Shown: positions 1-64,000 of the stretch, piece by piece | Numbering within the stretch: position 1 is the stretch's first letter | How the letters are laid out: every line of letters begins with the position of its first letter | Assembly (NCBI RefSeq): GCF_004382795.1 | Contig: NZ_SMSG01000009.1 | Span: 1-64,000 of the forward strand | Reading direction: 5' to 3' | DNA: 64,000 nucleotides | Origin: Cumulibacter soli | Lineage (GTDB): Bacteria > Actinomycetota > Actinomycetes > Mycobacteriales > Antricoccaceae | The notes under the pieces: generated by a model | Told to the model about the DNA's origin: nothing | The model's database searches: none | What the model saw: the letters and a program-made list of their open reading frames with translations, nothing else | Translations under genes and position numbers: made by a program

Positions 1-238
1 GGCCTCCTGTTATGCGTGAGCGGTTCCTAGACAGCTCCACTCTCGCAACGGGAGGCCTTCACCCGTCAACAGATCACGCGCGATTCACGCAACAACGTCC
101 CTGGACATCACAACTAGTCCGCGCAAGCGACAGCAGGGTCCTGCGCGCGAGGGAGTTAGTGGTGCGCTCCCCGCCGAGAACCCTGCCGCCGAATCTGGCC
201 GCCGGATCGGATCGATAGGTCCAGACCGGCGATATCCG
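1..238. other. Left-edge region without a recognised gene
   Basis: No reading frame here looks like a real protein. Short open frames exist on both strands, but they show no family motif and no ribosome binding site. A weak inverted pair (GGCCTCC at 1-7 and GGAGGCC near 52-58) could be the end of a terminator for a gene outside the window. Nothing else stands out. Confidence 0.5.
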
Positions 239-727
239 TTACGCGGGATCGCCCGCCATCGCCTCGCCCGTCTCCAGTAGCGACTTGAGATCGGACAGTG
301 CCCACGGCCAGCCACCGCCACCGCTTGCCGGCTCGGACCCGCCGGCGAACTCGGCACCGAGTTCAGGGGCATCGGATAGATCGTGGGTGAGCACGACCTT
401 GGTGACATCGTCGGGGTAGGCCGTGATTTCCCACGTCACCTGGGTTGCAGGCTTGTCCTGATGCCAGGCCGGCTGCCATTGGAGCACTAGTTTGCGGGGC
501 GGATCGACCTCGACGACCGTGCCACTGACGGCGACATCGCCCAAACCCATCTCCCGCATGGCCGGCGTCGTCAGATGTTTAAACTCAGCGCCCGCGCTCA
601 GGCCATAGTCGACGGCGCCGCCGTATCCCCAGCGTGTCGTGTATTGCGATTGAGTGATTGCATCCCACACCTTCTGGGCGGGCGCATGGATGTACACGGT
701 ATAAATCTGCACGTTGTTTTCGGTCAT
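239..727 (-). CDS. SRPBCC/AHSA1-domain protein
   Basis: A 162-residue single-domain protein of the START/Bet v1 (SRPBCC, AHSA1) superfamily. The N-terminal strand with HAPAQKVWDAI and the C-terminal helix WALSDLKSLLETGEAM are typical of the fold. In between lie the usual segments for a hydrophobic pocket, such as GTVVEVDPPRKLVLQW. The start overlaps the stop of the upstream ArsR gene by four bases (ATGA), so the two are translationally coupled. ArsR-AHSA1 pairs are common in actinobacteria, where the AHSA1 protein often binds or handles a small hydrophobic ligand. The ligand here is unknown. The family is clear and the function open. Confidence 0.88.
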   Translation of the reverse strand: MTENNVQIYTVYIHAPAQKVWDAITQSQYTTRWGYGGAVDYGLSAGAEFKHLTTPAMREMGLGDVAVSGTVVEVDPPRKLVLQWQPAWHQDKPATQVTWEITAYPDDVTKVVLTHDLSDAPELGAEFAGGSEPASGGGGWPWALSDLKSLLETGEAMAGDPA

Positions 728-1098
728 GACTGATCCTTCGGTTGCGTGTCGCTCTCGACGTGTCGTTTGAGATCGAGCAGCACCGACGCGATGCCGGCGC
801 GCTCGGTGTACTTACCGATCCAGCGCTCATGAATCTGCTGAATCGGTACCGCGTTGAGGAAGTGCAGCTTGTTTCGCCCTTCCTTACGCACCGTCACGAG
901 ATTGGCCTGCTCGAGCAGCTTGAGGTGTTTGGCTACCCCGAACCGGGTCATCTCGACCTGCGCGTTGACAACGGCCTCAAGTTCGCCGAGCGTGCGGCCG
1001 TCACGCTCGAACAAAGCATCCATCAGCAGCCGGCGGATCGGATCCGCGAGCGCCTTGAATACCTGGTCGTCATCCACACTTTGAGAATAGGTGACCAT
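724..1098 (-). CDS. ArsR-family transcriptional regulator
   Basis: A 124-residue winged-helix repressor. Residues about 10-90 carry the ArsR fold: VFKALADPIRRLLMDALFERDGRTLGELE, then a recognition helix in MTRFGVAKHLKLLEQANLVTVRKEGR. I chose the ATG at 1098 because it has AGGTGA just upstream. The frame stays open to 1251, but that extension is basic and low quality. There are no clustered Cys residues at the classic metal site, so a metal sensor is unlikely; proteins of this sub-type usually control the neighbouring AHSA1 gene. A perfect palindrome covers its own ribosome binding site and start codon, which suggests autoregulation. Confidence 0.9.
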   Translation of the reverse strand: MVTYSQSVDDDQVFKALADPIRRLLMDALFERDGRTLGELEAVVNAQVEMTRFGVAKHLKLLEQANLVTVRKEGRNKLHFLNAVPIQQIHERWIGKYTERAGIASVLLDLKRHVESDTQPKDQS

Positions 1099-1107
1099 TT
1101 GGTCACC
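1090..1107. promoter_or_regulatory. Perfect palindrome over arsR start (candidate operator)
   Basis: GGTGACCA and TGGTCACC are separated by two bases, giving an 8-bp perfect inverted repeat. It covers the Shine-Dalgarno sequence and the first bases of the ArsR gene. ArsR proteins bind dyad sites of this size, so autorepression is a reasonable inference. An RNA hairpin hiding the start is another reading. Confidence 0.55.
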
Positions 1108-1139
1108 TGTCAATCGGTGGGTTCGTGCCCGCCGATGCG

Positions 1140-2450
1140 TCAGATCGCATACGGCCACACCACGAGCATGAAGGCGCCGAACCAACCGGTCGCGACCGCG
1201 AGTCCGACAACAGACGCGGCGCGGGTCGGTCGTTCGAGCCGCGCCAGCCACACCGCAGGTACCAGCAGCAGCGGAAACATCGGCACCAGGAATCGCAACT
1301 TAGAGGCGACGAAACCGTCCGAGCCGACGGCAAGCACGACGAGCACCGCGGCGTACGCCGCCACCGGCCACCACTGCGATCCGCAGCCCTCACGCCAGGC
1401 GCGCCGTACTAGGAGGACGAGCAGCGCCACGGCGATCACCATCGCAGCGAACGACGCGCTGTAGACGAGTCGCGTCATAGCCTCGAAGCGTCCGGAGAAC
1501 GTCAGCATCCGCCATCCGTCCTGCAGCATGGCGGCACCGAAGTCGAACTTCGAACCCCAGAAAAATTCCTGGGTTGCGAACCACGCGTCGAGGCGCCCAC
1601 CCACGATCGCGACGTACAACCACCACGCCGGTACGCCCAGCAACCCGAGTGCAGCACCAACGATCGGACGCCAGGTCGGCGCCGCCGCATCCGGACGAAC
1701 GTCTTCACCGGCAGCAGGATCCGACGCGTCGGTCTGCGGGGCCGCATCCTGCAGGCGGCGTCGCCGCGCAGTTGCGATCGCGAGAACGGCGGCTACTGCC
1801 AGCGCCGCACCCACGGCAAACCCGGTTGATCGCGTGAGGCCCGACAAGAACGCGAGCGTGCCGGCCCACAGCCACCATCCACGTCGCGCAAACCACAGCG
1901 AGAACGTCGCGAATGCGACGAACAACGCCTCGGAGTACGCCATGGTCAACACGATGGTCATCGGGCCCGCCGCCCACAGCGCGGCGACGAACCAGGCGGC
2001 ACGCGGCGGTACGAGATCGCGCGCCACGGCGTATACCCCAACCACGGCGACGAGTCCAGCGAGGGCGCTGATCAGCAGTCCGGCGGCCAGCGGAGACATC
2101 CCGAGCAGACCGACAGTGCGCATCAGCATCGGATAAGCCGGCGGGAACGCCAACGGAGCGGACGAATCGTCGCGCACGCTGAGCAGCGTCAGTTCGTCCG
2201 GGTAACCGTCGGTGGCGATCCGGACGTACCAGCCGCCGTCCCATGCACCAAGTCTGTCCAGCAAGGTTGTCGGCTCGGCCGGCGCCATCGGATCGGCCGG
2301 CTCCACGCCGATGCCCTGCTGCACGAACCAGAGATGTAGCAGGCGGATCGCGGCGTACGCCGCCAGTAGCCCTGCCACCGGGCGCCATTCGGATCGCCAC
2401 CGCCGCAGCGGTATGACACTCGATGCGCCCTGATCATTCACCCGAGTCAT
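1140..2450 (-). CDS. Multi-pass GT-C mannosyltransferase, PIG-V/Gpi18-like
   Basis: About 436 residues with roughly ten hydrophobic segments. The first large extracytoplasmic loop carries the GT-C pattern: GAWDGGWYVRIATDGYP, then FPPAYPMLMR. The charged pair WDGGWY and the PPAYP motif are typical of the PIG-V-like actinobacterial family, which uses polyprenyl-phosphate-mannose as donor on the outer face of the membrane. A polyprenol-phosphate-mannose synthase is encoded at 22931-23704. The Met at 2450 follows GGCAGG, while an upstream GTG at 2471 is also possible. It lies 41 bp upstream of arsR on the same strand and is divergent from the acyl-CoA dehydrogenase gene. The acceptor substrate cannot be told from sequence. 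Confidence 0.75.
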   Translation of the reverse strand: MTRVNDQGASSVIPLRRWRSEWRPVAGLLAAYAAIRLLHLWFVQQGIGVEPADPMAPAEPTTLLDRLGAWDGGWYVRIATDGYPDELTLLSVRDDSSAPLAFPPAYPMLMRTVGLLGMSPLAAGLLISALAGLVAVVGVYAVARDLVPPRAAWFVAALWAAGPMTIVLTMAYSEALFVAFATFSLWFARRGWWLWAGTLAFLSGLTRSTGFAVGAALAVAAVLAIATARRRRLQDAAPQTDASDPAAGEDVRPDAAAPTWRPIVGAALGLLGVPAWWLYVAIVGGRLDAWFATQEFFWGSKFDFGAAMLQDGWRMLTFSGRFEAMTRLVYSASFAAMVIAVALLVLLVRRAWREGCGSQWWPVAAYAAVLVVLAVGSDGFVASKLRFLVPMFPLLLVPAVWLARLERPTRAASVVGLAVATGWFGAFMLVVWPYAI

Positions 2451-2517
2451 CGTATGGCCTGCCACCGGCACCCACGCACCCGCCGACGCCGCCCGGCAGA
2501 GCGCGCGCCAAGACCCT

Positions 2518-2541
2518 CCGACCGAGCGCTTGCTCGGTCGG
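2518..2541. promoter_or_regulatory. 10-bp palindrome, candidate TetR-type operator
   Basis: CCGACCGAGC and GCTCGGTCGG form perfect arms around a 4-base GCTT centre, about 100 bp upstream of the acyl-CoA dehydrogenase start. Dyads of this shape (ACCGAGC-n4-GCTCGGT) are typical of TetR/AcrR-family fatty-acid regulators. Which regulator binds is not shown; TetR genes lie at 7064-7678 and 46853-48052. Confidence 0.5.
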
Positions 2542-2639
2542 GCCGGGCCGTATCGTGGAGCGGCACACGACGTACGACAATCTTGCCCATGAGGGCACCT
2601 GCCGCCGAAGATCTACGGCGGTTGACGAAGGAGACACGA

Positions 2640-3848
2640 ATGGACTTCGGTCATTCAGCAAAGGCCCAGGACTACCAGGCGCGGATGTGGGACTTCATGG
2701 AGTCTCACGTCTTCCCTGCCGAGGAAACCTGGAACGAGTGGCGCGCCGCCGCCGGTCACGACAACCATGACCTGCCGCCGGTGATGAATGAACTCAAGGC
2801 CGAAGCTAAGAAGCGCGGCCTGTGGAACCTGTTCTTAAAGGAAGAGTCGGGGCTGTCGAACGTCGAGTACGCCTCGATCGCCGAGATTACCGGCTGGATC
2901 CCGGAGATTGCACCGGAAGCGATCAACTGCTCCGCGCCCGACACCGGCAACATGGAGACGCTGCACCTGTTCGGCAACGAGGAGCAGAAGCAGGAGTGGC
3001 TGCGGCCGCTGCTGGACGGAGAAATCCGCTCGGCGTTCGCGATGACCGAGCCCCGCGTCGCCTCCTCGGACGCCACCAACATCGAGACCCGGATCGAGTC
3101 GGACGGCGATGACTACGTCATCAACGGTCGCAAGTGGTGGATCTCTGGCACCGCTGATCCGCGATGCAAGCTGTTCATCGTGATGGGTAAGACCGACCCG
3201 GGCGCAGCGGCGCACCAGCAGCAGTCGATGGTTCTCGTGCCCCGCGAAACCCCCGGCGTCGAGGTCATCCGGCATCTGCCGGTGTTCGGCTACCAAGACC
3301 AGCACGGCCACTCGGAGATTCAGTTCACCGACGTCCGGGTTCCCAAGAAAAACATCCTGCTCGGCGAAGGTCAGGGCTTCATGATCTCGCAGGGTCGCCT
3401 CGGGCCGGGACGAATCCACCACTGCATGCGCCTGATCGGCATGGGCGAGCGCGCGATCAAACTGATGGTCGAACGCGCCGCGTCCCGTCACGCATTCGGC
3501 GGACCGATCATCGACCAGGGCGTCGTCCGCGATCAGATCGCGCGTTCGCGCGTCGAGTTGGAGCAGGCTCGCCTGCTCGTGCAGAAGGCCGCGTGGCTCA
3601 TCGACTCGACCGGATCGGCCAAGGGCGCTCAGATTGAGATCGCCGCGATCAAGGCGAGCACGCCGAATGTCGTTGCCGGAATCATCGACCGCGCGATGCA
3701 GGTGCACGGCGCCGCAGGCGTATCTGACGACTTCCCGCTGGCGAACATGTACTCGCAGGCTCGCTGGCTGCGGTTCGCTGATGGCCCGGACGAGGTGCAT
3801 TACCGCACGGTCGCCCGCAAGGAGATCCAGCGTCACGCCTCGAAGTAG
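2640..3848 (+). CDS. Acyl-CoA dehydrogenase (FadE/ACAD10-11-like)
   Basis: A 402-residue FAD flavoenzyme for the first, alpha-beta dehydrogenation step of acyl-CoA oxidation. The middle domain has FAMTEPRVASSDATNIET and the WWISG flavin-contact segment. The C-terminal domain has GRIHHCMRLIGMGERAI, RHAFGGPIIDQG and VHGAAGVSDDFPLANMY. The N-terminal region (ETWNEWRAA, PPVMNELKAEAKKRGLWNLF) matches the ACAD10/11-like branch better than the short-chain enzymes. The start at 2640 follows AAGGAGACACGA; the frame is open further upstream, but without a site. A palindromic operator candidate lies upstream and a strong bidirectional terminator follows. Chain-length preference is unknown. Confidence 0.93.
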   Translation: MDFGHSAKAQDYQARMWDFMESHVFPAEETWNEWRAAAGHDNHDLPPVMNELKAEAKKRGLWNLFLKEESGLSNVEYASIAEITGWIPEIAPEAINCSAPDTGNMETLHLFGNEEQKQEWLRPLLDGEIRSAFAMTEPRVASSDATNIETRIESDGDDYVINGRKWWISGTADPRCKLFIVMGKTDPGAAAHQQQSMVLVPRETPGVEVIRHLPVFGYQDQHGHSEIQFTDVRVPKKNILLGEGQGFMISQGRLGPGRIHHCMRLIGMGERAIKLMVERAASRHAFGGPIIDQGVVRDQIARSRVELEQARLLVQKAAWLIDSTGSAKGAQIEIAAIKASTPNVVAGIIDRAMQVHGAAGVSDDFPLANMYSQARWLRFADGPDEVHYRTVARKEIQRHASK

Positions 3849-3879
3849 TACGGCCTCACGCTTCGGGTATCGCCAAAAC

Positions 3880-3934
3880 CTGCGGGGCAGTGCGTAACGC
3901 TCTTCGATGATTAGCGTTACGCACTGCCCCGCAG
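3880..3934. terminator. 22-bp perfect inverted repeat, bidirectional terminator
   Basis: Arms at 3880-3901 and 3913-3934 are exact inverted copies around an 11-base loop. They sit between the converging acyl-CoA dehydrogenase and thiolase genes, where a bidirectional terminator is expected. There are short A/T runs on both outer sides. Confidence 0.8.
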
Positions 3935-3952
3935 ATTGGGTTTCGCGGTAGG

Positions 3953-5152
3953 TTATGCGACCTCGAACAGGCCGGCCGCGCCCATGCCACCACCGATGCA
4001 CATCGTGACCACGACGTACTTCGATCCGCGGCGCTGACCCTCCAGCAGCGCGTGGCCCACGAGGCGAGCGCCAGTCATGCCGTACGGGTGACCGACCGAA
4101 ATACCGCCGCCATTCACGTTGTACTTCTCCGGATCAATGCCCAGGTGATCACGGCAGTACACGGCCTGCGAAGCGAAGGCCTCATTGAGTTCCCAGAGGT
4201 CGATGTCGTCGACAGTCAGGCCGTTCTTCTGCAGCAACTTCGGGATCGCGAAGACCGGGCCGATGCCCATCTCCTCGGGGCCACAACCGGCAACGGCCAT
4301 GCCGCGGTAGATACCGAGCGGAGTCGCGCCGCGCTGCTCAGCCGTCTTGGCTTCCATCAGCACGACGGCGGCAGCGCCATCGGACAACTGCGAGGCGTTG
4401 CCCGCGGTGATGGTCGAGTGCTTGGTGACCTGCCCGTCCGGCAGCACCGGCTTGAGGCCCTGCAGGCTTTCCAGCGTGGTCGAGGGACGGTTGCCCTCGT
4501 CGAGTTCGAGGGTTACTTCCTCGTACGTCGTATCGCCGGTCTCCTTGTTGACGATCGCCTTCTGCGCGGTGAACGGGACAATCTCGTGCTCGTACAGTCC
4601 GGCCTGCTGGGCCGCGGCAACGCGCTGCTGGGACGACAACGCGTACTCGTCCTGCTGTTCGCGAGTGACGTTGTAGCGCTCGGCGACGATCTCCGCCGTG
4701 TGCAGCATCGGCATGTAGGTCTCGGGCAGGTTCTCCACCAGCCACGGGTCCTGGGTGCGGTACTTGTTCTGGTGCTCGTTCTGTACCAGGGAGATCGACT
4801 CGATGCCGCCACCGAGAGTGATGTCCATACCGTCACTAATGATCTGCTTCGCCGCGGTCGCGATCGACATCAGACCTGAGGAGCACTGGCGATCGATCGT
4901 CATCGCCGGGACGGTGACCGGCAGGCCGGCGCGCAGCGCTCCCTGGCGTCCGACGTTCAGACCGGTCGAACCCTGCTGCATCGCACAGCCGAACACGACG
5001 TCCTCGATCTCGCCCGGCTCGACGCCCGCGCGCTCGACGGCGTGCTTGATCGCGTGCGCTGCTAGGTGCTGGCCCTGAGTGTCGTTGAGGGCGCCGCGGT
5101 AGGCCTTACCGATCGGCGTACGAGCGGTCGAGACGATGACTGCTTCTCTCAT
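3953..5152 (-). CDS. Acetyl-CoA acetyltransferase / 3-ketoacyl-CoA thiolase
   Basis: A 399-residue thiolase, the usual length. The nucleophile Cys90 is in DRQCSSG. The C-terminal catalytic motifs are [24 protein letters not shown] and the [13 protein letters not shown] end with the second active-site Cys. It cleaves 3-ketoacyl-CoA with CoA, or condenses acetyl-CoA in reverse. The start at 5152 follows AGAAGGAAAC; a longer reading to 5320 is low-complexity and lacks a site. It converges with the acyl-CoA dehydrogenase gene at 2640-3848, and the two could serve the same fatty-acid degradation route. Whether it prefers short or long chains is not evident. Confidence 0.93.
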
Positions 5153-5428
5153 GTTTCCTTCTCTCCGAGGTTCTGGTCTTTGTCCGACTGCGGCATCGCA
5201 GTGTGAACGCGAACACGCACAACATACAGTCCGCTTTACACGAACGTCGCCTCCACGGGCGACGCGCACGGCTAACAAGAGGATCATCGCCCAGCGGGCG
5301 CGCCCTGTCGAGTCGTTCACCGGTCCAACGCGGCGCCAGCGATTGCCCAGGGCATCAACTAGCGAACCAGCTCAACCCAGCCACCGGGCAGTTAGGCCAA
5401 CAGTTCCGTTGCCCGGCCTAAGCGTGAA

Positions 5429-6298
5429 TTACCGGTCGGTGAAGACAACCGTGCGATGATCATTGAGGAAGACACGCTTCTCGCTGTGCCACTTCACCGC
5501 CCGCGCGAGCACCTGGGTCTCCACATCTCTACCTACGTTCACCAGATCCGCTGGGGTCATCGTGTGCGAGGCGCGGGCGACGTCCTGCTCGATGATGGGG
5601 CCTTCGTCGAGGACGTCGGAGACGTAATGCGCCGTCGCGCCGATGATCTTCACCCCGCGCTCGTGCGCCTGGTGGTAGGGCTTGGCGCCCTTGAATGACG
5701 GCAGGAACGAATGGTGGATGTTGATCGCCCGACCTGCCAGGCGCGCGCAGGCATCCTCGGACAGGATCTGCATGTAACGGGCCAAGACGACGAGATCGAT
5801 GTTGTGCTGCTCGAGGAGGCCGAACAATCGGGCTTCCGCCTCGGGCTTGGTTTCCTTATTGACCGGAACATGCTCGAAGGCGACCCCGTACGACTCGACC
5901 ATGTCGCGCAGGTCCGGATGGTTCGAGACGACGACCGGGATATCGATACCGAGCGACCCGTGCATGCACCGGAACAGCAGGTCATTGAGGCAGTGCGCGA
6001 ACTTGCTGACCAGTACGAGGGTCCGCGTCGGTTTGGTGGTGTCGGTGAGTTGCCAGTCCATCTCGTACGACGATGCGGTGGCGACGAAATCGGATCGCAT
6101 GGCGTCCAGCGTCGGTGCCTGCCGCACGAACTCGACCACGATCCGGGCGAAGAACCGGCCGGTAAGCCGGTCGGAGTGTTGCTGCAGATCAAGGATGTTC
6201 GCGCCCTGCCCATAAAGGAAATCGGTGAGGGCGCGCACGATACCGGGACGGTCATCGCAACGCAGGGTGAGGATGTACTCGGGGTTCTGCTCGGTCAT
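5429..6298 (-). CDS. purU: Formyltetrahydrofolate deformylase
   Basis: A 289-residue enzyme that hydrolyses 10-formyl-THF to THF and formate, balancing one-carbon pools and feeding formate to purine synthesis. The N-terminal ACT-like domain (about 8-85) starts YILTLRCDDRPGIVRAL. The formyltransferase domain contains SNHPDLRDMVESYGV, then NIHHSFLPSFKGAKPYHQA with the catalytic Asn and His, and the DEGPIIEQD segment. The start at 6298 follows GGAGATCG and overlaps the stop of the upstream methyltransferase (ATGA). This makes a two-gene unit, although a shared function is not obvious. About 270 bp downstream to the thiolase gene hold no recognisable gene. Confidence 0.95.
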   Translation of the reverse strand: MTEQNPEYILTLRCDDRPGIVRALTDFLYGQGANILDLQQHSDRLTGRFFARIVVEFVRQAPTLDAMRSDFVATASSYEMDWQLTDTTKPTRTLVLVSKFAHCLNDLLFRCMHGSLGIDIPVVVSNHPDLRDMVESYGVAFEHVPVNKETKPEAEARLFGLLEQHNIDLVVLARYMQILSEDACARLAGRAINIHHSFLPSFKGAKPYHQAHERGVKIIGATAHYVSDVLDEGPIIEQDVARASHTMTPADLVNVGRDVETQVLARAVKWHSEKRVFLNDHRTVVFTDR

Positions 6299-6918
6299 CG
6301 ATCTCCTTGTTTTGCCATTATGCTGACGATCCACGGCGAGTCCTCGCCCCAAGGGCCAAGTTGCCAGTCGCTGAATCGATGCACTTCGCGAAGGCCCAGT
6401 TCGCGCTGATGGCGCTCCAGGTCAGCGACTGCGTACTCTCGGTCGGTTCGGAATCCGAGCACGAGACGACCGCCCTCGGCCAGCACGGTGGCGAGAGTGG
6501 CCAGCACCTCGCGTTCAGTGCCCTCAGCCAGACACGGCATCACATTACCGGCGAGGACGACGATGTCGACGAGCGCCGGCAGCCCGGCAGCGATGAGAGA
6601 TGCGGAATCAACCTCGAGCAGGTCGCGGACCTCGTACTGAGCATCCGGGAAGTACTGCCGAGCGACCTCGATGAGCCGGGGACTGCGGTCAACACCCAGC
6701 ACGCGATGACCGGCGGCGGTGAGCGCGGCGGCTGTCCGGCCGGTTCCGCAACCGCCGTCGAGAATTACCGATGAGCGGTCCGCGATCGCGTCGATGAACC
6801 TGGCTTCCCCGGCGACGTCATCGCTGGCGTCGTACTTCGCCGCGAATTTGGCGACGTACTCCTCCAGGCGTTCCCCTGGCGGGCGGGTGATGTCGAAGCG
6901 GCTTCGCGGACTGGGCAC
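6295..6918 (-). CDS. Class I SAM-dependent methyltransferase
   Basis: About 207 residues with a Rossmann methyltransferase core: motif I LDGGCGTGRTAAAL, the acidic end of strand 2 in VLGVD, and motif IV around VDIVVLAGNVM. It is followed by LAEGGRLVLGF. I chose the GTG at 6918 because GGGAGA lies 8 nt upstream; a GTG at 6948 would add ten residues. The gene is coupled to purU by an ATGA overlap. The substrate cannot be predicted. Confidence 0.82.
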   Translation of the reverse strand: MPSPRSRFDITRPPGERLEEYVAKFAAKYDASDDVAGEARFIDAIADRSSVILDGGCGTGRTAAALTAAGHRVLGVDRSPRLIEVARQYFPDAQYEVRDLLEVDSASLIAAGLPALVDIVVLAGNVMPCLAEGTEREVLATLATVLAEGGRLVLGFRTDREYAVADLERHQRELGLREVHRFSDWQLGPWGEDSPWIVSIMAKQGDR

Positions 6919-7063
6919 ATCGCGATTCTCCCAAGCGCAGAAAGTCACGGCTCACCCCGGTCTGCGGCGGCGAACCGATCTGCACACGACCACTGGTGGG
7001 TCCGCAGGAGCGGCACCCGGGATGTCACGGGCGCCTGCCGTGTCGGGAACGGCCGACGGTCGA

Positions 7064-7678
7064 CTACTCGGCCGCGACGCGGCCAATGAGCTCGCAGAAG
7101 TCGTCGACCAGTTCCGCCGCGAGCTCGTCCGTGCTCGCGGCAGCAACCTCACGCCCCGCCGACCCAGACACCGTCGTCAGGACCGTGACCAACGCATGGC
7201 CATTACGGCGCTCCTCAGCGCGGATCAGTCGCCCATTCTGGCGCACCCATTCAGCAGCGACCTGCCTGCGCATCGCGTTGAATCCCGGTGGCCCATCGCC
7301 CCCCAAGAAGAGGGCGGTCAAATCGCTGTCCCGCCGACACTGTTCCAGGTAGCCGCGCGCGCCGCGCACGAACAGCGTCACGGGGTCAGACTCGCCGCCC
7401 GCCCGCGCTCGCGCGACCTCAGCCGCCGCCGAACGCGACAGCCTCGCTTCATGTTCTTCGTACAACGCAATGAAGATGTCCGGCTTACCGCCGAAGTGGT
7501 GATACAGGCTGCCGACCGAGGCACCAGCGCGCTCCACGATCTTCGTGACCGACGCATCGATGTATCCGACGCCGACGAACACTTCGCGAGCAGCGTCCAG
7601 CAGTCCCGCTCGCATCGCCTCGGCGCGAGTACCCGTTCGGGGCTGATCTGGGTCGTCTTTGAGCGGCGTTCGAGGCAC
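7064..7678 (-). CDS. TetR-family transcriptional regulator
   Basis: A 204-residue regulator. The N-terminal HTH region (about 17-65) reads RAGLLDAAREVFVGVGYIDASVTKIVERAGASVGSLYHHFGGKPDIF. The C-terminal half is a helical ligand-binding domain with ARGYLEQCRRDSDLTALFLGG. The start is GTG at 7678 with no ribosome binding site; a TATGAT box ends exactly 6 nt upstream, so the message is probably leaderless. A 6-5-6 palindrome lies just upstream, consistent with autoregulation. The target genes and ligand are unknown. Confidence 0.9.
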   Translation of the reverse strand: MPRTPLKDDPDQPRTGTRAEAMRAGLLDAAREVFVGVGYIDASVTKIVERAGASVGSLYHHFGGKPDIFIALYEEHEARLSRSAAAEVARARAGGESDPVTLFVRGARGYLEQCRRDSDLTALFLGGDGPPGFNAMRRQVAAEWVRQNGRLIRAEERRNGHALVTVLTTVSGSAGREVAAASTDELAAELVDDFCELIGRVAAE

Positions 7679-7684
7679 GCCGCG

Positions 7685-7715
7685 ATCATACGCGCCCTAC
7701 CGAACCCGATTCGGT
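7685..7715 (-). promoter_or_regulatory. TetR promoter (-10 TATGAT) and dyad ACCGAA-n5-TTCGGT
   Basis: On the minus strand TATGAT (7685-7690) is followed by six bases and the GTG start, a leaderless arrangement. The dyad at 7699-7715 lies between the expected -10 and -35 positions, where a bound repressor would block polymerase. Both are read from sequence; the assignment to this TetR is inferred. Confidence 0.5.
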
Positions 7716-7760
7716 TTCGGGGAGCTCTGGTCGCCTAAGCCTCGTTCAGGCCAACCACGG

Positions 7761-10700
7761 CTAATGCGTGGTGACCGTGCCGACAACGAGGCTGCGGACG
7801 AGTTGTACGGCGACCACGATCGCCGCGAGATCCACTGTGTCCATGCTCAGAATCGACGCCAGCATCTCCAATGCCTGACGCGACGACCGCGGCAACGAGT
7901 CCTGCCAGCCAGCCAGTTGCTCGGCGACGTCCGTGCCCGGATGTGCGAGGACCGCAGCGGTCAGTTCAGCGTGCGCTCCATTCAAGTCGTCCCGCAGCGC
8001 GCCACGCGCCATGGAGCGCCAGCGCGCGTCCCGCGGCAGGTGGATGATCAGCTCCAACAGCCGAGACAGCTGCAGTTCGTCGGCGATCAGGCAGTAGGCC
8101 GACGCGACCTTGGCGATCGGCTGATCGCCCGATCGGGCGAGGCCGATGATGTCCAGCGACGCGACCGACTTCGGCAACGCCGCAAACCGGCGGGCGGCCT
8201 CATCGGGCACGCCGTTCTCGGAGAGTTCGGCGGCACGCGCGGCGAAGGACTCCTGATCTACCCCCTTCAACGCTGCCGGCAGCACCTCACGGACCTGCGC
8301 AACCCCGTCGGCGTACGCCTCAACGGTCTGCACGACATCAACCGGTTGCGGCAAGTTGCGCAGCATCCACCTCGTGGAGCGCTCCACGAGTCGCTGCACG
8401 TCGTTTCGCAGCGAGGTTTGTACGGCGCTTGGCACGACGTTGTCCAATTCGGTAACAGCGTCGAAGAGCCCCGGTAGGTCGAAGATCCGATTCCCGGCCG
8501 TCTGCGCACGGAACACCGCGTCGGGCGCGGCACCGGTCTCCTCGATCATCCGCATTGGTCCGGTCGGCCCAGCATTGTTGATGATCCGGTTCGTGATGAG
8601 CGTGGCGATGATCTGTCGCCGCAGCGGGTGGCTACTCATCGCCGTCGGGTAGTCGGTATGCAGCGCCTCAGGGAAATAATTGGTCAGTAAGTGTTGGTAA
8701 GCGGGGTCCTCCGGCAAATCGCTGTCGAGCACCCAGCCCTCCAGCAGCAGTTTGGAGTACGCCAGGAGTACGGCGAGTTCGGGCGAGGTCAACCCGCGGC
8801 CCGCGCGATTGCGCTCCCGCAGCTGGCTGTCGGTCGGCAGCAACTCCAGGGCACGATTCAGCAGTCCACTTTCTTCCAGTTGTCCGATTAGTCGGCGATG
8901 CGCATCCGCTAACAGCAGGCTGTTCGCTTCCTCCACCTGCAGAGTCACGTTCTGGTCATAGTTGTCTTCCAAGACCATCGCGGCGATCTCATCGGTCATC
9001 GAGCGAAGTAGGTCGGCGCGTGCCGCAGGTTCTAGTTCGCCAGCCTCTATCGCCCTCGCCAACAAGATCTTGATGTTCACCTCGTGGTCGGACGTGTCTA
9101 CGCCGGCGGAGTTGTCGATCGCGTCGGTGTTGATCTTGCCGCCTAGCCCGGGTTCGTCTGTTTCCGGACCGCCACCGGTTGCCTTGCCGTGCAACGCGTA
9201 CTCGACGCGCCCAAGTTGAGTGCAACCGAGGTTGCCGCCCTCCCCGACGACTCGACACCGCAGGTCTCGGCCGTCTACGCGGATCGCGTCGTTCGCTCGA
9301 TCGCCGACGTCCGCATTCGACTGCTGTGAGGATTTCACGTAGGTGCCGATGCCGCCGTTCCACAACAGGTCGACCGGCGCGAGAAGTACGGCGCGGATCA
9401 GTTCGTTAGGGGTGAGGTGCTCAACCGATGCCGCCAGCCCTAACGCGGTCCGGACCTCAGCAGTAATAGGAATCGACTTCGCCGTCCGCGGAAACACCCC
9501 GCCACCGGCACTGATCAGCGTTCTGTCGTAGTCGTCCCAGGAAGATCGCGGCAGCGCGAACAATCGCTCGCGTTCGGCGTACGACGCGGCAGCGTCCGGG
9601 TTGGGGTCAACGAAGATGTGCCGGTGATCGAAAGCCCCTACGAGCTTGATATGCCGCGAGAGCAGCATGCCATTGCCGAACACATCGCCCGACATGTCTC
9701 CGATGCCGACCGCGGTGAAGTCGGTCGTCTGGGTGTCGATACCGAGCTCTCGGAAGTGCCGCTTGACCGATTCCCAAGCCCCTCGGGCGGTGATGCCCAT
9801 CGCCTTGTGGTCGTACCCGACAGATCCACCGGAGGCGAATGCGTCCCCGAGCCAGAAACCTGCCTCGATCGCCTCCGTATTGGCGAAATCGGAAAAACTC
9901 GCCGTTCCCTTATCGGCGGCCACGACCAGGTATGGATCATCGCCGTCGCGACGCACGACACCGGTCGGAGACACAACCGCACCGGACACCCGGTTGTCCG
10001 TGATTCGGAGCATGGCCCGGATGAACTCGCGATAGCACGCCACCCCCTCGGCCGACCATGCTTCGCGATCCACTTGCGGATCCGGCAATCTCTTGGCGAG
10101 GAATCCACCCTTGGCGCCAGTCGGCACGATGACGGTGTTCTTCACCATCTGAGCCTTCACGAGGCCAAGAATCTCGGTACGCATGTCCTCGCGGCGATCG
10201 GACCACCGCAAACCGCCGCGGGCTACCTCACCGAAGCGCAGGTGCACTCCCTCGAAGCGGGGTGAGTAGACCCAGATTTCCCGGTATGGTCTGGGTTCTG
10301 GCAAATCGGGAACACGTTTCGGATCAAGTTTCAGCGTGATCGCTTCGTGCGGGTGCGGTGCGCCCTGATAGAAGTCGGTGCGTAGCGTCGCATCGATTGC
10401 ACCCATCAGCGCAGAGAGGATCCGGTCCTGCTCCAGGCTGGCGACTTCTGCTAGCTCCGCGGTGAGGTCGTCGCGCAATCGGGCGGCTTCTGCCGTTCGA
10501 TTACCGGTATACGCCGGATCGAACAGCGCACTGAACAAGGCCACGGCGCGGCGGACGATCCGCGGATTGCCCACCAGCGCCTGCTCGACATACGTTCTGC
10601 TGTAGTTCAGCGCACCCATCCGCAGATATCTCACATAAGCGCGTAGCAGCGCGACCTGCCGCCACGTCAGGTCGGCGGCCGAAATCAGCGCGTTCAGTCC

Positions 10701-12746
10701 GTCACTGTCCGCGACCCCACTCCACGCCGCCGCGATGGTCTCGGTGAGACGGTCAGCGAGATCGTCGGCCAGCTCACCCTCCGCTGTTGCGGTCATCGCA
10801 AAGTCGTAGATCCACACTTGGTGGTGGTTGCCGTCGCCATCCAGAACGTCGAAGTCGAACGTGTCTTCGTCGCTGACTTCCATGCCCAGGTGCTGGAGAA
10901 TCGGCAGCACCTCGGACAACAGCACCGGCCGGTCGATCGTGTAGATCTTCAACCGATAGGCATCGCGTTGTAGCTCGTCGGCACCGGAAACGTCGATGTG
11001 TCCAGTTTCTTGTCCGGGGAGGGCCAGCCGCAGCGCCATCCCGGCGCTCGCTGCCGGATCACCGACCGCGTCCACGGAGGATGCATCCACCTGCTCAATT
11101 CCGCGCAGTACGTCAATATCAGCGACTGCAGCGCTCGCGCCGTAGGCCGCTCGATACCCGGCCGGCATAGCATCGGCGAACCGTTCGATCGAGGCTTGCT
11201 CGCGCGGATCGAGGTCGCGGAGCACGTCGGCGAGGTCGTCGTCCCAGGACCGCGACGCAGCCACGATCTGCGCCTGCAACTCTGCGACAGCCTCTGGCGT
11301 AAGCGTGTCGGCCGCAGCGCCATCCGGTACCCGGATCACGAATTCGAGCCGGGCAAGTGGTCCCTCGCCTGCCCTGGTGGAGTAGTCGTAGGAGGTCCCG
11401 CCGAGAGTGGACATCAGGATCTCGGTCATCCGCAGCCGCACCGGAGTCGAGTACCGGTCACGGGAGAGGAATACCAGCGCCGTGTAGTAGCGGCCGTAGT
11501 CGTCACGACGCAAGAACAGTCGCGTGAGCCGTCGCTCGGGTAGCCGCATGACTGCCAGCGCGAGCGCGAGGATTTCCTCAACTCCCGCTTGCAGTAGCTG
11601 GTCGCGCGGCAAACTCTCCAAGACGTCGCGGAGATCCTTGGCAACATGCGAACCGGCCGGAAATCCAGCTGCCTTCAGAACTTCGCGAACCTTCCGTCGG
11701 ATCACCGGCACACCTTCGAGCCGTTGTCGGTATGCCGCAGAGGTCAGTAGTCCAAGGAAGCGACGTTCACCGACCACATCACCATTGGCGTTGAAGATCT
11801 TCACGCCGATGTAGTCCAGGTAGGCATTCCGGTGCACCGTCGAACGCGACGAAGCCTTGGTCAGGTTGAGTAGCCGCTTCTCACGGGCTTTTGCCGCAGC
11901 GGGCCCGGGCAATGGGCGCGGCGCCTGCGGTTCTGTCAAGCGCAACAAGCCCAAACCGGTGCCCTGCACTGGCTGCAACGCGTCGACCCCGTCAACTTTG
12001 CGCAGCCGGTACTCGCGGTACCCGAGGAACGTGAAATGGTTAGCCACCAGCCATTCGAGCAACTCGATGCCGTCCTCGACGTCCACTTCTGCGATTCCGT
12101 GAGGCGGCGACTCACGCAGTTCGTCGACGATGGCGCTGGCCCGATCAACCATTGGCTTCCAGTCGGCGACGGCGGCCTCCACGTCCGCCAGTACACTGCG
12201 CAGTGCCTCGGCGAGCTCATCGACGGCCGCCTCTGACTGTGGTCCGATCACGTCGACGTGGATCCAGGACTCGTCACCGCCTGCGGTTTCTCCTCGGCGA
12301 ACGGCATCACCAAATCGGCCGGCGCGATCGCGAGTCACGTTCAACACGGGGTGAACGAGGAAGCGGACCGTGTAACCCCGGCGCAGAATCTCGGCGATGA
12401 CTGAGTCGACGAGGAAGGGCTTGTCGTCGGTGACGATGTCTACCGACGCACGCGCCGCAGATGTGCTGCGCGCCGACACCTTGGTCTTCCCCGCAGCGCG
12501 TTCGGCACCAAAATCCAGATGAGTACGAGCGATAGCGGCTAGGTCATCAGCGGAGCGGACGATGAGGTCTTCGGCTATCGCATCGGCGTAGTAGGCACGC
12601 GCAAACGTCGCTGCGGCGTCCAGTTCAACACCATCGGGCAGCGCGTCGTGATCGGACTCGATCGCGCGAACAACGTCCTCGAGGAGCGCTATGACCTCAG
12701 CGTTATCGACAGTGGCAGTGGAATGGAAGGAGTGGTCGGTGCTCAC
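7761..12746 (-). CDS. gdh: NAD-specific glutamate dehydrogenase, large 180-kDa class
   Basis: A very large enzyme of 1661 residues, typical of the L_180 NAD-GDH class of actinobacteria and proteobacteria. It deaminates glutamate to 2-oxoglutarate with NAD. The N-terminal third holds ACT-like regulatory regions (DKPFLVDSVIAEILRRGYTV; IYTIDRPVLLSEVLPILQHLG). The catalytic part contains RWSDRREDMRTEILGL, then KNTVIVPTGAKGGFLAK and the NAD-binding stretch GIGDMSGDVFGNGML. I chose the GTG at 12746 because GGAGG lies 7 nt upstream; the open frame continues to 12875 without a site. It is a single gene with about 80 bp to the upstream TetR gene on the same strand. Length and motifs look intact. Confidence 0.95.
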   Translation of the reverse strand: MSTDHSFHSTATVDNAEVIALLEDVVRAIESDHDALPDGVELDAAATFARAYYADAIAEDLIVRSADDLAAIARTHLDFGAERAAGKTKVSARSTSAARASVDIVTDDKPFLVDSVIAEILRRGYTVRFLVHPVLNVTRDRAGRFGDAVRRGETAGGDESWIHVDVIGPQSEAAVDELAEALRSVLADVEAAVADWKPMVDRASAIVDELRESPPHGIAEVDVEDGIELLEWLVANHFTFLGYREYRLRKVDGVDALQPVQGTGLGLLRLTEPQAPRPLPGPAAAKAREKRLLNLTKASSRSTVHRNAYLDYIGVKIFNANGDVVGERRFLGLLTSAAYRQRLEGVPVIRRKVREVLKAAGFPAGSHVAKDLRDVLESLPRDQLLQAGVEEILALALAVMRLPERRLTRLFLRRDDYGRYYTALVFLSRDRYSTPVRLRMTEILMSTLGGTSYDYSTRAGEGPLARLEFVIRVPDGAAADTLTPEAVAELQAQIVAASRSWDDDLADVLRDLDPREQASIERFADAMPAGYRAAYGASAAVADIDVLRGIEQVDASSVDAVGDPAASAGMALRLALPGQETGHIDVSGADELQRDAYRLKIYTIDRPVLLSEVLPILQHLGMEVSDEDTFDFDVLDGDGNHHQVWIYDFAMTATAEGELADDLADRLTETIAAAWSGVADSDGLNALISAADLTWRQVALLRAYVRYLRMGALNYSRTYVEQALVGNPRIVRRAVALFSALFDPAYTGNRTAEAARLRDDLTAELAEVASLEQDRILSALMGAIDATLRTDFYQGAPHPHEAITLKLDPKRVPDLPEPRPYREIWVYSPRFEGVHLRFGEVARGGLRWSDRREDMRTEILGLVKAQMVKNTVIVPTGAKGGFLAKRLPDPQVDREAWSAEGVACYREFIRAMLRITDNRVSGAVVSPTGVVRRDGDDPYLVVAADKGTASFSDFANTEAIEAGFWLGDAFASGGSVGYDHKAMGITARGAWESVKRHFRELGIDTQTTDFTAVGIGDMSGDVFGNGMLLSRHIKLVGAFDHRHIFVDPNPDAAASYAERERLFALPRSSWDDYDRTLISAGGGVFPRTAKSIPITAEVRTALGLAASVEHLTPNELIRAVLLAPVDLLWNGGIGTYVKSSQQSNADVGDRANDAIRVDGRDLRCRVVGEGGNLGCTQLGRVEYALHGKATGGGPETDEPGLGGKINTDAIDNSAGVDTSDHEVNIKILLARAIEAGELEPAARADLLRSMTDEIAAMVLEDNYDQNVTLQVEEANSLLLADAHRRLIGQLEESGLLNRALELLPTDSQLRERNRAGRGLTSPELAVLLAYSKLLLEGWVLDSDLPEDPAYQHLLTNYFPEALHTDYPTAMSSHPLRRQIIATLITNRIINNAGPTGPMRMIEETGAAPDAVFRAQTAGNRIFDLPGLFDAVTELDNVVPSAVQTSLRNDVQRLVERSTRWMLRNLPQPVDVVQTVEAYADGVAQVREVLPAALKGVDQESFAARAAELSENGVPDEAARRFAALPKSVASLDIIGLARSGDQPIAKVASAYCLIADELQLSRLLELIIHLPRDARWRSMARGALRDDLNGAHAELTAAVLAHPGTDVAEQLAGWQDSLPRSSRQALEMLASILSMDTVDLAAIVVAVQLVRSLVVGTVTTH

Positions 12747-13065
12747 CGGTCGGCCTCCGCAAGACGTCGCGTCATGGTCCCTACACCCCGGAGGGTAGTC
12801 ACCAGTGGAGGTCGATGACCAGGTTCGTTGAATGAGCCCTCGACGAACGTGACAGGAACGGAGCCGGTCATCCACTCGGCCGGCGGCGTGAATGCCGGCG
12901 GGGCGCGGCGTTCAGAGCGCTCTCGCCAGCAATACCGCCATGCGGTTCCAGACGTGCGCCTAGTAAGTTACCGACGCTCGCCAACTCGCTGTCGCGTGAT
13001 GACCACGGTCATCAACCACGGCAAGTATGGTTTGCGGGGTCGGATATCGCACGGATCGAGGACGA
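12747..13065. other. Divergent intergenic region gdh / GT-C gene
   Basis: About 320 bp between the divergent gdh and glycosyltransferase genes. It must hold both promoters, but I cannot fix -10 or -35 boxes with confidence. Some overlapping open frames run through it without family motifs. No RNA gene or clear repeat is visible. Confidence 0.4.
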
Positions 13066-14721
13066 ATGTTGCAGCGGTTGTCATCGAGAACAGTATTCGG
13101 GCTTCCGTTCTGGACCTTTATCGGGATCGTCGGTGTCCTGGTGAGTTTCTTAGGATCGGCGATCCTCAACGTCCTGATCATGCCGTGGAGCGGCACGGCC
13201 GACTCCAATGCCCATATGGACTACGTGTACCAAATTCACCACGGACACATTCCTGCGCCGTTCGGTTACGAATGGAACCACCCGGGGCTCCCGGAAGCCA
13301 GCACGCGCACCGAGCGGCAGTGGGCATCAGCCCACCCGCCGTTGTTCTATTACCTCGCCTCGTTGGTTTCCGGGCCCTTCATGGATGATGGCGAATGGGT
13401 CAAAGCCATCGTCGCGACTCGGCTGCTCAACGCACTCTTTGGCGGCTTGGTCGTCGTGGCTCTCGCATGGGCGGGCTGGCAGCTCGGCGGTTCGCGGCGC
13501 GCCATCCTCGCAGTCGCTGCCCCTGCGATCGGCGCGCTGGTCGGCGGTATGAACCGCTTTACCGGCAATGAGTACAACGACACCTTGGTATCGCTGTTCG
13601 CCATCGTCAGCTTGACCCTGGCGGCGATTATCCTGCGCGACGGTCCAACACCACGACGTCTCATCCTCCTGCTTCCCCTCGCCGCAGGCGGAATGGCCTC
13701 GAAAGCCACCTACGCGTTCGCGTTGATCCTCGTTCTGATCGCCGTCGTCGTTGCGTTCTTCCTGCATCGTCGACCCGACCCCAACGCCGAACCACGCTCG
13801 ATCGCGCGAACCGGGCTCCTCGGCGTTGGATGGTGCGCTGCCATACTCGCGTTCGTCGCAGCCACCATCGGCTGGTTCTACCTGCACAACCATCAGTTGA
13901 GCGGCTCCTGGTTCCGATCCACCCCCAAAGGAGCACTCCAGAACCGCCCACGACAAACGATGATGGACGTCCTCACCAACGAGAAGTACTACAAGGTCGT
14001 TCCTGAAGGACTACTCGGGCGGGAGAGTTGGAACGGTGTCTGGCCGCACAACCTACAACTCTCCATGGCGATCGCAATTACGTGCGTACTGCTGCTCCTC
14101 GCGCGGCTGGTCACCCGTGGCCGGTGGCGCGGCCTGCTCGCGATCACACCGCAGAACGCCATTTGGCTCATGTTATTGGCGCACCTTGTCGGTCATTACG
14201 TCGCACAACTGCAACAGGCCACCGGTTGGGGCGCGATCAACTATCGCTACTTCCAGCCTGCGACATTGACCATCACGCTCATACTGGCATTCGGCGTCAC
14301 GGCGTGGCGCCGACTCGGCCCACTTCTCGTGACGATCCTTACCGCGATATTCGCCGCGGGCATGTTGCTGAGCTTCGCTGCCTACCTCGCGCGCGCCTAC
14401 CCTGACCTGGGTGCCGCCGACAGCATCTGGACGGGTCTGTCGAATGCGCTAACGCAGAATGAGCTCCCAGAAGTCCTCGCCCCGATCGCGGTTAGTCTGC
14501 TCTTCCTCGGGGTCGTCATCACGGCTGGATCCCTGTTCGCCGGCCAACTGTTCAGCGCAAACTTCCTGAACGCACCCGCGGTCGAAACCGGTCCGGAAGA
14601 TGCCGTGAATCCGTCGAACGTCGCTGCCGCCAAGGAACGCGCCAGCGTTCAACACGACGATGTCGAAGCAAATGACGCGCGAGGGAACGGCACTACGCAG
14701 TCAATGCGCGACGATGGATAA
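13066..14721 (+). CDS. Integral membrane GT-C-type glycosyltransferase
   Basis: About 551 residues with many transmembrane segments. After the first helix, the large outside loop has an acidic motif (GTADSNAHMDYVYQIHHGHIP) followed by ASAHPPLFYYLAS. That Asp/HPP pattern is typical of the GT39/GT83/DUF2142-like enzymes that use lipid-linked sugars. Another loop has GGMNRFTGNEYNDT. The C-terminal 60 residues are soluble and hydrophilic. The ATG at 13066 follows GAGG; an ATG at 13027 is the alternative. The gene opens the polysaccharide region and converges with the ABC exporter genes. Donor and acceptor are unknown. Confidence 0.72.
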   Translation: MLQRLSSRTVFGLPFWTFIGIVGVLVSFLGSAILNVLIMPWSGTADSNAHMDYVYQIHHGHIPAPFGYEWNHPGLPEASTRTERQWASAHPPLFYYLASLVSGPFMDDGEWVKAIVATRLLNALFGGLVVVALAWAGWQLGGSRRAILAVAAPAIGALVGGMNRFTGNEYNDTLVSLFAIVSLTLAAIILRDGPTPRRLILLLPLAAGGMASKATYAFALILVLIAVVVAFFLHRRPDPNAEPRSIARTGLLGVGWCAAILAFVAATIGWFYLHNHQLSGSWFRSTPKGALQNRPRQTMMDVLTNEKYYKVVPEGLLGRESWNGVWPHNLQLSMAIAITCVLLLLARLVTRGRWRGLLAITPQNAIWLMLLAHLVGHYVAQLQQATGWGAINYRYFQPATLTITLILAFGVTAWRRLGPLLVTILTAIFAAGMLLSFAAYLARAYPDLGAADSIWTGLSNALTQNELPEVLAPIAVSLLFLGVVITAGSLFAGQLFSANFLNAPAVETGPEDAVNPSNVAAAKERASVQHDDVEANDARGNGTTQSMRDDG

Positions 14722-14782
14722 AGGCTGCTCGGGCGGCCTTATACGGCCGACACATCAATAGCGCATCGAGCCGAACGACGCG

Positions 14783-16072
14783 CTAACCGACCGTCCAGGA
14801 ACCAGACAGGACAATGAGGCCTGGCTCCGTCACCGCATGCGCGGAACGCACGCGAATGTCAAACGCTTGGTCCAGGTAGTCGTACGTGTGTCCCTTATCC
14901 ACGATCGCCGTAGAGATCGCATAATTCCCCGGTTGCATTGGCACCGCGTCCATCCGGAAGGAAACGAATCCGGCGCCGGCTGCCACGGAAATCGCACCCT
15001 CGTAGCCCGAATTCGGGCCCGCGAGCGACGCCCCGGATTCGTGCAAGAGCCCGAGGCCGAAGGTGAGGTTCTCCAACGGTTCCTCGGCCTTGAAGTTGAT
15101 CCGGAGTTCGCACGGCTCACCGGTCTTGATGAACGGGCATATCTCGCCATTCGCGTCACGAGTTTCGAAGGAGGTCACCCGAATCTCGCCGGACCCGCGA
15201 CGATGCGAGCCCATGTCCTGGAGACCCTCGGTATCTGCGCCGGTCGCATCTTGTTCCTCGAGCGCGGCCGTCTCGCGTTCGTTGACGACCCCGAGGTACT
15301 TGTCGATGAGTTCGCGCGCAGGACCCACGCCCATCAGGCGACCCTTGTCTAGCCAAGCGACCTCGTCACAGAGGTCTGCGACGATGCCGAGGCTATGCGA
15401 GACGACGACGATGGTCACGCCGCGCTGGCGCAGCTTATACAGGTGTTCAAAACACTTGCGTTGGAATTCCTCATCACCGACCGCGATGACCTCATCGATG
15501 ATGAGGATCTCCGGATCGAGGTTCACGGCAATCGCAAATCCGAGCCGGACGTACATTCCGGATGAGTAGACCTTCACCGGGGTATCGATGAACTCGCGCA
15601 AGCTCGAGAAGTCAATGATCGACTCGATCGCGGCATCGATCTGCTTACGGTTCATCCCGAGGATCGAGCCGTTGAGGTAGATGTTCTCTCGGCCGGTGAG
15701 TTCGGGATGGAATCCCGCCCCCAACTCGAGCATCGCGGAGATTCGGCCGTGACTGACGATCGACCCAGTCGTGGTGCGGTGAATACCGGCAATCAACTTC
15801 AACAACGTCGACTTACCGGAGCCGTTGTGCCCGATTAACCCGAATGTCTTGCCGCGAGGGATGGTAAACGAGACGTCGTGCAGGGCCCAAAACACGTCAC
15901 CGCTGCTGGTACGCCGCCGCGATGTGAAGATTTCCTTCAGATTGGTCTTGCGATCGGCGAAGACTCGGAACTTCTTCGACACATCATTTACTTCAATTGC
16001 CGCGCCCAGATCTTGCTCGGGCTCCTCCCGAGTGAAATCCAGGTCGGTCTCGACGTCCCGGTCAGTAGTCAT
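14783..16072 (-). CDS. Polysaccharide ABC exporter ATPase (Wzt/TagH-type) with C-terminal Wzt_C-like domain
   Basis: A 429-residue ATPase for export of lipid-linked surface polysaccharide. Walker A is in GLIGHNGSGKSTLLK, the signature in YSSGMYVRLGFAI and Walker B in EILIIDEV. The extra C-terminal domain (about 290-429) is a beta-sandwich like Wzt_C, beginning IRVTSFETRDANGE. In other bacteria this domain binds the non-reducing terminal modification of the glycan and selects it for export. The start at 16072 overlaps the permease stop by one base (TGATG). The methyltransferase at 19915-21141 could make such a terminal mark, which would fit a chain-termination type exporter. Confidence 0.92.
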   Translation of the reverse strand: MTTDRDVETDLDFTREEPEQDLGAAIEVNDVSKKFRVFADRKTNLKEIFTSRRRTSSGDVFWALHDVSFTIPRGKTFGLIGHNGSGKSTLLKLIAGIHRTTTGSIVSHGRISAMLELGAGFHPELTGRENIYLNGSILGMNRKQIDAAIESIIDFSSLREFIDTPVKVYSSGMYVRLGFAIAVNLDPEILIIDEVIAVGDEEFQRKCFEHLYKLRQRGVTIVVVSHSLGIVADLCDEVAWLDKGRLMGVGPARELIDKYLGVVNERETAALEEQDATGADTEGLQDMGSHRRGSGEIRVTSFETRDANGEICPFIKTGEPCELRINFKAEEPLENLTFGLGLLHESGASLAGPNSGYEGAISVAAGAGFVSFRMDAVPMQPGNYAISTAIVDKGHTYDYLDQAFDIRVRSAHAVTEPGLIVLSGSWTVG

Positions 16073-16893
16073 CACAGATCCTCGCTGATGTCTGCGGAGC
16101 GGCGCTGGAAGTAGGTCCAGCCGACGAATAGGACGGTGCAACTGACCACAACCATATAAATCATATGGTCAAGGTCCGGCATCCGCAGATCCCACACGAC
16201 GTTCCGAAATGCTTCCACGAAGACGGTGATCGGGTTGTAATCGTATGCGCGGAGCCATGGATGGGCGGCGTACTGCCCGTGCACCAGTTCGACCGGATAA
16301 ATGATCGGCGCACTGTAGAAGAGCAGCCCGAAAAGGACGCCCGCAATATGTGTCATATCGCGAAAGCGCGCGTTGATGGTCGCGAGTATCAGACCGACCC
16401 CTACTGAGAACGCTAGCCACAGCGCCAGCAGCACAGGCAGCAGGAGCCACGACCATCCGACGTTCATCACGATCAGCAAGATCGCGAGCAAGAGGCCAAA
16501 CTCGATCGCCGTCTGGTTGAGGACGGCAAGCGCCGAACCCAGCACCGGCGCAAAGGGCGGGAAGTAGATCTTTCGCAGGAGCGGGCCCGCGGACAATAGC
16601 GCGCCCATGGAGCCCAGCGCGACACTGTTGAACAGGTTCCAGACCGCCAGGGCTGCGAACAGGTAAATCGGGAAACTCTGTAGCGTGCCGTTGCCGGCAA
16701 CGCGCGGCTCAAACTTCATGATGAAGCCGAAGACGATGCTGTACGTGAGGAGGGTCGCGAGCGGGCTGATCAACGACCAAGCCGATCCCAGCAGACTTCC
16801 CTTGTATCGGCCCTTGAGCTCACGTGACGCGAAGTTGCCGATGAGCCCGCGGTACTGCCACACCTGCGCGAATCCGTTGGACCTACCACTCAT
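16072..16893 (-). CDS. Polysaccharide ABC exporter permease (Wzm/ABC-2)
   Basis: A 273-residue ABC-2 permease with six predicted membrane segments. It starts with the amphipathic entry SRELKGRYKGSLLGSAWSLISPLATLLTY, a hallmark of Wzm/TagG/KpsM exporters. It ends with FNPITVFVEAFRNV-like and RRSADISEDL segments. I start at the ATG at 16893, which has AGGTGAAG six bases upstream; a GTG at 16905 is within that site. It is coupled to the ATPase gene by a one-base overlap. Together they should flip a finished glycan lipid to the outer face. Confidence 0.92.
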   Translation of the reverse strand: MSGRSNGFAQVWQYRGLIGNFASRELKGRYKGSLLGSAWSLISPLATLLTYSIVFGFIMKFEPRVAGNGTLQSFPIYLFAALAVWNLFNSVALGSMGALLSAGPLLRKIYFPPFAPVLGSALAVLNQTAIEFGLLLAILLIVMNVGWSWLLLPVLLALWLAFSVGVGLILATINARFRDMTHIAGVLFGLLFYSAPIIYPVELVHGQYAAHPWLRAYDYNPITVFVEAFRNVVWDLRMPDLDHMIYMVVVSCTVLFVGWTYFQRRSADISEDL

Positions 16894-16990
16894 GGCGCGC
16901 TTCACCTCATTCCTGTCCGCTTGAGTCGCGGATCAATGTCGACTGCTCATCGTACGAACTGCGCACGCGCACGAACCCGTTTCGTGCTGT

Positions 16991-19075
16991 CTAACTCAGC
17001 ACAACGTCACGCAGAGCCAACAAGTAACTACGCCCGTACCGGCTACTCGGCTCCAACACCGCGGCCTCTGCCCACTCGTTCCACGCGTTGATGAAGATGA
17101 CGCGCTCGTCGTGCGGACGGGTCACCACGGCTTCGGCCAGCGCACAAACCCACCTGCGGAACAGATACGGATTCGACCCCCACCACAGATCGGGAGCCCA
17201 CTGGCGCCGGGCAGTGTTGTCGAAAGTCACCATCGCGCCTGGGAAGTGATCGTGTCCCAGTGAGCCTCGTAGCCTCGCGATCGCGTCATCGACGACCTCC
17301 CGGTAGCCGAGGATGTTGCCGCGGAACTTCGGGTGCACCTTCAGCGGATGCCGATCGATGTGCGCGTAGGTCATATTGTGCGGCGGGAAGTCCAGCGAAC
17401 CGTCGAGACCGTGGTCGGCGTTCGTTCCGCTGAGGCCGTCGAATCGAGATCCGACATCGACCGCGAGAATCTTCAATTCGCCGAGGCCCAGCTCTCTGGC
17501 GCGACTCCGCCAGTTCGCGACGACGTCACCGAAGTTTGCCATCTGCGCGGGACGGTAGACCGCGAGCACCTTCTTGCCGCTGATCGTGAGGTAACGGTCG
17601 TCGGCGAGAAACTCGGCGACGTCATCGATGAAGTTCTCGGCTGGCACATGCTCATAGTCCTGGGCGATCAGGACGTGCTCATCAGCGCCGTCCCACCGAC
17701 GAGTCCAGTTCTCATTGGCCCACATCAGACAGAACGGGAAGTTCAGGTCACTGGCCAGCATCTGTTCGATCGGCTGACTCATCAAGCGCTTACCGGCGAA
17801 CCAGTAGTAGTAGTACATAAAGCCCTCGACGCCAGCGAACTTCGCGAGGTTAGCCTGATCGACGCGGGCTTGCGATGTACGCAGGTCGTAATAACCGAGG
17901 TCAGTCGGCACCATGGGCTGATAATGACCGTGGTAAACCGGCTGCGCGGAGGCGACGTTCAACCACTCGGTAAACCCGGTTCCCCACCAGCGGTTGTTCT
18001 CCTCGAACGGATGGAACTGTGGCAGATAGAACGGCACAGCCCTAACCCGATGCGGGATCTCTCGGCCGTCGAATCGACGCCATGCCGATGGGTCCGCTGA
18101 TGCGGGAACAGCCTTGCGCTCTTCTGTCGATAACGCTGCTTGTTCGGTCAGAACGCCGATCAGACGTTCGATCGCGTGAGCAGTCGTGGCATTGTTCTGC
18201 CCCTTCTCTGGCTCGAAATCGACCTCAGATAGGCACAGCGCACGTAGTCCCTGCAAAACGAATCCGCGACACCAGTACATCGAGCCGGCCGCGAACCTAA
18301 GCGACTTCTGGTCGATATCCAACTGGACACGATTCGCCAGTTGCTGGGTTGCCCACTCGTTGTCGCCCCAGAACTCCGGGCCAAGCACGGATTCATTCGC
18401 GGTGACTACACCGAGCGACGGGGCAGATGCGAATCCGTTGAGGATCTCGCTCACATTCTCAGTGGTACCGAGCAGGTCGTCGTAGAAGGACCCCCGCCAC
18501 TGTTCACCAGTGTTCGAGAAGCCCTCATGCGACTCCCGCCACTGACTCTTCTTCGTGTGGACCTTAAGAATAACTGGATACGGGTCGATCACGCCGCTGT
18601 TGATCAGCGCGATGGTCGGCCAGATGTCCCGTCCGCGGTTCAGAATCGGGTATTCCCGGTGGTTACGCAAATTTGCGATATCCGTCGGCACGTGAACCTT
18701 GGTGCCTGACGCGTTCGTGATGAGCAGATCGAAGGGAACCGGGATCGTCCGCAACTGCTCAAGCAGTTCGTCCACCAGATCCACGTAATATACGTGCATC
18801 ACGACCGCGACCGACGCTGGATCCTCGATCGTTACACCGGGTTCCATGCGCCACTCATCAGGGAAACCGGTGAACCGGCCTGCCGTGCCCACATCGACCC
18901 AGTCATTGAAATTCGGTCGTTCATAAGGGGGCTCCGGCGGGACACCGTACCCCTCAGGAAGTTCCTTACCCAAGATCGCGTATAGGCGTTTACGCGGTGC
19001 GATCTTGCTGCGCACCTTCATCGCGCCCTTGATCAGTTCGATCTTGGCCTTGCCCGCGTGTCGTCGCACGCTCAT
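16991..19075 (-). CDS. Rhamnan-synthesis F / WbsX (GH99-like) bifunctional glycan protein
   Basis: About 694 residues in two parts. The N-terminal half (about 90-310) is a RgpF-type domain with VAVVMHVYYVDLVDELLEQL, NRGRDIWP and VILKVHTKKS. The C-terminal half (about 345-690) is a WbsX/GH99-like domain with RAVPFYLPQFHPFEENNRWWGTGFTEW, GFMYYYYWFAGKR, FCLMWANENWTRRWDG and INAWNEWAEAAVLEP. Such proteins build or process rhamnose-rich or O-antigen-like chains. The start at 19075 has AAGGAAG upstream. It follows a second RgpF gene by 12 bp, so they share a transcript. The exact linkage is unknown. Confidence 0.85.
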   Translation of the reverse strand: MSVRRHAGKAKIELIKGAMKVRSKIAPRKRLYAILGKELPEGYGVPPEPPYERPNFNDWVDVGTAGRFTGFPDEWRMEPGVTIEDPASVAVVMHVYYVDLVDELLEQLRTIPVPFDLLITNASGTKVHVPTDIANLRNHREYPILNRGRDIWPTIALINSGVIDPYPVILKVHTKKSQWRESHEGFSNTGEQWRGSFYDDLLGTTENVSEILNGFASAPSLGVVTANESVLGPEFWGDNEWATQQLANRVQLDIDQKSLRFAAGSMYWCRGFVLQGLRALCLSEVDFEPEKGQNNATTAHAIERLIGVLTEQAALSTEERKAVPASADPSAWRRFDGREIPHRVRAVPFYLPQFHPFEENNRWWGTGFTEWLNVASAQPVYHGHYQPMVPTDLGYYDLRTSQARVDQANLAKFAGVEGFMYYYYWFAGKRLMSQPIEQMLASDLNFPFCLMWANENWTRRWDGADEHVLIAQDYEHVPAENFIDDVAEFLADDRYLTISGKKVLAVYRPAQMANFGDVVANWRSRARELGLGELKILAVDVGSRFDGLSGTNADHGLDGSLDFPPHNMTYAHIDRHPLKVHPKFRGNILGYREVVDDAIARLRGSLGHDHFPGAMVTFDNTARRQWAPDLWWGSNPYLFRRWVCALAEAVVTRPHDERVIFINAWNEWAEAAVLEPSSRYGRSYLLALRDVVLS

Positions 19076-19087
19076 CCACACACTTCC

Positions 19088-19918
19088 TTACAACCATTCG
19101 TCGAGCTGAATGCCCCACAAATTCTGGACGACATCTCGAAGCTGATCTCCATCGTGTGCCAACGAAGGATCCAGCAAGAGTTGGCGCTTGACGAACGGTA
19201 CGCCGTTGGCGAGCAACTGCCGCCATCCTCCGATGGTGGGATTGACTACATCGCGGCTGAACCGCGACGCCGGCACGAATGCCTGTTTCGTGTAGCCGTG
19301 GACAGCCAGAAAGGACTCGAACCCGACCTCGTAGCGCTCAATCAGTTGTTGCTTCGTGGGCTCGATCCGGATTCCATTCCAGAAATTGCGCATCGGCTCT
19401 TCGGCCAAAGCACCGTATCGAGCGCCACGGAAGAACGACTGCAAGTGTGGGTTGAACTGTCGCGATTCGCACAAGCCCCAGAGGTCGGCCGTGGACTGCT
19501 CGAAGTGCGCGATGATTGGTTCCAGGCTGGCGAACGGGCCGACGAGCGAGTCGTTCACCACCAGGACGTAGGGCGCTGCCAGCCAGTCTGCGTGACGGCT
19601 CATACCCACCGCCCATGACCCGAAGTCGTAGCCCACGTTAGGTCGGCGAAGCGTGACGAGCCGGGATGTATCCACGTCGGCGCGAGAATGGTGTTGAAGC
19701 GGGCGCTTGTCCTCACACGTCGTGATGAGAACCGTGAGGTACCCAGCCTGCTGCAGTTGTGCGACAAGTTCGCTCGTAGAGCGCGCCTGCTGCGCGTCCG
19801 GTGACCATGAAGCGACGAACGCAACTCGTTCGGGGGCTGCATCGCGGTGGCAGTCCGTCTCGACTACGTAGTCGTCAAGCGGCACCTGTCGAGGACTGCG
19901 GCTCATTCGATCAATCAT
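19088..19918 (-). CDS. Rhamnan synthesis protein F-like glycosyltransferase
   Basis: A 276-residue RgpF-domain protein. Diagnostic stretches are VAFVASWSPDAQQARSTSELVAQLQQAGY, RPNVGYDFGSWAVGM and PYVLVVNDSLVGPF. These parallel the N-terminal half of the next protein (NRGRDIWP there, NVGYDFGSW here). The ATG at 19918 overlaps the stop of the upstream methyltransferase by four bases; an ATG at 19954 would overlap by 40. In streptococci RgpF adds rhamnose branches to wall polysaccharide, and a similar role is inferred here. Confidence 0.82.
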   Translation of the reverse strand: MIDRMSRSPRQVPLDDYVVETDCHRDAAPERVAFVASWSPDAQQARSTSELVAQLQQAGYLTVLITTCEDKRPLQHHSRADVDTSRLVTLRRPNVGYDFGSWAVGMSRHADWLAAPYVLVVNDSLVGPFASLEPIIAHFEQSTADLWGLCESRQFNPHLQSFFRGARYGALAEEPMRNFWNGIRIEPTKQQLIERYEVGFESFLAVHGYTKQAFVPASRFSRDVVNPTIGGWRQLLANGVPFVKRQLLLDPSLAHDGDQLRDVVQNLWGIQLDEWL

Positions 19919-21141
19919 CGACGGTTGAAAGCCGACTTTGCTCGCGAGATCCATGAATCTCGCCCCCCGCGGAGTTGGCGTACGGTCTCGCGGGCGCTGT
20001 CCCGCTCCTGCGTAATTTCCTGAATCACGCGGTCCGATTCGAGGGCGAGGGGGCGAAGCCGCTCGATCTCGGCAGTCAGCAGTCGCAGATCTTCGTCGGC
20101 CGCGGATTTGCTCACCTGTTCGCGCAACTCCTCAAGCTCTTGGACGGCCGCGTCGCGCGTCGCGAGTAGTTCCGTGGTAGTCACGCTTGCGCCGCGGTCA
20201 TGCATCAGGAACTCGGAGGTGCCGACCTGCTCGGCGAACGGTGCGAATCGTCGGTCTTTCTCGAAGACGACGATCGAATCGTGGAAGTGGATTCCATCGA
20301 CTTCGTCAGTCCAGATCGGGTCCACACCGATGACGTCGTGATACCCGTGCATCGTGTCGACCTTTGCCTTCGCCCACTCGATGAAGGTGCCCGACTTGCC
20401 GTGCCCCCCGCCGTAACTCGGCCAGTAAGACGTATGACAGTCCTCAACGAGAAGAACGCCGCCCTCGTTCAACAACGGAAACAACGTCTCCGTGGTGGCG
20501 ATCTGCTGTTCCATCGTGTGGCCCCCATCGTCCAAGACGATGTCGAACGGGCCGTAGTCATCGTGGAGCTTACGCAGGAACTCGGGATCCGACTGATCGC
20601 CGATCACGACGGTTCGGTCTGGACCGGCCGCAATCTTGGACGACGGGTCGATGTCGACGCCGGTGAGCACAAGACCCTCGCCGAAGTAGTTCTCCCACAT
20701 GCTCATCGAACCGCCACGGAAGATTCCGATCTCGAGCATCTTCAAAGAACGCCCGCGGAACCGCTCGAAGTACCTGGAGTAAATGGGGAAGTAGTGCACC
20801 CACTTATCCAGGATCTGTGTCGTGCGCTGCGTCGCGAAATAGTCGAACAGAGCGTTACCGCGAAGGTCGTCCAGACCGTCACCGAGCCAGAAGGCCAGTC
20901 GATAGCACTCGTTAGACAGGAAATCGATCGATCCGCCTTGCCGGATGGCGTTGCCGAGCGCCCGTGCCTGCTGGCTGGGCTCCTCGGTCGAGGCGAACGC
21001 GTCCCACAGGCGCTGGCGTTCCTCATCGTCCAGTTGATCCGATGTCTGCAAGATGTTGCGGACTCGGTCCGGGTAGCCGGTGGCGATCGCGAGGAGCATC
21101 ACGCCCAAATTATCGGAGTCGAGCACGACCACGTCCTTCAC
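19915..21141 (-). CDS. SAM-dependent methyltransferase with C-terminal coiled coil
   Basis: 408 residues. The central part (about 120-290) is a Methyltransf_24/CmcI-like methyltransferase with MLEIGIFRGGSMSMWENYFG, LTGVDIDPSS, FDIVLDDGGHTMEQQ and GGVLLVEDCHTSYWPSYGGG. The N-terminal 120 residues are helical and not recognised. The C-terminal 70 (TRDAAVQELEELREQVSK onward) form a heptad-rich coiled coil, as in chain-length rulers and terminators. It is coupled to the RgpF gene by ATGA. A methyltransferase with a coiled coil beside a Wzt_C exporter suggests an enzyme that caps the glycan end. That is inference. Confidence 0.8.
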   Translation of the reverse strand: MKDVVVLDSDNLGVMLLAIATGYPDRVRNILQTSDQLDDEERQRLWDAFASTEEPSQQARALGNAIRQGGSIDFLSNECYRLAFWLGDGLDDLRGNALFDYFATQRTTQILDKWVHYFPIYSRYFERFRGRSLKMLEIGIFRGGSMSMWENYFGEGLVLTGVDIDPSSKIAAGPDRTVVIGDQSDPEFLRKLHDDYGPFDIVLDDGGHTMEQQIATTETLFPLLNEGGVLLVEDCHTSYWPSYGGGHGKSGTFIEWAKAKVDTMHGYHDVIGVDPIWTDEVDGIHFHDSIVVFEKDRRFAPFAEQVGTSEFLMHDRGASVTTTELLATRDAAVQELEELREQVSKSAADEDLRLLTAEIERLRPLALESDRVIQEITQERDSARETVRQLRGGRDSWISRAKSAFNRR

Positions 21142-21233
21142 TCAGCGGGAACGAGGACCGATTCTATGGCATCTGGGTGGCCATCCCCCGCACGTCAGCA
21201 GGTAATTCCCAACACGGAAGGTGCGCTCCAGCG

Positions 21234-22691
21234 CTACACCGTCACCGTCCGACACCCCAACTTCGGGTTCGCACGTACGCCCTCGTTGTCAATGGCATAC
21301 ACGCAATACGAATGCGAACCAGCAGGCTGATTCGACAACGCCACCGAATACCCATGCACACCCGACACGCCATACGCCGCATTCACATCCGGACGCGACT
21401 TAGTCACCGGATGCCAACCCAAACTCTTCCCATCGCGATACACCGCCACACGACCCGGCGTACCCGGCGAATCAGGATCGATCGTCCAACCACTCACACT
21501 CACGGTCGCACCATCCGCCTTGGCCGCCTCGTACCGACCAATCGGCGCCTGCTTCCCCTGCACATCAGGAACCTTTACCGTCTTGCAGCCCAGTTTCGGG
21601 TTTGCGCGAACCCTCTCGTTGTCAATGGCATACACGCAATACGAATGCGAACCAGCAGGCTGATTCGACAACGCCACCGAATACCCATGCACACCCGACA
21701 CGCCATACGCCGCATTCACATCCGGACGCGACTTAGTCACCGGATGCCAGCCCAAACTCTTCCCATCGCGATACACCGCGACGTGTCCGGGGGTGCCAGG
21801 CGAGTCGAGATCGATCATCCATCCCGATAACGTGACCGTCTCGCCCGCGACCTTGGCTGACTCGAACTGCCCGATGGACGTTTTCACCGGCGTGGAGGTA
21901 CTGCCGAACCAGTCGTTGTACATCCGCCAGAAGTTGCGGTTGCCGTACGCCGAACAGCTGTTGCCCTCTCCGTACAAGTTGTCCAGGGCTGCCTTGTTCG
22001 GCTGGTACGGCGTGTAGTTGTAGAGGTTCGCGGTGGCCTGGTTCTCGATGTAGACCGACGAGGACCCGCAGCTCGCGTTCGGGTTGTACAGAATCGTGTT
22101 CTGCCGACCCGGGATGTAGCCGTACGAGGTCGGTGAGTTCGTGTAGTACTGGAACTGCAGCGCCATCCGGTAGACCTGGTTGAAGAATCCGTAGTACTGG
22201 CTGTCACACGGCGCCGTGTCGGGACACCCGTAGCCAGTGGCCGAGCGGTACTGAATCGAGTTCGGTGACGTCGTGGTGATCAGACTGGATTCCTTCTGAA
22301 TCATCACCAAAATGACCTTGGGGCTGATTCCGCAGGCGTTCGCGACCCGGTGAATGATGGCGGCCGCGGACGAGGAGGACGTCGCTGCCATCGGCGAGCA
22401 CAACCCATCCGAGGTCGAGCGGGTCGCGGTCGTGTAATTCTTCAGGCACGGCGCTTCGCCGTTGGTGCAGTTGGCGCCCTGGGTGTCCAGAAAACTCGCG
22501 ATCTGCGCACGGGACATCGAGTCGCCGTCGTAGAACAAGTTGTCCTCGATAATCCGGCCGGCCTTCCAATCAGAACCGGTGACCGCCTCTGCCCTCTGCT
22601 CCGAGAGCGCGCTCAGCAATCCGAATGCGGTGAGCGCGGCGGCGAGGACTGCGATAATCCGGGGCAGTCGCGCGGGTCGGGCGCTTGTCAT
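21234..22691 (-). CDS. Secreted wall-associated protein with two near-identical C-terminal repeats
   Basis: 485 residues with a Sec signal peptide (RIIAVLAAALTAFGLLSALSEQRAEA). The mature N-terminal domain (about 40-265) has MSRAQIASFLDTQG, CLKNY, ANACGISPKVILVMIQKESSLITT, GYGCPDTAPCDSQYYGFFNQVYRMALQFQYY and the PNASCGSSSVYIENQATANLYNYTPY block. This conserved actinobacterial secreted domain looks lysozyme/transglycosylase-like (IQKE followed by GFFNQVY), but activity is unproven. Two copies of an SGWxIDxDSPGTPG beta-domain follow, with a 111-residue period. No ribosome binding site is clear before the ATG. Its place in the glycan locus points to a wall function. Confidence 0.8.
   Translation of the reverse strand: MTSARPARLPRIIAVLAAALTAFGLLSALSEQRAEAVTGSDWKAGRIIEDNLFYDGDSMSRAQIASFLDTQGANCTNGEAPCLKNYTTATRSTSDGLCSPMAATSSSSAAAIIHRVANACGISPKVILVMIQKESSLITTTSPNSIQYRSATGYGCPDTAPCDSQYYGFFNQVYRMALQFQYYTNSPTSYGYIPGRQNTILYNPNASCGSSSVYIENQATANLYNYTPYQPNKAALDNLYGEGNSCSAYGNRNFWRMYNDWFGSTSTPVKTSIGQFESAKVAGETVTLSGWMIDLDSPGTPGHVAVYRDGKSLGWHPVTKSRPDVNAAYGVSGVHGYSVALSNQPAGSHSYCVYAIDNERVRANPKLGCKTVKVPDVQGKQAPIGRYEAAKADGATVSVSGWTIDPDSPGTPGRVAVYRDGKSLGWHPVTKSRPDVNAAYGVSGVHGYSVALSNQPAGSHSYCVYAIDNEGVRANPKLGCRTVTV
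21282..21779. repeat. Two 165-bp direct copies within the secreted-protein gene
   Basis: Bases 21282-21446 and 21615-21779 match at 164 of 165 positions, with a 333-bp period. They code for the same 55 residues at about 416-470 and 305-359. Flanking parts of the repeat units differ more. Identity even at silent positions shows recent duplication or gene conversion. Confidence 0.92.
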
Positions 22692-22930
22692 CGGAGGGTG
22701 CTGGGGTCGTATGTCGGGTTCGCCGCGGCGACTCCGCTACCAAGAATCACGAGTTCTCCACCTCATCGCGGGGCACCGTCCGTTGCGCACACGTTTGGCC
22801 GCGACGCGAACTCCGCCGTCGTTGGTAACGGCGGGATCACGGACCGCATCGCCGGCGAATTTATCAGGTTCGGCGCCCAAATCTCGGGACGCGCGACGGG
22901 CCGTGTTCGCTGTGCGTGGCCGGGTCGCGG

Positions 22931-23704
22931 TTAGCGTCGGCGGAGTCGACGAGTGGCGTCGGTGACCGCGCGGCGCAATTGCCTCGATCGGTCCGCTATC
23001 GCCCAACCGCTGACCCGCACCAATGACTCCGCCATCACATCGGCGCTCATCTTCGAGCGGCCGCGCTCGCGCTCCACGAAATCGATCGGCACCTCCACGA
23101 CCCGCAACCCGGCGCGCACCGCTCGCCGGGTCAAGTCAGTCTGGAAGCAATAGCCATGAGACTCGACCTCCGCCAGACCGATCGCCCGCAACGCGTCTGC
23201 TCGGTAAGCGCGAAACCCGGCTGTTGCATCACGCAACCCGAGCCCCAGGACCAGCCGGATATACAGGTTGCTGCCGCGCGATAAATACTCGCGACCGCGC
23301 GGCCAGTTCGTCACCGAGCCGCCGGGGACCCAGCGCGAACCGATCACGACATCTGCGTCCGTCAACGCGTCCAGGATTCGACCCAGTTGCTCGGGCTGAT
23401 GCGACCCATCGGCGTCCATCTCGACCACGACGTCGTACTCGCGGTCCAACGCCCATCTGAACCCGTCGAGATAAGCAGCGCCCAGACCGTCCTTGCACCG
23501 CCGATGCAGCGCGTGCACCGATGGATCCTGCTCAGCGATCTCGTCGACGATGCGCCCAGTCTTATCGGGCGAGCGATCGTCGACCACGAGAACATCGACG
23601 TCGGGCTGTGCCGCGCGGACACGCGCGACGATCTGCCCGATATTCTCCGCTTCGTTGTACGTCGGGATCACGACAATACAGCGGGCGGTACGACGGTAGA
23701 CCAT
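22931..23704 (-). CDS. Polyprenol monophosphomannose synthase (DPM1/Ppm1-like GT2)
   Basis: A 257-residue family 2 glycosyltransferase moving mannose from GDP-mannose to polyprenyl phosphate. Motifs are VVIPTYNEAENIGQIV, DVLVVDDRSPDKTG, VVEMDADGSHQPEQL (the metal-binding DxD region), VIGSRWVPGGSV and GYCFQTDLTRRAVRAGLRVVEVPIDFVERERGRSKM. These are the hallmarks of DPM1 synthases. The start at 23704 has GAGG six bases before. There is no fused acyltransferase domain. Its product would be the donor for GT-C mannosyltransferases such as the PIG-V-like protein at 1140-2450. Confidence 0.93.
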   Translation of the reverse strand: MVYRRTARCIVVIPTYNEAENIGQIVARVRAAQPDVDVLVVDDRSPDKTGRIVDEIAEQDPSVHALHRRCKDGLGAAYLDGFRWALDREYDVVVEMDADGSHQPEQLGRILDALTDADVVIGSRWVPGGSVTNWPRGREYLSRGSNLYIRLVLGLGLRDATAGFRAYRADALRAIGLAEVESHGYCFQTDLTRRAVRAGLRVVEVPIDFVERERGRSKMSADVMAESLVRVSGWAIADRSRQLRRAVTDATRRLRRR

Positions 23705-23779
23705 AAGTTCCTCAAGTACGCGGCAGGCCAACGGCCAGAACGACAAGAGTACCCACTGTCTGGACTTGGTCGCTGCGGG

Positions 23780-24487
23780 TTACGGGATCGTCACGTCCAC
23801 GGGATCCGATTTGATCTGCCCGCTGCCATCGTCGAAGGCAATAACGACGTGATAGACACCGGGTTTGGCGTCCGGCATTGGGATGGTCATCAAACCGCAG
23901 GCGGTTCCCTGGCCGTCGAAGGTGCCGTCGACCGTCGCGGTCTTGTTCGCGTCGGCATTGTTTTCATCGACGCCGTCGGGCGTGGCCGTCGCCGTGCACG
24001 TCGAGCTTTCACTCGCAACACCTTGCACCGAGCCGACGACCTCGATCGCCTGCTCGTCGGCGTTCCAGTCCGAACTGGTGATCAGTACCAGCGCATCCGA
24101 CGGAGGATCATCGGACGAGGTCTGCCCCGAGACGTCGGCGGACCCCGACGCAGGCGGAGCGTTCGTCGCGGAATCGGTCGTCACTGGCGCCTCTGAGCTG
24201 GCAGGGGGCTCCGACGTAGCGGGTGCCTCCGAGGTGACGGGCGGCTCTGACGATTCCTCGGCGGACGTCGGTGGCACTTCTTCGGAGGTCTCCGACGCTT
24301 CCGTCGCCTCTGAGGACGAGGGCGCATCACTTGCACTCGACTCGTCACCCGAGCCGCTGCCATTCCCGAACAGGGTTATCGCGGTGATCAGCGCCGCGAG
24401 CGCCAACAGCCCAAGCGCGGCGGCCCGCAGGTGGAATCGGGACCCCAGGGTGGCATCGCCCGAATCAGGCTCGATCTGATCAGACAT
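23780..24487 (-). CDS. Membrane-anchored protein with Ser/Glu/Thr/Pro-rich linker
   Basis: 235 residues of unknown function. One transmembrane helix (LRAAALGLLALAALITAITLFG, about 20-42) is followed by a long low-complexity stretch rich in Ser, Glu, Ala, Thr and Pro to about residue 130. A small C-terminal domain contains two Cys (STCTATATP and GQGTACGLM) that could form a disulfide, and ends with KPGVYHVVIAFDDGSGQIKSDPVDVTIP. The fold looks like an outside beta-sandwich on a wall-spanning stalk. The start at 24487 follows AGGAG. It has its own unit upstream of the DPM synthase gene. Confidence 0.7.
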   Translation of the reverse strand: MSDQIEPDSGDATLGSRFHLRAAALGLLALAALITAITLFGNGSGSGDESSASDAPSSSEATEASETSEEVPPTSAEESSEPPVTSEAPATSEPPASSEAPVTTDSATNAPPASGSADVSGQTSSDDPPSDALVLITSSDWNADEQAIEVVGSVQGVASESSTCTATATPDGVDENNADANKTATVDGTFDGQGTACGLMTIPMPDAKPGVYHVVIAFDDGSGQIKSDPVDVTIP

Positions 24488-24618
24488 GTCACGCTCCTGG
24501 TAGTTTCGGGTTCGCAAAAGGCGCAACCACCACGTTAGCCGACGCGGACCGATGTCCGCGGCATCGTCGGGGCGAGCCGCGCCGTTCCAGCGACAGCGTC
24601 CATCACCTAGGAGAACGC

Positions 24619-25071
24619 ATGGCCGTAGAGGTTCACGTCGGTGAAGACACTTGGCGGATGCCGTTGACCGTCCGTTACTACGAGGCCGATCAGCAGGGCG
24701 TCGTATTTCACGGCTGGTACCTGAACTATTTCGACGAGGCCTTCACGCTGTACGCCGAATCGATCGACTACAGCATCCACAAGGCGCACGCCGAAGGCGT
24801 CGACTGGATGGTCGTACACAGCGAACTCGACTGGCACGGATCCCTGCGCTGGCCCGATGCCGCCGAGATCGCCGTGTCGGCTGTGCACTGCGGCAACTCA
24901 TCAATCACGGTCGACTTCGCCGCGATTCGCGACGGCGAAGCGGTGTGTTCGGCCCGCAACGTCTACGTCACGGTCGACGCCAAGGAGTACACCCGGATCG
25001 ACGTCCCAGAAGGACTTCGCGCGGCGATCGGACCCGGACAGTCGCTGCGACGTCCCCGCGCGGGCCGCTAA
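24619..25071 (+). CDS. Acyl-CoA thioesterase, hot-dog fold (4HBT/YbgC-like)
   Basis: 150 residues, the usual single hot-dog length. The active-site region reads VRYYEADQQGVVFHGWYLNYFDEAF, with the Asp and the following GVVxHxxY of the YbgC/4-hydroxybenzoyl-CoA thioesterase group. The start follows AGGAGAACGC. It stands alone between divergent and convergent neighbours. A 7-bp dyad (CGCGGAC-cgat-GTCCGCG, 24543-24560) lies in the shared upstream region. The acyl-CoA substrate is unknown. Confidence 0.88.
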   Translation: MAVEVHVGEDTWRMPLTVRYYEADQQGVVFHGWYLNYFDEAFTLYAESIDYSIHKAHAEGVDWMVVHSELDWHGSLRWPDAAEIAVSAVHCGNSSITVDFAAIRDGEAVCSARNVYVTVDAKEYTRIDVPEGLRAAIGPGQSLRRPRAGR

Positions 25072-25094
25072 CAACCCTCAAGCAGCTCGGGCGG

Positions 25095-25709
25095 CTACTC
25101 CTGGTTCGCGGCCGCCTTAGCGTTTTCGGCCTTTTTGCGGCGCATCCGCTCTGTCTTCACCACCGCGAAGACCACCAGCGCGATCACCGCTACGATCGCC
25201 AGCCACAGCCACGGGGACATCGATTCATCGACAGCCTCGTCATCGGCAGCCTCTGAAATGGGCGCGGCATCGGACGGCTCGTCGGCTTGGGTCTCCGTAC
25301 CGGCTGACTCCGATTCGGCGCCGCCCGCTGCCTCAGCGACGGTGAAAGTCACGGTGCCGTCAATCGGGTGACCGTCCTGGCCCACGATCGTGTACGCGAT
25401 CGCCCACTGGCCTCCGGCGTCAGCGACGTCGGCGAGCTCGGGGACGCTCGTATCGATGGTCACGGTCGGGCCCTGCACCGGCGCGTCCAGTTGCACCGGG
25501 TCGTTGTCGCCGACCAACACGCCAACCTGAGCCGTCGGACCCTGCAGGTCCTCCGCGAAGGTCAGCGTGATCGTCCCGGGTACCTCATCGACCTCGGCCC
25601 CGTCAGCGGGGACGCTCTCGGAGATGTGCGTGTGCGCGGACGCTACCGCCGGCACTCCGAGCACTGCTATCAAAGCCCCTACTAGTACCGCCAACAACCT
25701 GCGAATCAC
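25095..25709 (-). CDS. CopC-domain copper-binding protein with C-terminal membrane anchor
   Basis: A 204-residue exported protein. A signal peptide (LLAVLVGALIAVLGVPAVASA) leads into the CopC domain, whose mature N-terminus HTHISESVPADGAEVDEVPGTITLTFAEDL begins with the copper-binding His. A second site lies near GQDGHPIDGTVTFTV. An acidic linker follows, then a transmembrane helix (PWLWLAIVAVIALVVFAVV) and a basic tail. This CopC-with-anchor layout (YobA/YcnJ-like) is common in Gram-positives. The GTG start at 25709 has GGGAGGA upstream. No CopD gene lies beside it. Confidence 0.9.
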   Translation of the reverse strand: MIRRLLAVLVGALIAVLGVPAVASAHTHISESVPADGAEVDEVPGTITLTFAEDLQGPTAQVGVLVGDNDPVQLDAPVQGPTVTIDTSVPELADVADAGGQWAIAYTIVGQDGHPIDGTVTFTVAEAAGGAESESAGTETQADEPSDAAPISEAADDEAVDESMSPWLWLAIVAVIALVVFAVVKTERMRRKKAENAKAAANQE

Positions 25710-25934
25710 GACGCATTCCTCCCAGAACGTGGTTTCTCACCGTGGGTAGTCACCGACCCGGCCCACAAAGTTCCGCTCGCGACCACAACACCTTCGATCA
25801 GCCAACCGCATCGCACCGGACGTCACAGATGAGCCGAAGCGCACCGCGTGGCGCGCCATCGCGACAGTCGCTTGATGCGCGGCTATCGTCGCTGCGTATC
25901 CGCCCGATCTCCACAACACCGCCGAGGTACCGAG

Positions 25935-27257
25935 ATGGCTCGCGACAGTTCCCGCCCCCGACGTCCCGTCGCGGCGAACCTGCGACAGCGGTTCAGCGAC
26001 CTGCGGTCGGCCGAACACAGTGCCCACGAATTCGATCCCACCCGTCGTGGTGAGCCGATCCCGCGCGCCGTCACGCTGATGGCCGGTTGGGCGTGGCGCC
26101 TTGCTGCGGTAGGTATCGGGATCTACCTACTGCTGTGGTTGCTGGACGTCCTGGCGATCGTCGTCGTCCCCGTGGTTATCTCACTGCTGATCGCCGCGCT
26201 CTTGACGCCGATGGCGCGCACCCTGCGCCGGGCCGGGCTGCCCAATGCGATTTCGACAGTCCTGACCTTCCTTGCCGGGCTGATCTTCCTCTTCGGCCTG
26301 CTCGCACTGATCGTCCGCGAGATGATCGTCAACTACAACACGATCTACGACACGGTCGCCGACGGCCTGGAAAGTATCGTCTCCTGGCTCGCTGACGGCC
26401 CGCTGCAAATCGACGCCTCGCAACTGCAGGCCACCATCGACGAATTGCTGGCCAACCTGCAGCGCGACCCCAGCGACGTCCTGACCACATCGCTGACCGT
26501 CGTTTCCACCACCGGCAGCATCCTGTCCGCCATCTTGCTGTCGATGTTCATCATCTTCTTCTTCCTCAGCGACGGAAACCGGATCTGGACCTGGCTGTGC
26601 CGCCTGTTCCCGAGCAACGCGCAATGGAAGGTCAACCGCGCCGGACGACGCTCCTGGGAGGTGCTCGTCACCTACATGAACGTGACGCTGATCGTGGCGT
26701 TGGCCGTCGGCGTGGCGACCTGGCTAGCGTGTCTGATAGCCGGCGTACCGCTCGCCCTATCGGCCGGGCTGATCGCGTTCCTGTTCGCCTTCATCCCCAC
26801 CCTCGGCGCACTGATCTCGTCCATTCTGGTGATCGCGCTGGCGCTTATCTCCACGAACCTGACTACCGCGATCGTGATGGCGATCGTGATGATCGTGATC
26901 CAGACATTGCAGGGCAACTTCCTCTACCCGCTGCTGATGAACCGGCAGTTGAAGGTCCATCCGCTCGCCTCGCTGCTGTTAGTCGTGCTCGGCGCCGTGG
27001 TCGGCGGGATCTTCGGCGCACTGATCGCCGTACCGCTCGCGGCCGTCATCAACACGGCGGTAATCGACCTATTCCGAGCAAGTCGAGGGCTACCGGAGGA
27101 CCCAGACCCGGCTGAACTGGGCCCAGACACGCAGGATGAAGACGGCGAGGATCCCGCGTTCGTGGACCCCACCATCACGCCGGCCGACGGCGCGCAGGTC
27201 ACCGCGACCGCCGAACACCCGACCGAGCCCGGACCTGATGAGGTCGAGAACCGATGA
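25935..27257 (+). CDS. AI-2E family transporter (PerM-like)
   Basis: A 440-residue permease of the AI-2E/TqsA/PerM family. It has two N-terminal helices (WAWRLAAVGIGIYLLLWLLDVLAIVVVPVVISLLIAALLTP), a soluble middle loop, and five later helices. These include the signature region NFLYPLLMNRQLKVHPLASLLLVVLGAVVGGIFGALIAVPLAAV. Members export small molecules or work as cation/proton antiporters; the substrate here is not predictable. The C-terminal 45 residues are acidic and disordered. The start at 25935 follows CGAGG. The stop overlaps the GH4 gene start (ATGA). Confidence 0.9.
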   Translation: MARDSSRPRRPVAANLRQRFSDLRSAEHSAHEFDPTRRGEPIPRAVTLMAGWAWRLAAVGIGIYLLLWLLDVLAIVVVPVVISLLIAALLTPMARTLRRAGLPNAISTVLTFLAGLIFLFGLLALIVREMIVNYNTIYDTVADGLESIVSWLADGPLQIDASQLQATIDELLANLQRDPSDVLTTSLTVVSTTGSILSAILLSMFIIFFFLSDGNRIWTWLCRLFPSNAQWKVNRAGRRSWEVLVTYMNVTLIVALAVGVATWLACLIAGVPLALSAGLIAFLFAFIPTLGALISSILVIALALISTNLTTAIVMAIVMIVIQTLQGNFLYPLLMNRQLKVHPLASLLLVVLGAVVGGIFGALIAVPLAAVINTAVIDLFRASRGLPEDPDPAELGPDTQDEDGEDPAFVDPTITPADGAQVTATAEHPTEPGPDEVENR

Positions 27258-28588
27258 AGTTGACGATCGTCGGTGGCGGCGGATTCCGCACACCACTTGT
27301 CTTCCGCGCCTTACTGGCGGACGCCGCCCAGCCGATCGATCACGTCACGCTCGTGGACGACGACCCGCAGCGACTAGCGGTCATCGATGCAGTACTTCGG
27401 GGTATGGCGGACGGCGCACCGAACGCACCCGCCGTCGAGGCGACGACGGACCTGCGCGCGGGGGTGAGCGGCGCCGACTTCGTGTTCGCGGCGATCCGTG
27501 CCGGTGGGCTGGACGGTCGCGTCGCAGACGAGAACATCCCGCTCGCCCACGGCATTCTCGGGCAAGAGACCGTCGGCATCGGCGGAATCCTGTACGCGCT
27601 GCGTTCGATCCCGGCCATGTTGGACGTCGCCCGCACCGTCGCCGAGGTCGCCCCAACGGCCTGGCTGATCAACTTCACCAACCCCGCCGGGATGGTCACC
27701 GAAGCCCTTCAGCCACTGCTGCCGGGCCGAGTCATCGGCATCTGCGACTCCCCGGCCGCGCTGATTCGCCGCGCATGCCGCGCGCTGCAGATCGATGAGA
27801 ACGACGCGGCGTACGACTACGTGGGTCTCAATCACCTCGGCTGGCTGCGTTCGTTACGCGTCGACGGCACCGACCTCCTACCCGGGCTGCTCGCCGACAA
27901 CACCGCGCTCAACAGTTTCGAAGAAGGGCAACTCTTCGGCGCCGACCTGCTGCGCAGCATCGGGGCGCTGCCGAACGAGTATCTGCACTACTTCTACTAC
28001 GGACGGGATGTGGTCGAGTCGCTGCGCGCAACGACGTCCCGCGCCTCGTTCCTAGCCCAGCAGCAGTCCTCGTTCTACCGCGACGCGTCCGCGACGTCCG
28101 CACCGTATTCCTTATGGCAGCGAACTGTGGACGAGCGCAACCGCACGTACATGGCGGTCTCCCGTGAGGCTGCCGGCGCATCCGAACGTGCCGAGGAGGA
28201 CGTCGAGGGCGGCGGGTACGAACAGATCGCGTTGGCCGTCATGCGCGCGATCGCCAACGATTCCGACGCGCGGCTCATCCTGAACGTGCCAAACGGCGCG
28301 ACCATCGGCGCTCTGGACACCGACGCCGTCGTGGAGGTGCCCTGTCGTATTAACGCGCGCGGCGTACGGCCGCTGAAAGTCGCTGCACTGACGGACCATC
28401 AGGCCGGTTTGATCCGGCAACTCAAAGCCATCGAACGGTGGACAATCTCCGCCGCGGTCGACGGTGACCGCGACGCGCTGCGCGCCGCGTTGGCGACCCA
28501 TCCGCTCAACGGGTCCTATCCGATCGCGGCACGAGTCCTCGAGGAGTGGCTAGCACTCTTCCCCGAGATCGCCGACCGCCTGCGTTAA
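27254..28588 (+). CDS. Family 4 glycoside hydrolase, 6-phospho-beta-glucosidase-like
   Basis: 444 residues of the NAD- and Mn-dependent GH4 family. The N-terminal Rossmann motif is KLTIVGGGGFRTPLVFRAL. NFTNPAGMVTEAL and GICDSPAAL are the substrate and metal regions, and GLNHLGWLRSL carries the conserved NH. GH4 enzymes cleave by redox-assisted elimination, often on 6-phospho-glycosides. There is no PTS gene beside it, so a phosphorylated substrate cannot be assumed. It is translationally coupled to the AI-2E-type permease, a pairing with no obvious logic. Confidence 0.88.
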   Translation: MKLTIVGGGGFRTPLVFRALLADAAQPIDHVTLVDDDPQRLAVIDAVLRGMADGAPNAPAVEATTDLRAGVSGADFVFAAIRAGGLDGRVADENIPLAHGILGQETVGIGGILYALRSIPAMLDVARTVAEVAPTAWLINFTNPAGMVTEALQPLLPGRVIGICDSPAALIRRACRALQIDENDAAYDYVGLNHLGWLRSLRVDGTDLLPGLLADNTALNSFEEGQLFGADLLRSIGALPNEYLHYFYYGRDVVESLRATTSRASFLAQQQSSFYRDASATSAPYSLWQRTVDERNRTYMAVSREAAGASERAEEDVEGGGYEQIALAVMRAIANDSDARLILNVPNGATIGALDTDAVVEVPCRINARGVRPLKVAALTDHQAGLIRQLKAIERWTISAAVDGDRDALRAALATHPLNGSYPIAARVLEEWLALFPEIADRLR

Positions 28589-28593
28589 CGATC

Positions 28594-28615
28594 GCTGACG
28601 CCTCTTGGCCTCAGC
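28594..28615 (+). terminator. Hairpin after the GH4 gene
   Basis: GCTGACGCC and GGCCTCAGC pair with one mismatch around a TCTT loop, six bases after the stop codon. There is no U-run, so termination strength is uncertain. Confidence 0.5.
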
Positions 28616-28691
28616 GTGTAGCGGCACTCACTGGCTTGCCCTGTTGTGACACGCCAGCTGCTGACCTCAGCGTGTAGCAGCATCAGGGCAA
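28609..28691. repeat. Structured intergenic segment with 18-bp direct repeat
   Basis: CCTCAGCGTGTAGCRGCA occurs at 28609-28626 and 28665-28682 with one difference. TTGCCCTG (28636-28643) and CAGGGCAA (28684-28691) form an outer stem enclosing the second copy. The purpose is unknown; it could be a second terminator or a duplicated regulatory site. Confidence 0.5.
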
Positions 28692-28709
28692 CCCGCTGCG
28701 CGGTCCGCA

Positions 28710-28715
28710 TAGAAT
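28710..28715 (+). promoter_or_regulatory. -10 box TAGAAT, leaderless start
   Basis: TAGAAT is followed by seven bases and then the ATG at 28723. With no Shine-Dalgarno in reach, transcription probably begins at or next to the start codon. Confidence 0.45.
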
Positions 28716-28722
28716 GCGACCC

Positions 28723-29121
28723 ATGCCGCCTACCAAGCCCGTCGTTTCGCCTGCCGTCCGCAACCTTCGCGCCGCAGCGCTTGTCGTCTCCATACTCGCG
28801 CTGGCTCAGGCCGCACTGGGCGGCACGGTGCTCAGCGGTGGCGGTGGGATCCGCGATATCCACGGCTACATCGGGTACGCCACTTTCGTCATCGCCCTAA
28901 TCGCCACTTTCTTTGCCTGGAAGGCATCGCAGAGCTCCGGCAACAAGGGGACGCTCTATCACGCGATCTCGCTACCGGTCCTCGCCCTGGTCCAGATCGG
29001 GCTAGCCGAGATGGATCTCAAGTGGGTGCACGTCATCATCGGCGCGGTGTTCCTGATCGCTGCCTTCGGCCTGTACGCGATGGCCGATCGATCCGGCAAC
29101 CCCGACTCCGAAGCCGCCTAA
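28723..29121 (+). CDS. Small integral membrane protein, four helices
   Basis: 132 residues with four predicted helices (LRAAALVVSILALAQAALGG, IHGYIGYATFVIALIATFFAW, LYHAISLPVLALVQIGLAE, WVHVIIGAVFLIAAFGLYAM). His residues near helix ends (DIHGY, YHAIS, WVHVI) resemble small cytochrome-b561-like or DUF420-type proteins, but I do not recognise the family for certain. I chose the ATG at 28723, placed for a leaderless message; an in-frame ATG at 28714 is the alternative. Confidence 0.65.
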   Translation: MPPTKPVVSPAVRNLRAAALVVSILALAQAALGGTVLSGGGGIRDIHGYIGYATFVIALIATFFAWKASQSSGNKGTLYHAISLPVLALVQIGLAEMDLKWVHVIIGAVFLIAAFGLYAMADRSGNPDSEAA

Positions 29122-29153
29122 CTGAAATCCGCGGCGACCGACTAGGGCATAGC

Positions 29154-29173
29154 GGCGCGCCCGCTGGCGCGCC
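29154..29173. terminator. 8-bp GC hairpin between convergent genes
   Basis: GGCGCGCC-CGCT-GGCGCGCC forms a perfect stem followed by TT on the plus strand. It sits between the membrane-protein gene and galE, which converge here. Confidence 0.6.
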
Positions 29174-29259
29174 TTCGCACTAACGCTCCCGCCAGTACCG
29201 CCCTGCGCACCCATACGCGGCTCGCCTGCCGGTACGCGGTCGCATCGGTGCTGATCGCG

Positions 29260-30204
29260 TCAGTCCTGTCGCATGAAGGACCAGGCGTCGCGAACGGCGT
29301 CGGTGAGGGTTCGGGTAGGCGTCCAACCGAGCACCTCGCTGGCGGCAACGTTCGCCGCGACGAGTACGGCGGGATCACCATCGCGCCGCGGATGCTCCTC
29401 GACCTCCAGCGGTAACGACGTGACGTCGGCGACCACGCGCAGTACCTCGGAGACGGTGTGCCCCAGACCAGTCCCCAGATTGAGAATGTGGTGCTCGCCA
29501 GGCGTCGCGACCCGAAGCGCCAACAGATGCGCCTCGGCCAAATCGAGCACGTGCAAGTAATCACGCACGCACGTTCCATCGCTGGTCGGGTAGTCGGTGC
29601 CGTAGACGGTCGCGCCAGCGCCATTGCGGGCGGCGTCGAGCAGCCTGGGCAACAGGTGAGTCTCTTGCGGGTGCCGCTCGCCGAGATCGCCGTACGCCCC
29701 CACGACATTGAAGTAACGCAGCGATACCGCACCCAAGCCGTGGGCGCGGGCTTCGGCCGTGAGCATGTGATCGATCGCGAGCTTTGAGGCGCCGTACGGG
29801 TTTATCGGCGAGGTCGGGCTCGTTTCGGTGAGCGCCGTACCGTCCCCGTTTCCGTAGACGGCGGCGCTCGACGAGAAGACCATTTTCTTGATACCGGCTG
29901 AACGGATCGCTTCGATAAGCTGGATCCCGCCCACGATGTTGTTTTCCCAATACCGCTCTGGGTGCTCCACCGACTCACCGACGAGCGAAGCCGCGGCGAA
30001 ATGCAGTACGGCGTCCAGGTCGGTACTGACGAAGTCGGCCGCGTCGTGCACCCGAGCCTCGATGAACTCGGCGCGGTGGTCGACAGCATCCCGATGACCG
30101 GTGGACAGGTCGTCAACAACCACGACGCTGTGGCCCGCATCGAGCAGCAATCTCGTGCAGATGGACCCGACATAGCCGGCACCGCCGGTCACCAACAGCC
30201 GCAT
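29260..30204 (-). CDS. galE: UDP-glucose 4-epimerase
   Basis: 314 residues of the extended SDR family, interconverting UDP-glucose and UDP-galactose for glycan precursors. The NAD-binding motif is MRLLVTGGAGYVGS at the very N-terminus. The catalytic pair is in NPYGASKLAIDHML. Other GalE blocks are LHFAAASLVGESVEHPERYWENN, VSLRYFNVVGAY and TCVRDYLHVLDLAEAHLLAL. The ATG at 30204 has no ribosome binding site, but TATCCT ends six bases upstream, so the message looks leaderless. It may supply UDP-galactose for the surface polysaccharide locus. Confidence 0.95.
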   Translation of the reverse strand: MRLLVTGGAGYVGSICTRLLLDAGHSVVVVDDLSTGHRDAVDHRAEFIEARVHDAADFVSTDLDAVLHFAAASLVGESVEHPERYWENNIVGGIQLIEAIRSAGIKKMVFSSSAAVYGNGDGTALTETSPTSPINPYGASKLAIDHMLTAEARAHGLGAVSLRYFNVVGAYGDLGERHPQETHLLPRLLDAARNGAGATVYGTDYPTSDGTCVRDYLHVLDLAEAHLLALRVATPGEHHILNLGTGLGHTVSEVLRVVADVTSLPLEVEEHPRRDGDPAVLVAANVAASEVLGWTPTRTLTDAVRDAWSFMRQD

Positions 30205-30210
30205 GCGCTC

Positions 30211-30216
30211 AGGATA
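30211..30216 (-). promoter_or_regulatory. -10 box TATCCT of galE, leaderless
   Basis: On the minus strand TATCCT, six bases and the galE ATG follow one another directly. The same layout recurs at several genes in this window. Confidence 0.5.
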
Positions 30217-30367
30217 CGGTCTTCTCCCGAGACCAGGCCGCCGCTAGGCCGACGGATCCACGGCGGTACGCAGCCCAGATATCGCAAAGCGCCACGGTGG
30301 CGCACGCCACCAGGCACCGCGGCGTATCTTCGTTAAGGTCCCACATACTCCCATCCGGAGGACGAAC

Positions 30368-31591
30368 GTGACCACAGGCACCACCAGCGACAACCCCACC
30401 AAGGTCTTGCTGCTCGAGAACATCCACTCGCGCGCCGTAGAGCACTTCGAATCTCTTGGGTACGACGTCACTACCCATCCCGCCGCGATGACCGAGGACG
30501 AACTCGTCGCAGCGTTGCCCGGCGTCAATCTGCTCGGGATCCGCTCGAACACTCACCTCACCGAAAAGGTGTTCGACGTCGCGAAAGATCTGGTCGCGGT
30601 CGGCGCGTTCTGCATCGGCACCAACCAGATCGACTTGCCCGCCGCAGCACGCCGCGGAATTCCGGCGTTCAACGCGCCGTACTCCAACACTCGTTCGGTC
30701 GTCGAACTGGTCATCGGCGAGATCATCTCGCTGGCCCGTCGTATCCCCGAGAAAAATCAGAACATGCACGCCGGCGTCTGGGACAAGTCGGCGAAGGGCT
30801 CGCATGAGGTACGCGGGCGCACCCTCGGCATCGTCGGCTACGGCAATATCGGCTCTCAACTGTCGGTGCTGGCCGAAGCCTTGGGGTTCACGGTGATCTT
30901 CCACGACATCGCCGCCAAGTTGGCGCTCGGCAACGCCCGTCAGGTTCCGCTCGATCAATTGCTGGAGCAGGCGGACACCGTCACGCTGCATGTCGACGGT
31001 CGGCCGGGCAACGCCGGTATCTTCGGCGCCGAGGAATTCGCGAAGATGAAGCCGCGCGCGATGTTCATCAACGCCTCTCGCGGCATGGTGGTGGACCATC
31101 TCGCGCTGCGCGACAACATCCTGTCCGGACATATCGCCGGCGCCGCAGTCGATGTCTTCCCGGTCGAGCCGAAGAAGCCCGACGAGGAGTTCATCTCCGA
31201 GTTGCGAGGGCTGCCGAACGTTATTCTCACCCCGCACGTCGGCGGTTCGACGCAGGAGGCCCAGGAAGACATCGGTCGGTTCGTGTCCCGCAAACTGTCC
31301 TCGTACGTCGAGGACGGGGCAACGTCGCTGTCGGTGAATATCCCAACGATCGACGTCCCCGCTCGCGACGGCGTGCATCGACTGGTTCACGTGCACCAGA
31401 ACATCCCGGGCGTGATCGCGGAGATCAACCGGATCTTGGCCGAGCACGGACAAAACATCGAATCGCAGTCGCTGACCACGCGCGGTGAGCTCGGGTATGT
31501 CGTCACCGACGTCAACGGCGCGGTGTCCCCGGAGGCGATCGCGCAGCTCGAAGCGATGCCGCAGACCATCCGCCTGCGCGTTCTCCCCTAA
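30368..31591 (+). CDS. serA: D-3-phosphoglycerate dehydrogenase
   Basis: 407 residues of the short, E. coli-like class (two Rossmann domains plus a C-terminal ACT domain). It oxidises 3-phosphoglycerate with NAD, the first step of serine synthesis. The NAD motif is LGIVGYGNIGSQLSVLAEALGF. The catalytic Arg and His lie in INASRGMVVDH and VILTPHVGGSTQEAQ. The ACT domain (about 335-407) begins RLVHVHQNIPGVIAEINRILAEHG and should bind serine for feedback control. The start is GTG with GGAGG seven bases upstream. Serine is also the usual source of the serylated tRNA that SelA converts to Sec-tRNA. Confidence 0.95.
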   Translation: MTTGTTSDNPTKVLLLENIHSRAVEHFESLGYDVTTHPAAMTEDELVAALPGVNLLGIRSNTHLTEKVFDVAKDLVAVGAFCIGTNQIDLPAAARRGIPAFNAPYSNTRSVVELVIGEIISLARRIPEKNQNMHAGVWDKSAKGSHEVRGRTLGIVGYGNIGSQLSVLAEALGFTVIFHDIAAKLALGNARQVPLDQLLEQADTVTLHVDGRPGNAGIFGAEEFAKMKPRAMFINASRGMVVDHLALRDNILSGHIAGAAVDVFPVEPKKPDEEFISELRGLPNVILTPHVGGSTQEAQEDIGRFVSRKLSSYVEDGATSLSVNIPTIDVPARDGVHRLVHVHQNIPGVIAEINRILAEHGQNIESQSLTTRGELGYVVTDVNGAVSPEAIAQLEAMPQTIRLRVLP

Positions 31592-31767
31592 CGCCGGCGA
31601 TTCCTCGACCGGCGGCACCACCCACCATTGACGGGGTGAGCCTCGGGCGCACTCCACGACCGGACCGAGCGCGCGTACTCGGGGCGATGCCCAGATGGCG
31701 GCCCGCGCCAATCTCGTCGTACATCCGATACCGTGCGCGCATCGCTGGATTCTGATCGGAGGTTGGC

Positions 31768-32433
31768 ATGCCCCGGGTGATTCGAACGGACGAGATCGCG
31801 ATCGACACCGATCGCGGCGACTCCCGGATGCTCACCGCCACACCGGCTCGACCCAAGGCCGCTGTATTGCTGGGTCACGGCGCCGGGGGCGGACTCGACA
31901 GTTTCGACCTCACCGCGCTCGCTACCGAGCTCCCGCCCCGTGGAGTCGCCGTCGCACGATACGAACAACCATGGCGTACGGCGGGCAAGAAAATCGCCGG
32001 GCCACCGGCTTCGCTAGATGCCGCGTGGGCGTTCGCGCTGGAGGAAGTTCACCATCGTTGGCCGCGGATTCCGGTGTACGTCGGCGGGCACAGCGCTGGG
32101 GCCAGGGTTGCGTGCCGATGTTTCGCAAGGCCTGCCGTCGGGGTCATCGCGCTCTCGTTCCCGCTGCATCCGCCAGGCAAACCTGAGAAGTCCCGGCTCG
32201 ACGAACTCACCGCCGTCGATAGTCCCGTGCTCGTGGTGCAGGGTGAGCGCGATCCGTTCGGTACAGCGTCCGACGTACGCTCAGCGCTGCCTCGGCGCGG
32301 GCGCCGCAGGCAGGTCATCGAGGTGCCCTCCGCCGGACACTCACTGCAACCAGGCAAGCGATCGGACCCGGACGGCGCCGCCCAATTGATCGTCGACTCG
32401 GTCGCCACCTTCATCCTCAACGAAGTCCGCTGA
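31768..32433 (+). CDS. Alpha/beta-hydrolase family protein (KANL3/Tex30-like)
   Basis: 221 residues. The oxyanion region is AAVLLGHGAGGGLDSFDL and the nucleophile elbow GGHSAGARVACR has Ser in GHSAG. The later Asp and His lie in VLVVQGERDPFGTASDV and EVPSAGHSLQP. This set matches the KANL3/Tex30 hydrolase group in bacteria, whose substrate is unknown. The start follows GGAGGTTGGC. It is a lone gene. Confidence 0.82.
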   Translation: MPRVIRTDEIAIDTDRGDSRMLTATPARPKAAVLLGHGAGGGLDSFDLTALATELPPRGVAVARYEQPWRTAGKKIAGPPASLDAAWAFALEEVHHRWPRIPVYVGGHSAGARVACRCFARPAVGVIALSFPLHPPGKPEKSRLDELTAVDSPVLVVQGERDPFGTASDVRSALPRRGRRRQVIEVPSAGHSLQPGKRSDPDGAAQLIVDSVATFILNEVR

Positions 32434-32490
32434 GCGACTCACGGTTTCCGATCACCACTCGTCCGCAGTTCGGCTATGTTGATCGAACTC

Positions 32491-32506
32491 GATGTTATTT
32501 GACATC
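32491..32506. promoter_or_regulatory. AT-rich dyad upstream of HExxH gene
   Basis: GATGT-tatttg-ACATC, flanked by TGTTGAT and ATCAACA further out, forms a nested inverted repeat about 35 bp before the start. It is unusually AT-rich for the window and may be an operator or promoter element. Confidence 0.4.
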
Positions 32507-32541
32507 AACACCACTCTTCTTCGCGGATGGGGTTATGCATC

Positions 32542-33225
32542 ATGACGGCACCGGACCCACGCAACACATTCACCGGATCAAGCTGCGCTGAATTCGGCGA
32601 GCACATGGCAAATACCGGCGTCTATGACGCCAGCGGCCAGAATCACCCCGGGAGAGCAGGCGCGACGCCGCTGGACCCCACAAAGATCACCGGCGGGTAC
32701 CAATGGACAGCACAGGTCGCGAACGTGTGGACTTGCCCGACCGAACCCGACACCTATTACGAGTCCCAGGCCGAATGCGAACGGAATTCACCATGCAAGC
32801 CAGGCCTGGGCGGTTCGATGATCAAGTGTGGCGGATTCGTCGGCAAGGTCGTGACCGCGCGTCCCTATCTTGAGCCGATCGATCTGTCCTTCACCGCACT
32901 CCGCTGGCGCCCTGAGCGTCCGGTATCCCCAGAATGTCAGGCAGCGATCGACGCCTTCGACAGAGCCGTGGACGCCCACGAGCAGAGGCATGTAGATGAC
33001 TTGCGGCGCATCATCAACGCTGAGATGGAACGCCTCGCAAAATTGACCCTCAAAGCGCTCGGCAAGGATACCGAGGAAGCTCGCGAGCGGATCAGAAAAC
33101 AACTCGCAGACCTGGTAACGGCGGCCCAGGAGGCAATCACCAAGGCCTACGCAAAATCTATCGACGACTTCCACCAGACGCCCGAAGGCCAGCAGACCAC
33201 CATAGATTGCACGGCCTGCGGGTAA
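32542..33225 (+). CDS. Orphan Cys-rich protein with HExxH motif (putative metallopeptidase, DUF922-like)
   Basis: 227 residues, not recognised as a named family. The best clue is VDAHEQRHVDDLRRIINAEM, giving H146-E147-x-x-H150 with Glu161 downstream as a possible third zinc ligand. This resembles the DUF922/zincin pattern. There are eight Cys (SSC, WTC, AEC, SPC, IKC, PEC, and IDCTAC at the end), yet no signal peptide. The C-terminal 80 residues are helical and charged. The start at 32542 is chosen because GGATGGGG lies 9 nt before; 32527 is the alternative. Codon use is slightly less GC-rich than neighbours, which may hint at transfer. Confidence 0.55.
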   Translation: MTAPDPRNTFTGSSCAEFGEHMANTGVYDASGQNHPGRAGATPLDPTKITGGYQWTAQVANVWTCPTEPDTYYESQAECERNSPCKPGLGGSMIKCGGFVGKVVTARPYLEPIDLSFTALRWRPERPVSPECQAAIDAFDRAVDAHEQRHVDDLRRIINAEMERLAKLTLKALGKDTEEARERIRKQLADLVTAAQEAITKAYAKSIDDFHQTPEGQQTTIDCTACG

Positions 33226-33291
33226 GCCTCTCACCGTGACGACTACTCGTCACACTCACCCATTGCGCCACGCGAAGTCGTGACGTACCGT

Positions 33292-33315
33292 CTAATTCAT
33301 CAGCCGTTGAATTAG
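33292..33315. promoter_or_regulatory. Palindrome CTAATTCA-n8-TGAATTAG, candidate TetR operator
   Basis: A perfect 8-bp inverted repeat ends within the AGGAGG ribosome binding site of the ABC ATPase gene. The third gene of this operon encodes a TetR regulator, so this is the expected place for its operator. Binding is inferred. Confidence 0.6.
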
Positions 33316-33323
33316 GAGGCGGG

Positions 33324-34043
33324 ATGATCGCCGTACACAACCTCGACCTGATGCGCGGACGACGATCGGTGCTGCGCGACATCAGTTTCACCCTCGAACG
33401 CGGGACTATCACCGGACTGCTCGGCGCATCGGGCACCGGTAAGACGACTCTGATGCGCGCGCTGCTCGGCCTGCAACGCATCGCCGGCGGCACGATCACC
33501 ATCGACGATCTGCCCGCGGGAGATCCGACGTTGCGCGAGCGCATCGGGTACGTCACCCAAGGCGCCGCGATCTACCCCGACCTCACCGTCGCGCAGAATG
33601 TCGGCTACTTCGCCGCGTTGTACGGCGCGGCACCGGACGCCGTCGCCACGGCCCTACAAACCGTCGGACTAGCCGATCGCGGCGCGGATCTCGCGCACAA
33701 CCTCTCCGGCGGTCAGCAGAACCGCGTATCGCTCGCCTGCGCGCTCGTCGGCTCCCCCGACGTACTGATCATGGATGAACCAACGGTCGGACTCGATCCC
33801 CTGCTGATCGACCAACTCTGGAGCGCCTTCAACGCACTCGCGGCAAAGGGCACCACGCTGCTCGTCTCCAGTCACGTGATGGACGAGGCCGACCGGTGTG
33901 CGCGTGTCCTCTTCCTGCGGGACGGCGGCCTTATTGCCGATGGATCCCCCGCCGACTTACGAGCCGCCTCCGGCGCCGCCGACATGAACAGCGTGTTCGT
34001 GCACTTCGCCGGCGGACCGAAAGACCAGGAGATGTCGTCATGA
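33324..34043 (+). CDS. ABC transporter ATPase (drug/antibiotic exporter type)
   Basis: 239 residues. Walker A is GLLGASGTGKTTLMR, the Q-loop is in IGYVTQGAAIYPDLTVAQN, the signature is NLSGGQQNRVSLACAL and Walker B is VLIMDEPTVGLDP. The switch His is in LLVSSHVMDEADRC. The sequence is of the DrrA/CcmA type that pairs with ABC-2 permeases. The start follows AGGAGG. The stop overlaps the permease start (ATGA), and the regulator follows in the same way, making a three-gene self-regulated export operon. Confidence 0.92.
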   Translation: MIAVHNLDLMRGRRSVLRDISFTLERGTITGLLGASGTGKTTLMRALLGLQRIAGGTITIDDLPAGDPTLRERIGYVTQGAAIYPDLTVAQNVGYFAALYGAAPDAVATALQTVGLADRGADLAHNLSGGQQNRVSLACALVGSPDVLIMDEPTVGLDPLLIDQLWSAFNALAAKGTTLLVSSHVMDEADRCARVLFLRDGGLIADGSPADLRAASGAADMNSVFVHFAGGPKDQEMSS

Positions 34044-34843
34044 CCGAGGTAGCCCTCGCCCCGCAGCCCGCGCGTGCGCCCTTGCTGCGACACACCGGGA
34101 TCACTCTCGCGAGCGCGCGCCGGATCTTGCGGCAACTCGCCCACGATCGCCGCTCGATCGCGATGATTATCGTGGTCCCCGTCGTCCTGCTGGTGCTGCT
34201 TTATTACATGTTCGAGAGCGTTCCCACACCTCCGGGCGCGCCGAGCATGTTCGACCGAGTGAGCGTGGTGATGCTCGGGTTCTTCCCGTTCTTCATCCTG
34301 TTCATCATCACCTCGATCACGATGCTGCGCGAACGTACCGGCGGGACCCTCGAACGGTTGCTGACCACTCCGTTGGCGAAGCTCGACCTGCTGCTCGGGT
34401 ATGCACTCGCGTTCGCCGTACTCGCGTTGACACAGGTGACCGTGATGGTTGCGGTCGCCGTCTGGATCTTTGACCTGCAGGTCTCCGGTTCGCTGGTATG
34501 GGTCTACGTCATCGCGCTCGCCGACGCGCTGCTCGGTGTGGCACTCGGCCTGCTGGTTTCCGCGTTCGCTCGTACGGAGTTCCAGGCCGTGCAGTTTGTA
34601 CCCGCGCTGATCGTGCCCCAAATGTTGCTCTGCGGGCTTTTCGTCGATCGCGATGCCATGGCCGGATGGCTGCAGGTAATCTCCGACATCATGCCGATGA
34701 CCTACGCCGTACAGGCGATGCAGGAGGTCGCGGCGAACTCGTCGCCGACCACGACGATGTACGTGAGCCTGCTCGTCGTCGTCGTGGTGGCCATCGCGTG
34801 TCTGTTGGGCGGTGCGCTGACGCTGCGTCGGCGAAGCGCATGA
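34040..34843 (+). CDS. ABC-2 type permease (DrrB/YhhJ-like)
   Basis: 267 residues with six predicted helices. An N-terminal helix follows LRQLAHDRRSIAMIIVVPVVLLVLLYYMF. The conserved ABC-2 block is ITSITMLRERTGGTLERLLTTPLAKLDLLLGY. Near the end lie LCGLFVDRDAMAGWLQVISDIMPMTYAVQAMQEV, typical of multidrug ABC-2 permeases. It is coupled on both sides by ATGA overlaps. The exported substrate is unknown. Confidence 0.92.
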   Translation: MTEVALAPQPARAPLLRHTGITLASARRILRQLAHDRRSIAMIIVVPVVLLVLLYYMFESVPTPPGAPSMFDRVSVVMLGFFPFFILFIITSITMLRERTGGTLERLLTTPLAKLDLLLGYALAFAVLALTQVTVMVAVAVWIFDLQVSGSLVWVYVIALADALLGVALGLLVSAFARTEFQAVQFVPALIVPQMLLCGLFVDRDAMAGWLQVISDIMPMTYAVQAMQEVAANSSPTTTMYVSLLVVVVVAIACLLGGALTLRRRSA

Positions 34844-35451
34844 ATCAGCGGCGCGGGCGGCGTCCAGGTAATGAGGACACGCGTGAGGCGCTGATCGAGG
34901 CCGCTCGCGCGGAGTTCGCCAACGGCGGTTATGCAGGGGCGACGGTTCGCGCGATCGCCGCACGTGCGGGCGTGGATCCGGCGATGATCAATCATCACTT
35001 CGGCTCGAAGCAGGGGCTGTTTGCCGCCGCCGTACGGCTCCCGTTCAACCCGGCGGACATTGATCTTGCGCAGATAGTGTCCGGGCCACGTGAGGAGTTT
35101 GCCTCGCGGCTGTTGGGTGAATTCCTGAGGCAATGGGATCGTGCCGGTTCGGAGTCGGCGTCCTCCATGCTGCGGACGGCGTTACAGAGCGAGGAGGCGA
35201 CCGCGCAGCTGCGGACCGTGCTGCTGGAATCACTGATCCGCCGCGGACTCAGCGCGGTCATGGAGTGGGACGCCGAGGCGCAGTGGCGTGCTTCGCTCGT
35301 TGCCGCGCAGCTTATGGGACTGCTCACCGCGCGGTACGTCGCCCGTTTCGAGCCTCTGGCCTCGGCCCCTGCGCAGGACGTCATCGCGGCTATCGGGCCG
35401 GTTCTGCAGCGTTACCTCATCGGCGACGTCGGCACACCGCCTGCCTCGTAG
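34840..35451 (+). CDS. TetR-family regulator of the ABC exporter
   Basis: 203 residues. The HTH region (about 10-58) reads TREALIEAARAEFANGGYAGATVRAIAARAGVDPAMINHHFGSKQGLF. The C-terminal domain ends LMGLLTARYVARFEPLASAPAQDVIAAIGPVLQRYLIG, typical of TetR_C proteins next to drug exporters. The start overlaps the permease stop by ATGA. It probably represses the whole operon through the palindrome at 33292-33315 and is relieved by the exporter's substrate. Confidence 0.9.
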   Translation: MNQRRGRRPGNEDTREALIEAARAEFANGGYAGATVRAIAARAGVDPAMINHHFGSKQGLFAAAVRLPFNPADIDLAQIVSGPREEFASRLLGEFLRQWDRAGSESASSMLRTALQSEEATAQLRTVLLESLIRRGLSAVMEWDAEAQWRASLVAAQLMGLLTARYVARFEPLASAPAQDVIAAIGPVLQRYLIGDVGTPPAS

Positions 35452-35462
35452 GCAACGCTGCT

Positions 35463-35535
35463 GCTGAAAACGCAGCGCAGGAGTCGACTCATCGCACCTG
35501 CATCGACGAGTCGACGCTCAGGCTGCGTCTTCAGC
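35463..35535 (+). terminator. Imperfect hairpin after the TetR gene
   Basis: GCTGAAaACGCAGC (35463-35476) pairs with GCTGCGTcTTCAGC (35522-35535), with one internal mismatch. GAGTCGACt and GAGTCGACg inner copies can add a second, nested stem. It lies just after the operon's stop codon. Confidence 0.55.
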
Positions 35536-35595
35536 GGCGCCGCCACTGTCGGCAAGCGTTGTTCTGCGTTTCACCGCGCGGCCATCACGCCGTCC

Positions 35596-35601
35596 TACCG
35601 T
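35596..35601 (+). promoter_or_regulatory. -10 box TACCGT of the pyruvate-kinase-like gene
   Basis: TACCGT is followed by six bases and the ATG at 35608, which fits a leaderless transcript. The GGAAG between them is too close to act as a normal ribosome binding site. Confidence 0.4.
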
Positions 35602-35607
35602 GGAAGC

Positions 35608-37497
35608 ATGAGCCAGTCACCTGCCCTCATGGGCCCCAACGAGTCGGACGCGAACGTCTCGACGAGCGATGTTGCGCGGCTGACAGCGATCTCCACACGC
35701 ATCCAGTTGCTTCGCGACCGTATCGAACAGGTCGTCGATGGACCCGGTGTTTGGGACGACGTGCACCCCCAGCACGCGCAGAGCGCGAGGAACCTCGCGC
35801 AGTACCTCGAGTTACGCACCCACGATGTCCGGTCCTTACAGATCGAACTCGCTGAAGTCGGACTCTCCTCGTTAGGTCGACTGGAATCCCAGGTCGAAGC
35901 GGCGCTCACAGCAGTCGATCGCGCCGTACGCCGACAGTTGCACGGCCCGCAGGCGAGCGCGGGTTCGACCGCGCTCGATTACGACGTCTCCGAACTCGCA
36001 CTCAGTCACAACGCCGACCTATTGCTCGGCCGACCGCGCGAAGGTCGTCGCACCCGCATCTTGGTGACGCTACCGACCGAAGCTGCCCACGACGCCACTC
36101 TGGTGAATCGCCTGGTCCGTGGTGGCGTGGAGGCTGTCCGAATCAACTGTGCGCACGATGGGCCACAGCAGTGGCGCTCGATGATCGATCACCTGCGCGC
36201 CGCCGAGCGCAAGTACTCGACCGACGTCAAGGTGATCATGGACCTCGCCGGGCCAAAGTTGCGGACCGGCCCGATTCAGCCGGCCCCTCCAGTGGTCAAA
36301 GTCAAGCCCGCCCGCGATGCCCTGGGCAATGTCACCCAACCGGCCGAGGTCTGGCTGATCGACGAGCAGAACCCCACCTCAGCCAGCGGCGTGACGATCC
36401 CGGTCACCGATGGCGATTGGCTGGCCCGCCGCGATGTTGGCGAACAGATCGACTGCACCGACTCGCGCGGGGCGCACCGCACGCTCACCGTCGTCGACGT
36501 GATCGCTGGCGCGGTGCGCTGCGAACTCGAGCGCACCGGTTACTTCGTTCCGGGTATGGAACTCGTCGGGGACGACGACGAAACCGCGATCGTTGGCGCG
36601 CTGCCCTCGCGTGAGCAGAAGTTGCAGTTGTTCGCCGACGACGTCCTGGAACTTACCCGCGATCTCAGCCCGGTCGACCCGGCTGCGACGGACCTGCGAA
36701 TCGGCTGCACGCTAGCGCAGGTGTTTACCGATGTCACGGCCGGCGATCGGGTCTTCTTCGATGACGGCAAGATCGGTGGCGTCGTCGAGGAGGCCGGCAG
36801 CGAACGAGTTCGGGTGCGGATCACCGACATCCCGCCGTCAGGTGCGAAGCTGGGCGCCGCGAAGGGCATCAACCTGCCGGACACCAAGCTCGACCTCCCC
36901 GCATTGACTGGCGAGGACGCCGCCGTCCTGCCGTTCGTCGTACAGCACGCGGACGCGGTCAGCCTGTCCTTCGTCCGCGAGGCGCAGGATGTCGCGCTGT
37001 TGCTGTCTCGGTTGCGTGATCTCGGCGGGGACGCACTCGGCGTCATCCTCAAGATCGAGACCGTCAGCGGGTTCACCAACCTGCCGCAAATACTGTTCGG
37101 CCTGATGCAGTGGCGCGGCATCGGCGTGATGATCGCCCGCGGCGACCTGGCGGTCGAGGCTGGGTATGAACGCCTGGCCGAAGCCCAGGAAGAGATCATG
37201 TGGCTGTGCGAGGCCGCGCACGTTCCGGTCGTGTGGGCTACTCAGGTTCTCGACACGTTGGCCCGCACTGGTCGCCCTTCGCGTGCCGAGGTCACCGACG
37301 CGGCCATGGCGGGGCGCGCCGAATGCGTGATGCTCAACAAGGGTCCGTACGTCGTCGAGGCAGTCTCATTGTTGTCCGGGATTCTGCAACGAATGGCCGA
37401 GCACCAGTTCAAGAAGCGATCGCTCATGCGGCAGTTGCACGCGTGGGAAGACTTCGCCGGCGGGCACGCGTATCCCGGGCAGCCCGCATCAGAGTAA
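35608..37497 (+). CDS. Pyruvate-kinase-like protein with N-terminal extension
   Basis: 629 residues. An unrecognised helical N-terminal region (1-145) precedes a pyruvate kinase barrel. The latter includes RTRILVTLPTE, GGVEAVRINCAHD, VIMDLAGPKLRTG, LKIETVSGFTNL, GVMIARGDLAVE, ATQVLDTLARTGRPSRAEVTDAAMAG and VMLNKGPYVVEA. The Lys-Ile-Glu and Arg-Gly-Asp catalytic segments are kept. The usual C-terminal allosteric domain is absent, as the protein ends about 50 residues after the VMLNKG motif, and the middle B-domain is long. It matches bacterial enzymes labelled pyruvate kinase of about 600 residues, but activity on PEP is unproven. It converges on the selenocysteine island. Confidence 0.78.
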   Translation: MSQSPALMGPNESDANVSTSDVARLTAISTRIQLLRDRIEQVVDGPGVWDDVHPQHAQSARNLAQYLELRTHDVRSLQIELAEVGLSSLGRLESQVEAALTAVDRAVRRQLHGPQASAGSTALDYDVSELALSHNADLLLGRPREGRRTRILVTLPTEAAHDATLVNRLVRGGVEAVRINCAHDGPQQWRSMIDHLRAAERKYSTDVKVIMDLAGPKLRTGPIQPAPPVVKVKPARDALGNVTQPAEVWLIDEQNPTSASGVTIPVTDGDWLARRDVGEQIDCTDSRGAHRTLTVVDVIAGAVRCELERTGYFVPGMELVGDDDETAIVGALPSREQKLQLFADDVLELTRDLSPVDPAATDLRIGCTLAQVFTDVTAGDRVFFDDGKIGGVVEEAGSERVRVRITDIPPSGAKLGAAKGINLPDTKLDLPALTGEDAAVLPFVVQHADAVSLSFVREAQDVALLLSRLRDLGGDALGVILKIETVSGFTNLPQILFGLMQWRGIGVMIARGDLAVEAGYERLAEAQEEIMWLCEAAHVPVVWATQVLDTLARTGRPSRAEVTDAAMAGRAECVMLNKGPYVVEAVSLLSGILQRMAEHQFKKRSLMRQLHAWEDFAGGHAYPGQPASE

Positions 37498-37501
37498 CGA
37501 T

Positions 37502-37556
37502 CTGCGGTGGTTCAGGCCTGACGATCCATATGCGATCCATGCCTAAACCACCGCAG
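37502..37556. terminator. 15-of-16-bp inverted repeat after the pyruvate-kinase-like gene
   Basis: CTGCGGTGGTTCAGGC (37502-37517) and GCCTAAACCACCGCAG (37541-37556) pair with one mismatch, four bases after the stop. This is a strong hairpin between convergent transcripts. Confidence 0.7.
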
Positions 37557-37570
37557 GTACTCAAGTCATA

Positions 37571-37586
37571 GCGGAGGCGGATGGGA
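37571..37586. repeat. Copy of the tRNA-Sec 3' end
   Basis: GCGGAGGCGGATGGGA here matches 15 of 16 bases at 37686-37701, which is the 3' terminal part of the tRNA-Sec gene, in the same orientation. It may be an old attachment-site duplication or chance in GC-rich DNA. Confidence 0.35.
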
Positions 37587-37638
37587 GCCGTCGGCGCTCG
37601 TTCCTCGGGCCTCCTCCCGATTCCCGGCTCTGCTCAAT

Positions 37639-37685
37639 AAAGTTCGAGGTGGAGCCCTCGTACCTCGGACCCCACCTCGAACTTT
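37639..37685 (-). terminator. 14-bp perfect hairpin after tRNA-Sec
   Basis: AAAGTTCGAGGTGG (37639-37652) and CCACCTCGAACTTT (37672-37685) are exact inverted copies. On the minus strand the hairpin begins one base after the tRNA-Sec 3' end, so it should end the selenocysteine transcript. The A/T-rich stem base gives a U-run on the RNA. Confidence 0.8.
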
Positions 37686-37686
37686 G

Positions 37687-37779
37687 CGGAGGCGGACGGG
37701 AATCGAACCCGCCTAGCCGAGGTACTCGGCTACATCGGTTTTGAAGACCGTGAGGGCCACCAGGCACCTGGACGCCTCC
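37687..37779 (-). tRNA. selC: tRNA-Sec (anticodon UCA)
   Basis: A 93-base tRNA on the minus strand. The anticodon loop CUUCAAA carries UCA (37742-37744), which reads UGA. The acceptor stem has seven pairs (GGAGGCG/CGCCTCC) with a possible eighth mismatched position, and the discriminator is G. The T-arm GCGGG-TTCGATT-CCCGT matches the E. coli tRNA-Sec T-arm closely. The D-stem is long with a tiny TGGT loop, and the variable arm has a 7-bp AGCCGAG/CTCGGCT stem. Long variable arm, short D-loop and UCA together are diagnostic. CCA is not encoded. It is the last element of the Sec island. Confidence 0.96.
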
Positions 37780-37924
37780 ATAGGATGCGACTATACGGCC
37801 TGTCGACGGCGCAGTTTCGTCCGGAAGACGACGCAGCCTCCTGTGGAACTAGCGCCGAGCGTTTTCACACCAACGCGGCGACGACCGATGCACGCCGCAT
37901 AGAACTGGGCCGAGCCGACGACCG

Positions 37925-38446
37925 TTAGCGCGAGGTAATCTCCGCGACGATCGCCTCGAATGCGTCGTCGGCGTACTGCCGCATCTCCTCGTCGGTGCGG
38001 TCCTGGATCGGGTGCGGGGTGAAAACGCGCGCCACATCGCTGAAGCCCAACGCATCGGCCTGGGTTTGTGCGGCCTCTACGAACACGTTGGAAGCGACGA
38101 ACACGCCGGGAACTCCGCGCTGTTCCAGGTCACTGATGTCATGCACACTGCACGACGTGCAACTGCCTCAATCGGCGAGCGCTTCGATCACCATCGTGCA
38201 TTGCTGGGAAATCTCGTAGCGCAGGTCCGCCGGGGCCGGTTTGGTGAACGTCGGCTTGGCGTAACGATGTACGTCGGCGACACCTGCTCCGCGAAGTCGC
38301 TCTTCGAGGCGGTCCAGGAACACGTTGCCACGAGGCTTGGCGATGTCCAGCAGGCCAATAACCTGGCCTTCCAGGGACGCCGGACGTGCGACTCGCTGCC
38401 GTTCGATCGGCTCACGTTCACCGGTCGGGTCGAGGATAACGGTCAT
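37925..38446 (-). CDS. UGSC-family selenoprotein, in-frame UGA read as selenocysteine
   Basis: A 173-residue protein whose codon 93 is TGA (38168-38170). Reading through it gives VIEALAD-U-GSCTSCSVHDISDLEQRGVP in one frame, which matches the UGSC family of (seleno)proteins. Upstream of Sec the protein has LLDIAKPRGNVFLDRLEERL; downstream GVPGVFVASNVFVEAAQ and PHPIQDRTDEEMRQYADDAFEAIV. An ordinary caller would split it into a 92-residue and a 73-residue piece. The ATG at 38446 follows AAGGAGGGCAGCG. It lies 25 bp after a thioredoxin-fusion gene and just before tRNA-Sec, with selD-selB-selA upstream. Sec93 and Cys96 or Cys99 could form a selenenylsulfide; the catalysed reaction is not known. 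Confidence 0.93.
38138..38156 (-). promoter_or_regulatory. Candidate bacterial SECIS hairpin
   Basis: In the mRNA GUCGUGCA-GUG-UGCAUGAC forms an eight-pair stem (one G-U) with a GUG loop, starting 11 bases after the UGA. The loop is 19 bases from the UGA, within the spacing known for bacterial SECIS elements, and starts with the expected G followed by U. SelB would bind here to deliver Sec-tRNA. A competing shorter stem UGCAC-GUC-GUGCA overlaps it. Confidence 0.65.
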
Positions 38447-38471
38447 CGCTGCCCTCCTTGTCGACTGCGCG

Positions 38472-39914
38472 TCACGCTACCACCTCGCGGGTGACCGGAG
38501 TAGATCCCATCGCGCCTCGCGCCCAGCCCCCGATGACCGCCGAGAACAGACCCGCGGTGCCACCGGCGTACGCGATCATCAGCCCGCCGGGAGCGAACTT
38601 GTTGATCACCTTGCCGGTCATCGCCGGCGGTAGGCCTTCGGCGTTACCGCCGACTCCGACCAGCAGTTCCTCCGATGGGATCTCCAACCGATCGCGCAAC
38701 TCCTGCACGATCTTCTCGTATGACCAGCCGGCATCCTGAAAGCGCGCTCCGTGCTCTGGGCTGAGCACCAGGATCGCGTCGAAGCCTTGAACTGCCTTCG
38801 GGTGATGGACCGTGCGCATGCACGCGGCGATGCTGTTGGCCAATTCATCGGCCGTGCGGGACTTCTGGTCCACGATGCAACGCGGGCCCTCCCCCGCGAA
38901 CACGGTCAAGGCGTCGACCCCGGCCTCGACACCTCGGGCCTGCGCCAACGATCCGAACGGCGAGTCAGAGCGCTCTGCAAAGCAGAACGACAGTTTGCCG
39001 GGGTTTCCGAGGTTGGCGCGATCGACCCCGCCAGGGCGGCCGTTACCAATATTGCGAACGACGAGTTGTACGGCGCGCCCGATCGTCATGTTCGCCCGAT
39101 TACCCTGCCCGAGCGCGTTACCGCCGGAATTCATCCCGATGGCTTCGGTGCCGGGACCACTGCACACGATCACCGGCCCGACCGGCATCGTCGTCGCGAG
39201 CACGCCGTGGATATTGAATTCGTCGTTGCAGATTGCCTCGACCGCGGTCAGTACCCACGGCAGGTACTCCGGCAGGCAACCCGCCATGACGGCTGCGATC
39301 GCGACTTTCTCGACGGTGGCATCGATCAGGTCCGGCGGGATGTTCGCGACGATGTCCTGCGGATCACGGGTGGTTCCAGACAGCATTCGCATGACGCGTT
39401 CTTCGGTGGGTGGTACGACCGGCAAACCATCGGTCCAGCCACGCATGAACAGTGCCTCGAACTCGTCCTCCTGTTCGGCGAGTTCGATACGTCGCGCGTG
39501 CAGGAGGCCACCCTCGTATTTCACCCGCAGCGCGTCGACCTTGTCCGGATCGACCGACATCGAGCCGCAGCCGGGCCGGAAACCGGGCAGGTCCGAGCCG
39601 AGATCGCTCAACCCGGTGACCTTTTCCCACTGCTCGCGCACCCAGCCAAACGTGCGCTCAACCTCCGCGCCGTTCTCGACCCGAATCACCGTCGGGACGG
39701 TTTCGATATCGAGTTTCCAACTGACCTCGAGCTCAGTGTCGTCGCGGGGGTCGACCTCGGCCGGAAAGTTCAGATCGTCCTGGGTATACACGGTCAGCTC
39801 GACGCCATCACGGCCCTTGATGTCCTGCAGCACCGGCTCAATCAGTTGGCAGGTGGCGCATTCCTTCTTCACTATGACGACGAGGCCATCAGGTAAATCG
39901 ATCGCGGCGCTCAT
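38472..39914 (-). CDS. Thioredoxin-like domain fused to a UGSC-associated domain of unknown function
   Basis: 480 residues. The first 110 form a thioredoxin-like domain with LVVIVKKECATCQLIEPVLQDI (Cys19-Ala-Thr-Cys22), the cis-Pro region ETVPTVIRVENGAEV and the closing helix. The rest (about 115-480) is a domain I cannot name. Its conserved-looking blocks are GWTDGLPVVPPTEERV, MAGCLPEYLPWVLTAVEAI, HGVLATTMPVGPVIVCSGP, NSGGNALGQGNRANMTIGRA, GNPGKLSFCFAERSDSPFG and LVGVGGNAEGLPPAMTGKV. The start follows GGAGGGCCC. It sits directly before the UGSC gene, so the thioredoxin part probably reduces the selenoprotein or a shared substrate. That role is inferred. Confidence 0.8.
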   Translation of the reverse strand: MSAAIDLPDGLVVIVKKECATCQLIEPVLQDIKGRDGVELTVYTQDDLNFPAEVDPRDDTELEVSWKLDIETVPTVIRVENGAEVERTFGWVREQWEKVTGLSDLGSDLPGFRPGCGSMSVDPDKVDALRVKYEGGLLHARRIELAEQEDEFEALFMRGWTDGLPVVPPTEERVMRMLSGTTRDPQDIVANIPPDLIDATVEKVAIAAVMAGCLPEYLPWVLTAVEAICNDEFNIHGVLATTMPVGPVIVCSGPGTEAIGMNSGGNALGQGNRANMTIGRAVQLVVRNIGNGRPGGVDRANLGNPGKLSFCFAERSDSPFGSLAQARGVEAGVDALTVFAGEGPRCIVDQKSRTADELANSIAACMRTVHHPKAVQGFDAILVLSPEHGARFQDAGWSYEKIVQELRDRLEIPSEELLVGVGGNAEGLPPAMTGKVINKFAPGGLMIAYAGGTAGLFSAVIGGWARGAMGSTPVTREVVA

Positions 39915-40011
39915 GGGCCCTCCAACTAGTTCGTGGTCTGGTGCGAGGTTAACCCGCCAGCAATCGTCGGCCCAGCGGCCGCGTCAAACCGACCGCTGAC
40001 GAACGGTGTGC

Positions 40012-41055
40012 CTAGGCGACGGTGATGCGCCCGCTACCTGCGGTAACCGAGCCGATCGCGGCGGCCCGCAGGCCCACCGCTGCGCACTGCTGCAGCGCGG
40101 AATCAACCTGATCGGCAGCGACACCGAATAACAGACCACCGGACGTCTGTGCGTCGGCGAGCATCAGCAATTCGGGCTCGGACTTCCCCTCGGCGCTCAG
40201 AAGCGGGCTGACCCATTCCAGGTTCCGTCGGCTCCCGCCGGGTACGACGCCGTCCGTCGCCAGTTCTGCGACACCGTCGAAGAACAGCACGTCGGCGGCG
40301 TTGATCGTTACATCGACCATCGAGGCGACGGTGAGCCGGGACAGGTGCCCGAGTAGTCCGAATCCGGTGACATCGGTGGCGCCGGTCGACCCGTGTTCCA
40401 GCGCGATCCGCGATGCGTCGCCGTTGGGGGTCGTCATCCAGCCGATCGCCTCATCAACCAGCGATTGACCGGCGCGGCCAAGTTTGATCGCCGTCGTCGT
40501 CACCCCCACGCCCAGCGGTTTGGTCAGGATCAACTGGTCGCCGGCCCGCAACCCGGTGTTGCGCAACAGCCGATCGGGGTGCGCCTCACCGGTGACGGCG
40601 AGTCCGTACTTTGGCTCCGGATCGTCCACGCTGTGCCCGCCGACGATCGCGAAACCGTTTTCGGCACCGACGGACAGTCCACCACGCACGACCTCGCGCA
40701 ACATGTCGGTCGGCAATTCGGTCGACGGCCAGGCGACAAGGTTCAACGCGAACAGCGGCCGACCGCCCATCGCATATACGTCGGAGATCGCGTTGGTCGC
40801 CGACACTCGACCCCACAGGTATGGATCATCGACGAGCGGAGTGATGAAGTCGGTCGTCGAGATCAGCGCGCGCTCCGCATCCAGCCGCCACACCGCTGCA
40901 TCATCGCCAGTCTCGGTGCCGACGATCAATTCGCCGAACTGCGACTGATCGATATCGTCGAGCACGTTCGCGAGTTCGCCGGGAGCGAGTTTGCAGGCGC
41001 AGCCGCCGCCATGGCTGAACTCCGTCAACCGCTTCGATAGTTGAATTCCGGTCAT
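40012..41055 (-). CDS. selD: Selenophosphate synthetase (selenide, water dikinase)
   Basis: 347 residues, standard length. It makes selenophosphate from selenide and ATP, the selenium donor for SelA. The catalytic loop is in SHGGGCACKLAP: Cys19 and Lys22 match Cys17 and Lys20 of E. coli, so this SelD has Cys rather than Sec. The ATP-binding residues lie in GDDAAVWRLD, TTDFITPLVDDPYLWGRVSATNAISDVYAMGG and GGHSVDDPEPKYGL. A later block is TDVTGFGLLGH, then DAQTSGGLLF. The start overlaps the selB stop by ATGA. About 97 bp separate it from the thioredoxin-fusion gene. Confidence 0.97.
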   Translation of the reverse strand: MTGIQLSKRLTEFSHGGGCACKLAPGELANVLDDIDQSQFGELIVGTETGDDAAVWRLDAERALISTTDFITPLVDDPYLWGRVSATNAISDVYAMGGRPLFALNLVAWPSTELPTDMLREVVRGGLSVGAENGFAIVGGHSVDDPEPKYGLAVTGEAHPDRLLRNTGLRAGDQLILTKPLGVGVTTTAIKLGRAGQSLVDEAIGWMTTPNGDASRIALEHGSTGATDVTGFGLLGHLSRLTVASMVDVTINAADVLFFDGVAELATDGVVPGGSRRNLEWVSPLLSAEGKSEPELLMLADAQTSGGLLFGVAADQVDSALQQCAAVGLRAAAIGSVTAGSGRITVA

Positions 41056-42845
41056 CGTGTTTCTCCTTCGGTGGACGGTGGCCTGATGGCGTGCTTATCG
41101 CCGCCCATCCTGCGCGTTCGGCCGGTGCGCTGCAGGTGCTCCATGAGCGGTACGGCGATGCGGCGCGTCGTACCGAGCGCGATGCGCGCTTCACCAAGGC
41201 TGAACGCCCCGTCGAGCGCGGACAACAGGGTCGCGGCCTCCTCAATGGCGTCAGGCGTCAAGTAGATGCCGCGGCCGAGGTCGACGAGGTGACCGTGCCG
41301 ACAGAGTACGCCCAGCGTGCTCGCGTCGAGTCCGAGTTCCCGTAGCCGTGGGGCTTCGGGTGAATAGAACCGCTTGCCCGCGACCTCGACCGCGAACCGT
41401 TGCATCGCCGCGGTACTCGCTGGGCTCATGACCGCGTGGTGCTCACTGACGATGTGGCCGTCGGTGACGGTGAGGTCATCGGTGAGTAGTTCCAGCAACA
41501 CCGCACGGCTGGGCAGGTCAAGATGACGCTGCGCGGCCCCGAGGGAGACTCCGCGTGAGTCTGCGTCTGCCTGCACGTCCGCAGCGACGAGGTCGGCGAG
41601 TTGCGATTCGAGGACCTTCCGGTACGAGGGGTCCAAGCACCATCCGTCGATCGCGGCCGGTAACGCAACGCACCCCATCTTTCGAAGTACGTCGATTCGT
41701 ACCAGGCGTTTGTCCCTAAGGAGCACGGCGGCATCCGGGGCTGTCGAATACTCCGTGAGCGCGGCGGCTCGATGCTTGGCAGCGCCGCGACGGCGAAGTG
41801 CCGGCGGGTCGGGGTCGAGAACCACTGCGGCACCGAGAACGATGTGCTGGCCCGGGTCGCGCAGCACCATTCGATCGCCAATCCGCACCGGCAGCGGGAC
41901 GTCGAAAGTCATCCGCATGTGGTGAGCGTCGAGCGGCCGCAGTCGAGCCTGCAGCGATGCCGTACCGATGTGAACCACACACGCCGCGGGCATCCGGTCA
42001 CGATCAGCGTCGAGGCGGACGTCAATGACCTCAGGTCGCAGGAAGGCATCCGGCGACAGCAGCTGGGAGCCTCGCGGCGCCTCATGCGGAGGAACATTTC
42101 GCAGATTCACCGCTACCCTGCTTGCCCCGCTCACCGACTCGCGTTCCTGGCCGGCGGTCTGCAGCCCACGAATCCGCACTCGCCGAGGATCCGCGCCCTG
42201 CAGCCCGCGAAGTTCGAGTTCGTCGCCGACGCGTAGCGTGCCGTCGGTGAGGGTCCCGGTGACCACCGTTCCAGCCCCGGAGATGCTGAAAGACCGATCC
42301 AGCCAGAGCCGCACATCGCCGTCCGGATGCGGCTCCGGCAGTCTGCGCGCGAGCGCCAGCATCTCCGCACGCAGCTCGTCGAGACCGGCGCCGGTCAGCG
42401 CACTCACCGCGACGGATCGGATGCCCGCGAACCCCGCATCGTCGAGCCGTTCACGAGCCTCAGCCTCGGCGAGTTCGGGCTCCATCAGGTCGCTCTTGGT
42501 GATCACCAGAATCCCATCGCGTACGCCGAGTGCCCGCAAGCCCTCGAGGTGCTCGGTGGATTGCGCCGCCCATCCTTCGTCGGCGGCCACGATGAACAGC
42601 ACGCCGGCGACCGACCCCGCGCCGGCCAGCATCGTGGGCACGTAGCGTTCGTGTCCCGGCACATCAACGAACGCGACGTCCACCTGCTCTGCGAGGGTCG
42701 TCCAGGCGAAGCCCAGGTCCAGCGTCATACCGCGACGCCGTTCCTCATCCCATCGATCTGGTTCGATACCGGTGAGCGCGCGCACCAGCGCCGACTTTCC
42801 GTGGTCGACGTGTCCTGCGGTGGCAAAGACGGCACTTCGTGTCAT
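41052..42845 (-). CDS. selB: Selenocysteine-specific elongation factor
   Basis: 597 residues. The N-terminal GTPase has G1 GHVDHGKS (11-18), switch/G3 DVPGHERYV (61-69) and G4 TKSD (116-119). Two beta-barrel domains follow ([27 protein letters not shown]). The C-terminal region (about 340-597) consists of winged helices that bind SECIS RNA, for example [27 protein letters not shown] at the end. It carries Sec-tRNA to ribosomes stalled at UGA-SECIS. The gene overlaps selA upstream and selD downstream by four bases each, so all three are translationally coupled. Confidence 0.97.
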
Positions 42846-44149
42846 GCGCCCGCCGCGCCCGCGTACCGGATTGATTCACGTACGTTATCCAGGTCTGCGG
42901 CGTCGATCGCGCGCAGGTCCACAATGCATCGATTGTTATCGATTCGTGCGAGAACGGGGATCGGCGCAGCACGCAACGCGGCGGCGTACGACGAGGGCAG
43001 GCTGATTCCGGCGCTTGGGAATTCGGAGCCCGGCGCTCCCCCGCCACCGACCGTCGACACTGTGTCAACCGCGCGCGCATCAATACCGTCGAGCGCCGCA
43101 ACCACGCGCGAAGCGCGCAGCCGCAATTCGTCCACCGGCGTCTCGAACATGTCGATCACCGGAGCCTCCGGTCCGACGACGGTCGCTTCCAATGCTGCGA
43201 GGGTGAGTTTGTCGATGCGGTAGGCCCGCGCCATCGGATGCTTTTTCAAGCGCGTCGCGACATCCGCATCGGCGGTGAAGATCATTCCTGCCTGCGGGCC
43301 GCCAAGGAGCTTGTCGCCCGAGGAGGTCACCACCGCCGCCCCGGCATTCAGGTGCGTCGTTGCATCGGGTTCGTCCGGCAACATCGGGTGCGGATGCAGC
43401 AGGCCGCTACCGATATCGGAGACCACCGGCACTCCGAGGTCGCCCAGTTGGTCGACGCCGACGCCGGTCGTGAACCCCTCGACGCGGTAGTTCGACGGAT
43501 GGATCTTCAGAATCAGTCGGGTGTCCTCGCTGATGGCGTCGCGGTAGTCGGCTAGATGGGTGCGGTTGGTTGTGCCGACTTCTTTGAGGCGTACGCCGGT
43601 TGCCTCGACGAGATCGGGTAGCCGAAATCCGGCGCCGATCTCGATCAGTTCGCCACGGGAGACGATCACTTCGCCGCGACCGCCGAGTGCCATCGCGACG
43701 AGCGCGAGGGCGGCAGCGCCGTTATTGACCACATGTACGCCGCCGGCCGGCGTGACCTCGGCGAGCAGCGCGGCGTTCAGGGACGCGCCTCGGTTGCCGC
43801 GGCGACCGGTATCGAGATCCAGTTCGACGTCGCAGGTACCGGCCGCCACGCTGATCGCGGCCAGCGCCGCGGCCGACAGTGGGCTGCGGCCAAGATTGGT
43901 GTGCACGAGCACCCCGGTCCCGTTCAGCACTCGGCGTAGGCCGATCAGCCCCCGGGACAGGCGGACCTCGAGATCGGCCACGGCCTGCGCGGGGTCGACG
44001 TCACCAGCGCGTACGGCGTCCTGCACTTCGTGCACCACACGTTTGACGAATCGTCGTCCGTACGTCTCGATCGCGGCGGTCGCCACTGCCGTGCTCAGCA
44101 ACGCGTCGGTCCTCGGCACTCGCGCCCGCGGATCGATCGATTCGGTCAT
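42842..44149 (-). CDS. selA: L-seryl-tRNA(Sec) selenium transferase
   Basis: 435 residues. This PLP enzyme converts Ser-tRNA(Sec) to Sec-tRNA(Sec) using selenophosphate. The N-terminal tRNA-binding part has [25 protein letters not shown]. The fold-type I core shows [54 protein letters not shown] and [12 protein letters not shown]. The PLP lysine is Lys280 in [15 protein letters not shown] chose the ATG at 44149 after AAGGGGCGGAT; the frame is open to 44197. It is the first gene of the minus-strand Sec island and is divergent from a PPOX-fold gene. Confidence 0.97.
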
Positions 44150-44224
44150 ATCCGCCCCTTCGGTCACCGGCCGTGCCTGTCGTGCACATCCTTCCACGCT
44201 GTCGAATATTGCCTAGCGAATCCG

Positions 44225-44253
44225 TTGACCTTCCGACTATGTCGACATACACC
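44225..44253 (+). promoter_or_regulatory. Promoter of PPOX gene: TTGACC-17-TACACC
   Basis: TTGACC (44225-44230), a 17-base spacer and TACACC (44248-44253) precede the ATG at 44260 by six bases. No ribosome binding site is present, so the transcript is probably leaderless. Confidence 0.5.
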
Positions 44254-44259
44254 TAGGTA

Positions 44260-44682
44260 ATGAGCGAGCCGCCAGTCAGCGTGATCACCGAGGAAGAGTG
44301 CTGGGATCTGCTCAGCAGCAGACCGATCGGCCGCGTCGCCATGATCATTGGCGATGAGGTCGAAGTATTCCCCGTCAGCTACGAGTTGCGCGAGGGCTCC
44401 ATGTATATCCGCACCGCGGAGGGCACCAAGCTGTTCGGAATCGCGCTTGGGCGTCCTGTCGCGTTCGAAATCGACGATTGGGACGACAAGTCGGGGTGGA
44501 GCGTGATCGCGAAATGCTCAGCACGGCAACTCGACCGCGAATTCGAGATCGAGGAGGCCGAGAAACTCGGTCTGAGCCGTTGGGTCGCCGAGTCCAGAGA
44601 TGTGCTGGTCCGGCTGACCCCCATCAAGGTCACCGGACGACGTTTCAGGTTCGACGTCCCCCAAGATGCCCGGATCGAGTAG
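44260..44682 (+). CDS. Pyridoxamine 5'-phosphate oxidase-fold (PPOX) family protein
   Basis: 140 residues of the split-barrel flavin/F420-binding fold. Typical blocks are LLSSRPIGRVAMIIGDEVEVFPVSYELREGSMYIRTAEGTKL, FEIDDWDDKSGWSVIAKCSARQL and RLTPIKVTGRRFRF. This group (pyridoxamine 5'-phosphate oxidase-like, Rv1155/NimA-like) binds FMN, F420 or heme; which one applies here is unclear. Divergent from selA, with which it shares about 110 bp. Confidence 0.85.
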   Translation: MSEPPVSVITEEECWDLLSSRPIGRVAMIIGDEVEVFPVSYELREGSMYIRTAEGTKLFGIALGRPVAFEIDDWDDKSGWSVIAKCSARQLDREFEIEEAEKLGLSRWVAESRDVLVRLTPIKVTGRRFRFDVPQDARIE

Positions 44683-44773
44683 ACGACGTCACTCTCGACG
44701 CGTCCCAGCCTCCGACCGCCAGCAACCAAGCACACCGGTGGGTCACGGTGATCCACCTGGATAGGCTGAGCCC

Positions 44774-45457
44774 ATGGGGGCTCGATACCGACCGAAACGG
44801 ATCATCCTGGTACGGCACGGCGAGAGCCAGGGCAATGCCGATGACACGATCTACGAGACCGTTCCCGACCACGCGCTACACCTGACCGAACGTGGCCGCG
44901 AGCAGGTGCGTGCGGCAGGTGTCCGGCTGAGGGAACTCATTGACGGCGAGTCGCTACGGGTCTGGGCCTCGCCGTACGTACGCACTCGCCAGAGCGCGAT
45001 GCTGCTGGGCCTCGGCATCACCGACGACGATCTGCGACTCGAACCACGACTACGCGAGCAGGATTGGGCGAACTTCCAAGACCCGGCGCAGATCAAGATG
45101 GAGAAGCGAATCCGCAACGAGTACGGGCACTTCTGGTACCGCTTCACGAATGGGGAGTCCGGCTCCGATGTCTATGACCGCGTATCCACTTTTCTGGAGT
45201 CACTACACCGCAACTTCGCCGAGCCCGAGATGTCGGAGAACGTCGTCATCGTGACGCACGGACTGACGATGCGCCTGTTCTGCATGCGCTGGTTCCACTG
45301 GAGCGTGGAGTACTTCGAATCGATCTCTAATCCGGACAACGGCGAATTCATCGTTCTTGGCCTGCAGGAGGACGATCGCTACAAGCTCAATGCGCCGTTC
45401 GAGCAGTGGAACCCGGACGTCGTTCCCACTCCGCGCGAGCGCTCGTCCTGGCACTGA
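44774..45457 (+). CDS. Histidine phosphatase (phosphoglycerate mutase-like) family protein
   Basis: 227 residues. The catalytic His is in ILVRHGESQGNADDTIYETVPD, with LTERGREQVRAAG, WASPYVRTRQSAMLLG and a second His in VIVTHGLTMRLFCMRWFHW. These are the marks of branch-1 histidine phosphatases; the insert LREQDWANFQDPAQIKMEKRIRNEYGHFWYRF is typical of a broad-specificity subgroup. The substrate is unknown. TAGGCT ends six bases before the ATG, so the start looks leaderless. Confidence 0.88.
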   Translation: MGARYRPKRIILVRHGESQGNADDTIYETVPDHALHLTERGREQVRAAGVRLRELIDGESLRVWASPYVRTRQSAMLLGLGITDDDLRLEPRLREQDWANFQDPAQIKMEKRIRNEYGHFWYRFTNGESGSDVYDRVSTFLESLHRNFAEPEMSENVVIVTHGLTMRLFCMRWFHWSVEYFESISNPDNGEFIVLGLQEDDRYKLNAPFEQWNPDVVPTPRERSSWH

Positions 45458-45610
45458 GAGCATGACCTGACTGCATTGACATACCAAGCGATGCCACCGA
45501 AAGTTAATATCAATTAGCCATCGAATGAGGGACGTCATCAGTCGCAGCAACAGCGTCCGTCCCTGTGTTGGTTAAGTCACACTAGCCAATTGACGAGGTA
45601 GGACTAGCTC

Positions 45611-46762
45611 ATGGACCGCACCATCTATAACGAAGACCACGAGGCCTTCCGCTCGACGATTCGTAGCTTCATCGCCAAGGAGATCACCCCGAACTACCCA
45701 CAGTGGCAGTCAATGGGCTACGTCCCGCACGACTTTTATAAGAAGCTGGCGGGCACGGGCGCGACTGCGTTCGATATTCCCGAGGAGTACGGCGGCGCCG
45801 GCAAGATCAGCTACAAGTACCAGGCCGTGATGACCGAGGAGGCGGCGCGCGCGGCGGTTTCGTTCGGCAACTACGACATCTCGACCGGGATCATCGTGCC
45901 GTACCTGCGCAATCTTGCCAACGAAGAACAGCAGAAACGCTGGTTCCCCGGCATCGCCAGCGGCGAGCTGCTGCTCGCGATCGCGATGACCGAGCCGGGC
46001 ACCGGCTCGGACCTCGCCGGCATCCAAACAACCGCGCGCCTCGACGGAGGCGACTATGTCATCAACGGCGCCAAGACGTTCATCACCGGCAGCTCGCAAG
46101 CCGATCTCATCATCGTCGTCGCACGCACCTCTGCTCCCACTGGCGACAACCGCCGCGAGGGCTTGTCCTTGCTGGTGATGGACACGAAGACGACCGGGTT
46201 CGAGGTTGGCCGCCGACTCGACAAGATCGGTCTGAAGTCCAGCGATACCTGCGAACTGTCGTTCACGGACGTTCACGTGCCGGCTGAGAACCTTCTCGGC
46301 GAGGAGGGTAAAGCGTTCTCGTACCTCGGTAATAACCTCCCTCGGGAACGCCTGACGATCGCGGTGCAGAGTTACGCATTGGCTCGGTCGGCGATTGAAC
46401 ACACTGTCGACTATGTGAAGAACCGGCAAGTCTTCGACAAACCGCTGTCCGGGTTCCAGAACACCAAGTTCGTGCTAGCCGACTGTGCCGCCACGGTCGA
46501 GGCAGCCGAAGCGATGGTCGACCGCGCTATCGAGGCGGACGACGCCGGCACACTCACGGCCGTTGATGCTGCTAAAGCCAAGCTGTTCTGTACCGAGATG
46601 GCCGGGCGCGTCGCCGACAAGTGCCTGCAATTGCACGGCGGATACGGTTACGTGCTTGAGTACCCCATCGCGAAAATGTACGCCGACACTCGGGTCTCGC
46701 GAATCTACGGCGGCACCAGCGAGGTCATGCGCACCATCATCGCGAAGTCGATGAGCCTCTGA
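45611..46762 (+). CDS. Acyl-CoA dehydrogenase
   Basis: 383 residues, the usual length for short/medium-chain enzymes. Flavin contacts are in IAMTEPGTGSDLAGIQTTA and FITGSSQADLIIVVART. The C-terminal domain has RQVFDKPLSGFQNTKFVLADCAATVEAAE, QLHGGYGYVLEYPIAKMYADTRVSRIYGGTSEVMRTII, including the catalytic Glu position in YGGTSE. The start at 45611 is preceded by GGTAGGAC. The 150-bp upstream region is AT-rich with no clear operator. A two-HTH TetR gene follows, so local control is plausible. Confidence 0.93.
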   Translation: MDRTIYNEDHEAFRSTIRSFIAKEITPNYPQWQSMGYVPHDFYKKLAGTGATAFDIPEEYGGAGKISYKYQAVMTEEAARAAVSFGNYDISTGIIVPYLRNLANEEQQKRWFPGIASGELLLAIAMTEPGTGSDLAGIQTTARLDGGDYVINGAKTFITGSSQADLIIVVARTSAPTGDNRREGLSLLVMDTKTTGFEVGRRLDKIGLKSSDTCELSFTDVHVPAENLLGEEGKAFSYLGNNLPRERLTIAVQSYALARSAIEHTVDYVKNRQVFDKPLSGFQNTKFVLADCAATVEAAEAMVDRAIEADDAGTLTAVDAAKAKLFCTEMAGRVADKCLQLHGGYGYVLEYPIAKMYADTRVSRIYGGTSEVMRTIIAKSMSL

Positions 46763-46852
46763 GCTCCCATCCTCGAGCACGCGAGCCTCTGAGCCGCCGC
46801 GAGTGCGGATGACGCACCACTTCCCAGAGTGCACCCTCCAAAGGGTGCCGAC

Positions 46853-48052
46853 ATGAGCGAGGCTGCGGATTTGCCTGTCCGCACGGCGATATTCCAGGCA
46901 CGCCCGCGCCCGCGCCCGCGGGATCGTAAGGCACAGATCATCGCCGCGGCCGCCGATCTGTTCCGGCAGCACGGCTTTCACCGCGTCACGCTCGCGGACG
47001 TCGCTGACGCCGTGGGGATCTCCGCGCCTGCGATCTACCGGCACGTGCGCAACAAGCAAGAGCTATTACTCGCCGCGGTGCGGGACGGCCTCGACAGCCT
47101 CGAGGAGGCCGTCCGCGCCGCAGCGAACATCTACGAACTCGTGACCGCATTAGTCGACTTCTCGATGCAGCACACCGGACTCGCAGCGCTCTGGCAGCGC
47201 GAGGCGCGCCATCTGCCAGACGCTGAGCGCGCGCAGGCGCGCTCACGACTGACCGGTCTGGTGCGCCAGATAACTGCGTTCATCGGCGACGAGCGCCGCG
47301 AACTGTCAGAGGCCGACGCAGAGTTGCTCGCCTGGTCGCTGCTCGGCGTACTAGCGGGCGCCGCCACACGGGAACCCGCTATCCGACAACCGCGCCGCGA
47401 AGAGTTGGCGTACGCCATCGCACACGCTGTCCCACAATGCACGCTGCGAACCGAGTCCACAGGCGCCGTAGTCGAGCGGGGGCATCACCAGGCAAATCTC
47501 GATACCCGCCGCGAGCAACTGCTCAACGCAGCAATCGAGCTGTTTGACCGGCGCGGCTACGGATCGGTCAGCATGAATGACATCGGAGCGGCGGTGGGCA
47601 TGGCCGGGCCGAGCGTGTACAAGCACTTCGGCGCGAAGACCGACCTGTTGGTTGCGGCGATGGTGCGCGGGAATGAGCGCCTGCACGCCGGAATCCCACT
47701 GATACACGAAACGATCGACCCACAGGAATCACTGCAGATTCTGCTGCGCTCGCACATTGAATTCTCGGTGCGCAACAGCCATCTGATCGGACTGCTGATC
47801 AGCGAGCGCGACCAACTCCCAGAGCACGAGCGTGCAGCCACCTATCGGCTCCAGGACGACTACTTACGCGTGTGGGTGCGAGTCGTCGCTCAGGCTATCC
47901 CTGGTCACGATCCACGCGAATTGGCCTTGCGGGTCAACGCTGTATTCACTGTCATTAACAACCTGGTGCGCACCGGAAACGCACACCGTCGAGCTGACCT
48001 GTCCACGCGGTTGACCGAACTCGCCATAGCGATCCTGGTCGCTGGCACCTGA
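46853..48052 (+). CDS. Tandem-fused TetR regulator (two TetR units in one chain)
   Basis: 399 residues, twice the TetR norm. The first HTH (about 26-72) is RKAQIIAAAADLFRQHGFHRVTLADVADAVGISAPAIYRHVRNKQELL. The second (about 218-264) is TRREQLLNAAIELFDRRGYGSVSMNDIGAAVGMAGPSVYKHFGAKTDLL. Each is followed by its own helical ligand domain. A fused dimer can bind an uneven operator and sense two ligands. This layout is known for some actinobacterial fatty-acid or steroid regulators. The start at 46853 follows AAAGGGTG. It lies 90 bp after an acyl-CoA dehydrogenase gene, a likely target. Confidence 0.9.
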   Translation: MSEAADLPVRTAIFQARPRPRPRDRKAQIIAAAADLFRQHGFHRVTLADVADAVGISAPAIYRHVRNKQELLLAAVRDGLDSLEEAVRAAANIYELVTALVDFSMQHTGLAALWQREARHLPDAERAQARSRLTGLVRQITAFIGDERRELSEADAELLAWSLLGVLAGAATREPAIRQPRREELAYAIAHAVPQCTLRTESTGAVVERGHHQANLDTRREQLLNAAIELFDRRGYGSVSMNDIGAAVGMAGPSVYKHFGAKTDLLVAAMVRGNERLHAGIPLIHETIDPQESLQILLRSHIEFSVRNSHLIGLLISERDQLPEHERAATYRLQDDYLRVWVRVVAQAIPGHDPRELALRVNAVFTVINNLVRTGNAHRRADLSTRLTELAIAILVAGT

Positions 48053-48099
48053 GAGCCGGGGAACCGCGGCGGCCTGCCGCGCCGACTCAGCCGGGCGTT

Positions 48100-49062
48100 T
48101 CAGGCGAGGCAGGTCAGTGGATTGCCGTCGTTGAACGCGACCATGTCTCCGATCGCTTTTATGGCGTCGATCGGTGCGCCGCGTTGGGCGCCGTCCAGTT
48201 CGAGGTACGCGCGGTGCAGGTTGCCGACAATACGTTCGGAATCGGTGAGGTCGGCGAACTTGCCGAGATCTGCCTCGCGAGCGAGTTCGAGCGGCGGGAT
48301 GCCAGCGGAGTGTCCCTGCACCGAAAGTTCTCGGACGAAGCGTAGATACTCCAAGACCTCATCGATTGTCTCCGGCGTACAGATGTCGCCATGCCCGGGC
48401 ACGATCACGTCTGCGGGGAATCGTTTCAGCGCGTCGACGACTTCGATTGCGCCGGTCACCGACCCCATCAGGAGAAATGGCGTGCCGCCGTTGAAGAGCA
48501 GATCCCCGGTGAACAGAACCCGCCGTTCGGGCAACCACACGATCGAGTCGTTCGTGGTGTGCGCAGGATGCCCAAGGTGACGGACTTCGAGTTTCAGATC
48601 ATCGACGTACAGGTCTACACCCGTTGTATAGGTGAGAAATGGCGGCGCTGGTTCGATGTCACCCCAATCTGGTCCGCCGTCCGGTCCAACGAAAACCCCG
48701 GCACGCTGCAACCGTTGGATGCCTTCCTTGCCATCTTCCACGATGAGCCGGCGCGCCTGCTCGTGAGCGACGATTGTCGCGCCCTCGAACAAGAAGTTCC
48801 CGTTGGTGTGGTCGCCATGGTGATGCGTGTTGACGAGGGTCGTCACCGGGGCGGACGTCGTCTTTGCGATCGCGTCGCGGTACGCGGTGGTCCGCGCCAC
48901 GGTCGAGCTGGAATCGATCGAGATCGTGTGTTTGCGCCCGGCCACGAAGCCCATGTTGTTGATCCACCAACTGCCATCGGGCTGGATATAGGCGAAAACG
49001 CCGTCGGAGACCTCCTCGATACGTGGTGGGCCCGGCGTGCGGTGCGCGTGTCCTGAGCTCAT
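48100..49062 (-). CDS. Metallo-beta-lactamase-fold hydrolase
   Basis: 320 residues. The zinc motif is TLVNTHHHGDHTNGNFLF (HxHxDH form). A later His lies in GHPAHTTNDSIVWLPERRVLFTGDLLF with the bridging Asp, and another in VIVPGHGDICTPETIDEVLEYL. The N-terminal IEEVSDGVFAYIQPDGSWWINNMGF is typical of the broad MBL hydrolase group near glyoxalase II and lactonase-like enzymes. The start follows GAGGGGGCAACG. The substrate is unknown. It converges with the TetR fusion gene. Confidence 0.87.
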   Translation of the reverse strand: MSSGHAHRTPGPPRIEEVSDGVFAYIQPDGSWWINNMGFVAGRKHTISIDSSSTVARTTAYRDAIAKTTSAPVTTLVNTHHHGDHTNGNFLFEGATIVAHEQARRLIVEDGKEGIQRLQRAGVFVGPDGGPDWGDIEPAPPFLTYTTGVDLYVDDLKLEVRHLGHPAHTTNDSIVWLPERRVLFTGDLLFNGGTPFLLMGSVTGAIEVVDALKRFPADVIVPGHGDICTPETIDEVLEYLRFVRELSVQGHSAGIPPLELAREADLGKFADLTDSERIVGNLHRAYLELDGAQRGAPIDAIKAIGDMVAFNDGNPLTCLA

Positions 49063-49250
49063 CGTTGCCCCCTCGGCGTCGTGCCCCTAGCGTGTCAGAA
49101 CTGCGCCGCGTCCGCACGCCGCAATCAGATCGCGCGAGCAGAAGGCCGTGTCACGCAGCAACTTCGTGGCGCAACCTGGAGTGCCCACAGCACGAAGTCC
49201 GGCGCCAATTACGGCCGGTACGGTCGGCAACCCGGTATCGCCCCAGCTCC

Positions 49251-50219
49251 TCACCGCGCGAAGACCCCCTCGATCGCTGCGAGCACGTCAGCGGAAAAGT
49301 CGGTGCGTCCGGCCTCGGCGTTGGCAGCAACTTGATCGGGCGAGGTCGCTCCCGCGATCACACTGGTCAGCCCAGGTCGGGCCAGCAGCCAGCCGAAGGT
49401 CGCCTGCAGCATCGTCACGTCGGCGTCATCACAGATCGCCTGAAACCGCTGCAATTGTGCCCAGTCGACGCTGGCGAGCATTTCCGGTTTGAGTGCAGCG
49501 AGCCGGGAGCCCTGCGGCGTCTTACCTTGCGTGTACTTGCCGGTCAGTAACCCGTTGGCCAGCGGGTAGTACGGCAGAAATCCCATACCCGCTGCCGCCA
49601 GCGCGGGCAGGACCGATTGTTCCGGATCACGATTCAGCAAGGAGTAATCGTTCTGCCCGGAAACAAACGGGGTTAGTCCGTCGGCCGCCGCCGCGGCGTT
49701 CGACTCCTCGATTTCAGCCGCAGTGAAGTTCGTATGCCCGATATGTCGAACCTTGCCCTCGTCGATCAGTTCCTGCAGCGCGCCGAGCGTTTCGGCGATC
49801 GGTGTGAGTGGATCAGGCGTGTGGAACTGGTAGAGGTCAACATAGTCGGTGCGCAATCGACGTAACGACGACTCCAGCGCATTACGGATGTAGGTACGCG
49901 CGCCCTTCGGGCCCCAGTCCTGCGCGCCGGACGCAATCGCGGCCTGATGTCCCCATTTGGTCGCGATCACGACGTCATCGCGATTGCGTTTGCGGAGCGC
50001 CTCGCCGAGCAGCAGCTCGCTGGTCCCGGGCGGCTGACCGTACATCTCGGCAGTGTCGAAGAACGTAACGCCGCTGTTGATCGCGGCGTCCACTACAGCG
50101 CGCGTTCCTTCGAAGGACACCGTCGCGGTTCCTGGCCGACCGAAGTTATTGCAGCCAATCCCGACGGCCGTGATCCGCGGTCCGCCTGTACCTAGTTCGC
50201 GCTGTGGAAGCTCAGTCAT
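49251..50219 (-). CDS. Aldo/keto reductase
   Basis: 322 residues of the AKR superfamily (TIM barrel, NADPH). The catalytic tetrad is seen as the Asp in FFDTAEMYG with Tyr, the Lys in VIATKWGHQ and the His in DYVDLYQFHTPDP. The cofactor end has GWLLARPGLTSVIAGATSPDQVAANAEA. It resembles the AKR group of general stress and carbonyl-detoxifying reductases. TAGGCT ends six bases before the ATG, so it is probably leaderless. The 188 bp towards the hydrolase gene hold nothing I can recognise. Confidence 0.92.
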   Translation of the reverse strand: MTELPQRELGTGGPRITAVGIGCNNFGRPGTATVSFEGTRAVVDAAINSGVTFFDTAEMYGQPPGTSELLLGEALRKRNRDDVVIATKWGHQAAIASGAQDWGPKGARTYIRNALESSLRRLRTDYVDLYQFHTPDPLTPIAETLGALQELIDEGKVRHIGHTNFTAAEIEESNAAAAADGLTPFVSGQNDYSLLNRDPEQSVLPALAAAGMGFLPYYPLANGLLTGKYTQGKTPQGSRLAALKPEMLASVDWAQLQRFQAICDDADVTMLQATFGWLLARPGLTSVIAGATSPDQVAANAEAGRTDFSADVLAAIEGVFAR

Positions 50220-50225
50220 GATCGA

Positions 50226-50231
50226 AGCCTA
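50226..50231 (-). promoter_or_regulatory. -10 box TAGGCT of the aldo/keto reductase
   Basis: Minus-strand TAGGCT is followed by exactly six bases and the ATG at 50219. This is the same leaderless pattern as galE and msrA. Confidence 0.45.
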
Positions 50232-50280
50232 TTGCGCAGCACGCCGCCCGTCATCGTCCACACACGCGGCCAGCAGATCT

Positions 50281-50321
50281 CCCCGCCCGTCACACCCGCT
50301 CCGGTCGACGACCGGGCGGGG
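50281..50321 (-). terminator. 9-bp hairpin after DAHP synthase gene
   Basis: CCCCGCCCG (50281-50289) and CGGGCGGGG (50313-50321) can pair. The hairpin lies 20 bases beyond the DAHP synthase stop in the direction of transcription. Confidence 0.55.
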
Positions 50322-50340
50322 GTGCGAGCGTTGAGAGGGG

Positions 50341-51408
50341 TTAGGAAGTGCGGCGAGCGCGGACGCTGCCGGCGAGGTCGTCCAGAAGCGCCTCGGTGGC
50401 CTCCCACGACATGCAGGCGTCCGTCACCGACTGGCCGTAGGTGAGTCCGGACGGGGCCGGCTTCTGGTTCCCTTCGACGATGAAGCTCTCCAGCATCACC
50501 CCGACGATCTCGCGCGAACCGCTCGCGATCTGCTCGCCGACCTCTCGCGCGACCTCCGCCTGGCGGACGTGATCCTTGCGGCTGTTGCCGTGGCTGGCGT
50601 CGATGACGACCCGCTCGGGCAGGTTGGCCTTCTGCAGCAGCGCCATCGTGACGGCCACCGAATCAGCGTCGTAGTTCGGCGCGGCACGGCCGCCACGGAG
50701 GATCACGTGACCGTCCGGGTTACCGTCGGTCATCACGACTGCACCGCGCCCGTCGGCGTCGACGCCGAGGAAAGTCTGCGCGGCGGAGGCCGCCACGCAT
50801 GCGTCGACGGCGACCTGGACGTCGCCGTCCGAGCCGTTCTTCAGCCCGATCGGCATCGAGATCCCCGACGCGAGCTGACGATGCACCTGCGATTCGACCG
50901 TGCGGGCTCCGATAGCGCCGTACGTCACCGTGTCCGCGATGTACTGCGGCGTGGTGGTCTCGAGGTATTCGCAACCGGCCGGGACCCCAGCGGCGAGTAC
51001 GTCGAGCAGTACGCGGCGGGCAAGGCGCAGACCGCGCGGAATGTCGTAGCTGCCATCGATCGCAGGATCGTTGATCAGACCCTTCCAGCCCGTCGTGGTG
51101 CGCGGCTTCTCGAAGTACACCCGCATCACGATCAGCAGGTCTTCCCCTAGGCGGTCGGAGACCGCGGAGAGCCGGCGGGCGTAGTCAAGTACGGCCTCGG
51201 GATCATGCGCCGAACATGGCCCTACGACCACCAAGAGGCGATCGTCTTCTCCGCGCAGCACCTCCTGCGATTCCTTGCGGGAGCGCGCGACCAGTTCGGC
51301 GGCGTCGTCGGGCAGCGGCAGTTCTTCGCGGATCTCGCGTGGGGTCGGCAGCGGTTGAATCTGGCGAACCCGAAGATTCTCGGTGTTCTGTCGAAGTGCG
51401 GCGTTCAT
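50341..51408 (-). CDS. aroF: 3-deoxy-7-phosphoheptulonate (DAHP) synthase, class I
   Basis: 355 residues of the AroF/G/H class. It joins PEP and erythrose-4-phosphate to open the shikimate pathway. Motifs are VVVGPCSAHDPEAVLDYA, MRVYFEKPRTTTGWKGLINDP, PAGCEYLETTTPQYIADTVTYGAIGARTVESQVHR, GLKNGSDGDVQVAVDA, ILRGGRAAPNYD and VIDASHGNSRKDH with the metal His. The gene symbol is by class; aroG is equally possible. The upstream leader encodes Tyr-Trp-Phe-Phe and hairpins, so expression is probably controlled by aromatic amino-acid supply. The start at 51408 follows GAGAGGG. Confidence 0.95.
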   Translation of the reverse strand: MNAALRQNTENLRVRQIQPLPTPREIREELPLPDDAAELVARSRKESQEVLRGEDDRLLVVVGPCSAHDPEAVLDYARRLSAVSDRLGEDLLIVMRVYFEKPRTTTGWKGLINDPAIDGSYDIPRGLRLARRVLLDVLAAGVPAGCEYLETTTPQYIADTVTYGAIGARTVESQVHRQLASGISMPIGLKNGSDGDVQVAVDACVAASAAQTFLGVDADGRGAVVMTDGNPDGHVILRGGRAAPNYDADSVAVTMALLQKANLPERVVIDASHGNSRKDHVRQAEVAREVGEQIASGSREIVGVMLESFIVEGNQKPAPSGLTYGQSVTDACMSWEATEALLDDLAGSVRARRTS

Positions 51409-51477
51409 CTGGGGTGTCCCTCTCCTGTACGGCGGATCACCCCACGTCCCGGAGCGCCCGCCTCTTGAATGGCGAAA

Positions 51478-51502
51478 GGCGCGGACCGTTGCGGTCCACG
51501 CC
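51478..51502 (-). terminator. Attenuator terminator hairpin before DAHP synthase gene
   Basis: In the mRNA GGCGUGGACCG-CAA-CGGUCCGCGCC forms an 11-pair stem (one G-U), followed by UUU. It ends about 70 bases before the aroF start and is the second hairpin of the leader. Confidence 0.7.
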
Positions 51503-51505
51503 TTA

Positions 51506-51556
51506 GTCGGCTCCGGTTGCGCGCGTCAGATGCGAGTTGCGCCGGCCGGAGCCGAC
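51506..51556 (-). promoter_or_regulatory. First leader hairpin of the aromatic attenuator
   Basis: GTCGGCTCCGG and CCGGAGCCGAC pair perfectly (11 bp; plus-strand arms 51546-51556 and 51506-51516). The 5' arm begins two bases after the Tyr-Trp-Phe-Phe codons, so a ribosome stalled there would block it. A GCGCG...ACC segment in its loop region can instead pair with GGTCCGCGC of the terminator, giving a possible antiterminator. Confidence 0.55.
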
Positions 51557-51588
51557 CCAAAAAACCAATACTGACTCACGGGAAGCAT
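51526..51588 (-). CDS. Leader peptide MLPVSQYWFFGSAPAGATRI
   Basis: A 20-codon frame, ATG to TGA, carrying Tyr-Trp-Phe-Phe in a row (residues 7-10). It precedes two stable hairpins and the DAHP synthase gene. Consecutive codons for all three aromatic amino acids are the classic sign of ribosome-mediated attenuation. There is no Shine-Dalgarno; TATCCT (51595-51600) ends six bases before the ATG, so the mRNA likely starts at this codon. The three aromatics would be sensed at once, as fits the first enzyme of their common pathway. Confidence 0.8.
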   Translation of the reverse strand: MLPVSQYWFFGSAPAGATRI

Positions 51589-51691
51589 GCAACGAGGATA
51601 CCCGAAGAACCGATGGCAGCTCTGTGATCTGCGCTGCACCTGCGCGACGAGGGCACGCGGCCTGAGCCACGCGTCCTCGTCGCGCATTGCA

Positions 51692-52201
51692 TTAATCCTC
51701 GGTCGTGCTCGTGGGGCGAGAGCCAAGCTCCGCGTCGAGCCGAAGCAGACCGGGCCCGTCGTCATGAATCAACTTGATGCGATCCACGATCTCGGTCACC
51801 GTCGCCTCTTCCTCAATCTGCTCGGTCAGGAACCAGTTGAGCAGCGGACGCGAATCGAGGTCGCCGACCTCCTCGGACTGGCGGTAGAGGTCGCGAATCG
51901 CCTCCGACACCTTGCGCTCGTGCTCCAGAGCCGCAGTGAAGGCCGCGAGCGGGTTGTCCATCTCCTGGACATTCACGTCGGTCGATCCGATGGTCGGGTG
52001 GTTATCCCGGTCCAGAAGGTGATCGATGAACTTGTTCGCGTGGACGATTTCCTCGTCCGCCTGATGGCGCAACCACGCAGCCATTCCGGGCAGGGAGAGG
52101 ACGTCCATTTCGATGGCCAACTGGCGGTAGACCATCGATGCTTCGAACTCCATCGTGATCTGCTGGCAGAAAGCCTTTTCCAGTGCGTTATCCATCTTCA
52201 T
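51692..52201 (-). CDS. Ferritin-like iron-storage protein
   Basis: 169 residues of the non-heme ferritin (FtnA/BfrB) fold. Iron ligands of the ferroxidase centre lie in QQITMEFEASMVYRQLAIEMD, then LRHQADEEIVHANKFIDHLLDR, and later ALEHERKVSEAIRDL and FLTEQIEEEATVTEIVDRI. The Glu and Glu-x-x-His pattern is kept. The start is at 52201 (next Met at 52195). A TACGAT box ends seven bases before, so it is probably leaderless. Two iron-box-like palindromes lie 100-140 bp upstream. In mycobacteria IdeR activates bfrB from such tandem sites, and the same is inferred here. Confidence 0.9.
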   Translation of the reverse strand: MKMDNALEKAFCQQITMEFEASMVYRQLAIEMDVLSLPGMAAWLRHQADEEIVHANKFIDHLLDRDNHPTIGSTDVNVQEMDNPLAAFTAALEHERKVSEAIRDLYRQSEEVGDLDSRPLLNWFLTEQIEEEATVTEIVDRIKLIHDDGPGLLRLDAELGSRPTSTTED

Positions 52202-52298
52202 GTGGACAATCGTATGCCCACAGTGGTCGAAGAATCACCAGTTATCCGGAAGTATTTTGTGCATTGTGACGCCCAGGAAAGGCACGCCTTATACCAGG

Positions 52299-52317
52299 TC
52301 AGGGCTGGTTTCCCTGA
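52299..52317. promoter_or_regulatory. DtxR/IdeR-like iron box 1
   Basis: TCAGGG-CTGGTTT-CCCTGA is a 6-7-6 palindrome matching the iron-box architecture (TNAGGN7 then CCTNA). It lies about 100 bp upstream of the ferritin gene. It is less close to consensus than the second box. Confidence 0.45.
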
Positions 52318-52324
52318 GTTTCAC

Positions 52325-52343
52325 TAAGGTGCGGTAAACCTAA
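52325..52343. promoter_or_regulatory. DtxR/IdeR-like iron box 2
   Basis: Read on the minus strand it is TTAGGT-TTACCGC-ACCTTA, close to the iron-box consensus TTAGGTTAGGCTAACCTAA in both arms. It starts 26 bp from box 1. It lies between the ferritin start and the msrA stop, so ferritin is the only gene it can serve. Confidence 0.65.
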
Positions 52344-52371
52344 TTACTGCCGCCTCGGGACGGCGATTCAT

Positions 52372-53019
52372 TCAGGCCAATCCGACCGGACAAGTCACCC
52401 CGTTGAAACCGTGATTGCAATAGCCGCCGGGGTTCTTGTGCAGGTACTGCTGGTGATAGTCCTCAGCCAGGTAATACTCACCGGCCGGTTTGATTTCGGT
52501 CGTCACCTCGCCGTACCCACGACCGACCAACTCCGCCGAGTACGCCGACCGCACTCGCTGCGCCGTCTCGGCCTGCTGCGGCGAGGTGGTCAGGATGATC
52601 GAACGGTACTGCGTACCGACATCGTTACCCTGGCGCCACTTGGTCGTGGGGTCATGGTTTTCGAAGAACGTCTTGAGTAGTTCGTCGTAACCGACTCTCG
52701 ACGGGTCGTACACCACCCGCACCACCTCAGCGTGCCCGGTGCGACCGGTGCAGGTTTCCTCGTACGTCGGGTATGTGGTGAAGCCACCGGCGTACCCCGC
52801 GGACGTCGAGTACACGCCGTCGATCTGCCAAAAGATCCGTTCGACGCCCCAGAAGCACCCCATGCCCAGTACGGCGACCTCGGTGCCGTCCGGCCACGGG
52901 CCGTCCAACGGCGTGCCCAGCACTTCGTTCATCGCGGGCACTCGGTACGGGTACCCGTCTCGTCCTGGCAGCGCATCGTGCTCAGCGACCATCACCGGTT
53001 CTTGACCCCACATGACCAT
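52372..53019 (-). CDS. msrA: Peptide methionine-S-sulfoxide reductase A
   Basis: 215 residues. It reduces the S-epimer of methionine sulfoxide in proteins, using thioredoxin. The catalytic Cys55 is in LGMGCFWGVERIFW. Family blocks are GYAGGFTTYPTYEETCTGRTGHAEVVRVVYDP, FENHDPTT and GTQYRSIILTTSPQQ. The recycling Cys are in GGYCNHGFNGVTCPVG. TAGGCT ends six bases before the ATG at 53019, so it is probably leaderless; a second ATG is at 53013. It lies upstream of the ferritin gene, a pairing that fits oxidative stress. Confidence 0.96.
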   Translation of the reverse strand: MVMWGQEPVMVAEHDALPGRDGYPYRVPAMNEVLGTPLDGPWPDGTEVAVLGMGCFWGVERIFWQIDGVYSTSAGYAGGFTTYPTYEETCTGRTGHAEVVRVVYDPSRVGYDELLKTFFENHDPTTKWRQGNDVGTQYRSIILTTSPQQAETAQRVRSAYSAELVGRGYGEVTTEIKPAGEYYLAEDYHQQYLHKNPGGYCNHGFNGVTCPVGLA

Positions 53020-53131
53020 GCACCCAGCCTACGACCCAATTCGTTTGCTGCCCACCCGCAGCCACGCCTGCCATCCGGCGACGGTCGGGGGCATACTTTC
53101 CGTACCTGACCGACGGCCGTAGGAGGCGACG

Positions 53132-53809
53132 ATGGGGCTTCGCGACACGTTGTTGAACCGGGTGATCATCCCGCGCGTACAACGCGCGACCCCAGAAGCC
53201 TCGGGCAAAGTCGCGCGAGTCGCGTTCGGTAAAGCGCTGGACGGCATCGGGCCGCTGCGCCCGGCCGCGGTGTACGCCGACGCCCGGCTGCAAAAAGCCA
53301 ACGGCAACGTGCGCGAGGCAATCGCAGGCATCATCTCCGACCACACCAAACTGGCCGCCGTCGAAGGGTTCGCAACAAACATCGGCGGTCTGGCCAGCAA
53401 AGTCGCGACGATCCCCGCAAACGTCGTCGGAATCGCCATCCTGCAGTGCCGCATGGTGGCCGCGATAGCGCACCTACGCGGCTACGATCTGGGCGATGAC
53501 CGGGTGCGTACTGCGGTATTCGCGACGATCCTCGGTTCGAAGGCGGTGCGCAAACTGCTCGCCGAGGACCGGATACCGTCCCGCCCGCGCGATATCGCCA
53601 CAGGTCCGCCCATTGACGAGAAGACCGCGAACCAGATCGGTGCCGCGGTGATCGGCGAAATCATCGCTCGGGCTGCAGGCAGGTCGACCGCAAGCTTCAT
53701 CGGCCGCTCGATTCCTGGGCTCGCGGGCATCATCGGTGGCGCTACGGATGGCTGGACGACCCGTCAGGTAGGCAGGTACGCCTCGAAGGAACACGGGCCG
53801 ACACTCTGA
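53132..53809 (+). CDS. EcsC-family-like membrane-associated protein
   Basis: 225 residues of mixed helical sequence with Gly/Ala-rich hydrophobic stretches (EGFATNIGGLASKVATIPANVVGIAILQCRMVAAIAHLRGYDL, and SIPGLAGIIGGATDGWTTRQVGRYA at the C-terminus). The order of an amphipathic helix, the CRMVAAIAHLRGYD block and the glycine-rich end resembles the EcsC family, whose function is not established. The start follows GTAGGAGGCGACG. It stands alone, divergent from msrA. Confidence 0.65.
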   Translation: MGLRDTLLNRVIIPRVQRATPEASGKVARVAFGKALDGIGPLRPAAVYADARLQKANGNVREAIAGIISDHTKLAAVEGFATNIGGLASKVATIPANVVGIAILQCRMVAAIAHLRGYDLGDDRVRTAVFATILGSKAVRKLLAEDRIPSRPRDIATGPPIDEKTANQIGAAVIGEIIARAAGRSTASFIGRSIPGLAGIIGGATDGWTTRQVGRYASKEHGPTL

Positions 53810-53902
53810 TCCGAATCCGCCACCTGCGCGGGTCACAACTTGGCAACGGCGTTGGGTCTAAACTTGCTGGGCACCGGTCCGAGCACGCGTCGAGGAGTCA
53901 CG

Positions 53903-54694
53903 ATGCCAAACCTGCTGCGCGCAGCAGCTCGCACGCATCTCGGTCTCGTGCGGGAGAACAACGAAGATAGCTTCTACGTCGGCGACCGCCTGATTCTGGT
54001 GGCCGACGGGATGGGCGGTCACGCCGCCGGAGAAGTCGCCTCCACGATTACCAAGGACATGCTCGCCGCGCTCGACCGCGAGCACCCGAGCGACGACATC
54101 ACCGCCGCGCTCACCCAAGGAATCGACAACGCTACGGCCGAAATCGCTCGCCAGGTCGCTGACAATCCCACCCTGGAGGGCATGGGCACAACGGTCACCG
54201 CGGTGATGTTCGGTGATCGTCGCATCGCCGTGGCGAACATCGGCGACTCCCGCGCGTACCTCTACCAGGCTGACAAGCACAAGCTGACGCAGTTGACCAG
54301 CGATGACTCGTTCGTCCAACTGATGGTCGACAACGGCGACATCACTCCCGACCAGGCGCAGCACCATCCGTATCGCAATGTCGTGTTGAAGTCCCTGAAC
54401 GGGCAGGACGTACAGCCGAGGTTCACCACGCTGCGGCGCATCGCCGGCGATCGCTACCTGCTGTGCACAGATGGCCTGACTGATTACGTCGCCCGCGGGG
54501 ACATCATCACGTCCTTGGACATCGCTGATGTCGATGCAGCAGCCGACCGACTCGTCGAACTCGCGCTGGAGGCGGGAGCCCCGGACAACGTCACGGTGAT
54601 CCTCATCGACATCCTGACCGCCGACGAGTCCGCGCCCACGACTGATCCGGGGGCCGACACCGTAACCTCCAAAGTCATCGCCGATGAGGAATAA
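53903..54694 (+). CDS. PP2C-type serine/threonine protein phosphatase
   Basis: 263 residues. The metal-dependent PPM motifs are RTHLGLVRENNEDSFYVGDRLILVADGMGGHAAGE (Asp ligands), MGTTVTAVMF, VANIGDSRAYLYQ, LLCTDGLTDYV and PDNVTVILI. This is the compact bacterial PstP/PrpC type, without the membrane tail of mycobacterial PstP. It should dephosphorylate proteins targeted by Ser/Thr kinases; no kinase gene is in the window. The start at 53903 follows CGAGGAG. The frame extends to 53840 without a better site. Confidence 0.94.
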   Translation: MPNLLRAAARTHLGLVRENNEDSFYVGDRLILVADGMGGHAAGEVASTITKDMLAALDREHPSDDITAALTQGIDNATAEIARQVADNPTLEGMGTTVTAVMFGDRRIAVANIGDSRAYLYQADKHKLTQLTSDDSFVQLMVDNGDITPDQAQHHPYRNVVLKSLNGQDVQPRFTTLRRIAGDRYLLCTDGLTDYVARGDIITSLDIADVDAAADRLVELALEAGAPDNVTVILIDILTADESAPTTDPGADTVTSKVIADEE

Positions 54695-54735
54695 ACCGTC
54701 GGCCGAATGAGCCCCGGACGCGGCGATGATCTCGA

Positions 54736-55794
54736 TCAGTTCTCCGATATCGCTGCGGTCCCACTGCGAAACAGGCTGAGCCGTACGACGTCCCCGGTGG
54801 CCACCTGAGCATCGATCGGCGCCACTGCCTCGAGTTCCTCGCCACCCTCGATCGCCACGATGAGCCGCAACTCGTCGAGCGCAGGGGCCACGGAGCGCAC
54901 CGATGCCACCAAGGCACCGTCCGCGGCGATACGCAGAGCGTTTGCCCGTAGCGCCAGCGTTTGCTCGCCAAGTCCGAACGCATGTCGCAGCGGGACGCAG
55001 TCACCGGATCGAAGGACCCGGGCGTAGCCGAGGAACAACGCCGCAGCTTCATCTACCGGGGCCGACCACACCTCACGGGGCGTGCCCTGCTGAACGAACT
55101 TCCCATCGCGCATCAACACCACTCGGTCGGCTATCGCGAATGCTTCGTCATGATCGTGCGTCACCAGCAATGCGGTCGTAGCCGTCTGTTTGAGTACTCG
55201 CCGCAAATCATCGGCCAGCCGCCGACGAAGCGAGGCGTCCAGCGACGACAGTGGTTCGTCCAGGAGCAGCAGCCGTGGTTTTGCCGCGAGCGCTCGCGCG
55301 AGGGCGACGCGTTGTCGCTGACCACCCGACAGGGTGGACGGCGCCCGCGCGGCGTATCCGGCCAGCCCCACCAACTCCAACAGCTCATCGACGATGGCGG
55401 TTGTCTCGGCGCGCGACGCCTTATGCCGCCGTGGACCGTAGCCGACGTTCTGACGTACCGAGAGGTTCTCGAACAACTGCCCATCCTGAAACATCAAGCC
55501 GAATCCGCGGCGATGGACTGGGATCGCGCTTTGATCGACCCCGTCGTACGTCACGGTGCCGCCATCGAGAGGCTCAAGACCGACGATCGCGCGCAGTAAG
55601 CTCGACTTGCCGCAGCCCGAGGGACCGAGGATTGCGACGATTTCTTCCGCGTCGACCTGCAAGCGCACCCCCTCGACAGCCACGGTGCGCTCGAACCGCA
55701 CACGGACGCCGTCAAGTTCCAGTGCCGTCGCGTTGCTTTCTGTCGAGTTGCTGTCTACCGGCACGGTCTCTTCATCCATCGGCACGACCTCCAT
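54736..55794 (-). CDS. Thiamine ABC transporter ATPase (ThiQ-type)
   Basis: 352 residues. Walker A is ILGPSGCGKSSLLRAIVG, the signature is TLSGGQRQRVALARAL, Walker B is RLLLLDEPLSSLD and the switch His is in LLVTHDHDEAFAIADR. A C-terminal extension (about 255-352) has a TOBE-like beta fold, so it is longer than E. coli ThiQ and closer to Fe/spermidine-type importer ATPases. The ATG overlaps the permease stop by one base. The TPP riboswitch at the head of the operon assigns thiamine or a close relative as cargo. Confidence 0.88.
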   Translation of the reverse strand: MEVVPMDEETVPVDSNSTESNATALELDGVRVRFERTVAVEGVRLQVDAEEIVAILGPSGCGKSSLLRAIVGLEPLDGGTVTYDGVDQSAIPVHRRGFGLMFQDGQLFENLSVRQNVGYGPRRHKASRAETTAIVDELLELVGLAGYAARAPSTLSGGQRQRVALARALAAKPRLLLLDEPLSSLDASLRRRLADDLRRVLKQTATTALLVTHDHDEAFAIADRVVLMRDGKFVQQGTPREVWSAPVDEAAALFLGYARVLRSGDCVPLRHAFGLGEQTLALRANALRIAADGALVASVRSVAPALDELRLIVAIEGGEELEAVAPIDAQVATGDVVRLSLFRSGTAAISEN

Positions 55795-57539
55795 CAGAAC
55801 GTCCCCACCGTCGATACCCGCAGCCGCTCCACCAAGCCCATGATCACCACAGTCACCACCGTCAGCACGACCGAGGCCGCCATCGCCATTCCGAAACTCT
55901 CGGCGTCCGGCCGCGATATGAGCCGAAAGATCACCACCGGCAGCGTCGGATTATCGCTGCGCGCCAAGAACGCCGTGGCGCCGAACTCCCCCATCGACAC
56001 CGCCATCGCAAAGCCGGCAGCAGCCAGCAGTGGCCGCCAAATGACCGCGACGTCGACCGTCATCAAGGCCCGATAGTACGGCGCCCCCAGCATCATCGCG
56101 GCTTGCCGCAGTCGGTCGTCGATCTGCTGCAACGCCGGAGTGAGCGTCCGCACGACCAGCGGCAGAGCGACGGTGGCCTGCGCGATCGGGATCAGCACCG
56201 ACGAGGTGCGAAGGTCCAGCGGGGGGTTATTCAGCGTGATGTAGAAGCCGTAGCCGACGGTCACCGACGAGACACCCAACGGCAACATGAACACCGCGTC
56301 GAAGACCTTGGTCGCGCGACGACCCCCGCGGGTTGCGCTGGCGCGCGACAGCACGAAGGCGACCAGAACGCCCAGTAGGACAGCGATCACGGTCGCGTTC
56401 GCTGCAATGATCAACGAGGCGCGTAGCGCCTGCGTCACCGGAGCCAACAGTGCCGGATTCGAGTCCTCGTCGGCGAGCGCTACGTAGTTCTGCAGCGTCC
56501 ACTGCCCGCCGCGCTGCAACGAGCGCACCACCAGCGCGAGAATCGGCGTGAGAAGGAATGCCAGGACAATGACCAGCACCGTGAGCACGGGCCATTCGCT
56601 CCTTCGCGGGCGTCGCCGTACGACACGCACGGTCGGGTTTGGCGCGACGCCGCGACGCCAGCGGCCAATGAACGCGAGTAGACCGAGCACAACGACCAGT
56701 TGAAGCACGGACAGTACCGCGGCGGTCTTCAGATCAAGGAAGTGCGCGGTCTGCAGGTATATCTCGGTTTCGATCGTGCCGTACTGCAACCCACCCATGG
56801 TGAGTACGACGCCGAACGCGGTCGAGCAGAACAGGAACACCACCGATGCCGACGAAACGATCGCCGGACGTAGCGCCGGAAGTGTGATGGTCCGGAACAC
56901 GGTCATCGGTGAGGCGCCGAGAGCGGCCGCTGATTCCTCGGCGCGTGAATCCAGTCCCTGCCAGCTGGATCCGACGGTGCGCGCCACAAGGGAGATATTG
57001 AAGAAGATCAGCCCGAGGATGATCGCGATCCAGGTGCCGTCCAGGCCGAGGAATCCGAGCGGACCGGCTTCGTTGAGCAGGCTGCGGAACGCGACGCCGA
57101 CCACAACGGTGGGTAGCACGAACGGCATCGCGACGATCGCGCGCAACAGGCCGCTTCCCGGCAACCGTAGGCGATACAGGCAGTACGCCACAGGCACGCC
57201 GAGCAGAACCGACAGCACCGAGGCCACCGCCGCCTGCGCGACGGTCAGCCAGATCAGCCGCAGTATTCGCGGGCTGCTGAGCGTGTCACCGAAAGCCGAC
57301 AGGTCGAGCGCACCGTCAGTGAAGAACCCGCGTTGCAGCATGCCGCCGATCGGCAGCAGGAAGAAGACTGCGAGGAAGGCGATCGGGATCGCCGCGATCG
57401 CCACCAGCACCCACGTCGGGACGCCGACCTTCGCGCGGCTCGGTGTACCGCGGGACTGCTTCGCGCTAACCTGCGGTGACGTCGGCCCACTCCTTGAGCC
57501 AGGTATCCCGATTCGCCTCGATCTCCTTCGGATCGACAC
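55794..57539 (-). CDS. Thiamine ABC transporter permease, two-domain (ThiP-type)
   Basis: About 581 residues holding two fused permease units, as in ThiP and FbpB. Each has the EAA loop: AEESAAALGASPMTVFRTITLPALRPAI and DRLRQAAMMLGAPYYRALMTVDVAVIWRPLLAAAGFA. About twelve helices are predicted. The start is uncertain. The GTG at 57539 overlaps the binding-protein gene by 74 bp, and no in-frame start with a good ribosome binding site appears until a GTG near 57410, which would trim the N-terminal tail. The middle gene of the thiamine operon. Confidence 0.88.
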   Translation of the reverse strand: MSIRRRSRRIGIPGSRSGPTSPQVSAKQSRGTPSRAKVGVPTWVLVAIAAIPIAFLAVFFLLPIGGMLQRGFFTDGALDLSAFGDTLSSPRILRLIWLTVAQAAVASVLSVLLGVPVAYCLYRLRLPGSGLLRAIVAMPFVLPTVVVGVAFRSLLNEAGPLGFLGLDGTWIAIILGLIFFNISLVARTVGSSWQGLDSRAEESAAALGASPMTVFRTITLPALRPAIVSSASVVFLFCSTAFGVVLTMGGLQYGTIETEIYLQTAHFLDLKTAAVLSVLQLVVVLGLLAFIGRWRRGVAPNPTVRVVRRRPRRSEWPVLTVLVIVLAFLLTPILALVVRSLQRGGQWTLQNYVALADEDSNPALLAPVTQALRASLIIAANATVIAVLLGVLVAFVLSRASATRGGRRATKVFDAVFMLPLGVSSVTVGYGFYITLNNPPLDLRTSSVLIPIAQATVALPLVVRTLTPALQQIDDRLRQAAMMLGAPYYRALMTVDVAVIWRPLLAAAGFAMAVSMGEFGATAFLARSDNPTLPVVIFRLISRPDAESFGMAMAASVVLTVVTVVIMGLVERLRVSTVGTF

Positions 57540-58521
57540 TCAGCGGATCGGTGGCCAGTGGCGCGTGCTCCGCCCACAACTCAGGCAGCGCCGCACCGCT
57601 CGCGGGATACATGAACATGGTGTCGGGGATCGACTCCTGGAACGGCGTATCGGCCAGGAAGTCAATGAATGCTTCAGCGCCCTCGGCGTTGTCAGTGCCG
57701 GCAATCACACCGGCGTACTCGATCTGCCGGAAGCAGGTGTTCAACACAGCCGAGGTCGTCGGCTCACTCTCCCCCTCGGGGATGGTGAAGGGTGGCGAAG
57801 ACGCGTACGACAGCACGATCGGGCGCGCACCCTTACCTTCGCCGCCGGAGAAGTCGACCGAGTAGGCGTCGCTCCATCCGCTCGTGAGTTTCGCGCCGTT
57901 ATCCATCAGTTTCGTCCAGTAGTCTTGCCAACCGTCCTCGCCGTACTGCGCGATGGTGGCCAGCAAGAATGCCAACCCTGGCGAGGATGTCGACGCGGCG
58001 GGAGTGACGAACAAGTCCTTGTACTTCGGATCGATCAAATCGTCCAGTGACGTCGGTGGATCTATGTCATGTTCGGCAAACCAGGCATCGTCGACGTTCA
58101 AGCAGACGTCACCGTAGTCGATCGCGGTGAGCTGGTCCTCGGCGCCGGGTAGCGCGAGTTCCTTAGCCTCGTCGGTGGCGGTGCTCGCCACGTAGGGCTC
58201 AATCACGTTCGCGTTGACGACCCTCATCCCATATGTGTTGTCGATGCCGTAGATCACGTCGGCGGTAGGCGAATCCGCGGTGAGGATGAGTTTGTTAGCT
58301 ACCTCCCCAGCGTCGCCGGCGGTCTGCACCTTCACGGTGTATCCGGATTCTTCCTCGAACTGCTCGATCAGCTCATCCGGTGCGCCCCACGAATCGTGGC
58401 TCATCACGGTGATGGTTTTCGAGTCATCATCGCCGGCCCCTGAATCCACACCGCATGCGGTAAGGCTGGCGGCGCCAGCAATAACCACCAAGCCGGCGAC
58501 TGCTGCGCGTTGCTTCGACAT
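57466..58521 (-). CDS. Thiamine ABC transporter substrate-binding lipoprotein (ThiB/TbpA-type)
   Basis: 351 residues. The lipoprotein signal has the lipobox LTAC with Cys23. The mature fold resembles TbpA: ITVMSHDSWGAPDELIEQFEEESGYTVKVQTAGDAGEVANKLILT, ADVIYGIDNTYGMRVV, IDYGDVCLNVDDAWF, WSDAYSVDFSGGEGKGARPIVLSYASSPPF and YAGVIAGTDNAEGAEAFIDFL. The VIYGIDNT block corresponds to the thiamine-binding region in TbpA. The start at 58521 follows GGAGGGAAC, which can be sequestered by an upstream segment. A TPP riboswitch lies in its leader. Confidence 0.92.
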   Translation of the reverse strand: MSKQRAAVAGLVVIAGAASLTACGVDSGAGDDDSKTITVMSHDSWGAPDELIEQFEEESGYTVKVQTAGDAGEVANKLILTADSPTADVIYGIDNTYGMRVVNANVIEPYVASTATDEAKELALPGAEDQLTAIDYGDVCLNVDDAWFAEHDIDPPTSLDDLIDPKYKDLFVTPAASTSSPGLAFLLATIAQYGEDGWQDYWTKLMDNGAKLTSGWSDAYSVDFSGGEGKGARPIVLSYASSPPFTIPEGESEPTTSAVLNTCFRQIEYAGVIAGTDNAEGAEAFIDFLADTPFQESIPDTMFMYPASGAALPELWAEHAPLATDPLSVDPKEIEANRDTWLKEWADVTAG

Positions 58522-58525
58522 ATGT

Positions 58526-58547
58526 TCCCTCCGTCAACAGCGAGGGA
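58526..58547 (-). promoter_or_regulatory. Shine-Dalgarno-sequestering hairpin
   Basis: In the mRNA UCCCUC pairs with GAGGGA, the ribosome binding site of the thiamine-binding protein gene, across a ten-base loop. This would form the expression platform of the TPP riboswitch, acting on translation. Confidence 0.5.
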
Positions 58548-58584
58548 GCCGGACTGAAGCCACGGGGGCATCGATTCCGACTGA

Positions 58585-58672
58585 GTCCCGACTTCCTCCA
58601 CCGGTCCTAACCGGGTCAGGTTCGAGGGTCTGCGGTCCGTCCGCACTCTCAGCGCCCTGCGGCGCTCCCCTG
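58585..58672 (-). ncRNA. TPP riboswitch (THI element)
   Basis: The minus strand carries the conserved THI-box parts in order: GGGGAGCGCC, GGCGCTGAGAGTGC, GACCCTCGAACCTGA, CCGGTTAGGACCGG and GGAGGAAGTCGGGA. These build the P1, P2/P3 and P4/P5 arms of the TPP aptamer. It precedes the thiBPQ-type operon and represses it when thiamine diphosphate is plentiful. Confidence 0.96.
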
Positions 58673-58696
58673 TCGTATGCGCCCACCAATATAGCC

Positions 58697-58732
58697 CGAG
58701 CGCCCGGCGACCGTGTCGTCGCCGGGCGCTCG
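58697..58732 (-). terminator. 15-bp perfect hairpin
   Basis: CGAGCGCCCGGCGAC (58697-58711) and GTCGCCGGGCGCTCG (58718-58732) with a CGTGTC loop, 15 bases beyond the stop of the Q/P-rich membrane-protein gene. A/T-rich bases follow on the minus strand. Confidence 0.8.
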
Positions 58733-58746
58733 AGGGTTACCGGCTG

Positions 58747-59652
58747 CTACTCAACCAACAGATAACCGGTTCCGGCCCAACCGAGGCTCAGCGAGTACGC
58801 ACCTTCGGCTTCGATCGTCCAGATCGCCGAGTCGCCGGAGCCGATGATGTCCTTGGACGAGATCGTGTAACCGGCGTCTTCGAGCGCGGCCACCCACTCG
58901 TCGTACGCCGCGGCCGGATCGTCCGCTTCGAACAGGCCGGAACAGGTCGAACCGGAGCAGTATGTCGCGCTGCTGATAGTCACGCTGGCAGGTACTGGGA
59001 CTTCCTCGGGTAGCGAGTCCATGCCTGAGTCATCGGAGCCACCGCTCCCGCCGGTATCGCCGCCATCACCGGCGCCACCGTCGTTGGAGCCGCCATCCGT
59101 GCCCGCGTCGGCACCGGAGTCTGCACCATCGCCGGATCCGTCCTGCGCATCTTCCTCTGCCTGGTCCCCCTCGGACTGTGCCGGTTGAGACTGTTCGGAG
59201 CCACCACCGCCGGCGCTCTTATCATCGTCGCCGCTATTGACCAGCAGAAGCACGGCCACGACCGCGCCGACCACGATGATCGCGATGCCGACGATCCACG
59301 GCAACGTGTTGTTATTGCGCGGAGGTTCTTCCCATCCGGGACCCGCCGGCGAGGATCCGCCGGTCATCGTCGCGGCCGAGAGTGACGCGTCGTACGCCGC
59401 CGGCATTTGTTCGGTCTGGTAGCCCGACTGCTGATAGTCCTGGTTCTGCGCGGCGTACGTGTCGTATTGCTGCTGGTACGGATCGGTCTGCGGAGCCTGG
59501 TACGGATCCTGCTGGTGGGAATCCTGCGGATGTCCACCCGCCTGCGCGCCGTCCCATCCACCCTGAGGCTGATTCCACCCCTGCGGGGTGCCGCCCGTGC
59601 CGTATGGGTCGTGGTTCGGACGGCCGCCGGGACCTTGCGGGGGCATGGACAT
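58747..59652 (-). CDS. Single-span membrane protein with Q/P/G-rich cytoplasmic region
   Basis: 301 residues. The first 110 are Gln-, Pro-, Gly- and Tyr-rich with repeated DPYQ/QQQYD-like units, as in cytoplasmic tails of several actinobacterial envelope proteins. One helix follows (LPWIVGIAIIVVGAVVAVLLLV). Outside is an acidic Gly/Ser/Asp-rich linker, then a small domain (about 215-301) with Cys in ATYCSGSTCSGLF and the ending YSLSLGWAGTGYLLVE. The function is unknown. The start at 59652 follows GAGG; an ATG at 59646 is the alternative. It is transcribed alone. Confidence 0.7.
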   Translation of the reverse strand: MSMPPQGPGGRPNHDPYGTGGTPQGWNQPQGGWDGAQAGGHPQDSHQQDPYQAPQTDPYQQQYDTYAAQNQDYQQSGYQTEQMPAAYDASLSAATMTGGSSPAGPGWEEPPRNNNTLPWIVGIAIIVVGAVVAVLLLVNSGDDDKSAGGGGSEQSQPAQSEGDQAEEDAQDGSGDGADSGADAGTDGGSNDGGAGDGGDTGGSGGSDDSGMDSLPEEVPVPASVTISSATYCSGSTCSGLFEADDPAAAYDEWVAALEDAGYTISSKDIIGSGDSAIWTIEAEGAYSLSLGWAGTGYLLVE

Positions 59653-59762
59653 CGTGTTTCAGCCTCAGTTCATAGTCATCGTGAGTAGTCGCACGGCAGC
59701 TCTCCGACTCTCAGTCCGTCGGCTCCGCCACCTCGCGGTCTTCATGCGACAGACTAGAGGGC

Positions 59763-60794
59763 ATGACGGTTCCCCAGGAACACCCGCTATCGGAGTTCAT
59801 CGCGAACTTGCCGAAGGCCGAGCTACACGTACATCACGTCGGCTCGGCGTCCCCGGAGGTTGTCGCTGAACTGGCCGCGCGGCATCCGGACGCAGTCGTG
59901 CCAACCGACCCTCAGGCCCTGGCGAAATACTTCACCTTCACCGACTTCGCCCATTTCATCGAGTTGTACCTCTCAGTGGTCGATCTCATACGCACTCCAG
60001 AGGACATTCGCTCGCTGACCTACGGCGTCGCTCAGTCGTTGGCGGCGCAGCAGGTGCGGTATGCGGAGTTGACCTGTACTCCAGAGACATCGGTGATCCG
60101 CGGGATCGCGCCCGAGGCGTACGTCGAGGCAATCGAGGACGCTCGGGTTGCCGCACACCGAGATTTCGGGCTGGAACTGCAGTGGATCTTCGACATCGCT
60201 GGTGAGAACGGGATTCCCGGAGCCGACACGACCCTGGCGGTCGCACTCGATCACGGTCCGTCCTCGCTCGTCGGCTTCGGTCTCGGCGGTCCCGAGATCG
60301 GCGTACCGCGGCCGCAGTTCAAACCGCACTTCGACGCCGCACGTTCGGCCGGGCTTCGCTCCGTCCCCCACGCTGGTGAGTCAACCGGGCCGCAGACGAT
60401 GCTGGACGCGATCGAGCATCTGGGCGCCGAACGGATCGGTCACGGTATCGCAGCCGCCACAGATCCGGCCTTGATGCAGTTGCTCGCCGAGCGGGAGATC
60501 ACCCTCGAGGTATGCCCCACCTCGAATGTGGCCACCCGCTGCGTCGACTCGCTAGCCGCGCATCCGTTACCGACACTCGTGGCCGCGGGCGTGCCGGTGA
60601 CGATAAATAGCGACGACCCGCCGATGTTCGGTACGACGCTGAACCGCGAGTACGAGATTGCCGCTGACTTGCTCGGCCTGGATCGCGCCGGGGTGACCGA
60701 GTTGGCGCGATCGGCGGTGCGGCGCTCGTTCGCGCCCGAGGCCACGAAGACGCGCCTGCTGGCAGAAATCGATGCGTATGCCGCGAAGGTCTGA
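59763..60794 (+). CDS. add: Adenosine deaminase
   Basis: 343 residues. This zinc TIM-barrel enzyme deaminates adenosine to inosine in purine salvage. The metal His pair is in KAELHVHHVGSASPE. Other blocks are GFGLGGPEIGVPR, VPHAGESTGPQTMLDAIEHLGAERIGHGIAA with the catalytic His/Glu, CPTSNVATRCVDSLAAHPLPTLVAAGVPVTINSDDPPMFGT with the metal Asp. These fit bacterial Add rather than adenine deaminase, although the two are similar. The start follows AGAGGGC. A membrane glucosaminidase gene follows six bases after the stop. Confidence 0.92.
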   Translation: MTVPQEHPLSEFIANLPKAELHVHHVGSASPEVVAELAARHPDAVVPTDPQALAKYFTFTDFAHFIELYLSVVDLIRTPEDIRSLTYGVAQSLAAQQVRYAELTCTPETSVIRGIAPEAYVEAIEDARVAAHRDFGLELQWIFDIAGENGIPGADTTLAVALDHGPSSLVGFGLGGPEIGVPRPQFKPHFDAARSAGLRSVPHAGESTGPQTMLDAIEHLGAERIGHGIAAATDPALMQLLAEREITLEVCPTSNVATRCVDSLAAHPLPTLVAAGVPVTINSDDPPMFGTTLNREYEIAADLLGLDRAGVTELARSAVRRSFAPEATKTRLLAEIDAYAAKV

Positions 60795-60800
60795 TCGGTG

Positions 60801-61823
60801 ATGAGCGAGCCTGAAGCACGCCGCACGCGATCGACCGACGCCTCCAGGTCCACTGCCGGGTCCGCGTCCGGTTCCAAGGCCGGGTCCACGTCCGCAGGGC
60901 GATCCACCGGTTCCGCACGATCGACGCGTTCGGCCGGTTCACGATCGACGAGTCCGCGTTCGACTAATTCGCGTTCGACTAGTTCACGCTCGACGAGCGC
61001 TCGATCGACGGGTTCGTCACGCTCGAGTCGCCCGTCGCGTTCCACCAACGCCTCGCGGTCGACCAACGCGGCTCAGTTCGGCGTGGCCGCCGCCGAATCG
61101 ACTGTCGCGCCACCACGGCCCAGGACTTCCAGTCGTCCCGCGTCCAACCGCACCTCGACTCGACGTACGACGACGCGCGGACCGGGGTCGCGACCTACTA
61201 CGCGGGCATCGAGGCGGCTCAGTGCGCACGAAGAGATGATGCGCCGCCGCCAGCGCACCCTAGCGATTGTCGGTGCCGTACTGGTCCTGGCTATGTTCTG
61301 GTTCTTCTCTGGCGGCGACGACAAGCCGGACACGCACACCAAAGCACCGCCGACGGTTCCCGAGCAGTTCCTGGAGTACGCGGCGGTTCCCGCGCAGGAA
61401 GGTATGCAGGAACACGGAGTCCCGGCGTCGGTGTCGCTCGCCCAAGCAATCGTCGAGTCGGATTGGGGCCGCTCGGAGTTGACCCAGACCGGACGCAATT
61501 ACTTCGGGATCAAGTGCGATGGCGATTCGCCGTACGCCAGTGGCTGTGTCGGTCGGCCGACGCAGGAGTGCGACGAGGCAGGACTGTGCAGTGAGGTGGT
61601 GGGGCAGTTCCGGACCTATGACAGCGCTGAGGACTCGTTCCGCGATCACGGCCACTTCCTGACCGTGAACCCGCGTTACGCGGCGGCATTTCAGTACGTC
61701 GACAATCCCGACCAGTTCGCCATCGAGGTCGCGAAGGCCGGATACGCCACAGATCCGACGTACGCCGACAAGCTGATCGAACTGATGAAGCAGTACGACC
61801 TCTACCAGTACGACACGCTCTGA
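60801..61823 (+). CDS. Membrane-anchored glucosaminidase (FlgJ/LytF-like) with Arg-Ser-Thr cytoplasmic tail
   Basis: About 340 residues. The first 140 are almost only Arg, Ser, Thr, Ala and Gly, with many RST units (SARSTRSAGSRSTSPRSTNS). A helix follows (TLAIVGAVLVLAMFWFF, about 153-170), then an outside domain. This domain is a mannosyl-glycoprotein endo-beta-N-acetylglucosaminidase fold: GMQEHGVPASVSLAQAIVESDWGRSELT with the catalytic Glu near 219, GRNYFGIKC, FRTYDSAEDSFRDHGHFLTVN and AGYATDPTYADKLIELM. It should cut peptidoglycan glycan strands. The ATG at 60801 (GTG at 60798) lies just after add. Confidence 0.85.
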   Translation: MSEPEARRTRSTDASRSTAGSASGSKAGSTSAGRSTGSARSTRSAGSRSTSPRSTNSRSTSSRSTSARSTGSSRSSRPSRSTNASRSTNAAQFGVAAAESTVAPPRPRTSSRPASNRTSTRRTTTRGPGSRPTTRASRRLSAHEEMMRRRQRTLAIVGAVLVLAMFWFFSGGDDKPDTHTKAPPTVPEQFLEYAAVPAQEGMQEHGVPASVSLAQAIVESDWGRSELTQTGRNYFGIKCDGDSPYASGCVGRPTQECDEAGLCSEVVGQFRTYDSAEDSFRDHGHFLTVNPRYAAAFQYVDNPDQFAIEVAKAGYATDPTYADKLIELMKQYDLYQYDTL

Positions 61824-61862
61824 TCGATCAGCGGCTCTTGCCGCGCTCAACAGTAAACAGCA

Positions 61863-61896
61863 GCACCGCCGGCGATCACAGGATCGCCGGCGGTGC
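61863..61896. terminator. 15-bp perfect hairpin, bidirectional
   Basis: GCACCGCCGGCGATC (61863-61877) and GATCGCCGGCGGTGC (61882-61896) flank a four-base loop between the convergent glucosaminidase and enoyl-CoA hydratase genes. Confidence 0.8.
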
Positions 61897-61913
61897 GGCC
61901 TCACTACTGGGTG

Positions 61914-62792
61914 TTAGCGCGCCTCGTCGATCCATTCGGTGTAGAACTCCGGCATCTGCGACGCGCGGGAGGTGAAGTTCGGATCGCGCTTCTCCAGGAA
62001 CGCCGCGACGCCTTCCTTACCGTCGCCGATGCTGGTGTAAAACATAGCCAGCGAGTCGACGCGGTGCGCATCTGCGGGGTGCGGCAGGACGCCGTTACGG
62101 CGCACCATCTGCTTGGCCAACGCAACACCGACGGCCGAGCGACCGCGGGTCCATGCGTTGGCGATCTCAACAGCGCGAGCGAGCAGTTCGTCTTCCGCAA
62201 CGACCTCGTCCACCAGATTGATCGCCGCAGCGCCCGCAGCATCGAGGATGTCGGCGCGCAGCACCAGATCAATCGCATTCGGCAGCCCGACCAGACGCTC
62301 CAGGTACCAGGTGGACGTCGCCTCCGGCACGATGCCGAGACGTCCGAAGACGAGTCCGACCCGAGCGCGGGTCGACGCGACGCGGCGGTCCATCGCCAGA
62401 GTCATCGTCGCTCCGATGCCCACGGCCGCACCGTTGATAGCAGCAATAACCGGTTTGCGGCAGTCATGGATCGCCATAGTCACCTCGCCGCCGGTGTCGC
62501 GCACCTTCTCGATCTCCGGATTGTCCAGGTCGTCCATGTCGGACAGACCCGGCGTGCGTGATTCGTCCAGGCCGAACACGTTTCCGTCGCTGCTGAGGTC
62601 CATGCCCGCGCAGAACGCCCGGCCGGCGCCGGTGACGATCACGGCGCGGACATCATCGTTGTCGTTGACCTCACGGAAGGAGCGCTCCAGTTCCTCGGCC
62701 ATGGTGACGGTGAACGAGTTCAGCTGATCGGGGCGATTCAGCGTGATCGTGAGGATACCGTCGTCGATGCTGTGGGAGAGAGTTTCGTACAT
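61914..62792 (-). CDS. Enoyl-CoA hydratase/isomerase family protein
   Basis: 292 residues of the crotonase fold. The oxyanion-hole segments are RAFCAGMDLSSDG and KPVIAAINGAAVGIGATMTLAMD. FGRLGIVPEATSTWYLERLVG carries the region of the second catalytic acid (Glu in VPEA), as in isomerase and hydratase members. Later stretches are GAAAINLVDEVVAEDELLARAVEIAN and MPEFYTEWIDEA at the end. The start at 62792 follows GCAGGAG; an open frame upstream is not coding. It probably belongs to fatty-acid breakdown. Substrate unknown. Confidence 0.9.
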   Translation of the reverse strand: MYETLSHSIDDGILTITLNRPDQLNSFTVTMAEELERSFREVNDNDDVRAVIVTGAGRAFCAGMDLSSDGNVFGLDESRTPGLSDMDDLDNPEIEKVRDTGGEVTMAIHDCRKPVIAAINGAAVGIGATMTLAMDRRVASTRARVGLVFGRLGIVPEATSTWYLERLVGLPNAIDLVLRADILDAAGAAAINLVDEVVAEDELLARAVEIANAWTRGRSAVGVALAKQMVRRNGVLPHPADAHRVDSLAMFYTSIGDGKEGVAAFLEKRDPNFTSRASQMPEFYTEWIDEAR

Positions 62793-63055
62793 AGTGGCTC
62801 CTGCGTGCTGTCGGGTTTGCCCACCCAGGGTACGAGAGCGCCCTGCGCCGCACGCGAGCACGCGTCTCATCGGCGCATCGTCATGCTCCGCGTGTTGAGA
62901 GTTCGGGAACGAACGTCGTACGGCGCCACTTGCGGACCACACGTTGAAGCATTCGCCGCGAATTTTCGGCTCACCGCCGCGAGGCACTAGGCTCAGCCAC
63001 CGGTCCCGTTGATAATGGACTGTATTAATTAGCAGATCGATACGAAGGGAACCAC
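62793..63055. promoter_or_regulatory. Divergent promoter region of hydratase and sulfatase-like genes
   Basis: The part nearest the sulfatase-like gene is AT-rich for this window (TTGATAATGGACTGTATTAATTAG near 63010, split here only for description). TTGATA may be a -35 and TATTAAT a -10. ATTAATT is a small dyad that could be an operator. Nothing else is clear. Confidence 0.35.
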
Positions 63056-64000
63056 ATGAGCGAACAACGACATCCGACACCGGCGAGCGCAACGACCGCC
63101 GCGATAAACCGAGACGCTGTGCGCGCGTTACCGTTCGACTCGGATCCCGCCCAGGACGACGTACTGCGTGGTTTCATCACCGCTCCGGACACAGTGCGAG
63201 TGCAACGCGAGGACGGCGGCACCACCTGGTCGCTAGAGCCGTACGACTTCCTCGACGGTGAGTGCCCGGACGAGGTCCATCCCAGTCTCTGGCGGATCTC
63301 GCAACTCAACCGAACGCCTGGGCTGTTCGAAGTCTGCGAAGGTATCTACCAGGTTCGCGGCTACGACATCTCGAACATGTCGATCCTCAGCACGGATAAC
63401 GGATACCTCATTGTTGACCCGTTGACGACGGTGGAGAGCGCGGCAGCCGCCACTCGGTTAGCACTCGACGAGCTCGGCGAACGCCCGCTGCGCGGCATCA
63501 TTTTCACGCACAGCCACGTGGATCATTTCGGCGGCGTACGAGGCGTACTCGATGTTTTCGGAATCGAGGACCCCGCCACTGTCACCGTCATCGCTCCGGC
63601 GGAATTCATGGCCGAGACGGTCAGCGAGAACGTATACGCCGGGAACGCTATGTTGCGCCGCGCCATGTATATGTTCGGTCCGCTCCTACCGCGTGGCACC
63701 CGCGGGCAGGTCAGTGCGGGCCTCGGGGTGACGTCGGCGGGCGGCACCACGTCGTTGCTGGCGCCGACGCACACGATCGCCACGAGCGGTACCTCGTTGA
63801 CGATCGACGGCCTCGAGTTGGTGTTCCAATACACCCCGCACACCGAGGCGCCCGCGGAGCTCATTTTTCACGTTCCGTCGCGACGGGCGCTGTGTATGGC
63901 CGAGATCGTCAGCCATGTGATGCACAACCTGTACACCCTGCGTGGAGCTCAGGTGCGCGACGCGCTCGGGTGGAGCAAATGCCTATATGAGGCGATTGAT
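63056..64000 (+). CDS. Alkyl sulfatase-like metallo-beta-lactamase protein (3' end outside window)
   Basis: The gene runs off the window after 315 codons. The zinc motif is FTHSHVDHFGGVRGV. After it come NAMLRRAMYMFGPLLPRGTRGQVSAGLG, PHTEAPAELIFHVPSRRALCMAEI and MHNLYTLRGAQVRDALGWSKCLYEAID. These match the SdsA1/BDS1 alkyl sulfatase family, which hydrolyses SDS-like sulfate esters and usually has about 600-660 residues, including C-terminal dimer and SCP2-like domains. No signal peptide is seen at the N-terminus. The start at 63056 follows GAAGGGA. The family is clear; the enzyme's real substrate may differ. Confidence 0.85.
   Translation, partial: MSEQRHPTPASATTAAINRDAVRALPFDSDPAQDDVLRGFITAPDTVRVQREDGGTTWSLEPYDFLDGECPDEVHPSLWRISQLNRTPGLFEVCEGIYQVRGYDISNMSILSTDNGYLIVDPLTTVESAAAATRLALDELGERPLRGIIFTHSHVDHFGGVRGVLDVFGIEDPATVTVIAPAEFMAETVSENVYAGNAMLRRAMYMFGPLLPRGTRGQVSAGLGVTSAGGTTSLLAPTHTIATSGTSLTIDGLELVFQYTPHTEAPAELIFHVPSRRALCMAEIVSHVMHNLYTLRGAQVRDALGWSKCLYEAID

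What the first reader, a model, noticed from the sequence alone, without database searches (positions are those of the whole stretch)
37687..44149. Self-contained selenocysteine island with one apparent client
On one strand, in order, lie selA, selB and selD (joined by two ATGA overlaps), a thioredoxin-fusion gene, a UGSC selenoprotein gene and tRNA-Sec, closed by a strong hairpin. Everything specific to making and inserting Sec sits next to one user and its likely redox partner. No formate dehydrogenase, glycine reductase or other usual Sec user is present in the window. The layout looks like a mobile or selfish-use module, in which the Sec system is kept for a single enzyme of unknown function.
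Basis: partly seen in the sequence, partly recalled or inferred. Interest (0 to 1): 0.88.

Follow-up and report, generated by a model that had tools for sequence, protein, structure and literature searches.

The report
Selenocysteine island for one redox enzyme
This bacterial genome keeps all the genes for making and inserting the rare amino acid selenocysteine beside a two-gene enzyme that is the only selenocysteine user found so far, which suggests that something other than the usual formate enzyme can keep the system alive.

Summary
The island is real: selA-selB-selD, a thioredoxin-fusion gene, a UGSC selenoprotein gene with in-frame TGA, and tRNA-Sec, ending in a hairpin. A SECIS stem follows the TGA: 8 of 8 pairs in 27 of 32 TGA/TAG copies, against 1 of 68 Cys stretches. 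UGSC is a named family (NF041046, PF24696), in print since at least 2008.

Two corrections. The fusion gene is mainly a ~330-aa protein found beside UGSC in every true locus compared, including 8 of 8 plasmid loci found through the partner itself: the client is a two-gene enzyme. And UGSC is homologous, Sec on Sec, to the catalytic domain of glycine reductase selenoprotein B (hhalign), suggesting a thioredoxin-fed reductase.

The one-client reading survives the tests made: no Sec formate dehydrogenase, no TGA peroxiredoxin, one UGSC, Cys-type SelD. Both genus mates have Sec-FDH near their sel genes and UGSC elsewhere. The SelB here groups with that of a UGSC cluster in a family mate, not with the genus mates. 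No mobile element was seen nearby. Other selenoprotein families were not searched.

The parts
42842..44149 (-). selA, L-seryl-tRNA(Sec) selenium transferase (ATG at 44149; GTG at 44197 also open)
   Evidence: TIGR00474 400.4 bits, cut-off 267.9; only selA match in the genome at E 0.001
41052..42845 (-). selB, Sec-specific elongation factor; 4-nt overlap with selA
   Evidence: TIGR00475 273.6 bits, cut-off 242.25; only match over the cut-off in the genome; groups with G478 SelB
40012..41055 (-). selD, selenide water dikinase, Cys form (GGGCACKL); 4-nt overlap with selB
   Evidence: TIGR00476 367 bits, cut-off 125; sequence read directly
38472..39914 (-). UGSC partner gene: thioredoxin-like domain with CATC (residues ~1-102) fused to the ~330-aa conserved partner (residues ~145-480)
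   Evidence: thioredoxin fold Z 9.6, 87 residues, rmsd 2.4; partner beside UGSC in every locus compared except L028, which holds neither
37925..38446 (-). UGSC selenoprotein gene, 173 aa, UGSCTSC motif, TAA stop at 37925-37927
   Evidence: NF041046 162.6 bits, PF24696 161.6 bits, translation with TGA=U
38168..38170 (-). in-frame TGA = Sec93 codon
   Evidence: TGA, TAG or a Cys codon at this place in relatives
38138..38156 (-). SECIS hairpin, 8 bp, GUG loop, starting 14 nt downstream of the first base of the TGA
37686..37779 (-). tRNA-Sec, anticodon UCA
   Evidence: ARAGORN, Rfam RF01852 73 bits
37639..37685 (-). strong hairpin directly after tRNA-Sec (19-nt arms, 9-nt loop), possible end of the transcript
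   Evidence: one terminator-like site inside it, in a scan whose number of sites did not exceed shuffles

Best explanation
A client-linked selenocysteine module. SelD makes selenophosphate, SelA converts Ser-tRNA-Sec to Sec-tRNA-Sec, and SelB delivers it at the UGA of the UGSC gene with the help of the hairpin just after it (established roles; the genes, TGA and hairpin are shown). The product is probably the small catalytic subunit of a two-component enzyme; the large subunit is the ~330-aa partner, which here carries its own thioredoxin-like domain (gene pairing shown, complex inferred). By homology to the Sec domain of glycine reductase protein B, the selenolate of Sec93 probably attacks a substrate held by the partner and displaces a leaving group; Cys96 or Cys99 then resolves the adduct as a selenenyl sulfide, and the CATC domain, recharged by thioredoxin reductase, reduces it (all inferred; substrate unknown). 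In this genome the Sec-FDH of its relatives was not found, and the Sec system now seems to be kept for this enzyme alone.
For: Genes, TGA, SECIS. Gene pair: 65/65 Cys loci, 20/20 long phylum loci, 29/30 short loci (20 of them the same loci as the long set), 7/7 family and order loci, 8/8 partner-seeded plasmid loci, always the same strand; single ORFs of 563-583 aa covering both in L080, L086, L089, L090, L091, L095. GrdB homology: E 1.1e-7 for the one comparison, prob 94.2; with motif columns cut from both, E 3.9e-5, prob 70.5; reversed and 20 shuffled controls at most prob 1.3. Thioredoxin link: fused domain in 16 of 20 phylum loci, 14 of them with CxxC; free trxA and/or trxB near the pair in some loci without the fusion, e.g. 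trxB-trxA-partner-UGSC in Arthrobacter, none in 20 sel loci without UGSC. One client. SelB shared with a UGSC cluster; tRNA-Sec, weaker.
Against: No substrate and no biochemical data. Neighbours of the Sec-form pairs are mixed and name no pathway. The partner has no relative in the PDB by sequence and no profile match to GrdB or GrdE, so the analogy to glycine reductase rests on one ~90-residue domain. Three Sec-form loci (L112, L114, L115) lack the fused thioredoxin domain, two (L111, L113) have CPTS in place of CxxC, and most loci without the fusion show no trx gene nearby. Only FDH, AhpC/TSA and UGSC were searched genome-wide for in-frame stops. The AU test rejects SelB but not SelA with the genus mates (p 0.33), and SelD is unresolved, so one common origin of the sel operon is not shown. 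tRNA-Sec is nearly as close to one other order member (89%, G481) as to the G478 cluster (92%). A 97-nt gap separates selD from the partner gene.
Confidence: 0.55

Rival explanations
1. The UGSC pair is a general thiol oxidoreductase or peroxide/disulfide-repair system, with Sec as redox centre and thioredoxin as donor, not a substrate-specific reductive lyase.
For: UxxC motif and thioredoxin link; the 2008 paper grouped it with thiol redox proteins (passages); no shared pathway neighbours seen in Sec loci.
Against: The model gives Rossmann/flavodoxin-like matches rather than thioredoxin; homology to the GrdB Sec domain; constant second protein; several Cys-form loci lie in catabolic-looking regions with CoA transferase, enoyl-CoA hydratase, transporter and LysR or FCD regulator genes.
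Confidence: 0.25
2. The island is an accident of genome rearrangement: sel genes and the UGSC pair became neighbours without functional meaning, and other clients exist elsewhere.
For: In genus mates the pair and the sel genes are far apart or on other contigs; only 2 of 20 other phylum loci have sel genes near UGSC; most selenoprotein families were not searched.
Against: SelB here is closest to that of a UGSC cluster in G478, as is tRNA-Sec by a small margin; sel genes near a TGA-type UGSC recur in G313 and G123, and selB with tRNA-Sec in L057, a Myxococcales contig; no Sec-FDH or TGA peroxiredoxin found.
Confidence: 0.2
3. A recently mobile, selfish Sec cassette that moves between genomes with its client.
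For: Pair tree nests this family inside clades of other families of the phylum; flanks of the pair differ in the four family genomes; a 16-nt near-copy of the tRNA 3' end lies 115 nt away.
Against: No integrase or transposase family among the flanking ORFs scanned; composition close to the flanks; the 16-nt repeat is no longer than other short repeats in the same region; the pair is already in both genus mates and one family mate.
Confidence: 0.1

Closest known systems
UGSC family (seleno)protein, NF041046 / PF24696 (UGSC-containing protein of PMC2398784)
   Same: Score over both curated cut-offs, UGSC motif, TGA with SECIS
   Different: Here beside complete Sec machinery, with no Sec-FDH found in the genome. 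The passages I saw describe neither the constant partner nor a GrdB link; PMC2398784 noted a UGSC/'Unknown_1' fusion whose figure I could not see, which may be this partner, and guessed a Trx-like fold
Glycine reductase selenoprotein B (GrdB, PF07355) with thioredoxin system
   Same: Homologous Sec-containing C-terminal domain, Sec aligned with Sec; thioredoxin as electron donor of the known enzyme (PMC10298544, passages)
   Different: UGSC is 173 aa, without the ~347-residue GRDB part (no PF07355 hit); partner unrelated to GrdB or GrdE by profile
fdhA-selABC clusters with FdhA as the only selenoprotein (PMC1794560, PMC5029168)
   Same: Sec-decoding genes clustered with a single client, linked to gene transfer (passages)
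   Different: Client is UGSC, not FdhA or Sec-SelD, which PMC1794560 proposed as what keeps the trait
UAG-decoding Sec UGSC proteins of Geodermatophilaceae (PMC5330540, citing earlier work)
   Same: Same UGSC family; two TAG copies found in G492, with a CUA-anticodon tRNA beside its sel genes

Membership tests
UGSC family (NF041046, PF24696) | HMM score over curated cut-off | tested here: met
   162.6 against 125 bits; 161.6 against 25 bits
UGSC family (NF041046, PF24696) | U/C-G-S-C motif with in-frame TGA and SECIS in the Sec form | tested here: met
Glycine reductase selenoprotein B (PF07355) | Sec-containing C-terminal domain | tested here: met
   hhalign E 1.1e-7, 90 columns, Sec on Sec; controls
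Glycine reductase selenoprotein B (PF07355) | GRDB domain before the Sec site | tested here: not met
   173-aa protein, no PF07355 match at E 0.1
Glycine reductase selenoprotein B (PF07355) | GrdE (PF09338) partner with pyruvoyl precursor | tested here: not met
   the partner gene has no PF09338 match and hhalign against GrdE gives prob 0.09; the rest of the genome was not searched for GrdE
Glycine reductase selenoprotein B (PF07355) | Proteins A (GrdA) and C (GrdC/D) in the complex | not tested
   not searched in the genome
Thioredoxin (TIGR01068) | Curated score cut-off | tested here: not met
   21 against 96.8 bits for the whole fusion protein
Thioredoxin fold | Fold and CxxC | tested here: met
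   Z 9.6, rmsd 2.4, 87 residues (best Foldseek E 4.3e-3); CATC at residues 19-22
Bacterial Sec-decoding trait | selA, selB, selD and tRNA-Sec present | tested here: met
Integrative mobile element | Integrase/transposase or clear ends beside the island | tested here: not met
   none in 20 flanking ORFs nor in pyk, PNPOx-like, His-phosphatase, acyl-CoA dehydrogenase; only short repeats. ORFs before 25.8 kb and after 57.5 kb were not scanned

The most novel reading that the evidence does not exclude
UGSC plus its partner are a widespread, thioredoxin-fed reductase that shares its Sec/Cys catalytic domain with glycine reductase but works on another substrate, also in haloarchaea and soil bacteria that are recalled to be aerobes. 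In its Sec form it can carry its own decoding machinery (a SelB lineage, and probably tRNA-Sec, found beside UGSC genes in two genera of one family), and it can replace FdhA as the one client that keeps the genetic code expansion alive.
Probability: 0.4. Interest if true: 0.75.

Novelty: new variant of a known kind. Interest (0 to 1): 0.55.

Why it matters
It has been proposed that the Sec-decoding trait is held in bacteria by FdhA, or by Sec-containing SelD where FdhA is absent (PMC1794560, passages seen). This genome seems to keep the trait with neither: SelD has Cys, and no Sec-FDH was found. Of 20 genomes with a TGA-type UGSC that I searched (of 26 known to me), 13 gave no Sec-FDH by TIGR01553, so UGSC may be a third anchor client; whether those genomes have a Sec-SelD or another type of Sec-FDH was not tested, this genome apart. 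The constant partner and the GrdB homology give a long-known orphan selenoprotein family a testable enzyme hypothesis and a defined complex to purify.

Tried and rejected
Mobile element: no integrase, transposase or convincing end repeats; composition close to the flanks. The 16-nt near-copy of the tRNA 3' end (37571-37586) is one of 19 short direct-repeat families and was not pursued.

UGSC as a thioredoxin-fold protein (the 2008 suggestion): the model (pLDDT 94.9) gives Rossmann/flavodoxin-like matches; the top Z of 11.1 and 10.9 are a designed protein and a chain of the methyl-CoM reductase activation complex, with many unrelated rows close behind, so no single relative is claimed. Sequence search of the PDB gave only two matches, both over E 0.05.

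Partner fold: the full-length model matches thioredoxin in its first domain only; weak Foldseek rows for class I fumarate hydratase (E 0.018) and barbiturase were not taken as relatives.

Partner as GrdB or GrdE relative: no match. GrdB in the genome of L092: none.

Neighbour analysis for a pathway: Sec-form loci gave mixed families; Cys-form loci gave short-chain dehydrogenases, LysR/FCD regulators and 2-hydroxyacid dehydrogenases. Only 99 of the 135 ORFs picked for the Sec set (which includes two Cys loci, L109 and L210) and 103 of the 147 picked for the Cys set were scanned (picked, bundled), and only the 25 commonest families are shown.

The related-loci scan back-translated U as Cys, so it was built to find Cys forms; it says nothing on the number of Sec forms.

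Rows left out before a count or tree: UGSC alignment A1 has the window and 25 of the loci L002-L030 (L011, L026, L027, L028 left out); GrdB alignment 13 of 17 matches (L128, L129, L133, L135 left out); GrdE alignment 12 of 15 (L145, L151, L152 left out); partner alignment A2 is a choice of 34; sel trees use 34 of 82 SelB, 33 of 76 SelA and 20 of 34 SelD sequences pulled out (duplicates, EF-Tu-like proteins and many near or distant ones dropped by my list). Eight of 24 plasmid hits were fetched. The first SECIS count left out six TGA copies that I added, which changed 25 of 26 to 27 of 32.

SelD tree: long branches, unresolved. SelA: grouping with genus mates not rejected. The 'quick' tree method was used for the sel genes.
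Full report
Observation. On the minus strand lie selA (42842-44149), selB (41052-42845), selD (40012-41055), a thioredoxin-fusion gene (38472-39914), a UGSC gene (37925-38446) and tRNA-Sec (37686-37779), followed by a 19-nt inverted repeat at 37639-37685. The two 4-nt overlaps are real. The gap from selD to the fusion gene is 97 nt, from the fusion gene to UGSC 25 nt, and from UGSC to the tRNA 145 nt. Before selA lie a pyridoxamine-phosphate-oxidase-like gene and a histidine-phosphatase-family gene, beyond the tRNA a pyruvate kinase, all on the plus strand.

The TGA is very probably read as Sec. The protein passes the curated cut-offs of NF041046 and PF24696. An 8-bp hairpin with a GUG loop starts 14 nt downstream of the first base of the TGA. 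In 26 TGA or TAG loci, 25 keep all eight pairs and one keeps seven; among 68 Cys-codon stretches in 65 Cys-form loci, one has eight and ten have seven. On the 26, two of the eight pairs show changes on both sides, in 4 cells; 0 of 500 shuffles reach the observed share of paired cells, 7 of 500 reach two such pairs, and 143 of 500 reach the number of further pair types, so the covariation is present but modest. The shuffle does not correct for relatedness, the stretch codes for a conserved protein, and the Cys loci are more distant; slid versions pair at most 59%.

The client is a pair. With HMMs built from my alignments, UGSC and the C-terminal ~330 residues of the fusion protein lie together on one strand in 65 of 65 Cys loci, 20 of 20 long phylum loci, 29 of 30 short loci, 7 of 7 loci of the family and order, and 8 of 8 plasmid loci found with the partner and not with UGSC (plasmid search, 8 of 24 hits fetched). 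These sets overlap: the 20 long loci are among the 30 short ones, L001 is the window itself, L022 and L023 are the same DNA as L050 and L067, and L116 the same as L033. L028, a 19-bit hit, holds neither gene. In six Cys loci one ORF of 563-583 aa covers both. The pairs come from Actinomycetota, Alpha- and Betaproteobacteria, Myxococcota, haloarchaea and others. The partner has 23 invariant residues in 34 sequences, no Pfam family over threshold and no relative in the PDB by sequence.

Thioredoxin link. Residues ~1-102 of the fusion protein fold as thioredoxin (Z 9.6) with CATC at 19-22. Of the 20 phylum loci, 14 have such a domain with CxxC and two (L111, L113) with CPTS; L109 (a Cys form) and L112, L114, L115 (Sec forms) lack it. 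In none of the 65 Cys loci does the best match to the window protein reach the CxxC, though a divergent domain could be missed. There, free genes can be found: trxB-trxA-partner-UGSC in an Arthrobacter plasmid, trxB near the pair in Variovorax and Roseovarius (3 of the 8 plasmid loci fetched, one of which has no annotation), and in the scan of the other loci trxB in L060, L066 and L093 and trxA in L059, L060, L066, L085 and L095 within about 2 kb, in L044 and L075 further off. The trx queries came from the plasmid loci, so those three are not independent of the query, and most loci show no trx gene. The same queries gave no hit in 20 sel loci without UGSC. A weak trxB hit in L123 was not followed.

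Relation to glycine reductase. hhalign of the UGSC alignment with 13 GrdB-type proteins gives E 1.1e-7 (for this one comparison), probability 94%, over 90 columns, Sec aligned with Sec. With the motif columns cut out of both, E is 3.9e-5 and probability 70.5%; reversed and 20 column-shuffled controls reach at most 1.3%. GrdE and the partner do not match UGSC, and the partner does not match GrdB or GrdE. In glycine reductase, thioredoxin is the dithiol donor and the selenolate is thought to form a carboxymethyl selenoether that is resolved with a selenenyl sulfide (PMC10298544, passages). I infer a like mechanism; no substrate is shown. In the held library, 5 papers contain both 'UGSC' and 'glycine reductase' (listing); in the UGSC passages I saw of four of them (not PMC7435645), none links the two. 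'UGSC family' gave no paper.

One client. The genome (3.94 Mb, estimated 100% complete) has one UGSC. The Sec-FDH model TIGR01553 finds nothing in it. TIGR01591 finds four family hits under the cut-off, none with a stop. AhpC/TSA gives seven hits, none with a stop. SelD has Cys. Other families were not searched. Of 20 genomes with a TGA-type UGSC, this one included, 7 have a hit over the TIGR01553 cut-off with a TGA, 12 have no hit, and one (G188) has a weak hit without a stop. I chose these 20 from the 26 such genomes seen; the other six were not searched, and in the genomes without a hit other FDH types were not searched, this genome apart.

Relatives. selA over the cut-off is in 42 of 61 genomes searched, this one included, and in all five of the family. 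UGSC is in 7 of those 61, this one included. The genus mates G476 and G477 carry selD, tRNA-Sec, selA, selB and a TGA-type FDH within about 12 kb, with the UGSC pair elsewhere: about 269 kb away on the same contig in G476, on another contig in G477. G478, a family mate, has selA and a TGA-type FDH side by side on one contig, and on another a cluster that by eye holds an MFS transporter, two UGSC-type TGA genes, three partner-like genes, a thioredoxin-reductase-like gene, selB and tRNA-Sec. G479 has selA and a TGA-type FDH-family hit and no UGSC.

Origin of the machinery. The window's SelB and the G478 cluster SelB group with full SH-aLRT support (100); holding the window's SelB with the genus mates is rejected (AU p 8e-53), but the same test for SelA is not (p 0.33), and SelD is unresolved. 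The tRNA-Sec is 92% identical to the G478 cluster tRNA and 80-82% to those of the genus mates, but also 89% to that of G481, another order member. So SelB, and perhaps tRNA-Sec, have a history tied to UGSC genes. The UGSC pair itself is monophyletic in the family (96/92) and nested in clades of other families of the phylum. Elsewhere, with the window's Sel proteins as queries, sel genes near UGSC occur in L106 (selA, selB, selD, tRNA-Sec) and L107 (selB, tRNA-Sec), 2 of 20 phylum loci, and selB with tRNA-Sec in L057, 1 of 65 loci of the Cys set; there a second UGSC copy beside them has an in-frame TGA with a full SECIS stem.

What was known. UGSC proteins as a selenoprotein family (PMC2398784, passages), listed in 2026 among selenoproteins whose functions are largely uncharacterised (PMC13188914, passages), UAG-encoded UGSC in Geodermatophilaceae (PMC5330540, passages), and FdhA-sel clusters with a single client (PMC1794560 and PMC5029168, passages). 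New here, as far as searches go, are the constant partner shown across archaea and bacteria, the GrdB homology, the SelB lineage tied to UGSC genes, and a Sec system without a detected Sec-FDH or Sec-SelD beside UGSC.

Verdict. The most likely function is a thioredoxin-dependent two-subunit reductase.

Noticed in passing
L208:9840-9902 and L209:9898-9960 (G492): Two UGSC genes with in-frame TAG instead of TGA at the Sec site, both with the SECIS stem, and a CUA-anticodon tRNA beside selA (L191:10559-10654) that ARAGORN calls tRNA-Pyl. UAG-coded Sec UGSC is already in print (PMC5330540).
   Followed up: partly
L207:7304-17652 (G478): Cluster with, by eye, a transporter, two TGA-type UGSC genes, three partner-like genes, a thioredoxin-reductase-like gene, the genome's only SelB over the cut-off, a GntR-type regulator and tRNA-Sec: a second client-linked layout.
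   Followed up: partly
L057:6227-10108: Myxococcales contig with selB, tRNA-Sec and, beside them, a UGSC copy with in-frame TGA and full SECIS stem plus partner, next to a second, Cys-form pair on the same contig.
   Followed up: partly
L120:8419-10143 and L122:8323-10008: Sporomusa and Vibrio plasmid proteins in which a weak UGSC match and the partner lie in one protein, near aconitase X and DUF126 genes; a possible pathway clue.
   Followed up: no
L116, L117 and L118: Phosphosulfolactate-synthase-like genes near the pair in Natrinema (L116) and Arthrobacter (L118), and isocitrate lyase/PEP mutase-family genes near it in Natrinema (L116) and Acidovorax (L117): possible substrate clue.
   Followed up: no
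L136:1501-2244: A GRDB-related protein with an in-frame TGA in a different motif (AUSLDHQS), in G436; perhaps a further selenoprotein type.
   Followed up: no
window 37571-37586: 16-nt near-copy (94%) of the tRNA-Sec 3' end, 115 nt beyond it; could be an old attachment site or chance.
   Followed up: no
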